Below are positions 1-39,939 of a DNA stretch of 39,939 nt, piece after piece. A program made the translations under genes and the position numbers. The DNA is from a virus. Every line of letters starts with the position of its first letter. Position 1 is the stretch's first letter. The stretch is from IMG/VR virus record IMGVR_UViG_3300010885_077192, positions 1 through 39,939 of that record; one strand, written 5' to 3'. The notes below the pieces were generated by a model. That model did not search any database, was not told the origin of the DNA, and worked only from the letters and a program-made list of their open reading frames with translations.

Positions 1-8
1 CTGACGCG

Positions 9-82
9 CCGGTTGATTATTCGTCGCAAAAACCGGGAAATATGCAGCGAGGGCGCAGCCGATTACTCGATTGCGCCCTCGC
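9..82 (-). terminator. Hairpin terminator region after the DUF6712-like gene
   Basis: An 11-bp perfect inverted repeat (GCGAGGGCGCA at 47-57 and TGCGCCCTCGC at 72-82) starts 24 nt after the stop codon of the gene at 106-1128. A second smaller stem (CCGGTT 9-14, AACCGG 31-36) follows. There is no T-tract directly after the main stem, so factor-independent termination is likely but not certain. Positions 1-105 hold no other convincing gene. Confidence 0.6.
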
Positions 83-105
83 GTTGTGATCTATGATGAT
101 ATTGA

Positions 106-1128
106 TTAGAGCCTGAACACTGGCCGACGCCTTACCTCATCGAGTGCAATGGCTTCGGCATCAGCCTCATCTGTAGTGGCGATATGCCAGGCATCCGTGC
201 TGCTGTTGCTGCCTCCACTTGCCGTATCGAATACGGTTGTGAACGATGATGCATTATCGAGGATGTATTGTTTCCATGCCTCACTATGTCGATCAGCCCA
301 GATGGCGCGTGGTATGTATAGCCCTGCTGCTGATCCATTTGGCATGGTGCGGTTGACCTGGGCTTGCTCTCCGAACTCTTCCGATACGAATACCCGACCA
401 CCACCTAACTGGATCCAGTGTAGCTTGGTGGCTTCTTCCATGGCCTTGTGTGCAATAGCCTTACGCATGATCTCGCGTAAGGCTTTCTCTTCTGTAGTCA
501 GTGTGCCTGCCAAGTGGCGTGACAGGAAGCCTGCCCAGAACGTAACAGGCAACGCCTTCTGTACTGCATAGGTCTGCACCTCGGATATGATAGGTCGTAA
601 GGCCTCGAATGTATACCGGTCACACTGTATGTGGGTAAGGCGCCGAAAGTCCGACGCATAGTTAAGCAGTGGGGTGCGATGAACCTTAGCCTCTTCCGAT
701 GCAGCCCATTCTGTATAGGTCGCCTTACCATCGTCCAGGAACTTCAACATAATCTCCAGGGCTTCATAGCCCTTTTCCAAGCAATCCAATTGGTATTGCT
801 TCTCCTGGTAGCGGTAGGCAGACTTCCGATCTTGTGTTTCTATCCGGTGCATGCCGCTCTCCCCGAATTCAATCCCTGCTATTTTACTATACTCATACAG
901 CGTAAGCAATGCAAGCGGGCGTTTTATAAATGGCAGTAATGCCGTTTGAGCAACACTAAGCGACCCAGATAACAGCGCGGTATATTGCGCTTGTCCCAGG
1001 TACGGCGTAATGTGCCGCCGTGCTGCCTCATAGATATGGGATGCCAGCGAATCCAGTTCAACCGATTGGTTGATCCGGCCACCAACGTATTGTTTGAAGT
1101 CAGCGAAGTTGCTGAACAGTTCTGCCAT
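106..1128 (-). CDS. DUF6712-like phage structural or connector protein
   Basis: A 340-residue soluble protein without signal peptide or membrane segment. Its helical N-terminus (residues 1-70) and the long middle region rich in aromatic and charged residues resemble DUF6712-type proteins found in Bacteroidota phage structural clusters; the assignment is from memory of the family, not a search. It is the last gene of the transcription unit that begins before 3370 and includes the portal, so a head-tail connector or adaptor role is likely but inferred. Its start overlaps the small frame upstream by 29 nt, which suggests translational coupling. A hairpin terminator follows. If the genome is circular, the next genes would be the tail-completion-like and tape measure genes at the right end. 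Confidence 0.65.
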   Translation of the reverse strand: MAELFSNFADFKQYVGGRINQSVELDSLASHIYEAARRHITPYLGQAQYTALLSGSLSVAQTALLPFIKRPLALLTLYEYSKIAGIEFGESGMHRIETQDRKSAYRYQEKQYQLDCLEKGYEALEIMLKFLDDGKATYTEWAASEEAKVHRTPLLNYASDFRRLTHIQCDRYTFEALRPIISEVQTYAVQKALPVTFWAGFLSRHLAGTLTTEEKALREIMRKAIAHKAMEEATKLHWIQLGGGRVFVSEEFGEQAQVNRTMPNGSAAGLYIPRAIWADRHSEAWKQYILDNASSFTTVFDTASGGSNSSTDAWHIATTDEADAEAIALDEVRRRPVFRL

Positions 1129-1288
1129 GATGTTGGATATTTACCCGCTTCGATTGTTTCGGCTGCGGGAGTTGATTAAGAAGTGAGCGCATATCTTCAT
1201 TAAGGATGTATGCTTGGTCCAGTAGGGCGCTTGCGCGTTCGCTGATTTTTTGGGCCTGGCTTAACAGTTGATTCATGTTTTGTATCAT
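1100..1288 (-). CDS. Small helical protein overlapping both neighbours
   Basis: A 62-residue frame with an amphipathic helical N-terminal half (residues 1-40, heptad-like Leu/Ile/Ala spacing) and a basic C-terminus. It overlaps the 3' end of the upstream coiled-coil gene by 89 nt in another frame and the start of the downstream gene by 29 nt. The overlaps fit dense phage packing, and without it there would be a gap of about 70 nt. It lacks a lipobox, so the nested arrangement is not a typical Rz/Rz1 spanin pair. Function unknown; it could be spurious. Confidence 0.45.
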   Translation of the reverse strand: MIQNMNQLLSQAQKISERASALLDQAYILNEDMRSLLNQLPQPKQSKRVNIQHHGRTVQQLR

Positions 1289-1598
1289 GGTTCTTTAATT
1301 GTGCGATCAAGGCCTTCAGGGTTTCATTTTCTTGTTTCAACTCTTCAATAACCTTTTTGGCTTCATTGACTTGTACCGTTAACTGATATCGCATTTCCTC
1401 CATTTCACGCAATCTATCGCTCAGTTCTGATATTTGGCGGCTAGACTTGTCAACTACCAGCGATAGAGACATAAATTCATCCTCTACCATTTTATTGGAG
1501 GCCCGGCGATATTTCTGCCGGAATAACAGGAGGTACATAATTCCGCTTCCACTCAAAAATGTGAGGATGGGAATCGCATCGTTCAGAAATTTTAGCAT
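1200..1598 (-). CDS. Membrane-anchored coiled-coil protein
   Basis: A 132-residue protein with one N-terminal transmembrane segment (about residues 8-27), followed by a basic stretch, a long charged coiled coil (about 35-105) and a polar, Pro/Lys/Arg-rich tail. This topology resembles an inner-membrane spanin (Rz-like), but no partner lipoprotein is seen nearby and the gene sits just downstream of the portal rather than in the lysis cassette. A structural or membrane-attachment role is equally possible. It starts 30 nt after the portal stop codon and shares its transcription unit. Confidence 0.6.
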   Translation of the reverse strand: MLKFLNDAIPILTFLSGSGIMYLLLFRQKYRRASNKMVEDEFMSLSLVVDKSSRQISELSDRLREMEEMRYQLTVQVNEAKKVIEELKQENETLKALIAQLKNHDTKHESTVKPGPKNQRTRKRPTGPSIHP

Positions 1599-1628
1599 GA
1601 GATTGCATGTTTTGATGGGGGGATTAGA

Positions 1629-3011
1629 TTATTTACCTGGTGCTACGTTAAGCGTAGTTTTTGTAGGCAAAATGCCTGTTTCTTGCTGATTTGTGGTGGT
1701 ATGTACGGTATGATCTACTACGAATGTCACACCCCAGCCATTATAGCGGCTGATCCAGTTGAGCGGTTCCAAAATGCGGCGCTGATCGGGTGTATTAAGC
1801 GTGATCATAAGGTTATACGATTCCCGCTTATCGCTGCCGGATCCGGAGCCCATTTTCCCACCCTCAGGAGCCAGGCCGATCTGTGAAGGATCTATGCCGA
1901 AGCCTTGCACGATCTGTGCATCGGCAGCATAGGAATCCGGTACCCAAGTGCCAGATTTTGACTTATCATCTACCGGAATAATGTTGATTTTACCCATGGC
2001 GTTGCCAGTAATCTCGTTTTCCTTGAAAACGTATGCGATGCTCTTTAATCCAGCTTCAGGACCGGCCAGATAGGTATTGATTTGGGCTACTTTCTCATCA
2101 ATTACCCTTTGGCGCTGCGCCTGATCGTATGTGGTCCAATCCGGATGCCGGATGATGAAGAAAATTTCAGGTATCTCAATGATGTACTTCAGCGAGATCT
2201 GATTTGTCTGCATACCATGCACAATGAGCGGCACTTGAGCCGAAACATCGAGCCAGCCCTTATTTTTGAACAGCCCAAGCCACCAGGCGCGCGCATAGTA
2301 GATCATACCAGGCGTTGGGAAGCGGGTATGCCATGCAAACTTTCTGCCCTGCAGGGCATCAAGGAAGTTTTGGCGGTCATACCACTTATACAGCGGGATT
2401 GCTACCCGTGTAGTATCATCCTGCGCGGTTCCAAATGGAAAGTGGTACGAATGCAGCAAGAAGTCAATCTGGTTACGGCCATTTGCTTTGCTCAGGCGCG
2501 CATTTTCCGCGCCGATGTGATATAAGCCGGTGATTTTGGTTTTATCACGGCTCATAATCAACTCACTGAACGCATTGTAAGGCAAAGCATAGTCTGCGCA
2601 CTGGGCTGCAAACCATTCTTCCTGGATGCGATTTTCGGCCAACCAATCCTCGATTTCAGCAAATGATTGCCGCTCAACGTTGGGGCCCTTGGCTATATCG
2701 GCCGTGTTGTAGTACACGATGCCGTTACCCTGGAGCATATTGATCTTTTTCTCCAGGGTAGCCCCTGCGATCGGGACTGCCTCGATCTTTTTGCGCATAT
2801 CGGTGGGCAGCAGGTCATTATCACCCCAATATGCCCACCGGGTACCGGCTTCTGTCCAGGTAGGAATGGGAGCGGTTGTTTTGTCTGCTTTTTGAGCACC
2901 GGCACCCGTTACGTTATACTCCTGCATAAGTACGCCATCGTGCAGTACCTGAATTTTATCACCAATTTGCATGGCATGCAAGGTGATTACGTTATGGTTG
3001 GGCGTACTCAT
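1629..3011 (-). CDS. Phage portal protein
   Basis: A 460-residue protein with portal-type organisation: an N-terminal region with the WGDNDLLP segment (about 62-69), a helical wing region, and a C-terminal portion in which a 'FGIDPSQIG' loop is followed by a Gly/Ser-rich stretch and an acidic-basic helix leading to 'ILEPLNWISRYNGW'. This is typical of portals, which form the dodecameric ring at the capsid vertex through which DNA is packaged. The start overlaps the stop of the upstream gene by 4 nt (ATGA). Unusually, the gene lies about 12 kb downstream of terminase and even further from the capsid gene, separated by fibre genes. Identification is from motif and context, not from a search. 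Confidence 0.8.
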   Translation of the reverse strand: MSTPNHNVITLHAMQIGDKIQVLHDGVLMQEYNVTGAGAQKADKTTAPIPTWTEAGTRWAYWGDNDLLPTDMRKKIEAVPIAGATLEKKINMLQGNGIVYYNTADIAKGPNVERQSFAEIEDWLAENRIQEEWFAAQCADYALPYNAFSELIMSRDKTKITGLYHIGAENARLSKANGRNQIDFLLHSYHFPFGTAQDDTTRVAIPLYKWYDRQNFLDALQGRKFAWHTRFPTPGMIYYARAWWLGLFKNKGWLDVSAQVPLIVHGMQTNQISLKYIIEIPEIFFIIRHPDWTTYDQAQRQRVIDEKVAQINTYLAGPEAGLKSIAYVFKENEITGNAMGKINIIPVDDKSKSGTWVPDSYAADAQIVQGFGIDPSQIGLAPEGGKMGSGSGSDKRESYNLMITLNTPDQRRILEPLNWISRYNGWGVTFVVDHTVHTTTNQQETGILPTKTTLNVAPGK

Positions 3012-3370
3012 GGCGTGGTTACTTGTTTATTAAATTCTATGATGAGTAATGGATGAATTTTCATCATTGACTCGGTTGGCTTGCCATCCACAAGCATGCG
3101 AATGTTGCGGGTGTAGTTCGCTTCGTGGTTAGGATTTTTGCGCGGGGCTTCTTCGGTAGCAAAATAAGAGCGCTCGAGCGCCGTGGGTTGGCGCTGCTCA
3201 GGGAGTTGTGCAACGCGATCGGTACCGCCATCGCCCCATACGAGCACGGCTTCAGGCACCTCGATGATTTGCCCAATGCGTTCACGCCGCCGCTTATCGT
3301 AGCGAACTGCGCGCAGGCTAAATGGCTTTCCCGCGTGCATGTGGGCCAATACGTCCTTAATTGCTATCAT
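3008..3370 (-). CDS. Unknown protein upstream of portal
   Basis: A 120-residue protein starting at the ATG at 3370. The open frame reaches 3415 only through a TTG that belongs to a promoter box, so the ATG is preferred. It has a basic cluster (about residues 26-32) and an extended, mixed-charge remainder, with no membrane segment. It is the first gene of the unit leading to the portal and overlaps the portal start by 4 nt. A head-connector accessory role is plausible from position only. Confidence 0.6.
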   Translation of the reverse strand: MIAIKDVLAHMHAGKPFSLRAVRYDKRRRERIGQIIEVPEAVLVWGDGGTDRVAQLPEQRQPTALERSYFATEEAPRKNPNHEANYTRNIRMLVDGKPTESMMKIHPLLIIEFNKQVTTP

Positions 3371-3378
3371 AATGCTGG

Positions 3379-3415
3379 CAAAAATGGCCGTGTGGGTAGC
3401 ATTTAGAAAGGACAA
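3379..3415 (-). promoter_or_regulatory. Late promoter a (TTGTCCTTT-N20-CATTTTTG)
   Basis: On the minus strand TTGTCCTTT (3415-3407) is followed after exactly 20 bp by CATTTTTG (3386-3379), and 8 nt later by the ATG at 3370. Same arrangement as nine other late units. It would drive 3370 through the portal and connector genes down to 106. Confidence 0.75.
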
Positions 3416-3427
3416 GATGTTACGATA

Positions 3428-3471
3428 AATGAAAATGCCGCTACGGATCGTGTCCGTGCGGCATTTTCATT
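3428..3471 (-). terminator. Long hairpin between the protease gene and promoter a
   Basis: A 14-bp perfect inverted repeat (AATGAAAATGCCGC at 3428-3441, GCGGCATTTTCATT at 3458-3471) with a further nested ACGGA/TCCGT pair. It lies 14 nt past the stop of the papain-like protease gene and about 13 nt before promoter a. A terminator is likely; its symmetry allows function in both directions. Confidence 0.65.
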
Positions 3472-3484
3472 ACTATTTTACGAT

Positions 3485-4228
3485 TTACCCAACCAATTTA
3501 CAAGTCCAAAAATCGTCACAATAATCAGTTGACTCGAAAATGCTGTATGGTAACCAATAGTTACCATTCCAGCCCCAATCAGCGCCCCAGCTGTTGCGTA
3601 CCAGGAATGCTTTGCGCCGGTTGTCGTACCCGATGATACATGTAGCATGGCCACCCAGTTCAACGCCTGCCGGCATGGGCATTTTACCGTTTTTGCCAAT
3701 TTTCATAAAGTTGCTGAGCAACGTCATACCAAAGCAAATGGGAAATCCGGATGCAAGACAGTCTTTTGCTGCATTGATGTCCTGCGGAACAGCTTCATAT
3801 TTAAGCGCGGGGTGTTGTGCAGCCTCGGTTTTTGCCTGTGAAGATGGTGTAACTGCGAATTTATAGATGTCGTAGGGCCATACACTTTCTGAAGCGCATC
3901 CGTTGCGATTTGCGGCCTTGAAAATATCGCGGATATAACCTCCTGAATCATTGGATATTTGATGAATCAGGTCTCGGATATAGTAATACAGATACAAACG
4001 GCTGGGCACAGGCGCAAATTTATTTGGAGTGGCTACTGCGTACAATGCCGCGGCCCCGGCATTTGCCGTACAACTGCCCAGGTTTCCCTGATCGAATACT
4101 GGTGGCATTTTAGCCAAAAGGTCCATTTTCACCGGCAGTTTTTTACCCTCCATCCGCATGGTGTATGGCACATCACGCGCATCATCCGGCTGCTTTATCC
4201 AGCCTGGTACAAATAGGAATTGCTTCAT
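3485..4228 (-). CDS. Papain-like (C1 family) cysteine protease
   Basis: A 247-residue protein with all hallmarks of peptidase family C1: oxyanion Gln and nucleophile Cys in 'DQGNLGSC' (Q47, C53), catalytic His in 'GGHATCIIGYD' (H194), and catalytic Asn in 'RNSWGADWG' (N212). The N-terminus is short, with no signal peptide and no long inhibitory prodomain, so it would act in the cytoplasm, in the virion or after lysis. It overlaps the end of the HU gene by 4 nt and lies just before the portal unit. Substrate unknown; processing of a virion protein, or a late action on host proteins, are possible roles. The family assignment is firm, the biological role is not. Confidence 0.85.
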   Translation of the reverse strand: MKQFLFVPGWIKQPDDARDVPYTMRMEGKKLPVKMDLLAKMPPVFDQGNLGSCTANAGAAALYAVATPNKFAPVPSRLYLYYYIRDLIHQISNDSGGYIRDIFKAANRNGCASESVWPYDIYKFAVTPSSQAKTEAAQHPALKYEAVPQDINAAKDCLASGFPICFGMTLLSNFMKIGKNGKMPMPAGVELGGHATCIIGYDNRRKAFLVRNSWGADWGWNGNYWLPYSIFESTDYCDDFWTCKLVG

Positions 4229-4506
4229 TTTACGCGATTTACAAGGGTTGAGGATGCTTTGAGTTTCACGACTACGCGCGCTGGAATATCAATAATTTCT
4301 CCTTTGCTCGGGCTAAATTTCCGGGTAGCAGGCTTTTCGATGCGCTCAAAGGTGCCAATGTTATCCAAATATACTTTTTCGCCAGTTTTGAGTTCTTCAG
4401 CAATGATGTCATCAAGGGCATTTAAAATGGCTAATACTCCTTCAGGATGCTGAAAAGTTTTTACGGCAATGCTTTTGGCCAATTCGGCCTTTACAATTTT
4501 TTTCAT
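4225..4506 (-). CDS. HU/IHF-family DNA-binding protein
   Basis: A 93-residue protein of normal HU length. The N-terminal helices (about 1-45) end in the 'LDNIGTFERIEKPATRKFSP' segment, which matches the saddle and beta-arm start of HU proteins, followed by 'IDIPARVVVKLKAS'. HU proteins bind and bend DNA without strong sequence specificity. In a late operon it could compact or bend the phage genome, help packaging, or act as architectural cofactor for integration or late promoters; these roles are inferred. It is the second gene after promoter b and overlaps the protease gene by 4 nt. Confidence 0.85.
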   Translation of the reverse strand: MKKIVKAELAKSIAVKTFQHPEGVLAILNALDDIIAEELKTGEKVYLDNIGTFERIEKPATRKFSPSKGEIIDIPARVVVKLKASSTLVNRVK

Positions 4507-4520
4507 GTTTATGATTTTAG

Positions 4521-5486
4521 TTATTGATTCTCATCGGCTTTCATCGAAAGCCAGGTAAGCGCATTACTGTAGTGCTGGTCTGCGACCTCATTGAGATGCG
4601 CGGGTCCACCGGCAATGCTCAGCAGTACACCGCCCCAGCCATAGCCGATTTCCTTTTGATTGTCCGAAAGAGAGGCTTTGAAAACCTTTGGATATGCTGT
4701 TACAATCGCATGACGGCAGCTGGCAAACCAGAACATGATCACGCGCCGGCACATCGGATCCAGTGTTTTCATCATCTTGGATCTTTCGATGACTTTTGCC
4801 TCATAGCCGCGCAACGGCATGCGTCGATCACCGCCCCAATTGCTATCTTTCTCTTTTTTCGTTAATGCCCTCGATGGGCGATACAGTACGGCCATCAGGG
4901 TATCGGCAAAACTTTCATCCTGTGTTTCCAGGTAAGTTTCGAACAGCGTAAATGTATATCCCAGTTCGTAAATGCTAATGTTGCCAAGATTGTCAGAAGG
5001 CGCATAAAGCACTTGGGTTTTACCAAATTTACGCCCTCCTTTTGGGGGATTTGGCGTGTAGTGCAGCGACGGGTAAGGGTTATTGGTCCGGTTGTAATTC
5101 AGCGCATAGGTCGTAGCGCCCAATTCCGTTTTTTCGATGATAAATAAGCCACTGATCGTGGCAGTTAAAACCTGGTGCAATTCATCAAGAAAAGCATCCT
5201 CACCAGATACCAAAGCATCGGGATCAGCGGCGGCATTACTGATGCAATCGGCTTCCCAAGTGGCCAGCGCAGCGTTATCGAGTTTCAGCATGTATTGCGC
5301 CATGCTCAGCAGTTTTACCATGGTAAACGCGCTATGGGTGAACTCATCGCCCGGTGTAGTGAACATGGTTTCATAAAATAGGAGCAAACTGCGCAGGGAC
5401 AAGTCGTTCCAGGACGATGGAACGGTCACTTCGCGCTTTACGCCGCTTATTTCGATCGTTATTTTGGTTACTGGTACTTCTTCCAT
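4521..5486 (-). CDS. Unknown late phage protein
   Basis: A 321-residue soluble protein with no recognisable catalytic motif. The N-terminus (about 1-35) looks like a small beta domain, followed by a mostly helical region and a Gly/Trp-rich C-terminal part. It is the first gene after promoter b, and the promoter position supports the ATG at 5486; a 23-codon frame from 5539 overlaps the promoter spacer and is not favoured. Position among tail and virion genes suggests a structural or assembly role, not demonstrated. Confidence 0.6.
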   Translation of the reverse strand: MEEVPVTKITIEISGVKREVTVPSSWNDLSLRSLLLFYETMFTTPGDEFTHSAFTMVKLLSMAQYMLKLDNAALATWEADCISNAAADPDALVSGEDAFLDELHQVLTATISGLFIIEKTELGATTYALNYNRTNNPYPSLHYTPNPPKGGRKFGKTQVLYAPSDNLGNISIYELGYTFTLFETYLETQDESFADTLMAVLYRPSRALTKKEKDSNWGGDRRMPLRGYEAKVIERSKMMKTLDPMCRRVIMFWFASCRHAIVTAYPKVFKASLSDNQKEIGYGWGGVLLSIAGGPAHLNEVADQHYSNALTWLSMKADENQ

Positions 5487-5520
5487 GAGTAATTTTTTAT
5501 AGTGAGAATCGTTTCGACCG

Positions 5521-5556
5521 TAAAGTTGTGACCGGCCATCACTACGCGAAAGGACG
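5521..5556 (-). promoter_or_regulatory. Late promoter b (CGTCCTTT-N20-CAACTTTA)
   Basis: On the minus strand CGTCCTTT (5556-5549) begins right at the stop codon of the previous gene; CAACTTTA (5528-5521) follows after exactly 20 bp. The next gene starts 34 nt downstream at 5486. Both boxes carry one deviation from the common form (CG for TG, final A for G). Confidence 0.6.
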
Positions 5557-7395
5557 CTATAACTTCACCAAGGTAAGTTTCACAGTACTCAGGCCGTTTT
5601 GAGCGGCCGTAACCTCAAAATATTTCACGATAGCCTTCACCACGCCAAGGCGATGATAAAAGGAAATGATCGGCGTGGTCCATTGGAAAAGTTTCGTGAG
5701 TTGTCCAGGCGTGAGCGCTGCAGTACATTCCATGGGTGCGCCATCTCCCAGTTCAATCCACCCTTGGTGCAATTGCTGGTACAGACCATCGGCGCCATCG
5801 AGTTCCAGGGAAAAGTCGCCCAGGACATTACCTGCATAATCGGTATTCAAATGCGTTCCGAGCATGTAATTGTAGTATTCTCCCTGGTGCAGGCCCCAGC
5901 AAAAAAACAGTCTGAAGCCGGCTGTATTCGTTTTGCCTACATCTAGTTCATCGCTATTTCCCAATGCTTTCAATGCTGCTACACGAAATGCAGCACCTCC
6001 AATGTAATCAATAATAGGCTGATAATCTGACAGGGGCCTGGCTTCAAATTCCTTTATCGTAACGCCGCCTCCAAGAACATATGGCTCTAAGTATGAATCA
6101 TCAATAAATGTATCGCTGGTTTCTTCTTTGAAGCGCATTGTAAACCCCTTTTGGGCTACAATCTGCATTTTTATTGAACTGGGCGATACGGCTTCATCTG
6201 TGTTCAGTATACGAGCCTTCAATTGATCGCGGCGTTTTTTCATTACTACGCGCTTTTTGCTTACAACAGGATAGACATTCAAAATGTCCATCACACGCAG
6301 TACAAAGGTTTGAGCATCAATGTCCGGGACCTGTTTCGCCAAGTCAAACTTTTCAGTAAACCCATTCAGGTATTTCAACCCGGTTTCGTAGCCCTCCTGA
6401 AGGGTCAAGTCGCCAGCATAATTGCCATATATGCATAATGCAGCAAACTCAGGGCTTTCATAAAAATCTCCTTCCCACAAAAAGCCCATATTAGCGGCAA
6501 TTTGATCAAATATGTATTTGATTTTTACCTGCGGAACCTGATTGAATTTGAAATACTTATCATCCCTAGGCTCATTGGCCCCCTTGTGCGTGCCATGGCG
6601 ATAGTTGATGTAATTTTCGTAGTAAGGATTTTTGGGAACCGTATAAAACTCTTCGTTGCGGATTACCGGCCAGCAATGGGTTTCAGCCGGCGTACTTTCC
6701 AGCGCAGTGATATGCGCCTGCAGATTGAAATTGTTTCTTTTCGCATAGGTGAAAAAAGTATTGGGCGCCAGATTGACAAGGGTATGCAATTCTACTACAA
6801 ATGGGAACATGGTATCAGTTGGCCACAACTCAAAGCTACCTGTATAGGATGCAACACCTGGATAGTCTGCATTGATGAGCGCTGCAAGCGCAGCCATTGC
6901 AGCGGGGATTTGAGAAAAGCCTGCAGGCGTGTGGTAATGTGAGTATACCACGCCATTTATTTTGATGGCGTATTCACATGGAGGCGTGGCCTGTATGCTC
7001 AGCACCCAGTGCGTTTCAACAATGCGGGGAATTGTAATCACCGGCATCAATGAGCGAATTTTTATCTCTTTAATTTTTGTCAGCCAATTAATCGCTTCAT
7101 TTTGAAAAGTACTCTCTATCTCGGTTTCGGTAACACTAATGATGTTCAGATAACCCGGCGAAACGGTGAAATTATTGATATATACCGTAGCAGATGGCTG
7201 ATTTGTACGCCTGCTATCAAAACGGTTGAAATGTTTCAGCGCATGCAGGTTATTGGGAGACAGCGCGATTTTAAAGGGAAATGAAAACACTCGATCGACA
7301 AAATCCTTATCAAATGCGGGATTACTTGCTGTGATATTCAGCGATGTATCTGACAGTAACTCCAGTAGTTTATTGTTTGTTTTTAGACCGATCAT
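5557..7395 (-). CDS. Large conserved phage tail or baseplate-type protein
   Basis: A 612-residue protein that I place with conserved Bacteroidota phage structural proteins of unknown function, based on the N-terminal layout: an 'N-x-FDKDF...FSFPFKIALSPNN' segment (about residues 20-50) followed by beta-rich domains. No signal peptide or membrane segment. The longest open frame extends further upstream, but the ATG at 7395 overlaps the stop of the small membrane-protein frame (ATGA), giving the natural start. Its position after the fibre genes fits a distal tail or baseplate hub component; this is inference. Confidence 0.6.
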   Translation of the reverse strand: MIGLKTNNKLLELLSDTSLNITASNPAFDKDFVDRVFSFPFKIALSPNNLHALKHFNRFDSRRTNQPSATVYINNFTVSPGYLNIISVTETEIESTFQNEAINWLTKIKEIKIRSLMPVITIPRIVETHWVLSIQATPPCEYAIKINGVVYSHYHTPAGFSQIPAAMAALAALINADYPGVASYTGSFELWPTDTMFPFVVELHTLVNLAPNTFFTYAKRNNFNLQAHITALESTPAETHCWPVIRNEEFYTVPKNPYYENYINYRHGTHKGANEPRDDKYFKFNQVPQVKIKYIFDQIAANMGFLWEGDFYESPEFAALCIYGNYAGDLTLQEGYETGLKYLNGFTEKFDLAKQVPDIDAQTFVLRVMDILNVYPVVSKKRVVMKKRRDQLKARILNTDEAVSPSSIKMQIVAQKGFTMRFKEETSDTFIDDSYLEPYVLGGGVTIKEFEARPLSDYQPIIDYIGGAAFRVAALKALGNSDELDVGKTNTAGFRLFFCWGLHQGEYYNYMLGTHLNTDYAGNVLGDFSLELDGADGLYQQLHQGWIELGDGAPMECTAALTPGQLTKLFQWTTPIISFYHRLGVVKAIVKYFEVTAAQNGLSTVKLTLVKL

Positions 7396-7556
7396 AGGCA
7401 AAAAATGCGATAAAGTAAAGCCCCTGAAACAAAAGCGATACCCACGGCTGCAGGTATCGCCCATTTTTTATGTGCTACACGTGGCCATGATTTGATTACG
7501 CCACTTAAATTGAATATCATCAATATGATGGTGATGCACTCATGAATGCTTATCAT
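7392..7556 (-). CDS. Small two-helix membrane protein
   Basis: A 54-residue frame between the fibre gene and the large tail protein. It has two hydrophobic stretches: about residues 2-21, and about 32-52 beginning 'WAIPAAVGIAF', separated by a basic loop. Its TGA overlaps the ATG of the next gene by 4 nt, the coupling seen throughout this genome, which argues that it is real. Size and topology resemble small holins or antiholins, but the recognised lysis pair is at 23.2-24.4 kb, so the function is open. Confidence 0.5.
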   Translation of the reverse strand: MISIHECITIILMIFNLSGVIKSWPRVAHKKWAIPAAVGIAFVSGALLYRIFCL

Positions 7557-7606
7557 CGTTTGAAAAACTGACTAAAAGCATCAACCACTGGGCAGTAAGT
7601 AGATGC

Positions 7607-8977
7607 TTACTTGGTTATCGTATATTTAAATGTAGATGCGCTAGGATCATTTGATCCTGCGCCCCACGATATCACATTAATCCAGATGGTCCCACTTGTA
7701 CTACATCCTGCAGAAAAAGTATATGAACCACCGCTTGAAAACGGATTACCAACTGAAATAACATCGCCCGGCGCAGCGTTTGCATCAGAAAAAGTTAAAA
7801 CTGATCCTGTGCCTTGAGCCATGCTGGGGAAATCTAATGAAGGAGACGTCCCAATATATATTGTACTGGCAGTTCCCATTATAAAGTTTTCATAACTGCT
7901 TCCTGATCTTACGCCTTCTGCATTCCCAGTTGTAGTATTAAATCGCATTACACCTACTGCCCCAGTTGGGCGTTGTGCTGTTGTTCCTGAAGGAAATCTA
8001 GCGCCTCCTGTCCCTGCTACATCTAATCTATATAGTGGGTTTGTCGTACCAACTCCTAAGTTTCCAATTCTGTTTATTTGTACGCGCTCAGCTGCAGTTG
8101 ACGTCCCATCTGATGTATAAAAAGAAATTTTGCCGGAATAATAAGTCGAGGCTGTACTGTCGCCTCGGAATTGGATAGCTGCCGACTCTCTAAAAGCAGA
8201 GCTATAATATGCTTGCGCATGAATTGCGCCTAAATAATCATAATTGGTTGTGCAATTCCCCCCTAATACACTTGATCCACCTCTCGATAATATAACCGAG
8301 CCCCCCTCCACTGTATTTGACGCGACACTGTTACCACTTCTTAGGAAAAGTGTTCCTGAAGAAGATTGCGCTTGCAGCCCGGCATATCCCCCATTATTAC
8401 CAGAAGTGTAGGTATTAAGGTTGAGCCACGTATTGGTGTTGTCATAGGTAAAGTTTCCACTATTAGAAAGCGAATTTACTCCTGAAAAATAAGGTATTCG
8501 ATTACTTGCACCTGAAAATGGGAACGAAGGAGCCCAATCTGTACCAGTCCACCCTAAAAAGTGTCCAGAAGAAGCGCCCATTTGGTTGATTTTATAACCC
8601 CAAACTGACCTATTGGCTAATTTACTTGAGTCAACCGCATTTGACGCAATCTTTGCGGCTGTCACAGCATTGGATGCGATCTTTGCGGCTACTACTGCTC
8701 CTGAATTGATAGTCCAGTTTGGCGCTGCGACTGTGATTTCACCGTATACACCATCCGTAACGCTACCCGATATGTCAGTCCCCCATACAAGGGAGGTGTC
8801 TGAGCCCGCACCCATTTTTATAACTTGACCTGCGGAGCCGGGCGGCAGGTAAAAAATTCTGTCGCCCTTATAAAAGGCAACGTATGGCTTGGTCTTAAAT
8901 TGCCGAGGATTCCCATTTTGCGCATTAGCGCTAACGGCAAATAAAAAAAATGCGAATAATAGAATGTGTTTCTGCAT
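7607..8977 (-). CDS. Secreted-type tail fibre protein
   Basis: A 456-residue, Ser/Gly/Asn/Thr-rich beta protein. It begins with a clear Sec signal peptide (basic start, hydrophobic core about 5-16, cleavage after 'SANA', Gln at +1). The middle has fibre-type repeats: 'AKIASNAV' occurs twice near residues 100-115, and a 'GWTGTDWAPSF' unit parallels the WNG-WAP repeats of the neighbouring fibre. A 'NLGVGTTNPLYRLDVAGTG' segment, as in Bacteroidota fibre and adhesin proteins, precedes the C-terminal domain. Likely part of the host-recognition apparatus. The signal peptide is unusual for a virion protein. Its start overlaps the stop of the upstream fibre gene. Confidence 0.7.
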   Translation of the reverse strand: MQKHILLFAFFLFAVSANAQNGNPRQFKTKPYVAFYKGDRIFYLPPGSAGQVIKMGAGSDTSLVWGTDISGSVTDGVYGEITVAAPNWTINSGAVVAAKIASNAVTAAKIASNAVDSSKLANRSVWGYKINQMGASSGHFLGWTGTDWAPSFPFSGASNRIPYFSGVNSLSNSGNFTYDNTNTWLNLNTYTSGNNGGYAGLQAQSSSGTLFLRSGNSVASNTVEGGSVILSRGGSSVLGGNCTTNYDYLGAIHAQAYYSSAFRESAAIQFRGDSTASTYYSGKISFYTSDGTSTAAERVQINRIGNLGVGTTNPLYRLDVAGTGGARFPSGTTAQRPTGAVGVMRFNTTTGNAEGVRSGSSYENFIMGTASTIYIGTSPSLDFPSMAQGTGSVLTFSDANAAPGDVISVGNPFSSGGSYTFSAGCSTSGTIWINVISWGAGSNDPSASTFKYTITK

Positions 8978-11733
8978 TATAGACTAAGGTTGAATTTAAG
9001 AGCATAATAACCTTTCAGGGCTGCTATTTCACTAGCCTTGAGCCCCCTAGGAATTATGAGCAACTCAGTGATCTCTCCTTTGAAGGAGAAGTTCCCCGAG
9101 TTCGCACGGCCAATTTTAAACGAACTAGTATTACTGGTAGGCGTTGCATTGGTTTGCGTATTACTAGAATACGTATTTGTTCCAATGAACATCTTAGCAC
9201 GCTGCGAGGCCGTTGAGTTTTCTGGATCAGTGAATGTACCGATCATCCCCCAACCTGTTTCGCAATAACCATTAAGGCTATTACTTGAACTTACTGCTAG
9301 GTTGCTGCCATTACTGATCAGGTTTACCAAGAGCCCATTACCTGGCGAACGCTGGTAGTAAAGCCCATATCCAAGTTGGCTACTTCCGACCGTTCCACCT
9401 AGCAGCGGGCAAACTACGCCGTCCGCCACCAAGGTATCTGCGAATTTGACCACCATGAATATGGTAGTTGAATCCTTGTGGATGAATGATAAATCCGAAC
9501 TTGTTCTGATTGCCCACTTTGATGTGCTAGTGTCGGACACTGCCACACTAAATTTGAAACTCGGACGGTAATTGATCCCTATTGATTTCCACTTCGGGCC
9601 ACGGTTGACGGCACCTGCTACGAAGTGCCGGTTGTTTCCGCTCCAATCATGGAGCGTATCTACCTGCTGATTGTTGGTATACTTAGTTTCTTTCCCTGCA
9701 TCCAGCCAGACGGCTGGTGATAGAGTGAGCGGAAATTCTTGGGCACTCTTAAACACAGCCGGGCATTGCCCGAATATGATTGTATCGTTTTTAAACCATC
9801 CTGGGGCGGCGTAAGCCCCCCAGCTGGTATCCATCTCAACAACGTCGCCAAGGGCGTTGTTGCAGTATGCTTCTCCATTTGGCCACACTGTTTTGGATGC
9901 CGATGGTGCGTCTATTCTTAGGGACAGCAATTTGCCGTCCTGCCAACCCGCAAGTTTAGGAATTACCGTTGTTGTAGATGTGGTTTTTTTAAGGACTATG
10001 TTCGAGAATGAGCCGTTAAAGACAATTGTGTCCTTATTGAACAAAGCCAGCCTATTGTAGTCCTTATTAGGCAACCAGCCGTCTGATTTTCCGCTGATTG
10101 CAGCCCATAATCTTTGGCCAAGAGTTACATGTGAGGCCGCATCAATATGTGAACTATCGCTGACGACTGTTGCATCGTCATTTCTGACGACATTCGTCCA
10201 ATCGAGATTATCACTTGCAAATTGGTTAAACACATAGTTCGCCATTTCACCGTCAGGGCGTTCGCCGCCCCACAGTGTCTCGCCAGCAGAAAGGACGAGA
10301 CCTGTGTTAATTTGACAGGCAAACACTTTACTATTCTTATTCCACTGTGCTAAGTTGCGGAATTGATTCATCACAGTAAACCAGTCGCTTCGATACTGCT
10401 TTTCAGTTCGAAACGTCCATCCGTCAGTTTCGCCCTGGTACCACACCAGGGCATCGATACGAGGAATACCGCTTGCACTTATTCTTTGCGAAATCGTGTC
10501 CCATTGGGTACCACCCGGCGACAACCAATAGGAAATTTGCCGACCACCAAGGCCTGCGTAAACGACTCTGGTTAGGTAGCCGTCTTTCTCAGCTTGCTGG
10601 CCGAGTGTGGTCATATGCCAAGCTGTCCTTGTGGACAACCCGTTCATCCATGCGAAACTCCCATTAAAGGGGCGAGTCCAACTGCTCGTGTTTGGGTTCC
10701 AGATGCATTGGTATGTAGACGGCACTGTATCTGCCGGATTGCTTGTGGGGCCGCATCGCGGGGTACTATTCGATTGCCCTGCGAGTACGATGTATTTCGG
10801 CTCATTTACCGAAAATCGTTTTTGAACCGGGTCATAGAACCCGATTTTTCTCCATCCACCTGAAATGTACGCTGAAACCAGACGAATGCCAGTTCCGTCG
10901 TAGTTTGTCGTTGCGATCCAATTCTTAGTGGTATCCGAAGGGGCTGAGGTCTGTATGACCCAACCTCCACCGCCACCACCACTCGATGTGTTGTCGGTTG
11001 CAGGAGCCCAAGCACTACCATTCCATTTGAGTACTTCATTGGTATTAGCTCCAGATCGATCCAGTTTAGAGACTTGAATATTGCCAGCTAAATCCGAGTT
11101 ATTTATTGATAATGCCTTTACTTTAGTAGAATCTACCGCATTTGCAGCAATCGTTGCAGTAGTTGATCCTGATGTCTTGCTTATATCACCAGTTAAAGCA
11201 TAAGTATCTGCAACCCATGCTGAAACTGCACGATCATACCTATAAAATGCGCCATTTGTGGTGTTTTTTGCCCAAAATGGCCCATAATTCCCATTCGGCG
11301 TAAACATGGGTAATGTCCCTGCACTTGCAGTATATAATGCAACTGCCCGCATTAGGCTGTCGGCAGAAATTGAACTGCCTCCAGTATTGTCATTGGCTGG
11401 CGCCCAGGACGATCCATTCCATTTGAGTACCTGCCCACTGCTTGCGCCTTGCTGCGCAATATCAAGAGGACTTCCGGATGTACCTGATCCGGATAATCTG
11501 CTTGTTTTAGCAACAGCATTTAAAAAGTTTTGCGCAGAAATATAGTTATATACCGCTTTTGCAGTAGGAGTTTGGTAATGAGTTGCCGCATTTGAAATGC
11601 TTTTGAGAACACCGGAAAGCGTATCTCCTGTAAGCACCATTTTCCCTTTAATGCGCATAGTTTCTACTGTTGTAGTTTGCGCTGAAATAAATCCGGCCAA
11701 ACACAGTAAAAACAACATAATTCGTAATTTCAT
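8977..11733 (-). CDS. Tail fibre with esterase-like and lectin-like domains
   Basis: A 918-residue multidomain protein. Residues 1-19 form a Sec signal peptide ending in 'ISA' with Gln at +1. Residues 95-250 contain two copies of a 'VLKWNGS-WAPA-DN' fibre repeat and a Gly run. About 312-545 resembles an SGNH hydrolase of the sialate O-acetylesterase type: nucleophile block 'GQSNS' (S321), 'WYQGETD' (431-437) and a 'DSSH' block (526-529). The C-terminal part (about 685-915) resembles a LamG/concanavalin-like lectin domain ('WLDA...DWSGNNRHF'). It probably binds and de-esterifies a surface glycan during adsorption. The domain calls are from motifs; substrate unknown. Confidence 0.75.
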   Translation of the reverse strand: MKLRIMLFLLCLAGFISAQTTTVETMRIKGKMVLTGDTLSGVLKSISNAATHYQTPTAKAVYNYISAQNFLNAVAKTSRLSGSGTSGSPLDIAQQGASSGQVLKWNGSSWAPANDNTGGSSISADSLMRAVALYTASAGTLPMFTPNGNYGPFWAKNTTNGAFYRYDRAVSAWVADTYALTGDISKTSGSTTATIAANAVDSTKVKALSINNSDLAGNIQVSKLDRSGANTNEVLKWNGSAWAPATDNTSSGGGGGGWVIQTSAPSDTTKNWIATTNYDGTGIRLVSAYISGGWRKIGFYDPVQKRFSVNEPKYIVLAGQSNSTPRCGPTSNPADTVPSTYQCIWNPNTSSWTRPFNGSFAWMNGLSTRTAWHMTTLGQQAEKDGYLTRVVYAGLGGRQISYWLSPGGTQWDTISQRISASGIPRIDALVWYQGETDGWTFRTEKQYRSDWFTVMNQFRNLAQWNKNSKVFACQINTGLVLSAGETLWGGERPDGEMANYVFNQFASDNLDWTNVVRNDDATVVSDSSHIDAASHVTLGQRLWAAISGKSDGWLPNKDYNRLALFNKDTIVFNGSFSNIVLKKTTSTTTVIPKLAGWQDGKLLSLRIDAPSASKTVWPNGEAYCNNALGDVVEMDTSWGAYAAPGWFKNDTIIFGQCPAVFKSAQEFPLTLSPAVWLDAGKETKYTNNQQVDTLHDWSGNNRHFVAGAVNRGPKWKSIGINYRPSFKFSVAVSDTSTSKWAIRTSSDLSFIHKDSTTIFMVVKFADTLVADGVVCPLLGGTVGSSQLGYGLYYQRSPGNGLLVNLISNGSNLAVSSSNSLNGYCETGWGMIGTFTDPENSTASQRAKMFIGTNTYSSNTQTNATPTSNTSSFKIGRANSGNFSFKGEITELLIIPRGLKASEIAALKGYYALKFNLSL

Positions 11734-12152
11734 CGATAATAAATTTTGACGGTTAATGTCCCTGAAAATGCGCTGAAATAAATTGTTCCAGCATTTTTAA
11801 AATATTTTTCTAAAATGAAAACCGAGCCATTGGAATCATACGGCTCGGAATTAAACAGATCATTGCCTCCTGAACTGGTTCCAATCGAAACAGTACCTGA
11901 TCCGGAACCGACGACTACAATTTTTTCCAAGAGTTTTCCTGCAGGTATTGCTACACTCGGTGCACCGCTGGTAATTGTCGCTGCAACTGGATCTGAACCA
12001 CTGATAGAAATATTTGCCTCTATCCACGCCAACAGCGTATCAAGTGTCATTGCACGTGCAGCAGCAGATTGCCCGTTCCCTCGATATTGAAATGGAATAC
12101 GGGTATCGCTGTATAGCGTATTTTGAAGTGTAAATGTGTCAACCTTTGCCAT
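11730..12152 (-). CDS. Small beta-rich virion-associated protein
   Basis: A 140-residue protein starting at the ATG at 12152; the frame upstream overlaps the preceding gene. It has a short polar N-terminus and a Gly/Ser-rich, beta-type C-terminal half. It overlaps the start of the large fibre gene by 4 nt. Position and composition suggest a fibre-attachment or tip protein; no family recognised. Confidence 0.55.
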   Translation of the reverse strand: MAKVDTFTLQNTLYSDTRIPFQYRGNGQSAAARAMTLDTLLAWIEANISISGSDPVAATITSGAPSVAIPAGKLLEKIVVVGSGSGTVSIGTSSGGNDLFNSEPYDSNGSVFILEKYFKNAGTIYFSAFSGTLTVKIYYR

Positions 12153-12163
12153 TTGGCTAAAAT

Positions 12164-13849
12164 TTATGGTAAACCCCAAGGCATTGAGAATGTATCCATC
12201 CAGGCATTTCCAGATGGATCCTCCCATGCTTCCGTAAGGGCGTTTTGCTTGAAATTAGAGTAGTTACGTTCGTCACGGCGAGGCTTAGCCGCGAATTGAT
12301 ATGCATGTAAGTCCCGGTTTGTATCCGTGACTTCAAAATCATTGGTGGTAATCAGCAATGGGATATATCCTTCCTGGCTTACATCATATACTGCCGATGA
12401 CATAAGTAATTCCTGTAAGGATTCCGCTTCATCACGCCGACAAAATCCGGTTCGGTATGTGAAAGCATTATCAAACTGCTGCGCATATTGAAAGCGCTCT
12501 GTTGCAAGGGAATTATAACCAGGTAAAAGTGATCGCTCTGCAACCGAACGATCTATGTTCAGTTTTTTCCCATACACACCGGTACAGCGCCACACATCAG
12601 GCACGCCAAAACTATTCAGCCAGCATACAAACCGTTCACTACGCTGATAATCCCGATTGATATAATAAGTGCGCTCAGCACTCAGCGCCGTGAATGAAAA
12701 ACCGCTCACCTCAGGATCATCAAAACCTACCTGTACTGTGTATCGATACGCCGCATCATGGTTCTCAATACCCAGTGCTGTGGGGCTCACTGGAATGATG
12801 GCCGTTTCTTTCCCTTCTATGAATAAAGTACCGGAGGTGTATCGATAAATAGCCGAACTGGCTGCATTGTCATCAATGCTGTACCAGATCACTTTCACAA
12901 CGGGTTTCACGGCAATGCCGTAGTAATTATACCAGTTCAAAAACACCGGCTGCTCAAGTACAACCTGCTGATCACCTGGCATCCAGGTAAGAAAGGCATT
13001 GTTGTCATCAATCGCAGTCAAGTAGTCAAACAGGCCAAAAAGCGTTTGGCTTACGCCGCCATCCATTACAAATTTGATCGCGCTGTAATCCCAATCCTGC
13101 ACCACCACCGGTGATCCGTACTCCTCGGTCCAGCGCACGTAGTATCGGCGCAAATTGTCCGCTCGAGTGATCTCATCGGTACTCCATATAGGTACAAGCG
13201 GTTCTATCCGCTCTGCCTGGCATTGCCCTTCCAATACGCTGCTGATATCAAAGTAGCAAAATCCGGTGCCTGGCTCTGGCAATCCTTCCAGTTGTGCAAC
13301 CTGCTCATAAGTGCCACTTTTATACTGCGTTTCAAAAAATACTTCGAAACGGATCTTGTAATTATCCGGCGTCATATCATCGGTAGCAGTGTGATCCATG
13401 ATAGCAAAACCGTGGGTATTGGCAACAGAAAGTACCCATCCAACAACTTCAAGGGCTTGCACGCGCAGTTTTAAACTTCCGGATACCGATACAGAACGTA
13501 CTGTAAACCAAGGTGCAATGCGCGGGTGTTGCTGAATGATTTGCACCACTGTTGCCCAGTAATCGCCATTGGTTCCCGTCCAGGTATTGGTGGGAAGTTG
13601 ATTGGTACCACTATACAGGTTTGCGGCCGTAAATACTACAGTTTGGCTCGTACTGTCGGCATCGGTATAGGTAATCGTGACAGTTTCACCGGCCGTAAAG
13701 CGATCGCTGAGTGAATAGGATAGGTCCGTATAAACGCCCATCGCATCATACGAGTCGCCACCAATCGTTTGAGCGGCGCGAAACTTCCAGATGCATTGGT
13801 TGCGGGCAAAGCAAATATCGCCCGGCTGTGTAAGCAGTGCGATTGCCAT
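12164..13849 (-). CDS. Large tail-associated protein of unknown function
   Basis: A 561-residue protein rich in aromatic residues and beta-type sequence, without signal peptide or membrane segment. Its start shares one base with the stop of the upstream gene (position 13849), so the two are almost certainly co-translated. It lies between a 183-residue protein and the fibre genes in one long unit from promoter c. A baseplate or fibre-connector role is likely by position. I recognise no catalytic motif. Confidence 0.6.
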   Translation of the reverse strand: MAIALLTQPGDICFARNQCIWKFRAAQTIGGDSYDAMGVYTDLSYSLSDRFTAGETVTITYTDADSTSQTVVFTAANLYSGTNQLPTNTWTGTNGDYWATVVQIIQQHPRIAPWFTVRSVSVSGSLKLRVQALEVVGWVLSVANTHGFAIMDHTATDDMTPDNYKIRFEVFFETQYKSGTYEQVAQLEGLPEPGTGFCYFDISSVLEGQCQAERIEPLVPIWSTDEITRADNLRRYYVRWTEEYGSPVVVQDWDYSAIKFVMDGGVSQTLFGLFDYLTAIDDNNAFLTWMPGDQQVVLEQPVFLNWYNYYGIAVKPVVKVIWYSIDDNAASSAIYRYTSGTLFIEGKETAIIPVSPTALGIENHDAAYRYTVQVGFDDPEVSGFSFTALSAERTYYINRDYQRSERFVCWLNSFGVPDVWRCTGVYGKKLNIDRSVAERSLLPGYNSLATERFQYAQQFDNAFTYRTGFCRRDEAESLQELLMSSAVYDVSQEGYIPLLITTNDFEVTDTNRDLHAYQFAAKPRRDERNYSNFKQNALTEAWEDPSGNAWMDTFSMPWGLP

Positions 13850-14400
13850 TATGGATAAGGTGTTAAGCCTCCATCATTCCATACAATGTCGGAGCAATCC
13901 GCATCGAGGCCACGGAAGGTGGAAAAATCAAATAAATACATCAACGCGCCGTAGGATCCATCGCCTTCTGCCTGCCAAAAATCGCCTTGAACTTTTAAGT
14001 TATCTACGACATCAATACTTCCGAAAAATAGCGGGTGCCCATTGCGACTATCGGCCACCATACGCGCGATAAAGGAATCTCCAAGTTTTTCAGCATCGGT
14101 GTAAGCGTTCAGTAAATCGGTGCTGGATCCTTCGCGGCGGCTGTAAAATTTGCCAAACACCAGGCCTACCTGGTAGTTTTTTACTGCTTGCATTTGCTGG
14201 CTGCGCATGGTCATGGTGGGCAATATCATGCGTACAAAGTAATCCTTCGGCTTTATGGCAGTGCGGAAGTCCGAAAAGGCCTGTTCGTAGGCTTTCAATT
14301 CAAATACCCGTGCTCCACTGGCATTGGAATGCAGTAGCAGCGGGTGCTGCTCGCACAGGTACTTGTAGTAGTCTGCTATGTTGGAAAGATACTGCGCCAT
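13849..14400 (-). CDS. Unknown tail-region protein, first gene of the fibre unit
   Basis: A 183-residue protein starting at the ATG at 14400. The longest frame extends to a GTG at 14442 that is part of the promoter box, so the internal ATG is the better start; it lies only 5 nt after the -7 box, predicting a leaderless or nearly leaderless mRNA. Mixed alpha/beta sequence, no membrane segment. First gene of a unit that probably continues to 5557. Confidence 0.6.
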   Translation of the reverse strand: MAQYLSNIADYYKYLCEQHPLLLHSNASGARVFELKAYEQAFSDFRTAIKPKDYFVRMILPTMTMRSQQMQAVKNYQVGLVFGKFYSRREGSSTDLLNAYTDAEKLGDSFIARMVADSRNGHPLFFGSIDVVDNLKVQGDFWQAEGDGSYGALMYLFDFSTFRGLDADCSDIVWNDGGLTPYP

Positions 14401-14405
14401 CGGTG

Positions 14406-14442
14406 CAAAAATGCGTAGGGACACACTTGGCAGAAAGGACAC
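14406..14442 (-). promoter_or_regulatory. Late promoter c (GTGTCCTTT-N20-CATTTTTG)
   Basis: On the minus strand GTGTCCTTT (14442-14434) is followed after 20 bp by CATTTTTG (14413-14406), identical in spacing and -7 sequence to promoters a and d. The start codon of the next gene (14400) begins 5 nt further on. Confidence 0.75.
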
Positions 14443-14478
14443 AAAACAAAAATGCCCAGGCTATTACAACCCGGGCAT
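14442..14478 (-). terminator. Terminator fused to promoter c
   Basis: Stem of nine positions with one mismatch (ATGCCCAGG at 14452-14460 against CCCGGGCAT at 14470-14478), followed on the minus strand by a T-rich tract that runs into the TGTCCTTT box. It ends the unit of the 281-residue fibre protein. Confidence 0.75.
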
Positions 14479-14504
14479 CTATACATCCAAACCAATTATT
14501 GACA

Positions 14505-15350
14505 TTAATAACCGCTTACCTGGTAACTGAATATATAAGCGGTGGTAGACAGCGCGGTACCTGAGGCATTAAGCGTGAATGCACCGGCAGTACTATCCGC
14601 AAACCATCGGGTAGCACCGGCACCCGAATCGGGATCATAAGCGGTAATACTCACAACGGCTTTATTGGGATAGGTTACCGGTAGCGTAACCGTACATAGC
14701 AATCCAGTTGTTGTTGGTGTACCTGCAGGGGTAAGCGTAATTAATCCGGCTGTTGCATTCCCTGTAATAGATACCGTGGCGCCCACGCCTGCAGCTGCAC
14801 CTACAGCAGCCGTGGGTACATCGCCCACGCGCATGTTGTAATATTCTCGCAGGAATTTTTTGCCACGTAAATAAGCCAGTTTATTACTTGCGCCTGTCAC
14901 TCCGGATATCTTAACAGAGTCGATCGATTGCGAGTAAATAATGGATTTACTTTCTTCATCGTACACTGTCAGAAATCCATTGCTGCTGCGATATCTGTAG
15001 CCAACCTCATCATGTGGAAAAAAGTACCGGTAACCGGTGGTAGTGGTAGCATCTTGGTACCAGAGCGCAAATTTGGCAAGTTTTGAGGTCCAAATAGTTG
15101 ATCCGCTGATGGTTACTGAACTGGTATCACCATACCACAATCGGGTATTCGTTCCCGTTTCCTTGATTTCAAGTTTTGCCGTGGTTGGCTGATAGATGAG
15201 GAAAACCTCATCAACACAATAAAAAGTACGTGCCGAAGCACTAGGGGCGACAATTTCCAACGCGCTCGGCGTGAAGGTTACTGTTTGGGCGCTGGCTGCC
15301 ACCTGGAACAAAGCCAGCATCAGCGTGAGCGCGTAAAAAATGTTTTTCAT
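14505..15350 (-). CDS. Secreted-type fibre-like protein with C-terminal fibre domain
   Basis: A 281-residue protein starting at the ATG at 15350. The longer open frame reads through promoter d and is rejected. It opens with a Sec signal peptide (hydrophobic core about 5-17, cleavage after 'AASA', Gln at +1). The C-terminal 100 residues, starting at a Gly/Ala-rich 'GAAAGVGATVSITG' stretch, resemble a terminal domain found at the ends of phage fibres. It forms a unit of its own, between promoter d and the terminator at 14442-14478. A virion fibre or a secreted adhesin-like protein are both possible. Confidence 0.65.
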   Translation of the reverse strand: MKNIFYALTLMLALFQVAASAQTVTFTPSALEIVAPSASARTFYCVDEVFLIYQPTTAKLEIKETGTNTRLWYGDTSSVTISGSTIWTSKLAKFALWYQDATTTTGYRYFFPHDEVGYRYRSSNGFLTVYDEESKSIIYSQSIDSVKISGVTGASNKLAYLRGKKFLREYYNMRVGDVPTAAVGAAAGVGATVSITGNATAGLITLTPAGTPTTTGLLCTVTLPVTYPNKAVVSITAYDPDSGAGATRWFADSTAGAFTLNASGTALSTTAYIFSYQVSGY

Positions 15351-15400
15351 TCTCAGTGTAAATTGTGAAAAAATATTGAAACGAGTTTCGATTAGCGATA

Positions 15401-15437
15401 CAAAAATGGCTTGCGTACCATCCAGACCAAAGGACAA
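15401..15437 (-). promoter_or_regulatory. Late promoter d (TTGTCCTTT-N20-CATTTTTG)
   Basis: TTGTCCTTT (15437-15429, minus strand), 20-bp spacer, CATTTTTG (15408-15401). It begins 3 nt after the terminase stop codon. The gene it serves starts 50 nt downstream at 15350, so this unit has a real leader. Confidence 0.75.
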
Positions 15438-15439
15438 GC

Positions 15440-17068
15440 CTATATGCCGCTCATATTGCTATCGGGCAGTGCAGGACCATAATCGCGCATCAAGTGCGCG
15501 TACAGTACATATACTGGGTTGTCCAGGGCATCCGATAAATCAGTTGCCAGTTGTCGGTTAGGGTTATCGCTGCGCTCTTCCCGTTTGTCTTTCCCAATGG
15601 TGTTATCGGGCCGCTTTTTCGAGCGCGCGCGTGACATGCTCAGGTAGGTAAACCTGGCGTTTTGCTTGTTGATCCGGAAGCGCGGGAATCGAGGATCCTG
15701 CTCATTGAATATCCGCTCCCAAAGTAAATATTTCTGAAAATGATGCGGATTAGTGCCGCTCACTGTCATACGGCGCACTTTCCAGCCGCGTGCACTAAGG
15801 TATTGCTCTACTTGTTGTGCCCGGTTGAGTTTCGTATTACCAGTGGCTGAATTACCCGTGGCATCGTAGAAAAACAAAATGTGCGGATTACTCGCCTGGT
15901 GTGGCAAGTAGTATTGGTGAAACTCTTCACACACATCATCCTGCGTTTTTCCTTCTGCACCCTTACCGAAAAACTCTTTGAGCGTCCGAAATTCGCCCGG
16001 GTATTGCTGGCTTACCGTGATGCTATTGATCGCGGCACCAAAGTCCATCCCGATCAATAATTTTTCACCCGGAGTAAGATCGCTGTCTCCCTGGCAAGTT
16101 GCCTTGATGCCCACTGCATCGGGTGTGTAGAACGAATAATTGTAGTTGGTGTAACAGTGCCGGGTTTCTTCCAGCATCGCATAAAAACCACCGCGCACAA
16201 ATCGAGGCCTTATATTCAAGTACTCCGCATTGAATATTTCCAGATCGAGCGCCGATTTTCTGGCAACTTCCAGATAGTCAGGCTTTAAATTGGCCATGTT
16301 GCAAATGCAATTGGCTTTCAAGAACAAATGCCGCTTACCATCATCCATTTGCGCGAGTTCCTCTCGATCGGTGAACCATGAACCAGCAGGCGTGAGCGCG
16401 GTACTGCTGGCTTTGATTCGAAAATCGAACCACCGGTTACTACCCAGTACACGGTAATTGCTACCGCGAATACTGGGCGAGCTGTTTTCATCCATTTTTT
16501 TCGGGTCCAACATTACCACCTCATCCGCAAATTCGCCATCGGTACTTAGGCCTCGACCGCTGCCGGAAATATCCTGGCTGAGCAAGTGAAAACCAAATCC
16601 GGTGTAAAATGTAATAAAGTTGTCATATCGAAGTGGCGGCTTGTAAGGCTCCGGCCATTTCCATTTTGCCGGTGGGCGTCGACCGATGAAGTAATGTAGG
16701 TCTTTATACAGCCCTTGCATTTCCAGCGCATGGATATACGCCGGTATAATTTCGGTCAGGAATTTCTGATAAGTCGGTACAATCCACTGAAAGGATCCGC
16801 GCGGCATTTCACTTGCAATCACGCGGCTGTATCGGGCAAATACGGTTGTTTTACCCGTGCCCCTACCCCACTCCAAATCCAGTTCCTTCACTGTTTTCAG
16901 CATGGCCGTGCTCAGGATGGCAATTTGCTGCGCGGCGTTGTATGGGATGGTCCGGTAGTGTTCATCCACCTGGTCTTTCAAGGTTTTCCAATCACCGCCA
17001 CCGCCGTTGTGCAAGCGCCCAATGCGCTCCTTGATCATTTCCGAAGTGGTGGGCGGTCTATTCGTCAT
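15440..17068 (-). CDS. terL: Terminase large subunit
   Basis: A 542-residue packaging motor. The N-terminal ATPase domain shows the Walker A motif 'GRGTGKT' (68-74) and a Walker B-like 'GEFADEVVML' (178-187). The C-terminal nuclease domain has the acidic 'IGMDFGAA' block (D342) and a second 'FFYDATG' block (D402). It cuts concatemeric DNA and pumps it into the prohead through the portal. The start overlaps the small-subunit gene by 11 nt. Downstream lies promoter d rather than the portal gene, which is unusual for phages of this type. Confidence 0.9.
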   Translation of the reverse strand: MTNRPPTTSEMIKERIGRLHNGGGGDWKTLKDQVDEHYRTIPYNAAQQIAILSTAMLKTVKELDLEWGRGTGKTTVFARYSRVIASEMPRGSFQWIVPTYQKFLTEIIPAYIHALEMQGLYKDLHYFIGRRPPAKWKWPEPYKPPLRYDNFITFYTGFGFHLLSQDISGSGRGLSTDGEFADEVVMLDPKKMDENSSPSIRGSNYRVLGSNRWFDFRIKASSTALTPAGSWFTDREELAQMDDGKRHLFLKANCICNMANLKPDYLEVARKSALDLEIFNAEYLNIRPRFVRGGFYAMLEETRHCYTNYNYSFYTPDAVGIKATCQGDSDLTPGEKLLIGMDFGAAINSITVSQQYPGEFRTLKEFFGKGAEGKTQDDVCEEFHQYYLPHQASNPHILFFYDATGNSATGNTKLNRAQQVEQYLSARGWKVRRMTVSGTNPHHFQKYLLWERIFNEQDPRFPRFRINKQNARFTYLSMSRARSKKRPDNTIGKDKREERSDNPNRQLATDLSDALDNPVYVLYAHLMRDYGPALPDSNMSGI

Positions 17069-17714
17069 CGGCGGGCATTTCTTCGTAATTGATATACTCG
17101 GCGTTCTTTGCCTTCGCTACGGTTTCAAAAAATTTGGTAATGTCCACACTACCACCGGCCTGCTGAATGAAGTTCATAATCAGGCTTCGAACATCCGGAT
17201 CCAGCACTTCCACATAGTTGCGTTCCTGCATGAGTTTCTCCAGATCAATGCGATCGGGGTCGTCCTTGTCCAGTCCTGCAGCAACCATATAGGTATTGGT
17301 GGCCTTTACCATCGCGTCCGCATCATCGTTTTTCTTCGCTTTTTTGTAAGCATCCAGTGCCATGCTGATTGCGCGTTGGCGGTGTACATCTTTCGGTATT
17401 TCGCCAATTTCGCCAAAAACATGGCGCATATTGCGAATGTCGTTGCGCGCCTGGCTGACCGATATTTCAAACTCGGCTTGCAACTTATCCAGGATCTTCA
17501 TGTACTTCAATCCCTTCATGAAATAAGCCCTGGCGGCAAACCATCGATCGCGGATATGTTCCTCCTTGGGCTTGAGCGGAAAGTCGTAATTATTATCCAG
17601 CCAATCGATTACGATCTGGCTTTCGCTCAGTCCGTGCATGCGTTCGCGCCACCGGTATTCGGGTAGCAATTCGGGCGTAATGTCACTTGCTTTTATGCTG
17701 GCGATGTTTTTCAT
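17058..17714 (-). CDS. Putative terminase small subunit
   Basis: A 218-residue helical protein directly upstream of, and overlapping, the large terminase gene. A helix-turn-helix-like segment occurs at about residues 75-100 ('ILDKLQAEFEISVSQARNDI'). The C-terminal part is charged and helical, as in small terminases that recognise the packaging start site and form a ring. The call rests on position, size and the HTH-like element. Confidence 0.65.
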   Translation of the reverse strand: MKNIASIKASDITPELLPEYRWRERMHGLSESQIVIDWLDNNYDFPLKPKEEHIRDRWFAARAYFMKGLKYMKILDKLQAEFEISVSQARNDIRNMRHVFGEIGEIPKDVHRQRAISMALDAYKKAKKNDDADAMVKATNTYMVAAGLDKDDPDRIDLEKLMQERNYVEVLDPDVRSLIMNFIQQAGGSVDITKFFETVAKAKNAEYINYEEMPADDE

Positions 17715-18388
17715 TTTGTGGCTTCGATTCGTTCTTTTTCGGCGATTTTAGCGGCTAATTCAGCCTCCAGTTCCTTTCTGCGTTCAAGGCTTTTTGCCTC
17801 CGGGATGATCTTGTTTAGTTTGCTGATCCGCGTGCGTAGGCTCAGCAGTTTTTTCAGATCGGCCGCAGGTTCATTCTGATCATACCCTTGTACTTCATAT
17901 TTGAAAGTGTAAGCAGTAGTCGGTTCTGGATTGCGCATTCGATCATACAGCGCATCGAGTTGCGGCGTGATCGTTTCCATCAGTTCTATGGCGTGCTGGG
18001 CGCGATCTTCATCGGTAGTGGCGTTTACCATCAGGGCATGCACATAACTTTGGCGCTTGTGCAATTCCTTTGCCTGTTGGAATAGCGGGTGTGCTCGAAA
18101 ATCGTCCGGCGTAGGTGCAGGTTGCTGTATCGGTACCGGTATAGGTATTGGATTTTGCTTGGGTGGTTCAGGCGCTGGCTTTTCTGATACTTCGTATGGG
18201 ATTTTGCGCAGCGCGATGTATAATTTGCCCCGCTCTGCCTCCGTAGGCTTGCGTTTTCTGGCAATATTGTTTAGGTTTTCAGCAGCCGACTTAGTAATCC
18301 CAAGGCTGGCAATCGGATAATTATTCATGATATTTACCCCTTGCGCAAACGTCATTTTCTCTTGTAAAAAGTAGTCGTACATCGTCAT
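17711..18388 (-). CDS. Unknown protein preceding terminase
   Basis: A 225-residue protein: a basic N-terminal third, a Pro-rich linker (about residues 65-90) and a charged coiled-coil C-terminus (about 175-225). The ATG at 18388 lies 4 nt after the -7 box of promoter e, predicting a leaderless transcript; internal Met codons further on cannot be excluded as starts. It overlaps the small terminase start by 4 nt. A packaging-associated role is likely from context only. Confidence 0.55.
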   Translation of the reverse strand: MTMYDYFLQEKMTFAQGVNIMNNYPIASLGITKSAAENLNNIARKRKPTEAERGKLYIALRKIPYEVSEKPAPEPPKQNPIPIPVPIQQPAPTPDDFRAHPLFQQAKELHKRQSYVHALMVNATTDEDRAQHAIELMETITPQLDALYDRMRNPEPTTAYTFKYEVQGYDQNEPAADLKKLLSLRTRISKLNKIIPEAKSLERRKELEAELAAKIAEKERIEATK

Positions 18389-18392
18389 ACTG

Positions 18393-18429
18393 CAAAGGTT
18401 GCAGCACACGGGTCATCAGAAAAGGACAT
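18393..18429 (-). promoter_or_regulatory. Late promoter e (ATGTCCTTT-N20-AACCTTTG)
   Basis: ATGTCCTTT (18429-18421, minus strand), 20-bp spacer, AACCTTTG (18400-18393), then 4 nt to the ATG at 18388. It serves the terminase unit. The T-tract of the preceding terminator runs directly into the box. Confidence 0.75.
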
Positions 18430-18458
18430 AAAAAAGCCCGCTTCGATGTGAAGCGGGC
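18430..18458 (-). terminator. Strong terminator fused to promoter e
   Basis: Perfect 9-bp stem (GCCCGCTTC 18436-18444, GAAGCGGGC 18450-18458) with 5-nt loop and a T6 tract on the minus strand. It closes the capsid-region unit. Confidence 0.85.
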
Positions 18459-18486
18459 CCAACGAGACTCATGAAACAAATTCAAA

Positions 18487-18714
18487 CTACTCCTTAATTC
18501 CCTTTACTTTTTCAGGTCGGCGCTTCAAGTGCGGAAATCCCGCTTTGATGAGCGCCTCACAGGTGTCCAATTCGATGGTAGAAAAATCTACCGATCCTTG
18601 GCCATAATGCGGCAAGGCGAATACAGGACCGCCCTCCAGTTTTTCCAATTCATACTTTTCCTTAATTGAATCAGGAAGTGTATTGGTCGTGGTAAACTTC
18701 TCCTTTTCTGACAT
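18487..18714 (-). CDS. Small unknown structural-region protein
   Basis: A 75-residue acidic/basic protein starting at the ATG at 18714, just after the stop of the upstream gene. The longer frame overlaps that gene and is rejected. The C-terminal half ('TCEALIKAGFPHLKRR') is a short helical module. Last gene of the capsid unit before the strong terminator. Function unknown. Confidence 0.6.
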   Translation of the reverse strand: MSEKEKFTTTNTLPDSIKEKYELEKLEGGPVFALPHYGQGSVDFSTIELDTCEALIKAGFPHLKRRPEKVKGIKE

Positions 18715-18715
18715 A

Positions 18716-19264
18716 CTAGATTGGCGTTTGGTTGATCGTTCCAGTGTACAAAGTAGGCGTGCTGGTAATCCAACGAATTGTGTATAAAGTACCACGATCA
18801 TCCGTGGCGGCAACACCGGTGCCGCCATCCGCCTCTTGGAGGTAGGCTGGATCATCCTTGGTGCCCAACGTATGCAAGGTGCCGTTTTTATCAGGACACA
18901 AGAATACGCCTGGGATGTTTTTAACATCCTTCAGCCATTCCAACTGCACCGCATCCAAGCCGACAACATAAAAGGTAAAAATTACCTCCAGTGATTTTGA
19001 GCCAGTACCGCCAACGGCCTTGTAACTCACTCCACCCTTCTCCATAAGCATGGGGAAAGACCGGAAATACCCTTTGCCGCTACCCGCGCCGGTGAAAGAA
19101 AAGTTACCAGACAACTGGACCGTTTTACCATCGCCAGCCGCGCTGGGTGTCTGGTATGCTGGCCATGAGGCAAACTCTTCAGCGGGCGCCATGTAGCCTG
19201 TGCCTTTTATACCAGCGGCATTGGTTAGGCATGAGCCATTGGTTAATTTATTAATTTCACACAT
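18716..19264 (-). CDS. Beta-rich structural protein, tail-tube or capsid-decoration type
   Basis: A 182-residue protein rich in Gly, Thr and Ser with beta-type sequence, four Cys (C2, C12 and two later), and no signal peptide. Size and composition match phage tail-tube subunits; a capsid decoration protein is the main alternative because it follows the capsid gene. The tape measure gene is elsewhere, so context does not decide. Confidence 0.5.
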   Translation of the reverse strand: MCEINKLTNGSCLTNAAGIKGTGYMAPAEEFASWPAYQTPSAAGDGKTVQLSGNFSFTGAGSGKGYFRSFPMLMEKGGVSYKAVGGTGSKSLEVIFTFYVVGLDAVQLEWLKDVKNIPGVFLCPDKNGTLHTLGTKDDPAYLQEADGGTGVAATDDRGTLYTIRWITSTPTLYTGTINQTPI

Positions 19265-19295
19265 GATTATGCGTATTTTGAAGTGATTGGAAAGA

Positions 19296-19649
19296 CTACG
19301 CTACTTTTTGAAAGTGAGCGTAGTTGATTTCAATAAGGCGATCCAACACCGCGCAGGCTGCTGCATTGCCTTCACCATCCGCCGCCTCATTAATGAGGAT
19401 TTGGGCATCGTGAAGTACGCCATTACCATCACGCACGCGCAAGTGTCCGGCATCAAATGCATGGCCTTTGTAGGTGCCCGTTACCTTGGGTTGTGCTTTG
19501 CCGGAAGCAATTTCAGCCTGCAAGGAAAGCAGGGCATCTTCTGCTACCTTTTTTTCGGCTGCGGCGGCAGCAATTTGCTTTTGGAGGTCGGCGGCTTCTT
19601 TGCGCGCCTCATCCAATTGCTTTTTGAGTTCTTTTTCCTGATCCGACAT
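19296..19649 (-). CDS. Coiled-coil protein downstream of capsid
   Basis: A 117-residue protein starting at the ATG at 19649; the longer frame crosses a terminator stem. Residues 1-50 form an Ala/Lys/Glu-rich coiled coil; the rest is a small globular domain. A head-associated or scaffold-like protein is possible, although scaffolds usually precede the capsid gene. Function unknown. Confidence 0.55.
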   Translation of the reverse strand: MSDQEKELKKQLDEARKEAADLQKQIAAAAAEKKVAEDALLSLQAEIASGKAQPKVTGTYKGHAFDAGHLRVRDGNGVLHDAQILINEAADGEGNAAACAVLDRLIEINYAHFQKVA

Positions 19650-19676
19650 GATATCTAAAAGGTTGTTTTGTTTTTG

Positions 19677-19714
19677 AAAAAAACCGAGTGGCAATAAGGG
19701 AATTGGCCACCCGG
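19677..19714 (-). terminator. Terminator after the major capsid gene
   Basis: Imperfect stem (CCGAGTGGCAA 19684-19694 with TTGGCCACCCGG 19703-19714) followed on the minus strand by a T7 tract. A further small stem (AGCGGGTAACCCGCT, about 19751-19765) lies between it and the capsid stop. It could cap the capsid mRNA while letting some transcription through to the genes below. Confidence 0.75.
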
Positions 19715-19789
19715 CTACTCATATGGTTGACTTGCTGAAGAATTAACATAAGCGGGTAACCCGCTTACGCTAAGGCTTCAGCGGGTAAA

Positions 19790-20755
19790 TTACGCCTGGT
19801 CGTTGACGTACAAATTCGACCAGTACTCAAAGCCAAAGAAGCGGTAGATCACCGCCTTAGCCTTCAATGTGTACAGGTCAGCCTGGAAAATAAACTGCGG
19901 GTACTGTGGGTAGCCACGACGCGTACCGATGATCATGTTTTGCTGATTATCGGGAAGGAAAATCCACCGGTTGCTGCCTTCCATGGCTTTCACGCCTACA
20001 ATCATGCAGTTGGTACCATCCACAGTCAAGCCGCCCATTTGCTGGTTGAGTTGCTGCCAGGTAGATACATTGAAATCGCCACGGTAATCGTAGTAGTACT
20101 TGCGCATCCACGAATCGGACATGAGGATTTTACCGCTCCGGCCTCTTACTTCGCGGGGCATGGCCAGCATCCAGTCTTCCAATTTAGAACGGATATCCGA
20201 TGCGGAATATGATCCAGAGGCTACCGGTACCAGTTTGCCAGCGGTGATAGCGTCGGCAATGGCTTTTTTGTAACCGTTCACCGATTCCAATACAGCACCC
20301 GGTACACCAGCAGTAGGCGCAACATATTCGCCTGCCCATGCAGCATCGTTCAAATTGTCGCGGAAAGACGGCATGATTTCCTGCTCGATGATGTACTTTG
20401 GGTAAGTCCATTGCATTGGATCTTTCCCGCCTTCAAACCAGTTTGCAGCCCACTTGTCGTAAAACTTTTCAAGTTGCTCCTCGGTGAATTCAAGGTCCAA
20501 TTTGATCGGGCGAAGGGTATTGTCAACGGCGTCAAAAGCCTCCTGGTTGTTGGGCGTAAATCGGGGCTGGTACGGCTGCAAAATATCACCGGTAGTGACG
20601 TTTACCGCTGAGTACATTTTATCGGCCTGTACAAATGGCAACATATTTTCAAATTCAAGCCCTACCCGGAACTTGGTTTTGATTTCAGGAGAAAACTGCA
20701 CCACTTGCTGATTCAGCATGGCCGCAGTTGCCTCAATGGAGAGTAAATGATTCAT
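19790..20755 (-). CDS. Major capsid protein
   Basis: A 321-residue protein directly downstream of the head protease. It shows the composition and layout of an HK97-fold capsid subunit: N-terminal arm, a helical region with many aromatic and acidic residues, a 'VRGRSGKILMSDSWM' segment in the middle, and a beta-rich C-terminal portion rich in Tyr, Phe and Gln. A terminator follows, as often seen for this highly expressed gene. Called from context and general features, not from a search. Confidence 0.75.
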   Translation of the reverse strand: MNHLLSIEATAAMLNQQVVQFSPEIKTKFRVGLEFENMLPFVQADKMYSAVNVTTGDILQPYQPRFTPNNQEAFDAVDNTLRPIKLDLEFTEEQLEKFYDKWAANWFEGGKDPMQWTYPKYIIEQEIMPSFRDNLNDAAWAGEYVAPTAGVPGAVLESVNGYKKAIADAITAGKLVPVASGSYSASDIRSKLEDWMLAMPREVRGRSGKILMSDSWMRKYYYDYRGDFNVSTWQQLNQQMGGLTVDGTNCMIVGVKAMEGSNRWIFLPDNQQNMIIGTRRGYPQYPQFIFQADLYTLKAKAVIYRFFGFEYWSNLYVNDQA

Positions 20756-20803
20756 ATTTTCTTACGAGATAAAAATGTGAGCGTGTTTTGATGAGGTGCG
20801 ATA

Positions 20804-21952
20804 CTAGATCACACGTTGCATGTATGGGTTTTGGCCGCTTGCCGCGATTTTGGCCAAATTGGCATTGGCTTCGTCTAGCGCTTTTTTAGCATCCTGTGTG
20901 CCGATACCTGCGGTTGGAAGGTCCGTTTCCGGAGCGTCCGGCGTGCTGCGCTCAGCACCAGGCTTTGCGCCCAGTTCATTCAGCGCTTTACGGGTGTTTT
21001 CCAGTTCAGTTTTTACCGCAGTGAATTCATCGCGCAGGGCTTTGATCGCTTCACTTTCGGAATCCGTTTTTGGTACTTTAGCGGCTTCCAAGGCATCCAG
21101 TTCGGCTTTTACCGCAACCGGATCCAGCGAGCCATCGGCCAGGCTCTTTTTGAAATCTTCTAATTCCATGATTTCTTTTTGTTGTTGGGTGATAATAGTT
21201 TGTTTCTGGGTACCGAGCATATCACTCAGAACCTCTCTAATACGACCGATAATAGAGGTATCAGCCTCTTTTTTTGCGGTGGCCTCGCTGGAAATCATCG
21301 TTTCCAGCAACTTTTTATAAGGCATTCCAGCCGAAACCTTCATCGGATCGGCGGCAGCGTATTCGGTAGTGTCGGATACCAGGCCATCGGTCACGGCTTC
21401 ACTGTACGTGAGCCAATGATCCTTGTAATCGGCGTAGTATCGGCTGCGCATTTCATCGGCGGTAATTCCAATGCTGGCAGCAGTGGCAGTAATGGCGCTT
21501 TCGGTGAACTTATCCAGCGCATCGGCGCATTCACGCATGGTCATAGCATTGCCCGCACACATATTCCAGGCAGGGTGAATCATCAGAAGCGCATTTTTGG
21601 CCATGTGGCGCTGTTTGCCACACATCCAAATGTCAGCAGCCATACTGGCGCAAATGCCATCGTTCCAGGTGTGGATTTCGGCGGCGCTATTTTGAATGGC
21701 CGACATGATCGCATTGCCATGGAAGAAGTCGCCACCTGGAGAGTTGATGCGCAGGTGGATAACCGGGTATTGCGCCGATAAGGCATTGAGTTCTTTCACA
21801 AAATCAATATCGGTTACGCCGGTTTGCACATATTCGTAGAGCCCTGGATCCCAGGACCATTCTTCCCCAATATAACCGTATAAGAAAATGGTTGCCTCGG
21901 TAGCGCCCTGCTCGGTGAGCAGTTTGTAATATGGTTTAATATTCTTATTCAT
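20804..21952 (-). CDS. ClpP-type head maturation protease with C-terminal coiled coil
   Basis: A 382-residue protein whose first 200 residues match the ClpP/S14-type prohead proteases: 'SPGGD' (71-75), nucleophile Ser in 'CASMAAD' (S103), catalytic His in 'MIHPAW' (H126), and a 'KDHWLTYSEAVTDGLV' segment with the likely Asp at 178. The remainder is a charged coiled coil with a Pro/Thr-rich linker, which may act as a fused scaffold. It sits immediately before the capsid gene. The ATG at 21952 overlaps the upstream stop by ATGA; the longer frame is rejected. Confidence 0.85.
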   Translation of the reverse strand: MNKNIKPYYKLLTEQGATEATIFLYGYIGEEWSWDPGLYEYVQTGVTDIDFVKELNALSAQYPVIHLRINSPGGDFFHGNAIMSAIQNSAAEIHTWNDGICASMAADIWMCGKQRHMAKNALLMIHPAWNMCAGNAMTMRECADALDKFTESAITATAASIGITADEMRSRYYADYKDHWLTYSEAVTDGLVSDTTEYAAADPMKVSAGMPYKKLLETMISSEATAKKEADTSIIGRIREVLSDMLGTQKQTIITQQQKEIMELEDFKKSLADGSLDPVAVKAELDALEAAKVPKTDSESEAIKALRDEFTAVKTELENTRKALNELGAKPGAERSTPDAPETDLPTAGIGTQDAKKALDEANANLAKIAASGQNPYMQRVI

Positions 21953-22440
21953 CAGAAAACAGGTATATAACCGGGCGATTTGCATAGCGAAACGCCGGTA
22001 AAAGTGATGCGGTGTACTCGACCATCGGCACCATCGGCACCGCTATCGAATTTGCTTTCAAAACGTAAGGGCTGTTCGGGCGATCCGAGCAGAAGTGGCT
22101 GTCCTTCGCGCGTAACGCGCACGATGAACCGCTGTTGCTTCATGCGATTGCACCAGCCGCGCACACCTGGAATATCCGATGGCATAACTGCCGATAGATT
22201 CAGGTTGAAGTATTCGCCCTGGTCATTTTCAACTTGATCCTCATTCCATTGTCCGGAGCCAGAAACGTATGGAATAGTGTACCATGCCACACTGGTAAAT
22301 GCGGGCTGCTGATTGTATCCTTCCGAAAATGCGCGGATAAACGTGGTAGTATCTACCTCGCTTATCGGTACAAATTCCAATTTCCCTGCACCTGGAAGGG
22401 TGCCGGTTTGGCAAGAAGTATATACAATTTGGTAAGACAT
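21952..22440 (-). CDS. Unknown protein, first gene of the capsid unit
   Basis: A 162-residue beta-rich protein that begins 4 nt after the -7 box of promoter f, so the transcript is probably leaderless. C-terminal 'GYIPVF'. It precedes and overlaps the protease gene by 1 nt within an ATGA. A connector or head-completion role is possible from position; no family recognised. Confidence 0.6.
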   Translation of the reverse strand: MSYQIVYTSCQTGTLPGAGKLEFVPISEVDTTTFIRAFSEGYNQQPAFTSVAWYTIPYVSGSGQWNEDQVENDQGEYFNLNLSAVMPSDIPGVRGWCNRMKQQRFIVRVTREGQPLLLGSPEQPLRFESKFDSGADGADGRVHRITFTGVSLCKSPGYIPVF

Positions 22441-22444
22441 AGCG

Positions 22445-22481
22445 CAAATGTGCGCTACCCTACCCTGCTCTGAAAGGACAG
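22445..22481 (-). promoter_or_regulatory. Late promoter f (CTGTCCTTT-N20-CACATTTG)
   Basis: CTGTCCTTT (22481-22473, minus strand), 20-bp spacer, CACATTTG (22452-22445), then 4 nt to the ATG at 22440. It serves the protease-capsid unit. Confidence 0.75.
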
Positions 22482-22489
22482 GGACAATA

Positions 22490-23008
22490 CTAGCACTGCT
22501 GCGCCCACTGGCGTCCTTTGATCGGATTGAGCGCCCGATACTTGCGGGCGCGATACTGCGCTTTTTTCATGGAGTCGTACTCGTAGTAATCATCCAGCCC
22601 GGCGCGGCGTAAATATTCGCCGATGGTATCCTGCTCATGTTTGCCCCGGCTTTTGCCGTCCATGACAAGTTGCAGCACATCGTCTTGCATACTGCTGTAC
22701 AGAAATGAGTTGAAATGCAGCGCAATACGGTCGGCTACATTAAAAATTTCGTAGCGGGCAATTGGCCCGTGTGCCTCAAATCGGATGCGCGCGGTGAGCG
22801 CTTGTAACTCGAGCGGCGTAAGTTGTGGATCGCGCCCTTCATCGTAAAAAATGATGGCCATGCTCATCATGGCGGTCAGCATATTGGCAATGGAAGATTG
22901 TCCTGGTAAAACGAGCGGCCGACCTTCAATCAGGTGCTCTCTATACTGTATATATTTCAATAATCCCGGCTCAATGGGCAAATAGCCGTCAACGATAATC
23001 TTACTCAT
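22490..23008 (-). CDS. Unknown late protein
   Basis: A 172-residue protein, mostly helical, with a short hydrophobic patch (about residues 40-55) too mixed to be a certain membrane segment, and a basic C-terminus rich in Tyr, Arg and Lys. It forms its own unit between the lysis and capsid genes, behind a degenerate late promoter. Possibly a head-tail connector component; function unknown. Confidence 0.55.
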   Translation of the reverse strand: MSKIIVDGYLPIEPGLLKYIQYREHLIEGRPLVLPGQSSIANMLTAMMSMAIIFYDEGRDPQLTPLELQALTARIRFEAHGPIARYEIFNVADRIALHFNSFLYSSMQDDVLQLVMDGKSRGKHEQDTIGEYLRRAGLDDYYEYDSMKKAQYRARKYRALNPIKGRQWAQQC

Positions 23009-23016
23009 ATTGCCGA

Positions 23017-23053
23017 CAATTTAGAATGATAAGAACTAATAAGTGTTTGACAA
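23017..23053 (-). promoter_or_regulatory. Degenerate late promoter k (TTGTCAAAC-N20-CTAAATTG)
   Basis: TTGTCAAAC (23053-23045, minus strand), 20-bp spacer, CTAAATTG (23024-23017), 8 nt to the ATG at 23008. Only the TTGTC half of the upstream box is kept, but the spacing is the same. Weaker evidence than the other sites. Confidence 0.4.
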
Positions 23054-23094
23054 TTAATGGTATATACAACAATAGTGCCGATTTTTTGACCGAC

Positions 23095-23131
23095 AAAAGG
23101 CCCGATATGACATTTCATACCAGGCCTTTTT
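23095..23131 (-). terminator. Symmetric terminator after the holin gene
   Basis: AAAAGGCC (23095-23102) pairs with GGCCTTTT (23123-23130), with further imperfect pairing inside the loop. A-tract and T-tract on both sides allow termination in either direction. It lies 24 nt past the holin stop codon. Confidence 0.8.
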
Positions 23132-23154
23132 AAGCAATGAAAAGTGAATGCTTT

Positions 23155-23595
23155 CTATCCTTGCGCTGCAATAACTTTTGGCTTCACAACGATGTGAAGT
23201 ACTGGTAGCAATACATTTACAAAAACAATACTGAGTAGTTGTCCCCAGTTTTTGGATGCAAAATTATTTACGAGTTCACCCGCGGTTCCTTCGGGAATGA
23301 CAGCGCCGTAAAAGGTGGCAATCCATAAAAAAGCACTGGCAATTTGGCCCCAGAAATTGGTACTTAACAGGCTTGCCATCCAGGTACCCGATTTGTTGCG
23401 GATGGTTTTGTACAGTGGTAACAAAATGTTACTGATCAGCAAAGTGCCAATCAAAAATGGATTGAATTTCAGAATAGCATCCATCAGGTCGGAGCCAGTA
23501 TCGGATGGCACGGCAATGCCTGCACCGATCAGAAATACAACCAGGATGTTGAGGATGTTGGCCCAAAAGTTTTTGGACAAAAATGGATTCTTCAT
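23155..23595 (-). CDS. Holin-like membrane protein with internal duplication
   Basis: A 146-residue, strongly hydrophobic protein with about four membrane segments. It consists of two similar halves: each begins with 'NFW' (about residues 9 and 83), continues with a hydrophobic segment, a Pro/Gly turn with acidic residues, then 'LLISNILLPLYK' in the first half and 'LLSIVFVNVLLPVLH' in the second. This suggests an internal tandem duplication of a two-helix unit. Adjacency to the amidase gene supports a holin that releases the endolysin. It has its own promoter (g) directly after the amidase stop. Confidence 0.7.
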   Translation of the reverse strand: MKNPFLSKNFWANILNILVVFLIGAGIAVPSDTGSDLMDAILKFNPFLIGTLLISNILLPLYKTIRNKSGTWMASLLSTNFWGQIASAFLWIATFYGAVIPEGTAGELVNNFASKNWGQLLSIVFVNVLLPVLHIVVKPKVIAAQG

Positions 23596-23615
23596 GTTGT
23601 GTTGATTTTATGGCT

Positions 23616-23652
23616 GCAATTTGAGGAAATGCGGGGCTGTTGGAAAGGACAC
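23616..23652 (-). promoter_or_regulatory. Late promoter g (GTGTCCTTT-N20-CAAATTGC)
   Basis: GTGTCCTTT (23652-23644, minus strand) overlaps the last base of the amidase stop codon; CAAATTGC (23623-23616) follows after 20 bp. With a 19-bp spacer the -7 box reads TCAAATTG, nearer to the pattern. The holin start lies 20 nt further at 23595. Confidence 0.6.
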
Positions 23653-24422
23653 TACACCGGCCGTAAAAAATTGGCTTTAACCCACTGATCCTGCCCGATA
23701 CAAACCCATCCCAATGCGGGTATTTCTTCTACCAGTACCCGCTCATTTTTCAAAAGCGTGTAAGCGATCGGATATTTCGCAGTGGGTCCCTTACGAACAT
23801 TCAATTCGTCCGTATCAACAATAGCAGGGTGTAGATTGAGCGCATCAAGTTGCTGGTAGTACAGCATTACGTTTTTAACGAATGCCATCCATGCCCATTC
23901 TTCAATCATGGGAAGTGGGCATTTTTTGCCCGTCACATCAAAATGGCGTAATAGGTGGGCGAGATCCAGCCCATGTTTGTACAGCAAGATAGCGGCCAGC
24001 ATAGCGCCATTATCGCAGGTTTCGGTCCAGTTACCATCGGAATTGGCACACAGTTCAAGCCCGATGGTAAAGTAGTTGGGCGTAAGGCGCGTGCCTTGGA
24101 TCATTTCTTTGCCTGCGGGCTTGTATTGCCCCAGTGGTTTATCACCCACATGGAAGCCTACTTCGGTTTCAGGAAGTGCCTGTATGATGGTATTGGAATC
24201 GACCAGGTAATGTGCCGATGCTGGCCGGAAAGTGCCGCCTGGGCCCGGAGCGCCATTGTTGAAGTAGTTGCGATTGGCCTGGGCATTGGCACCTTTCGAT
24301 TGATTGGCCGTCCAATGCACTACGATTGCTTTCACCTGGCGCAATTGATAATGTACTGGATCGCGCAGTGCCGGGCGCGTGAGCTTGTGGGTAATTAAGT
24401 CGCGGATGAAGATAGGTTTCAT
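23652..24422 (-). CDS. N-acetylmuramoyl-L-alanine amidase endolysin with SH3b domain
   Basis: A 256-residue endolysin. An Amidase_2-type zinc domain covers about residues 30-180, with likely ligands H36 ('VVHWTAN'), H160 ('LLRHFDVTGKKCP') and C168. A bacterial SH3 domain covers about 205-253 ('LNVRKGPTAKYPIAYTLL'), typically used for cell-wall binding. It cleaves the amide bond between muramic acid and the stem peptide. No signal peptide, so release depends on the holin. The ATG at 24422 lies 4 nt after the -7 box of promoter h; the longer frame is rejected for that reason. Confidence 0.9.
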   Translation of the reverse strand: MKPIFIRDLITHKLTRPALRDPVHYQLRQVKAIVVHWTANQSKGANAQANRNYFNNGAPGPGGTFRPASAHYLVDSNTIIQALPETEVGFHVGDKPLGQYKPAGKEMIQGTRLTPNYFTIGLELCANSDGNWTETCDNGAMLAAILLYKHGLDLAHLLRHFDVTGKKCPLPMIEEWAWMAFVKNVMLYYQQLDALNLHPAIVDTDELNVRKGPTAKYPIAYTLLKNERVLVEEIPALGWVCIGQDQWVKANFLRPV

Positions 24423-24426
24423 GCAA

Positions 24427-24463
24427 CGAAATTGCATATAGTCCCAGTGCTGCAAAAGGACAT
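24427..24463 (-). promoter_or_regulatory. Late promoter h (ATGTCCTTT-N20-CAATTTCG)
   Basis: ATGTCCTTT (24463-24455, minus strand), 20-bp spacer, CAATTTCG (24434-24427), then 4 nt to the amidase ATG at 24422. The T-tract of the terminator upstream runs into the box. Confidence 0.7.
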
Positions 24464-24498
24464 AAAAAAACACCCTTCAGCCATGCGGCTGAAGAGTG
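24464..24498 (-). terminator. Terminator at the end of the early operon
   Basis: A 12-position stem with one mismatch (CACCCTTCAGCC 24471-24482, GGCTGAAGAGTG 24487-24498) followed by a T7 tract on the minus strand. It separates early transcription from the amidase promoter. Confidence 0.85.
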
Positions 24499-24605
24499 TA
24501 AATAAACCCCAAAAAACCGTTACAAATGTAAAATTTTTTTATACTATTTAGTGAAAAAGAAATTAAGAATTTGCAGTGTTATATAGCACAATGCTATAAA
24601 TACAA
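24499..24605 (-). promoter_or_regulatory. AT-rich intergenic stretch with a host-like -7 box
   Basis: No gene seen. On the minus strand a perfect TACATTTG (about 24515-24522) lies some 20-25 nt before the terminator stem, with no clear -33 element. If active it would make only a very short RNA. A near-palindrome GTGTTATATAGCAC lies at about 24574-24587 and could bind a regulator. Confidence 0.25.
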
Positions 24606-24671
24606 TTAGGAAAAGGATGAAAATTGAAAGAATGTGAGATTATCAAGTGGATTCTGTTTTGTTTTTTCCAT
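24606..24671 (-). CDS. Possible 21-residue peptide or remnant gene
   Basis: A short frame (start MEKTKQNP) whose upstream 45-50 bp closely resemble the initiation region of the 77-residue gene at 25153. It may be a real micro-peptide or a gene remnant left by duplication of that leader and decay of its coding part. Weak support. Confidence 0.2.
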   Translation of the reverse strand: MEKTKQNPLDNLTFFQFSSFS

Positions 24672-24717
24672 TGGTGTGAATGTTTTTGTGGCTTGCGCCG
24701 GTTAAATTGGTTTGTTA
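24669..24717 (-). repeat. Duplicated leader sequence, copy 1
   Basis: This stretch and 25151-25198 share a 'CATTGGTGTGAATGTTT' core and a 'GGTTTGTTA' end with similar sequence between. On the minus strand both copies end in an ATG, so they look like a copied translation-initiation region. Confidence 0.6.
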
Positions 24718-24735
24718 TTCAATAAAAAACAAGCT

Positions 24736-24933
24736 TTATATTTCAGAAATCTGTTTTTTTTGAATTTCTTCTGCTTCTTCTCCTGTAAATGAAAATTCGC
24801 AATCAGCGTTGCAATTTTCTCCAACTTCACATTTGCCTGCATATATTTCAATGCATTCAAAGCCTGATGTTTCCGAAAATGCACATTGATGATGTTCGCA
24901 AGAGCCGGTGAATTGTTTTTTAACACATGCCAT
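24736..24933 (-). CDS. Cysteine-rich small protein
   Basis: A 65-residue acidic protein with seven Cys (residues 3, 12, 17, 27, 35, 42, 46) and a 'CEHHQC' motif, suggesting metal binding or a disulfide-rich fold. No signal peptide. The start lies inside the last codons of the upstream gene (14-nt overlap), typical of this operon. An alternative frame at 24702-24926 is Lys/Asn-rich and less protein-like. Function unknown; it ends the early operon. Confidence 0.55.
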   Translation of the reverse strand: MACVKKQFTGSCEHHQCAFSETSGFECIEIYAGKCEVGENCNADCEFSFTGEEAEEIQKKQISEI

Positions 24934-25153
24934 TGTCTAAAATTTGATGAATGGTTAAAGTTAAACTATCAGGATTAAGCCCGAGATTTTTGATGTTTTC
25001 AGCCTCTTTAGAAAAGAGATCCAGGAAATAATCATCAATACGGCTCAAATCGTAAAAATTTCCAACATCAAGAGTACTACGTGATGTTATCACCATTCCA
25101 GAAACCGTTTTTCTGACTGGAATTCGAGTTAGTTTATATGCTTTTTTTGCCAT
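24920..25153 (-). CDS. Small unknown early protein
   Basis: A 77-residue protein with a basic N-terminus (1-16) and an acidic, aromatic middle ('IDDYFLDLFSKEAENI'). Preceded by the duplicated leader copy at 25151-25198. No recognised family. Part of the early operon. Confidence 0.55.
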   Translation of the reverse strand: MAKKAYKLTRIPVRKTVSGMVITSRSTLDVGNFYDLSRIDDYFLDLFSKEAENIKNLGLNPDSLTLTIHQILDNGMC

Positions 25154-25198
25154 TGGTGTGAATGTTTATTGGCTTTCGCTAGTTAAAATGGTTTGTTA
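25151..25198 (-). repeat. Duplicated leader sequence, copy 2
   Basis: Counterpart of 24669-24717. Here the ATG at its end starts the 77-residue gene, showing what the repeated segment does. Confidence 0.6.
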
Positions 25199-25350
25199 AG
25201 TTCTTTTTCCAATTGATCCTTTGCGCCATGGCAAAGTTCAATCAGTCGCTGTTCGGCCCGAAAAAGGGGCACAAACGCTACTCCACTGTTTGAGTATATG
25301 CGCCACTCGTTTTCTATATAGTGAAGTTGGGCATTGGTCCATCCTTCCAT
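25183..25350 (-). CDS. Small unknown protein downstream of HNH gene
   Basis: A 55-residue frame starting MEGWTNAQ, 2 nt after the HNH stop codon. Protein-like composition with several aromatic residues, and a helical C-terminus ('LFRAEQRLIELCHGAKDQLEKEL'). Tight spacing on the upstream side supports it as a real operon member. Function unknown. Confidence 0.5.
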   Translation of the reverse strand: MEGWTNAQLHYIENEWRIYSNSGVAFVPLFRAEQRLIELCHGAKDQLEKELNKPF

Positions 25351-25352
25351 CT

Positions 25353-25754
25353 TCAAAACAATTTAGCCTGTTCATCATGCGCCCGGCCATATCGACGCGA
25401 GCGAATGTGTTGATAATGATCATATCTCAAATGGCAGCGCTGGCACAAAGCCGCCAGGTTATTCATCTCATTATTGCCTGGATCCCGATCCAGGTGTGCG
25501 GTGGTAATCACGATGCGCGTAAGCCCGTGGAACTTTAAGCGCTTTGGCAGCATCTTTTCAGTGCTTTCATAGGCGCCAGTTGTTTCAGATACAAACAGTA
25601 CTTCTACCCAATCGGGCATAATGCGCGTTTGTTTTCGCTGGATTACTTTGAGGTGTGGCGCCTGGCACCATTCACAGGCCCAGCCGGCGCGGGATCGTAC
25701 TTGATCCGATATTTCGTCCCAGTTAGCTGGGTACAAGTGTTTTCTGATCGGCAT
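25353..25754 (-). CDS. HNH endonuclease
   Basis: A 133-residue protein with an HNH nuclease core: a structural Cys pair in 'CEWC' (C27, C30), 'AHLDRDPGNNEMNNLAALC' (catalytic His 87, Asn 99) and a second pair in 'CQRCH' (C104, C107, then H108). It could nick or cut DNA in recombination, in packaging, or as a defence against competitors. The ATG at 25754 overlaps the upstream gene by 32 nt; the longest frame overlaps more and is less likely. The location next to two methyltransferases is notable, but no classic restriction pair is proven. Confidence 0.8.
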   Translation of the reverse strand: MPIRKHLYPANWDEISDQVRSRAGWACEWCQAPHLKVIQRKQTRIMPDWVEVLFVSETTGAYESTEKMLPKRLKFHGLTRIVITTAHLDRDPGNNEMNNLAALCQRCHLRYDHYQHIRSRRYGRAHDEQAKLF

Positions 25755-25992
25755 CTTCTTGTTGTTGCTCCGCTGCGCAAAAAGCAGCAAATGTTTTTAG
25801 CAATGTGGTTTCTTCTGAAATTCCTGGTACCCGATCCCTCACGAATTCCGCCCACCACAGCGCCCGATCATATCCGTGGCGGCGTACCAGGTCGGAGAAT
25901 CGCCAGGCGGTTATGCCTTGGGCGATGCTGTATGAGGGTTTATAGTGGGGATCGGGTTTAGTGGCTTTTAGCAGTTCGATTTGGTCGGTCAT
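25723..25992 (-). CDS. Unknown early protein between methyltransferase and nuclease
   Basis: An 89-residue protein with an aromatic-rich helical middle ('AWRFSDLVRRHGYDRALWWAEFV'). Its start overlaps the end of the adenine methyltransferase gene by ATGA. Possibly a partner of the HNH nuclease, by position only. Confidence 0.55.
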   Translation of the reverse strand: MTDQIELLKATKPDPHYKPSYSIAQGITAWRFSDLVRRHGYDRALWWAEFVRDRVPGISEETTLLKTFAAFCAAEQQQEDADQKTLVPS

Positions 25993-26813
25993 GAGAAGGA
26001 AAGTTTAGTTTGCCTGGTTTTTACCGCAGGATCGTAATTGGTCCACAAGCATTCCGAGACTGACCTCTTATTGGTTGACATGGGCAGCACTTTTGCCTTA
26101 AACTTGAATTTATTAAGGCCTTTGAATAGATCATTCATTTTAGGGCTGTCATATCCGCTGATTGCTACCAATCCTTTTACCTGATTTATTGTCTCTGCGA
26201 ATACCGAATACATTACCTCATTCATTTCATATCGGTAATCATCCTTGGTAATACGCGCCTGGCTGTGATATGGTGGATCACAGTAGAATAAGGTGTTTTT
26301 GGTATCGTATTTCAGAATGATCTGATTGGCTTCCATGCATTCAATTTGCACCATACGAAGGCGTGTCGCAACATCTTCAAGCCCTGAAATCTTGGACATG
26401 AAATTTCTGACAGCAGATGAATGAGTGCCTGGATTGTATGTCTTGTTTTTTGACCACGACCGGTCTTTTCTGGCACCTGCCTTAGCAATGTCCATTTGTA
26501 CTTTCACGTACCAGCGGCGGGCATCCTCTACCGGATCACCAGTATTTTCCCAGGCCTGTACAAATTCTTGTCGGCTATATGGTGTAAGCAGCAATGCATC
26601 AATCAAAGGCTGCGGATTATCGCGCAACACCTTGAAAAAGTTGATAATATCGCCATTCAAATCATTGATGGTTTCAATAGGGCTTGGTTTTCTATTCAGA
26701 AGTACTGCGGCCGATCCGCAAAATGGCTCAACAAAGTGGTCCGTTTGTGGAAGTAGCGGCAGGATATTGCTGAGGTGCGTATTTTTTGCACCGTAATAGG
26801 CGAATGTGATCAT
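25989..26813 (-). CDS. DNA adenine methyltransferase (D12 class)
   Basis: A 274-residue protein with the N-terminal SAM-binding motif 'EPFCGSA' (29-35) and catalytic motif 'DPPY' (179-182), as in Dam/D12 N6-adenine methyltransferases. It probably methylates phage DNA to escape host restriction or to mark replication. Target site not readable from sequence. The start overlaps the end of the broken cytosine methyltransferase by ATGA, so the two were a co-translated pair. Confidence 0.85.
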   Translation of the reverse strand: MITFAYYGAKNTHLSNILPLLPQTDHFVEPFCGSAAVLLNRKPSPIETINDLNGDIINFFKVLRDNPQPLIDALLLTPYSRQEFVQAWENTGDPVEDARRWYVKVQMDIAKAGARKDRSWSKNKTYNPGTHSSAVRNFMSKISGLEDVATRLRMVQIECMEANQIILKYDTKNTLFYCDPPYHSQARITKDDYRYEMNEVMYSVFAETINQVKGLVAISGYDSPKMNDLFKGLNKFKFKAKVLPMSTNKRSVSECLWTNYDPAVKTRQTKLSFS

Positions 26814-28081
26814 TGGTTTTGTTGTTTTAAAATTTCATCCATCATCATAATGCGCTCCCCGATCCAGCGCTGCACGGGTACCGCCTGGCTATTGCCCAGT
26901 ACTTTGTAACGAGGTCCATCCAGGCAATTTTCGGCGGGTTTTCCTCTGTATGGAATTCGAGTATAATCATCCGGAAAACCTTGTAATCGTTCGCATTCAA
27001 TAGGGGTAAGTCTGCGCACGTAGCATTCATCAATAATGCTGTGGCCACCGTTTTTCGCAACATCCAGTGTTGGCATCACTTCAGATGGATTACAGGACTG
27101 TGATGCGCTGCTTTTAGCGTTAAATCCTATCGTTGCAAGCCGATATCCTGCATTTCTGCTACCTACCGTGATGGTTGGACAAATGTTTTTGTTATTAATG
27201 TCAATATCAAATTTGCCAGCGCCAGCACCGAAAACAAGCATTCCATTTTCAACATCTTGCATCGTAACACTACCGGCACTTTTGCCTCCATGCATGAGTG
27301 TTCCGGTTACGACCAACCCACTCGCTATGTCTTGCATCGTTAATCCTCCGCTTTTATCGCGTGAGGATAGTGTTCCGGTAATAAGGTTTTGGCATTCGTT
27401 GCCAGATGGGCCGCCGCGACCTCCGGCCCATTTGGATGTAACCGTAGATACTGTTGTATAAGCGCCGGAAGTATCGCTGTTGGAAGCGGCCGTTTGCGCT
27501 GTTTCGAACGGCGCAATATGCCCTCGATCGCAAGGCTGCTGATTAAGTACCGCGAAAGGGATTCGGACATCGCCTTACGAATGTGCGACAACGAAGATGC
27601 GACGGCGGCGTTGGGGGACTCCGAAGTGCTGAGCGTCCAGCACTCGGTAAGCGAACTCATACCCGAGTTGCGCCAACGCCCCGAAGAAGGAACCAAAGTC
27701 CCGCCCCTTGTTGCTGGACAATAAGCCAGGGACGTTTTCCCAAACGATCCATCGTGGCCGTAATCGCTGAGCAATTCCAAGGAAGACAATGGACAGGTTA
27801 CCACGTGGATCATCCATTCCCTTTCGGAGACCGGCAACTGAGAAGGATTGGCAGGGCGTTCCTCCGGCCAAAAGGTCAATTGGGGCATGGTGTTTTCTGA
27901 TTTGTCTGGCATATTTATATACAAGGTTCATATCCCCGTAATTGGGAACTGTTGGATAATGGTGTTTCAAAATAGCGGATGCAAACGGGTCTATTTCCGA
28001 GAAAAAAACGGGCTTCCATCCAAGTGGTTTCCATGCGGCTGATTCGGCAGAAATACCTGATGCTACGGTTGCGTAATTCAT
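26810..28081 (-). pseudogene. Cytosine-C5 methyltransferase interrupted by an in-frame TAA
   Basis: A Dcm-type gene in two pieces in the same reading frame. The first 168 codons (28081-27578) hold the SAM-binding region, the catalytic 'PCQS' (C77), 'ENV' (115-117) and 'QRRRR' (157-161). A single TAA at 27577-27575 follows '...FVVAHS'. The frame then continues without a shift for 254 residues, including a 'WAGGRGGPSG' linker and the C-terminal motifs 'LTPIECERLQGFPDDYT' and 'GNSQAVPV'. Either a nonsense mutation inactivates it, or the halves work together, since a good GGAGG precedes an internal ATG at 27337. Split C5 methyltransferases such as M.AquI are known. The ATG at 28081 is the natural start. 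Confidence 0.75.
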
Positions 28082-28097
28082 TGTTTTGTTGACTGGT

Positions 28098-28337
28098 TTA
28101 TTTACAAGTGCAAGCATTATGAGGCTGATCAACTACCGACACATCACGAATGATGCATCCTTTCCGATTGTATGACCGAAAAGCGCTTCGATCATCGGCA
28201 TTGTAATCAGCATCTGGTAGCATGGCTTTTCGTTTCCAGCCATTACAAATTTGACAATAGGCAACCCTGCACATTTTACCCTGATTTTGAGGATTATCGA
28301 ACAGAGTTTGCTCCGTTTTGAGTGATTGTAGAGCCAT
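28098..28337 (-). CDS. Small Cys-containing, possibly zinc-binding early protein
   Basis: A 79-residue protein starting at the ATG at 28337. A 'CRVAYCQICNGWKRK' segment and a C-terminal 'CTC' give six Cys, fitting a small zinc-ribbon-like fold. First gene downstream of the iteron region and directly upstream of the methyltransferase. It could bind nucleic acid; not recognised. Confidence 0.5.
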   Translation of the reverse strand: MALQSLKTEQTLFDNPQNQGKMCRVAYCQICNGWKRKAMLPDADYNADDRSAFRSYNRKGCIIRDVSVVDQPHNACTCK

Positions 28338-28367
28338 GTTTTTATTTGTATTTATACTATAGAAAAT

Positions 28368-28545
28368 GAGACTTTTGAGACTTTCGAAATTATGCTCATA
28401 ACTCATTGATTATCAGCACTTGAAAATCTCAAAACCGTGAGACTTTGGTGAGACTTTAAAAACTTGTAAGTATACTGTTAAAATTATTGAGACTTTGGTG
28501 AGACTTTCAAGTATTGATAGTCAATACATTATAAGTAAAGTCTCA
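28368..28545. repeat. GAGACTTT iteron cluster, candidate replication origin or operator
   Basis: Six direct copies of GAGACTTT at 28368, 28377, 28439, 28450, 28489 and 28500, and one inverted copy (AAAGTCTC) at 28538-28545. Two pairs form identical 19-bp units 50 bp apart, with copies spaced 11 bp, one helical turn. A perfect 7-bp inverted repeat (GTATTGA/TCAATAC, 28511-28527) lies in the cluster. It sits in the gap after the helicase-like gene, the usual place for a phage origin. An operator array is the alternative. Confidence 0.7.
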
Positions 28546-28608
28546 ATAATCTCAATAATCTCACTCTTATACTTTTTTTTCGCAAAAGGCCAAAAAAAGG
28601 GGCTGTAC

Positions 28609-30063
28609 CTAAACATACAGCCGCTCATATTCGCCATGCCGAACTTTCTGAAAAAGCCGCCTCGAATTGTCGGTTTCATTCAGCATTCGGAACAATTTTG
28701 CCCGGCTTATTCCGGTTTTTTCAGCAATGGTTTCGGCCTGTGATGTGGTGAATGGCTTACCCATCGGTAAGGCCTTGTAAAAGTTCTTTTCATCCTTGGG
28801 TAATTTTGCAATTGGAGTGTTAGAATTTATAATATTGTTGGCCTTAAAGGCATGTAGCAAAAAATACTCGGTCAGGTCAGAGGCATACTGAGCCTGTTGC
28901 AACGTAACGGTATGGTTATCATCCGGTGGAAAATCCTTGTTGGTATGAAATAAGCAGGCGTAATGCAGTCGGTTTATGATGAGGCAAAACCGAAGGGTAT
29001 AGGTCTGCATTTTGCTGTACACGTTCCGGAGGTATTCATTATCGTAGCCCTCCATTCGGTCTTTTAACTTATTCAAATACTCGGTAATGTAATCATCAGC
29101 GCTTGGCTCAAGGAAGACCTCCCAGGGAACAGCCTCCCCTTCCCCATTATCTTCTTCCGCTAGTTTGATATCCAGCAACGTATTGAGCACTGGCGCATAG
29201 TTTTTCAGAAAAATTTGCTGGGTATCACTGCGCTCCATGCGCTTTTTCAGCTTCAAAACGGGTACATTATCAGGGTACACGTACAGCATTCGTTCTGAAA
29301 AGCCATTTTGAGATCGCCCACCCTTCCCTATTTCCTCCAACATTCCGGGCTGGATGGTCCCGACAACGGATATCGCTGGCCAATCAAGCCATGCCTTACG
29401 GGTTTGGCGCGATATGGACATAGAGCCACCAGACCAATTGGTCAGCCAGAACTCTTGCTCAGATCCTGAATTATAGCGGTTGAAATTGGCAAACCAAGCG
29501 CGTAATTCATCAATATATACCCCTATTCCACGCGGGTTTTTCTGTATAGACCGGGTAAGTGCCTCAATCGTGAAGTCAGAAAACAGGCATTGGCGGTCCT
29601 TGAGGTTCTCGGTTACTTCACCGGCTTCTGCCAATTCAGCCTGTGCCTTTGCATATTCTTTGATTGCCTTTTTATTGCGCTGAATGATCGGATCCAGGGC
29701 AAACTTCAGTGGATGCGACTTCGCGGATCCTGGTGGCGCCACAATGGCCAGGTAAATACAGGCTGTTTCTCTCCATTCGCCTTGGTAATAAAGCCGATGC
29801 GTACGTGCTATTGCAAGTGACGTAGCGGCCAAAATGCTGGCAGCGGTAATATCCGGGGGAAATGAAAGGTATCTTTCGCAGTCATTAATTACCTCACAAA
29901 TTCGGCTTGGAAAAATATCAATCGGGAATGGCGGTGCTGCTGCAATATCATCATCTTTCAGGTTTGGATTAGGGACGTAGTGGTATCCATCGGCTGTTGC
30001 TACGGGTGGCTTACCCGTAAGTGTATCCGGTGAAATAAGCGATTTGAGTGCTGATAATGACAT
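28609..30063 (-). CDS. DUF3987-type helicase/primase-associated ATPase
   Basis: A 484-residue protein with Walker A-like 'APPGSAKSH' (109-117) and Walker B-like 'GVYIDELRAW' (181-190). This matches DUF3987 proteins that occur in phage and plasmid replication modules. A winged-helix-like C-terminus (about 420-480, 'FTTSQAETIAEKTGISRAKL') could bind DNA. The likely role is replication initiation or helicase activity at the iteron region immediately downstream. Co-transcribed with a small gene upstream, with a 2-nt gap. Confidence 0.75.
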   Translation of the reverse strand: MSLSALKSLISPDTLTGKPPVATADGYHYVPNPNLKDDDIAAAPPFPIDIFPSRICEVINDCERYLSFPPDITAASILAATSLAIARTHRLYYQGEWRETACIYLAIVAPPGSAKSHPLKFALDPIIQRNKKAIKEYAKAQAELAEAGEVTENLKDRQCLFSDFTIEALTRSIQKNPRGIGVYIDELRAWFANFNRYNSGSEQEFWLTNWSGGSMSISRQTRKAWLDWPAISVVGTIQPGMLEEIGKGGRSQNGFSERMLYVYPDNVPVLKLKKRMERSDTQQIFLKNYAPVLNTLLDIKLAEEDNGEGEAVPWEVFLEPSADDYITEYLNKLKDRMEGYDNEYLRNVYSKMQTYTLRFCLIINRLHYACLFHTNKDFPPDDNHTVTLQQAQYASDLTEYFLLHAFKANNIINSNTPIAKLPKDEKNFYKALPMGKPFTTSQAETIAEKTGISRAKLFRMLNETDNSRRLFQKVRHGEYERLYV

Positions 30064-30065
30064 GA

Positions 30066-30476
30066 TTAGAACAGTTCAGGGTTAGATAATTGCAAATTGG
30101 TTTTGATCATACTTCGTTTCCATTCCTTTTCAGTCTCATTTCTCAATTTGGGAAACATTGCCTGCCATCCGTATTCTTTTTCGGATAGTGCGCGCTTGGC
30201 ATATACCAATTCATCAATCCATTGGTGTAACTGCTCTATGTATTGCTGAGTAGCATCATGGTATTGAACCAATCGAATCAGCCGATCTCGGTTCATGTTA
30301 TACACTGATAGCGATTGTTGGTCAAGGGCTTCTACCCCACCCTTTTTATCAGCAAATTGATCATTACGGAGGTTCATGTTGGCGATGTCAGTCAGGAATA
30401 CCTGCCTAGCTTGCTCGTAAAGAGTTGCTTCGAAATGCATGGGTAAATCTTGTTGTGGGCTGTGAAGTTTGTCCAT
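30066..30476 (-). CDS. Unknown helical early protein
   Basis: A 136-residue, mostly helical protein rich in Gln, Glu and aromatic residues. It is directly upstream of the DUF3987 gene, so it may serve in replication. No motif recognised. A box-like AGTCCTTT at 30498-30491 precedes it, but without a matching -7 box. Confidence 0.55.
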   Translation of the reverse strand: MDKLHSPQQDLPMHFEATLYEQARQVFLTDIANMNLRNDQFADKKGGVEALDQQSLSVYNMNRDRLIRLVQYHDATQQYIEQLHQWIDELVYAKRALSEKEYGWQAMFPKLRNETEKEWKRSMIKTNLQLSNPELF

Positions 30477-30516
30477 TTTTAAGGCCTCAGAAAGGACTTA
30501 TAGGCTTGCCGAATTT

Positions 30517-30762
30517 TTATGGAATTGATCGATAATTGATCTCATCCAAAACCGCTTCTAATCGCTTTACGGTTAAATCAAGATCTTCCACATACTTCCA
30601 CGAAGGGATATCTATTACTTTCCGATTCATTCGATCAATAAGTGATATTCCAAGTTTTTTGTGCAAAGCCTGGATATTATCGAATAATTGCTGTGCTTCC
30701 AGGCTTAGAAGTTTATCGCTGATTTTTGATAAATCAGCGTGCCTAATATTATTATTTGCCAT
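30517..30762 (-). CDS. Small unknown early protein
   Basis: An 81-residue helical protein starting at the ATG at 30762; the longer frame runs through a terminator. Leu/Ile-rich amphipathic helices suggest oligomerisation. Function unknown. Confidence 0.5.
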   Translation of the reverse strand: MANNNIRHADLSKISDKLLSLEAQQLFDNIQALHKKLGISLIDRMNRKVIDIPSWKYVEDLDLTVKRLEAVLDEINYRSIP

Positions 30763-30783
30763 GATTTTGAATTGAAAAAGTTG

Positions 30784-30815
30784 AAAAAAAGCCGGGCAAT
30801 CTTGCATCACCCGGC
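30784..30815 (-). terminator. Terminator in the early operon
   Basis: GCCGGG (30791-30796) pairs with CCCGGC (30810-30815), with an inner GCAA/TTGC pair, and a T7 tract follows on the minus strand. It lies just after the 54-residue frame and may regulate read-through into the replication genes. Confidence 0.7.
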
Positions 30816-30820
30816 GATGC

Positions 30821-30985
30821 TTAACATGAAAAGTTAGAGTCGAATCCCTGGCGCTTTCGCCAGGGCCCTTTGTATTCGGTTGAAAAGAAAATGCAGTTGT
30901 AGGCCTGAACGATGTTCAAGTGTGAGAGGGCCAAGAAGATTTGATCTCGTGTGTGTGAGTACTGCTGCTGCCGAATGGCAACCAT
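30821..30985 (-). CDS. Small protein or structured RNA region
   Basis: A 54-residue frame beginning MVAIRQQQYS, aromatic and basic. Within it lies a perfect 8-bp stem with a GAAA-type loop on the minus strand (30846-30865), and the stretch lies between two terminator-like hairpins (30784-30815 and 31086-31109). The segment could therefore act as RNA rather than, or as well as, protein. The stretch 30986-31085 has no convincing gene. Confidence 0.4.
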   Translation of the reverse strand: MVAIRQQQYSHTRDQIFLALSHLNIVQAYNCIFFSTEYKGPWRKRQGFDSNFSC

Positions 30986-31085
30986 AAGGGGGGTAGATTA
31001 AAACTAAGATTAAAACTCTGGAAGCGATCCCCTACCCTGAGTTTCCTCAAGGCAGGGCTTTAAACGCTTCAATTGTGAATCATGT

Positions 31086-31109
31086 GGTGCCGATCCTTTG
31101 ACCGGCACC
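31086..31109 (-). terminator. Terminator-like hairpin
   Basis: GGTGCCG (31086-31092) pairs with CGGCACC (31103-31109) just past the stop of the small lipoprotein-like gene. No T-tract on the minus strand, so activity is uncertain. Confidence 0.45.
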
Positions 31110-31121
31110 GGTTTGTGTTTG

Positions 31122-31337
31122 TTATTTGCTTTGCCCTGGCTTTTGTGGTACCGGGTCCTTGTATTCGGCGGATAGCGGTATAGGGCGCTTGTATTTGGAA
31201 TAAATCGGATCGGCGGGATGGCCTGGATTAACTACTTTTTTTGAGCAGGAAGTGAAAACGGTGAGCAAAACCAAGGCAAAACCAAGTAGAAATGCACCGA
31301 AAAGCACTATGTATGAGTATTCAGAGTTCTTATCCAT
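31122..31337 (-). CDS. Small membrane or lipoprotein-like protein
   Basis: A 71-residue protein starting at the ATG at 31337: polar N-terminus, hydrophobic segment (about 8-28), then 'FTSCSKK', which resembles a lipobox Cys, and a Pro-rich tail. It may be a small outer-membrane lipoprotein, as in superinfection exclusion, or a plain membrane protein. It overlaps the 44-residue frame upstream by 8 nt. Confidence 0.5.
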   Translation of the reverse strand: MDKNSEYSYIVLFGAFLLGFALVLLTVFTSCSKKVVNPGHPADPIYSKYKRPIPLSAEYKDPVPQKPGQSK

Positions 31338-31464
31338 GATTGGTATTTTGATTATTGGCAAATACTTCAAAGATGAAAATCATCAAAAAAGCAATTGGCC
31401 AGGTTAGGATGAAAGTTGCAAAAAAGAGGATCAGAAACAATAATACCTTATGCTTGATATTCAT
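31330..31464 (-). CDS. Very small membrane protein
   Basis: A 44-residue frame with a strongly hydrophobic core (residues 8-37, rich in Phe, Leu and Ile). Its start lies inside the end of the large membrane gene (17-nt overlap), and its end overlaps the next start. This chain of overlaps between three genes supports it. Confidence 0.45.
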   Translation of the reverse strand: MNIKHKVLLFLILFFATFILTWPIAFLMIFIFEVFANNQNTNHG

Positions 31465-33169
31465 CGGCTACCGGAGTTTGAGAGTTTTCACTAACAATGA
31501 ATATCAAATCTGGCATTTGTTCATAAGGCGCTCCCCTTTCCTGTAAAAGCGGCTGTAATGTGCCGGTCAAATAGCCAATAAAATCCTGCGATAGTTTGGT
31601 CGGTATTGGCGCATTTAATCGCTGAATTGCCGCCTGTGCGCGTTTCAACTTCGCATGAATGCGATTGGTTACCGTTTCCGGATTTGCATGCGGATTCTTG
31701 TAATTTGCAGGCTCTCTCCGCAACTCTTGGAGGTAATACCGCACCAGTTCTTCTGGTGTGATATTAGATTCTGTATCAGCACTATGCGTATGTGTCACAT
31801 TTACAGCAAGCTGTGACACAGTTGTAGGCGAAACTTTGTCATTCCCTTCATCCTTCGCCTTATCAGGAGAAGGGATCGGCTTTCCCAAGGGCATAGAGGC
31901 GTATTTCCCGTTGCTGGAAAGGCTTAACGCGATCTCGTTTTTAATGTCCTGCTCGGACAAGGTAACAGAGGGGTTGGCTGCCATTTTATTAAGCACCTCC
32001 GTTACGGCTTGCTCTACCGTTTTCGATGGGGGAGGGAAGAAGCCTTTGGGCGTATTGTACGTACCAGGCTGAGACACAATTGTACCATCAAAGGATGTAA
32101 TTGCCTTTTTGGGTGATAAAGCGCGGTGGATATATACCGCGAACTGCATGGAACGCCGATTAAAGGCATCCGAAAAAGCCGTCCATATCCGTTCGGCAGC
32201 GCTACCGTGTGCATCCAGCACGGTGTAGTTTCGCAAGGGGAGAATGCCGGATTTTACGTTGATACGCACCTGGGCGTAACCCAGTAAGCTAATAAGGGCA
32301 AGTAAAGCCGCGCTGATGATCCAGGCATAAGTACCAGCCTGGCGTTTTTCTGAACTTTCTCGACTTACTTCAGAAGCATTCCCATGAATCAGCAATTCTT
32401 TTTCAACGGTCAAACTGCCATTATTGGCATCCCTTTGCTTTTGGAATCTTGTTGTAAGGGCAAAAACACTATCGGCTTGTTCGGACTTTATCGGATTGGA
32501 AGCGTTTTGTGCCTGTGCTTCCAGGCTGCGAATTTGCGCCTTTATATATTTCCGATCAGCCTCATTGGAAGTTTTGCGCTTTTTTAAAGCCGTTATTTTA
32601 TTGACAAAAGGTGCTTCGGCTGCTTTGATACGATCATCAAACGCAGACACGATCGATGTTTTCGCATTGGCTTCTTGCTTGTCAATACTCGCAATTAATC
32701 TTCCATGCGACTGAATAAGCGAAGTATCACTTTTAATGGCAGCAGGTTTTACAGCAGCCTCAAAAAATTTCCGAGCCCCGAAAACTTCGGTACCAAACAA
32801 AATGGCCATGATAATGATGGGAATAAAAATGCTACTATCCGTTTTGTCATTATCATCCATCCGGTCATACCAATAGGTAGACCAGGTGACTCTGAATAGA
32901 ACGTGAAAAGTAGTCAAGCCAATACCGGCTAAAATGCTGTGCAATAGGGGAGCATCAAAGAAGGTGCCCAAGCCCCATGCGATGAGCGAACTCCAGGCCG
33001 CAAAGGCCAGCGCGCTATGAAGCATTTGTAAAATGCCCATGATTACGCCATAAACTCTGCGTTTGGCCGCATGCTTAGAGAAGTATGCGCATTGTTCGGA
33101 AGAAACTGGCTGTGACCACATCACGGTCGTTTTTTCTCCGCCATGTTGCGGATTTGAGTTAAATTCCAT
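31448..33169 (-). CDS. Large membrane protein with coiled coil
   Basis: A 573-residue protein starting at the ATG at 33169; an alternative longer start at 33223 overlaps an inverted repeat. Two or three membrane segments (about 40-110, and one near 135-150), a charged coiled coil (about 170-280), a further membrane segment (about 285-305) and a long hydrophilic C-terminal region. The C-terminal half, with Pro/Ser-rich linkers, probably lies in the cytoplasm. Architecture suggests a membrane-anchored scaffold or sensor; an exclusion or replication-membrane role is speculative. No family recognised. Confidence 0.6.
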   Translation of the reverse strand: MEFNSNPQHGGEKTTVMWSQPVSSEQCAYFSKHAAKRRVYGVIMGILQMLHSALAFAAWSSLIAWGLGTFFDAPLLHSILAGIGLTTFHVLFRVTWSTYWYDRMDDNDKTDSSIFIPIIIMAILFGTEVFGARKFFEAAVKPAAIKSDTSLIQSHGRLIASIDKQEANAKTSIVSAFDDRIKAAEAPFVNKITALKKRKTSNEADRKYIKAQIRSLEAQAQNASNPIKSEQADSVFALTTRFQKQRDANNGSLTVEKELLIHGNASEVSRESSEKRQAGTYAWIISAALLALISLLGYAQVRINVKSGILPLRNYTVLDAHGSAAERIWTAFSDAFNRRSMQFAVYIHRALSPKKAITSFDGTIVSQPGTYNTPKGFFPPPSKTVEQAVTEVLNKMAANPSVTLSEQDIKNEIALSLSSNGKYASMPLGKPIPSPDKAKDEGNDKVSPTTVSQLAVNVTHTHSADTESNITPEELVRYYLQELRREPANYKNPHANPETVTNRIHAKLKRAQAAIQRLNAPIPTKLSQDFIGYLTGTLQPLLQERGAPYEQMPDLIFIVSENSQTPVADEYQA

Positions 33170-33187
33170 ACTTTTGTACTGTTTTGT

Positions 33188-33231
33188 GGTACGAATGGAC
33201 GCTGCCTGAGAACATACATCCATTTCGTACC
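33188..33231. promoter_or_regulatory. Long inverted repeat before the large membrane gene
   Basis: GGTACGAATGGACG (33188-33201) mirrors CATCCATTTCGTACC (33217-33231), with one mismatch and one bulged base. It lies 19 nt upstream of the ATG at 33169, so it could be an operator or a leader RNA hairpin. Confidence 0.45.
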
Positions 33232-33246
33232 GGTTTAAGAATAAGG

Positions 33247-33274
33247 CGCCTACTCATTCGAGTGGGCGTTTTTT
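33247..33274 (+). terminator. Hairpin with T-tract on the plus strand
   Basis: CGCCTACTC pairs with GAGTGGGCG (33247-33268), and a T6 tract follows in the plus direction. All genes here are on the minus strand, so it would stop antisense transcription or act as a leader hairpin. Confidence 0.45.
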
Positions 33275-33275
33275 A

Positions 33276-33545
33276 TTATATCGGAAGGCAAAGAGTCTCT
33301 TGCCAGAATTTCTTTAATTCGGTCAAACTTTCAATATCGCGCCGGTAGCATGACAAACCTTTTGGCCCATGGAAAATGGAGCCATCCAGTTTACGACCGA
33401 TTTCAATTCCGTCTTTATGGAATATATCATGGATATATTCATCTTGCGTAAAACCGTGATTTGTTGCCCAGGATCGAAACTCTTTATAGTCGTATTTCAC
33501 TTTGAAGTCATTTTGTTGTGAGAGGAAAAACCGGGTAATTTTCAT
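33276..33545 (-). CDS. Small unknown early protein
   Basis: An 89-residue protein starting at the ATG at 33545 (the longer frame adds 7 residues). Aromatic- and charge-rich, no membrane segment; 'GRKLDGSIFHGPKGL' in the C-terminal half. Function unknown. It lies downstream of the terminator at 33597-33624. Confidence 0.5.
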   Translation of the reverse strand: MKITRFFLSQQNDFKVKYDYKEFRSWATNHGFTQDEYIHDIFHKDGIEIGRKLDGSIFHGPKGLSCYRRDIESLTELKKFWQETLCLPI

Positions 33546-33593
33546 CGCCCGGGCAAGGATCACCAATTCAATAAGTTATCAATTCAAACGCTT

Positions 33594-33746
33594 TTAAAAA
33601 ACATGCCCCGACCTTGCTCGGGGCCACACAGGACGTACGCAAAAAACTGCATCGCTGCTGGAAAAGCCTTCATCGGCCGTTTCTTTACCGAGAGGGTAGG
33701 GCACAACTCTTTTGCCATGCCCCGGATCTCCCGTATATAATCTCAT
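33594..33746 (-). CDS. Possible small protein coupled to the Cro-like gene
   Basis: A 50-residue frame (start MRLYTGDPGH) whose ATG overlaps the TGA of the Cro-like gene. The overlap supports it, but the 3' end lies in a terminator stem, and a 44-residue frame in another phase competes. Uncertain. Confidence 0.3.
   Translation of the reverse strand: MRLYTGDPGHGKRVVPYPLGKETADEGFSSSDAVFCVRPVWPRARSGHVF
33597..33624 (-). terminator. Terminator after the Cro-like gene
   Basis: GCCCCGA and TCGGGGC form a perfect 7-bp stem (about 33605-33624), followed on the minus strand by AT and T6. It could be an antitermination point for the early operon. Confidence 0.75.
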
Positions 33747-33985
33747 GAAAAGACTTGCTCTTCGGATACTGGCGCCACTACTTCGCTTTCCGCCAATAGT
33801 TGTTTCCCCTTCTCAATGATAAGTTTGCGTAAATGAGTTGTCTCACCCAGTTTGAATGCTAAGAGAATTGTGTTGCGGCTGACAGAACTACGTTCTTTAC
33901 GGACACTTTCCTCTAATCGAGCAATCAGCCCCTTGACTGACAACTTGCGATAGATTTCAATTATTTCTATTGGATGTTGCTCCAT
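33743..33985 (-). CDS. Cro-like early regulator (putative)
   Basis: An 80-residue protein starting at the ATG at 33985; the longer frame runs back through operators. Helical, with 'KGLIARLEESVRKERSSVSRNTILLAF' (about 18-44), compatible with a small DNA-binding protein. Position as first leftward gene, divergent from the repressor, is that of Cro in lambda-type switches. No confident HTH assignment. Confidence 0.5.
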   Translation of the reverse strand: MEQHPIEIIEIYRKLSVKGLIARLEESVRKERSSVSRNTILLAFKLGETTHLRKLIIEKGKQLLAESEVVAPVSEEQVFS

Positions 33986-33994
33986 TATTAAGAT

Positions 33995-34070
33995 GTTTAG
34001 TAACTTTAGTACAAATGTAAAGCATTTACTAAATACCATGCAAGTTTTTGCAAAATAAAAATTTAGTAAA
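33995..34070. promoter_or_regulatory. Lysogeny switch: TTTAGTAAA operators and leftward early promoter
   Basis: Operator-like copies: GTTTAGTAAC (33995-34004), CTTTAGTAC (34004-34012), a perfect palindrome ATTTACTAAAT (34024-34034) and ATTTAGTAAA (34061-34070). On the minus strand TTG (34043-34041), a 21-bp spacer and TACATTTG (34019-34012) form a good Bacteroidota promoter toward 33985; one operator lies within its spacer. Repressor binding would block this promoter. Confidence 0.75.
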
Positions 34071-34086
34071 CGCGTAATATTTTTTG

Positions 34087-34494
34087 ATGACAAACTATCC
34101 TGACCGTTCAAAAAGGCTGCAAACCTTCTTTAAAGAGATGAATATAAAGGGAGTAACTGTTGCAAATAAAATGGATGTTAAGCCAACCTATATTTCGCAA
34201 TTACTTCATGGACATTCAACCGTAACAGCCAGTGTTGCCGTTCGGATGAAAAAATTTTACCCCAAATTGAATTTATCCTGGCTGCTGGATGGCGAAGGAG
34301 AAATGCTTGTTGAGCAAATGACTGAATTGGTTACCACCAATGAATCATCTGCTACCTACGGTAATCAAGAAGAGAAGCCATTGTCAGGCCTGGAGTTATT
34401 GCTTGAAGATTACGGCCATAGAATCGATGCACTGGAGAATGACGTAACCCTGCTGAGGAAGGAGGTTGAAAAATTAAATAGGGGTACAAAGTAA
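34087..34494 (+). CDS. CI-like transcriptional repressor
   Basis: A 135-residue protein with an N-terminal XRE/lambda-repressor-type helix-turn-helix (about 8-62; 'TVANKMDVKPTYISQLLHG' contains the HTH) and a C-terminal coiled coil (about 105-130) in place of a LexA-type self-cleavage domain. Induction therefore probably uses an antirepressor or another signal rather than RecA-driven autoproteolysis. It starts at the ATG at 34087, immediately after a TTTTTG run, so its mRNA may also be leaderless. Divergent from the Cro-like gene. Confidence 0.8.
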   Translation: MTNYPDRSKRLQTFFKEMNIKGVTVANKMDVKPTYISQLLHGHSTVTASVAVRMKKFYPKLNLSWLLDGEGEMLVEQMTELVTTNESSATYGNQEEKPLSGLELLLEDYGHRIDALENDVTLLRKEVEKLNRGTK

Positions 34495-34559
34495 AGGAGA
34501 ATTTAAAACAAAAACAAGCACTTTTAAAACAAGTTACAAACAATCTGCTTGGAAATTGC

Positions 34560-34571
34560 CCTGCATGCAGG
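34560..34571. promoter_or_regulatory. 12-bp palindrome before the secreted-protein gene
   Basis: CCTGCATGCAGG is a perfect palindrome 36 nt upstream of the ATG at 34607. A regulator-binding site is possible; no clear -7 box follows. Confidence 0.3.
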
Positions 34572-34606
34572 CATAAATTAAGATTATTCACCAAAATCAT
34601 TTTCAT

Positions 34607-35140
34607 ATGAAAAAGTTGCTAATTCTATTTTGCCTTTTACTCACTGCTTATACTTCTTTTTCTCAGGAAAAAGAAGCCCGACTAAGCAAGGCTGATGAGT
34701 TTTCTAAAAAATCCGGAATACTCTTACAAAGTGAATTTATTAAAATTGGCACATTTAAAACGGTTTCAGTTGAAGTTTTAAAAATGAAGGATTTGAGTTC
34801 AGATCAATCAAACTCTTCCCTACGATTTGAATATGTTGAGAAGGGCACTTACACGAGTGATACCAGAATATCAACCATTGACTTTGATGAAATCAGTGGA
34901 CTGCTTTCATCTATTGAAAAAATTCAAACCAAGGTGATTACCGTAACGCCTCCTACTTATACAGAAGTGATGTTTATCTCTCGGACTGGATTTGAGTTTG
35001 GAGTATATTACGAAGAAACTAAGGCTAGCTGGTTTGGACTTATGAAGATCGGAAGGCTAGTAAAATCAAGCGTTTATTTCCATGTAGAAGAATTATCAAC
35101 AATAAAGTCTTTGATAGAACAGGCTAAGTTGAAAATATAA
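34607..35140 (+). CDS. Secreted moron-type protein (putative lysogenic conversion)
   Basis: A 177-residue protein with a clear Sec signal peptide (basic start, hydrophobic core about 4-15, cleavage before Gln 20, 'SFSQ'). The mature part is beta-rich with Lys/Glu balance and no catalytic motif. It lies between the repressor and integrase genes on the plus strand, the region expressed from a prophage, so it may change the host surface or periplasm during lysogeny. Family not recognised. Confidence 0.6.
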   Translation: MKKLLILFCLLLTAYTSFSQEKEARLSKADEFSKKSGILLQSEFIKIGTFKTVSVEVLKMKDLSSDQSNSSLRFEYVEKGTYTSDTRISTIDFDEISGLLSSIEKIQTKVITVTPPTYTEVMFISRTGFEFGVYYEETKASWFGLMKIGRLVKSSVYFHVEELSTIKSLIEQAKLKI

Positions 35141-35143
35141 TAG

Positions 35144-35381
35144 ATTGATTATCAATCAAACATCTCTGCCAAGAGGTCTGCCAAAATCGCGTTTTCTGGC
35201 AGATATGGTGTGACTTTATGGACAAAGCCGGTGTGTAATTTTTTGATTGCGAGGGGAATAGGTTTATATGGTGGAGGGGCGTACTTCCGGCCTCCGCCAC
35301 CATATAGGCAACTAAACGCCTAAAGATCATTAAGTTACACCTTTTTTGCCCTGCTGGTCTGCCAAATAACTTGGCAGACCA
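35144..35381. promoter_or_regulatory. Integrase upstream region: CTGCCAA repeats and inverted repeats, candidate attP
   Basis: No gene between 35141 and 35399. It holds TTGATT/AATCAA (35144-35158), CTGCCAA at 35166 and 35178 with inverted TGGCAG at 35197, a TATATGGTGG/CCACCATATA inverted repeat (35265-35274 and 35297-35306), and a perfect 11-bp inverted repeat TGGTCTGCCAA/TTGGCAGACCA (35355-35381). Repeated CTGCCAA suggests integrase arm sites or a regulator site at the int promoter. No attP core can be named without the host site. Confidence 0.5.
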
Positions 35382-35399
35382 GTTCAGGCCAAAAAAAAA

Positions 35400-36587
35400 A
35401 TGTCCAAACGTGTAGCAGATAGCAATCCACAGTTAAAGACTGGAAAAACATGGTACATCCAGTGGTACTTCACTGGATCGGATGGTAAGCGCCGGCGCTT
35501 TCGAAAAAGCGCAACTGAAGACGGCCTCGAATTAAATTCCATTGCAAATCTTGATGTACGGCTGATCGAAGCCAACAAAATGCTGGAGGCTATCAGGGCG
35601 AAAGTTTCACCGCTGCCTATGCAGCCAGGTGATGAGTTTTTCATTACCGCCCTGGAACTGGCTGTTTCCCTGAAAAGAAGTGATAAGGTGAAAACAATGA
35701 AAACCTTCCGCGAGACTGCGCGGTGGTTTTCTGAGTACCTGGTGAAGTCAGGCCTGCAAACTTTGCGTTGTAAGCAATTGACATTGAGCACGGTACAAGG
35801 GTACTTCGATTACAACATCGTTAAGTTAAAAGTATCCAATACTACCCACAATACCCGCAAGAATAACCTTAGAAGCCTGTTCACCGAACTCGAAAAACGT
35901 GGGTATATCGCGGAAAACTTCTGTAAGAAGATTCAAAACAGGGTAGAAGGGGATCCGCAGCGCCGCCCATTTTCCAAACAAGAGTTTGAAAAGTACATGC
36001 AATACGTTGCGCGGCATGACCGCGGCTTATACCTGTGCAGTTTGCTGCTCGGTTACCTGGCCATTCGACCAGGGGAGGAACGGGATTTGCACTGCGGGGC
36101 TTTTGATTTTGGGACAGGAGTGGTCCGGTTTGCCGGGAAGGATTCTAAAAACCGCCGTAACTCAACAATAACGATCCCATCTGACTTGATTGAGGTATTG
36201 AAGTCCTTCAATCTACATGAATATCCGGAAACGTATTACGTTTTTGGGAAGGCAAAAGGTCGGCACAATAAGGAGTTATTTCCGAGGCCCGACCGGATCG
36301 GAGAGAATACACTATCTGAACGGTTTCGGGTAACCATCCGGAGAATGCAAAAGGAAGGCCTTTTGCAGAGTACAAAAGGCCTTCAGTTATATTCATTGAA
36401 AGATACGCTGGCGCTTTTCCTACTTGATTCCGGTGTAGACGTTGTTTCGGCCATGCACCATTTCAGGCAGAATAGCCTGGAGGTTTTCCAGCGATATGTG
36501 AAACGGTTGGGCGTTGTGAACCCGATCATCAAGGATCTAAATATCTCGCTGCCTATGAATCATCTTAAAAAAGATGATGGTGATTAG
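35400..36587 (+). CDS. int: Tyrosine recombinase integrase
   Basis: A 395-residue integrase with an N-terminal arm-binding-like region (1-70), a SAM-like core-binding domain (about 80-180) and a catalytic domain. Catalytic residues: R223 ('AIRPGEER'), K247 ('AGKDSK'), the box II equivalent 'YSLKDT' (S332, K334) instead of the usual HxxR, H353/H354 ('MHHF') and the nucleophile Y366 ('FQRYVKR'). This S/K variant of box II is common in Bacteroidota phage integrases as far as I recall. It integrates and excises the phage. Its stop codon is immediately next to that of the convergent tape measure gene. Confidence 0.85.
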   Translation: MSKRVADSNPQLKTGKTWYIQWYFTGSDGKRRRFRKSATEDGLELNSIANLDVRLIEANKMLEAIRAKVSPLPMQPGDEFFITALELAVSLKRSDKVKTMKTFRETARWFSEYLVKSGLQTLRCKQLTLSTVQGYFDYNIVKLKVSNTTHNTRKNNLRSLFTELEKRGYIAENFCKKIQNRVEGDPQRRPFSKQEFEKYMQYVARHDRGLYLCSLLLGYLAIRPGEERDLHCGAFDFGTGVVRFAGKDSKNRRNSTITIPSDLIEVLKSFNLHEYPETYYVFGKAKGRHNKELFPRPDRIGENTLSERFRVTIRRMQKEGLLQSTKGLQLYSLKDTLALFLLDSGVDVVSAMHHFRQNSLEVFQRYVKRLGVVNPIIKDLNISLPMNHLKKDDGD

Positions 36588-39332
36588 TTATTCATAAAAA
36601 CCACCAGACGCATTATTAATCGTATTGAATCGATCAAAAATATCTACTGTAGTTTTATCGGGCACCACGGCCACTACGCCGCCGTTGAGCATTTTTGCCA
36701 AAATCGCATTGAGCGTTGCAATCGAGTTGGTAAATTCCCGTATCATCATTTGGTCCTGCGCGGGTGCAGATGGCAAGGTTGCCGTAGTTGGATTGATACC
36801 ACCGGTGGCGAATTGCGCGACACTGCGCCCACGGGTGATGTTGTCGATCATGGCCACGTAAGAGGCTACGCGCGGATTGGCCAGGTCTTTATTCGCTACA
36901 AAGTATTCCCGGCCACGTTCGCTGGCTAGCACCGGGCCACCGGTGGCCCCGGATTGAAACAGTACCGGGAAGTTTGGCAGCAACCCGGTAACCGGTGTAC
37001 CAATTCCTCTGGCTCGGTAGTTCCGTTTGTCGGTCTGACCAATCACATCATAATAACCGCCATCAAATTTTTGTGGCACGAATGCCTTGATGGCCGTGGC
37101 GCCAATAGTTGCCACCGAAATACCCGCACGGATATTGGCTTTGGCCAGCTGTGGAGCCGCCAGGGTAAGCGCGGCAATACCGGTTGGATCGAATGGCGTG
37201 CCTAATCTCGCTGCTGCTAGGATCGCCGCCTTTTCTTTTTGCAAAGAGATGATCACAGAGGCAATTGCTGCTGTTTTTTCGACTACAAACAGGGCCTTTG
37301 AGATAGCATTCGACTCATCCAGCAAGCCTCTAACCAGCCCGGCACCTTCGGCGATCGCGTTGTACTTCTCAATTTCTACATCCTGTTGCGCGGCGGCAAG
37401 ATCCTTCTCATATTGTAAGCGCTGTTCAGCGCCTTTCTTTACAATTTCTGCCTTTTGGCGCTCATAGGCTGCTGTGATTGCGACTGAATTAATGCCATGC
37501 TCATCAGCCTGAGCAAGTAATGCTTTATATTGGGTATCCAGTTGGGCAAGTTGCTGCTGTTGCTCAGTGAGCGTTCCTTCCTGTTCGAAGGCTTTGATAT
37601 CTTCTTCAGCCTTTTTTTTGGAAGCCGCACGCTCTTCTTTAAACTTCTCGGTTTCGATCGCAGCATCCAACTCTTTTTGCGCTACGGCTTTTGCCGTTTC
37701 ATAGGCTTTCTTTTCCTGTTCGTCCCGGGCTTTTTCAGCAATTTTCCGGATTACTGTTGCAATTTCTTCGCCTTTTAATTCCTCAAGTGCAACACGCTGT
37801 ACTGTCGCATCTTTTACGCCTTTCTTCTCAAGTTCAACTGCCTTTTTGATTTCGGCATCATACTTTTTTTCGACATTTCGGATGGCAATTTCAATCTCAT
37901 CATTGGATTGTTGAGAAAGTAAGTCAAGTCGATATTGCTTTACTTTTTCAGCCAGGGCTTTTTCTTCTTCTAATAACTTCGCTTGCTCTTTGGCGCGCTT
38001 CTCCGCATTCTTTGCTGCATCTGCCTTTTTAGCCGCTGCTGCTGCTGCTGCATCTGCTGCTGCCTTTTCTGCCGCCGCTGCCTTTTTCTGATCTTCAATG
38101 TATTTTTTGAGCGCCGCTGAATTTATTAAAACTGCTTTCCCGTTTTCATCCCATTGCTCGACTACTTGTGGAAGTAAAGCGCCAATCTTGGCCGTAACTT
38201 TTGCCAGCTCCTGGGAATCGGTTGTAAGTTGTACTGATCCTGCTCGACTTCCCTCATAAGCATCAGAAGCCCGGAACTGCATTTTATTTGACTGATCTAC
38301 TGCAGCCGTAAGTTCATTATAGGCTTTAGATAAATCTGTTATGTTTTGTTTTGCTTCGGTCCCTGATGCGGCATTTATCAAATCTACCACACTTCCAGCA
38401 ATATCGCCAAGTGCTCCAATAACCGGATCAGCAATCGTTAAAAGACCTTGAAATACTGGTATGAGCAGGGTAGATACTTTATCATATACCTCTTGGAACT
38501 TTGCCGTAAGTTCAGCGCTTTGCCGTGCCATACTTCCAGATCCTTCGGCGTAAGCCTTTTGCGCATCCTGGCTTTTTTGCAGGATGAGATCAAGGGTAAT
38601 ACTTGCTTCGGCTTGTTGTTTTGCATTGCCAGTGAGTTTACTCAATCCGCGCGCTGCCAGTTCAGCATCAATTTGCGCCTGCTGTAAATCAATACCCAGG
38701 CCTTTGAGTGCATCGCGTTCTCCGAGCAATGCCGCCTGGAGTATTTCTGTAACTTCTTTTGCTGAGCGTTCACCGTTGGACCACTCGGCCAGCGCTCCGG
38801 AAAGATTGACCAACTGAGTAGAAATACCGGCAGCGGTATCGCGCTGGAAGCCCATCGGTACCAGTAAGTCCTGAATGCCTGCTGCTGCTGCTACATATTG
38901 GGCATTGGTAAGGCCCATGGCAGCCGCATTTTTCTCAGCCTCTTTAGTTACTTGTGGTAAGTACTCGCCAAAAACTGTTTGGGCTTTTTTGCCCATGAGT
39001 TCTAGCGAACTGGCATTATTGAATAAGGCTTTACCATAACCGATAACTGCATCTGCAGCAAAAGCACCAGCCGCTACACCAACAAATTTATCCAGCCCAA
39101 TTTTACCCAGGCTAAAACCTTGGGAAATACCACGAAGGCTTTCATTGTGCTCACGGATAATTTTGTTTAATCCCTTTAATTCAGCAAACTTCTTCTCATA
39201 TTCATCTGTGCCACGTACCATCGTAGCCAATTCGTTGCTGACCTTTTTTTGCTCAGCAGCAATGGACTTTAAGGTATTATTTACCTCTCTTCCATTGATA
39301 AATATGGAAACTTGGCGTGATTGATTAGCCAT
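36588..39332 (-). CDS. Tail tape measure protein
   Basis: A 914-residue protein. An N-terminal helical domain (about 1-85) is followed by an Ala/Gly-rich amphipathic segment (about 85-330) of the TP901-like tape measure type, a long Lys/Glu/Ala coiled coil (about 410-660) with runs of Ala, a hydrophobic region (about 680-760), and a C-terminal tail. Tape measure proteins set tail length and help DNA entry. By the rough rule of 1.5 angstrom per residue it would specify a tail near 130-140 nm. The start overlaps the upstream gene by 8 nt. Confidence 0.85.
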   Translation of the reverse strand: MANQSRQVSIFINGREVNNTLKSIAAEQKKVSNELATMVRGTDEYEKKFAELKGLNKIIREHNESLRGISQGFSLGKIGLDKFVGVAAGAFAADAVIGYGKALFNNASSLELMGKKAQTVFGEYLPQVTKEAEKNAAAMGLTNAQYVAAAAGIQDLLVPMGFQRDTAAGISTQLVNLSGALAEWSNGERSAKEVTEILQAALLGERDALKGLGIDLQQAQIDAELAARGLSKLTGNAKQQAEASITLDLILQKSQDAQKAYAEGSGSMARQSAELTAKFQEVYDKVSTLLIPVFQGLLTIADPVIGALGDIAGSVVDLINAASGTEAKQNITDLSKAYNELTAAVDQSNKMQFRASDAYEGSRAGSVQLTTDSQELAKVTAKIGALLPQVVEQWDENGKAVLINSAALKKYIEDQKKAAAAEKAAADAAAAAAAKKADAAKNAEKRAKEQAKLLEEEKALAEKVKQYRLDLLSQQSNDEIEIAIRNVEKKYDAEIKKAVELEKKGVKDATVQRVALEELKGEEIATVIRKIAEKARDEQEKKAYETAKAVAQKELDAAIETEKFKEERAASKKKAEEDIKAFEQEGTLTEQQQQLAQLDTQYKALLAQADEHGINSVAITAAYERQKAEIVKKGAEQRLQYEKDLAAAQQDVEIEKYNAIAEGAGLVRGLLDESNAISKALFVVEKTAAIASVIISLQKEKAAILAAARLGTPFDPTGIAALTLAAPQLAKANIRAGISVATIGATAIKAFVPQKFDGGYYDVIGQTDKRNYRARGIGTPVTGLLPNFPVLFQSGATGGPVLASERGREYFVANKDLANPRVASYVAMIDNITRGRSVAQFATGGINPTTATLPSAPAQDQMMIREFTNSIATLNAILAKMLNGGVVAVVPDKTTVDIFDRFNTINNASGGFYE

Positions 39333-39777
39333 TATTTATTTGAATGCGGCGGTCAATGATGCCAGGTACAAAGAATTTGATTTCATCTGCAGTAATGTCT
39401 GCGTATTCCTTTGCGATTATATCAGCAAGTTCCTGTAATGAAGCATCTAAAATGGGTGCGATCCAAGGCTTAGGATTTGCCTTGGATGTACCTCGATTTC
39501 GACCTTTCCCAACCCCATGCTCAAGCCAAATCCCTTGCTTTGAGAATGGGAAATTTATACGATATACATTCCCATAGTTTTTCTTTGGCCTACTGCCAAT
39601 GCTGGTTTTCAACGGCTTATAATCATTGTCATTTTGAGCCGCCCATATTGCTTTTTGTATGGCATGCTTATCTCGTAGCGTAATGCGGCCAACCTGTTCT
39701 TTCATCAGGTTACGCTGCCGCTTTGCCCAGTCATAGACCGCTTCATTTAAATCCTGAAACTTTTCCTTATTATCCAT
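39325..39777 (-). CDS. Tail-completion (HK97 gp10-like) protein
   Basis: A 150-residue protein starting at the ATG at 39777. The C-terminal 'NPKPWIAPILDASLQELADIIAKEY' segment and the 'WLEHGVGKG' turn resemble HK97 gp10-type neck or tail-completion proteins. The ATG lies 4 nt after the -7 box of promoter j, so a leaderless mRNA is predicted; the longer frame (to 39810) starts inside the promoter. It precedes the tape measure gene in the same unit. Confidence 0.6.
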   Translation of the reverse strand: MDNKEKFQDLNEAVYDWAKRQRNLMKEQVGRITLRDKHAIQKAIWAAQNDNDYKPLKTSIGSRPKKNYGNVYRINFPFSKQGIWLEHGVGKGRNRGTSKANPKPWIAPILDASLQELADIIAKEYADITADEIKFFVPGIIDRRIQINNG

Positions 39778-39781
39778 GCTA

Positions 39782-39818
39782 CAAAGATTCAATCGCCCGA
39801 TTTGAATCAAAAGGACAG
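39782..39818 (-). promoter_or_regulatory. Late promoter j (CTGTCCTTT-N20-AATCTTTG)
   Basis: CTGTCCTTT (39818-39810, minus strand), 20-bp spacer, AATCTTTG (39789-39782), then 4 nt to the ATG at 39777. It serves the tape measure unit. Beyond it, 39819-39939 is AT-rich; the only open frame is a short one running in from the right edge on the minus strand, which may be the end of a gene or noise. Confidence 0.75.
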
Positions 39819-39939
39819 TAAAATCGCATCATAGGCAGCATAATTTACCAAAATACATTTTGCTGAATGTCAATGAGTTGAGCCGTTAGTCTTTATGGAA
39901 GTCAAATATTTTCAAGCATATTTTTGAATTACGCCCGAA

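Follow-up and report, generated by a model that had tools for sequence, protein, structure and literature searches.

Q-rule signal peptides on fibre-type proteins in the tail region of a phage and its relatives

Fibre-type proteins encoded in the tail region of the phage analysed here carry Sec signal peptides (SPs), which, judged from sequence, are real and look selected. The analysed window is the whole IMG/VR virus record IMGVR_UViG_3300010885_077192 (39,939 bases). Its minus-strand genes at 15350, 11733 and 8977 start with SPs that end in Ala-Gln (Ala at -1, Gln at +1), the "Q-rule" cleavage site of Bacteroidetes. The first-pass annotation had reported these three SPs, and we confirmed them on the minus strand at those starts. 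Its description of them as standard was right, and its suggestion that they are selected was supported: SPs are kept in orthologs and in the non-homologous replacements found in relatives.

Signal peptides of the window genes

The SP of the 15350 gene (15288..15350, minus strand) consists of 21 aa, MKNIFYALTLMLALFQVAASA followed by QTV. The SP of the 11733 gene (11680..11733, minus) has 18 aa, MKLRIMLFLLCLAGFISA followed by QTT, and that of the 8977 gene (8921..8977, minus) has 19 aa, MQKHILLFAFFLFAVSANA followed by QNG. As in the Q-rule substrates of signal peptidase I (SPase I) of Bacteroidetes (PMC5837995, PMC10653852), each has a positively charged n-region, a hydrophobic core, a small residue at -1 and Gln at +1. 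Unlike those substrates, the window SPs lie on phage fibre-type tail-region genes, and their cleavage and pyroglutamate formation are predicted. The rule is typical of Bacteroidetes, with Q-values above 48% in 332 of 334 species and a mean of 71% (PMC5837995). Residue +1 of the three products is Gln and not the Cys of lipoproteins processed by SPase II, and no C-terminal sorting domain of type IX secretion was matched in them by Pfam at E 0.1. Strict Bacteroidetes-type promoters (TTG, 17-23, TAnnTTTG) were absent just upstream of the three genes.

SP scores come from a home-made detector and not from SignalP. Among the controls, lambda Lom scored 8.3 and the fibres and spikes of lambda, T4, T7 and P22 scored below that value, with an overlap between the top control fibre (lambda orf314, 5.2) and the lowest SP fibre (5.0). 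Shuffling of the first 45 residues of 35 SP proteins gave 0.36 Q-rule SPs expected by chance, which excludes a chance origin. The check on orthologs that the first-pass annotation had proposed was performed with the same detector; it found SPs in the orthologs of the 15350 product (contigs L101, L007, L131 and L132) and of the 11733 product (L101, L131, L132, L016 and L007). In the 15350 gene, the window and L101 have 21/21 SP codons in common, while about half of the mature codons differ. In the case of the 11733 gene, the SP sequence differs between these two and both versions remain SP-like.

The earlier description of three fibre-type SP proteins needs two corrections: the window holds a fourth SP gene, and the 15350 gene, unlike the other two, sits outside the fibre cassette. 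This gene (14505..15350, minus) lies between the terminase gene TerL and the tail genes and encodes a protein of 281 aa, a candidate for a virion role. It is followed by a terminator-like hairpin (14450..14480, minus; 14 pairs and a T-rich tail, a consensus match only), and therefore it may be a separate unit. Its product had no match in the PHROG search for tail fibre families, and its model (pLDDT 65) gave nothing significant by fold search in PDB or BFVD. The fourth SP gene (34607-35140, plus strand; MKKLLILFCLLLTAYTSFS followed by Q) has a repressor-like gene on one side and the integrase on the other, and its product has no Pfam family.

The family search further identified TerL (15440-17068), a portal-like protein, an integrase, a ClpP-type protease, an Amidase_2 endolysin and a papain-type peptidase; the papain-family (Peptidase_C1) gene is located within the tail region at 3485-4228. 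A sister phage, whose TerL is 98% identical, was found in a Saprospiraceae MAG on a contig of 212 kb (L102), and a further relative, a prophage, in Flavilitoribacter nigricans (L103). The sister-phage contig L101 is filed under an Alphaproteobacteria MAG; it matches the Saprospiraceae contig and is probably mis-binned.

Fibre cassettes of the window and related contigs

The 11733 and 8977 genes are located between two conserved tail genes, both recognised by alignment and both without an SP. On the upstream side is a tail protein gene (12164..13849, minus). The model of its product (pLDDT 72) resembles phage proteins, among them the BACON protein of Leef_1, whose gene adjoins the tape measure gene; in PDB the best match was a phage PhiTE tail structure (Z 10.8, rmsd 2.3, 93 aligned), among scores that are mostly those of a common fold. 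On the downstream side is a tail-region protein gene (5557..7464, minus; probable start near 7395). At the cassette head lies a gene for a small protein without an SP (11730..12152, minus; likely start MAKVDTF). In relatives the same slot, after the 12164 homolog, also holds a small non-SP protein where one is present.

The 11733 gene (8977..11733, minus) encodes a fibre-type protein of 918 aa with an SP and a SASA carbohydrate esterase domain at residues 315-545 (10099..10791, minus; Pfam SASA, E 3.7e-16). SASA is its only Pfam family, and it has no PHROG match. The 8977 gene (7607..8977, minus) encodes a fibre protein of 456 aa with an SP, which matched the tail fibre families phrog_892 and phrog_28766 (1.4e-7, 2.1e-5). 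In the searches of phage collections, this product gave only a partial cyanophage match, and the 15350 and 11733 products gave none. At its start, the 11733 gene shares four bases (ATGA) with the stop of the gene upstream, and the 8977 gene shares one (TAATG); overlaps of four or one bases at an SP fibre were observed in ten contigs.

Members of the clade were found by TerL alignments at about 40-64% identity. Single-protein scans of viral sequences with TerL and the 5557 protein gave no matches, the alignment-based scans succeeded, and the 12164 alignment was too divergent for scanning. In the relatives, the cassettes bounded by the homologs of 12164 and 5557 are strongly divergent and yet have Q-rule SPs. 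On the 14 related contigs with cassette genes of at least 180 aa, homologs of the small 11730 slot being left out, we observed Q-rule SPs in 29/36 cassette genes and in 2/147 other genes; as the contigs are related, the Fisher value of 8e-25 is descriptive. At least one Q-rule SP cassette gene was present in 13 of the 14 contigs. L134, of the same clade, has no SP on any cassette protein, fibres included. Of the seven cassette genes in which no Q-rule SP was called, five lack an N-terminal hydrophobic core as judged by eye. When the cleavage site was chosen without regard to Gln, it fell before Gln in 20 of 35 proteins, a set pre-selected by a test that requires Gln.

Disulfide-driven export was considered and found no support: SP fibres contain less Cys than other proteins do, and their Cys counts were even in 19 of 35 cases. 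With no enrichment of Cys in the fibres, oxidative folding is unsupported as the reason for export.

Some further SP-like segments were observed on other contigs. A frame of 2101 aa (L009:14461-20766) contains an internal second SP-like start (MKKSLLTACFMFFAALLFG followed by Q), as would result from a fusion of two fibre genes. Matches to the window major capsid protein in L005 (21041-22126) and L113 (3954-5093) begin with SP-like segments. L005 is Microcystis phage Mea-Yong924-1, which resembles the window phage in TerL, portal and capsid and also carries a Q-rule SP gene; the actual host of this phage may belong to the Bacteroidota.

Signal-peptide fibres of Cellulophaga phages

GenBank records of Cellulophaga phages mark some proteins with "annotation based on experimental MS/MS proteomics analysis", and these notes were taken as written. 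A Q-rule SP was present in 10 of the 11 fibre-type proteins so marked (phi39:1, phi10:1, phi19:1 and phiSM) and in 0 of 33 other marked virion proteins (phi39:1, phi19:1, phi10:1, phiSM and phi18:1), with phi18:1 gp59-61 counted among the 33; the Fisher value of 4e-9 is descriptive, since the fibre labels were assigned from position and record names after the N-termini were visible. The ten proteins are gp25 and gp26 of phi39:1, gp91-94 of phi10:1, gp101-103 of phi19:1 and gp08 of phiSM. The eleventh, phi19:1 gp104, begins with an SP-like segment whose +1 residue is K. In phi10:1, phi39:1 and phiSM, a small MS/MS-noted protein without an SP is encoded directly upstream of the SP fibres. These data contradict, as a general premise, the statement of the first-pass annotation that export would keep such proteins from the virion.

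Like the window, phi39:1, phi10:1, phi19:1 and phiSM encode Q-rule SP fibre-type proteins in a tail cassette. They differ from the window fibres in belonging to cultured phages with MS/MS notes, and the likeness seen so far is that of SP and cassette. Virion incorporation of SP fibres rests, by analogy, on record notes for other phages. SP fibres without an MS/MS mark in the records examined were found in phi19:3, phi46:3, phi13:2 and Nekkels_1; for phi12:1, there was no SP match in the portion of the record examined. The fibres examined in phi18:1, phi17:1, phi14:2, phiST, Leef_1, B40-8 and 11b have no SP, and export is therefore not a general need. Phages phi19:1 (Assiduviridae, L148:2563-4896) and phi19:3 (Pachyviridae, L141:35535-37868) both encode pectate lyase fibres of 777 aa with identical SPs and next residues, which suggests from sequence that this fibre was exchanged between phage families.

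Proposed export and alternative readings

We propose that the receptor-binding fibres are made as Sec pre-proteins. They would be exported by SecYEG and cut by SPase I between Ala and Gln, and the new N-terminal Gln would become pyroglutamate. Folding and oligomerisation of the fibres would take place in the periplasm, separated from tail assembly in the cytoplasm, and docking onto tails that bear a small cytoplasmic adaptor would occur at or after lysis. In the window, the proposed docking adaptor is the product of 11730-12152, a role that we infer. It appears that there is exchange of stalk modules and SPs with secreted proteins of the host. We give even odds to the reading that the fibres are exported, trimmed at this site and joined to particles around lysis. 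The SP property is conserved while the cassette sequences diverge, and the fibres are co-encoded with tail genes, both of which support export. Against it stand the SP-less cassette fibres of L134 within the same clade, and a secreted protein that co-purifies with particles could be mistaken for a virion component. The broader statement that in some Bacteroidota phages heads and tails are built in the cytoplasm, and fibres are matured in the periplasm via Sec and signal peptidase and joined at lysis, is held tentatively, at somewhat less than even confidence. Of the three options in the first-pass annotation, "exported and join phages" fits best; capture from host adhesins stands in part, for the origin only.

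The fibres might instead be exported to act outside the virion, with the esterase stripping receptor glycans or the proteins serving as decoys or adhesins, and their detection elsewhere would reflect secreted protein that sticks to particles. The SASA domain of the 11733 product, the pectate-lyase and hydrolase types among Cellulophaga phage fibres and the secreted relatives in the host all suit such a role, which we regard as unlikely, as the cassette is flanked by conserved tail genes, with starts overlapping theirs, and such proteins are listed as virion components in the records of four phages. The presence of SP proteins in virions would also agree with an uncleaved N-terminus retained as an anchor or oligomerisation element. 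A small -1 residue with Gln at +1 recurs over unrelated cassettes, as in SPase I substrates of the host, and an anchor would have no need of it; because this cleavage site is conserved, a retained peptide is disfavoured and seems rather improbable.

Lambda lom, which lies among tail genes and encodes an SP protein, offers a precedent for lysogenic conversion in which SP proteins alter the surface of the lysogen, and the window phage has an integrase and a repressor-like gene. The window likewise encodes SP proteins among tail genes; Lom, in contrast, is a single outer membrane protein expressed in lysogens and not a fibre. Since the SP gene starts overlap tail genes, and tail-fibre family matches occur in the window and in relatives, we hold conversion to be improbable for the cassette; it is more plausible for 34607-35140 and perhaps for 15350. 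Least probable, and in our judgement very unlikely, is that the SPs are functionless passengers of recently captured host adhesins. The Saprospiraceae genome does encode Q-rule SP proteins that share the fibre stalk repeats, one of them with a Peptidase_S74 domain and encoded two genes away from an alpha/beta hydrolase, and capture from host adhesins may explain the origin of the fibres. As functionless passengers, the SPs would hardly be retained in nearly every cassette over divergent phages or recur across several groups of Cellulophaga phages.

Phage genes that follow the Q-rule, like those of the window, are already in print: Porphyromonas gingivalis phages carry five genes of unknown function with Q-rule SPs, proposed as outer-membrane modifiers, and SPs are also reported on major capsid proteins (PMC10367356). 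Unlike in the window, those SP genes were reported neither as fibres nor as parts of the virion. The literature searched, where subscription papers were mostly beyond reach, yielded no SP-bearing fibres treated as virion parts, and no description of docking after lysis was found in it. If fibres are exported and yet reach the virion, fibre assembly would not be wholly cytoplasmic in such phages, and host secretion and glutaminyl cyclase would be phage factors. The export question is directly testable in cultured Cellulophaga phages.

The prophage contig of the Saprospiraceae MAG (L169:8528-16623) contains four consecutive Q-rule SP genes, some with weak fibre matches, near a weak TniB match. 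This cluster is possibly a second element of a transposable type.
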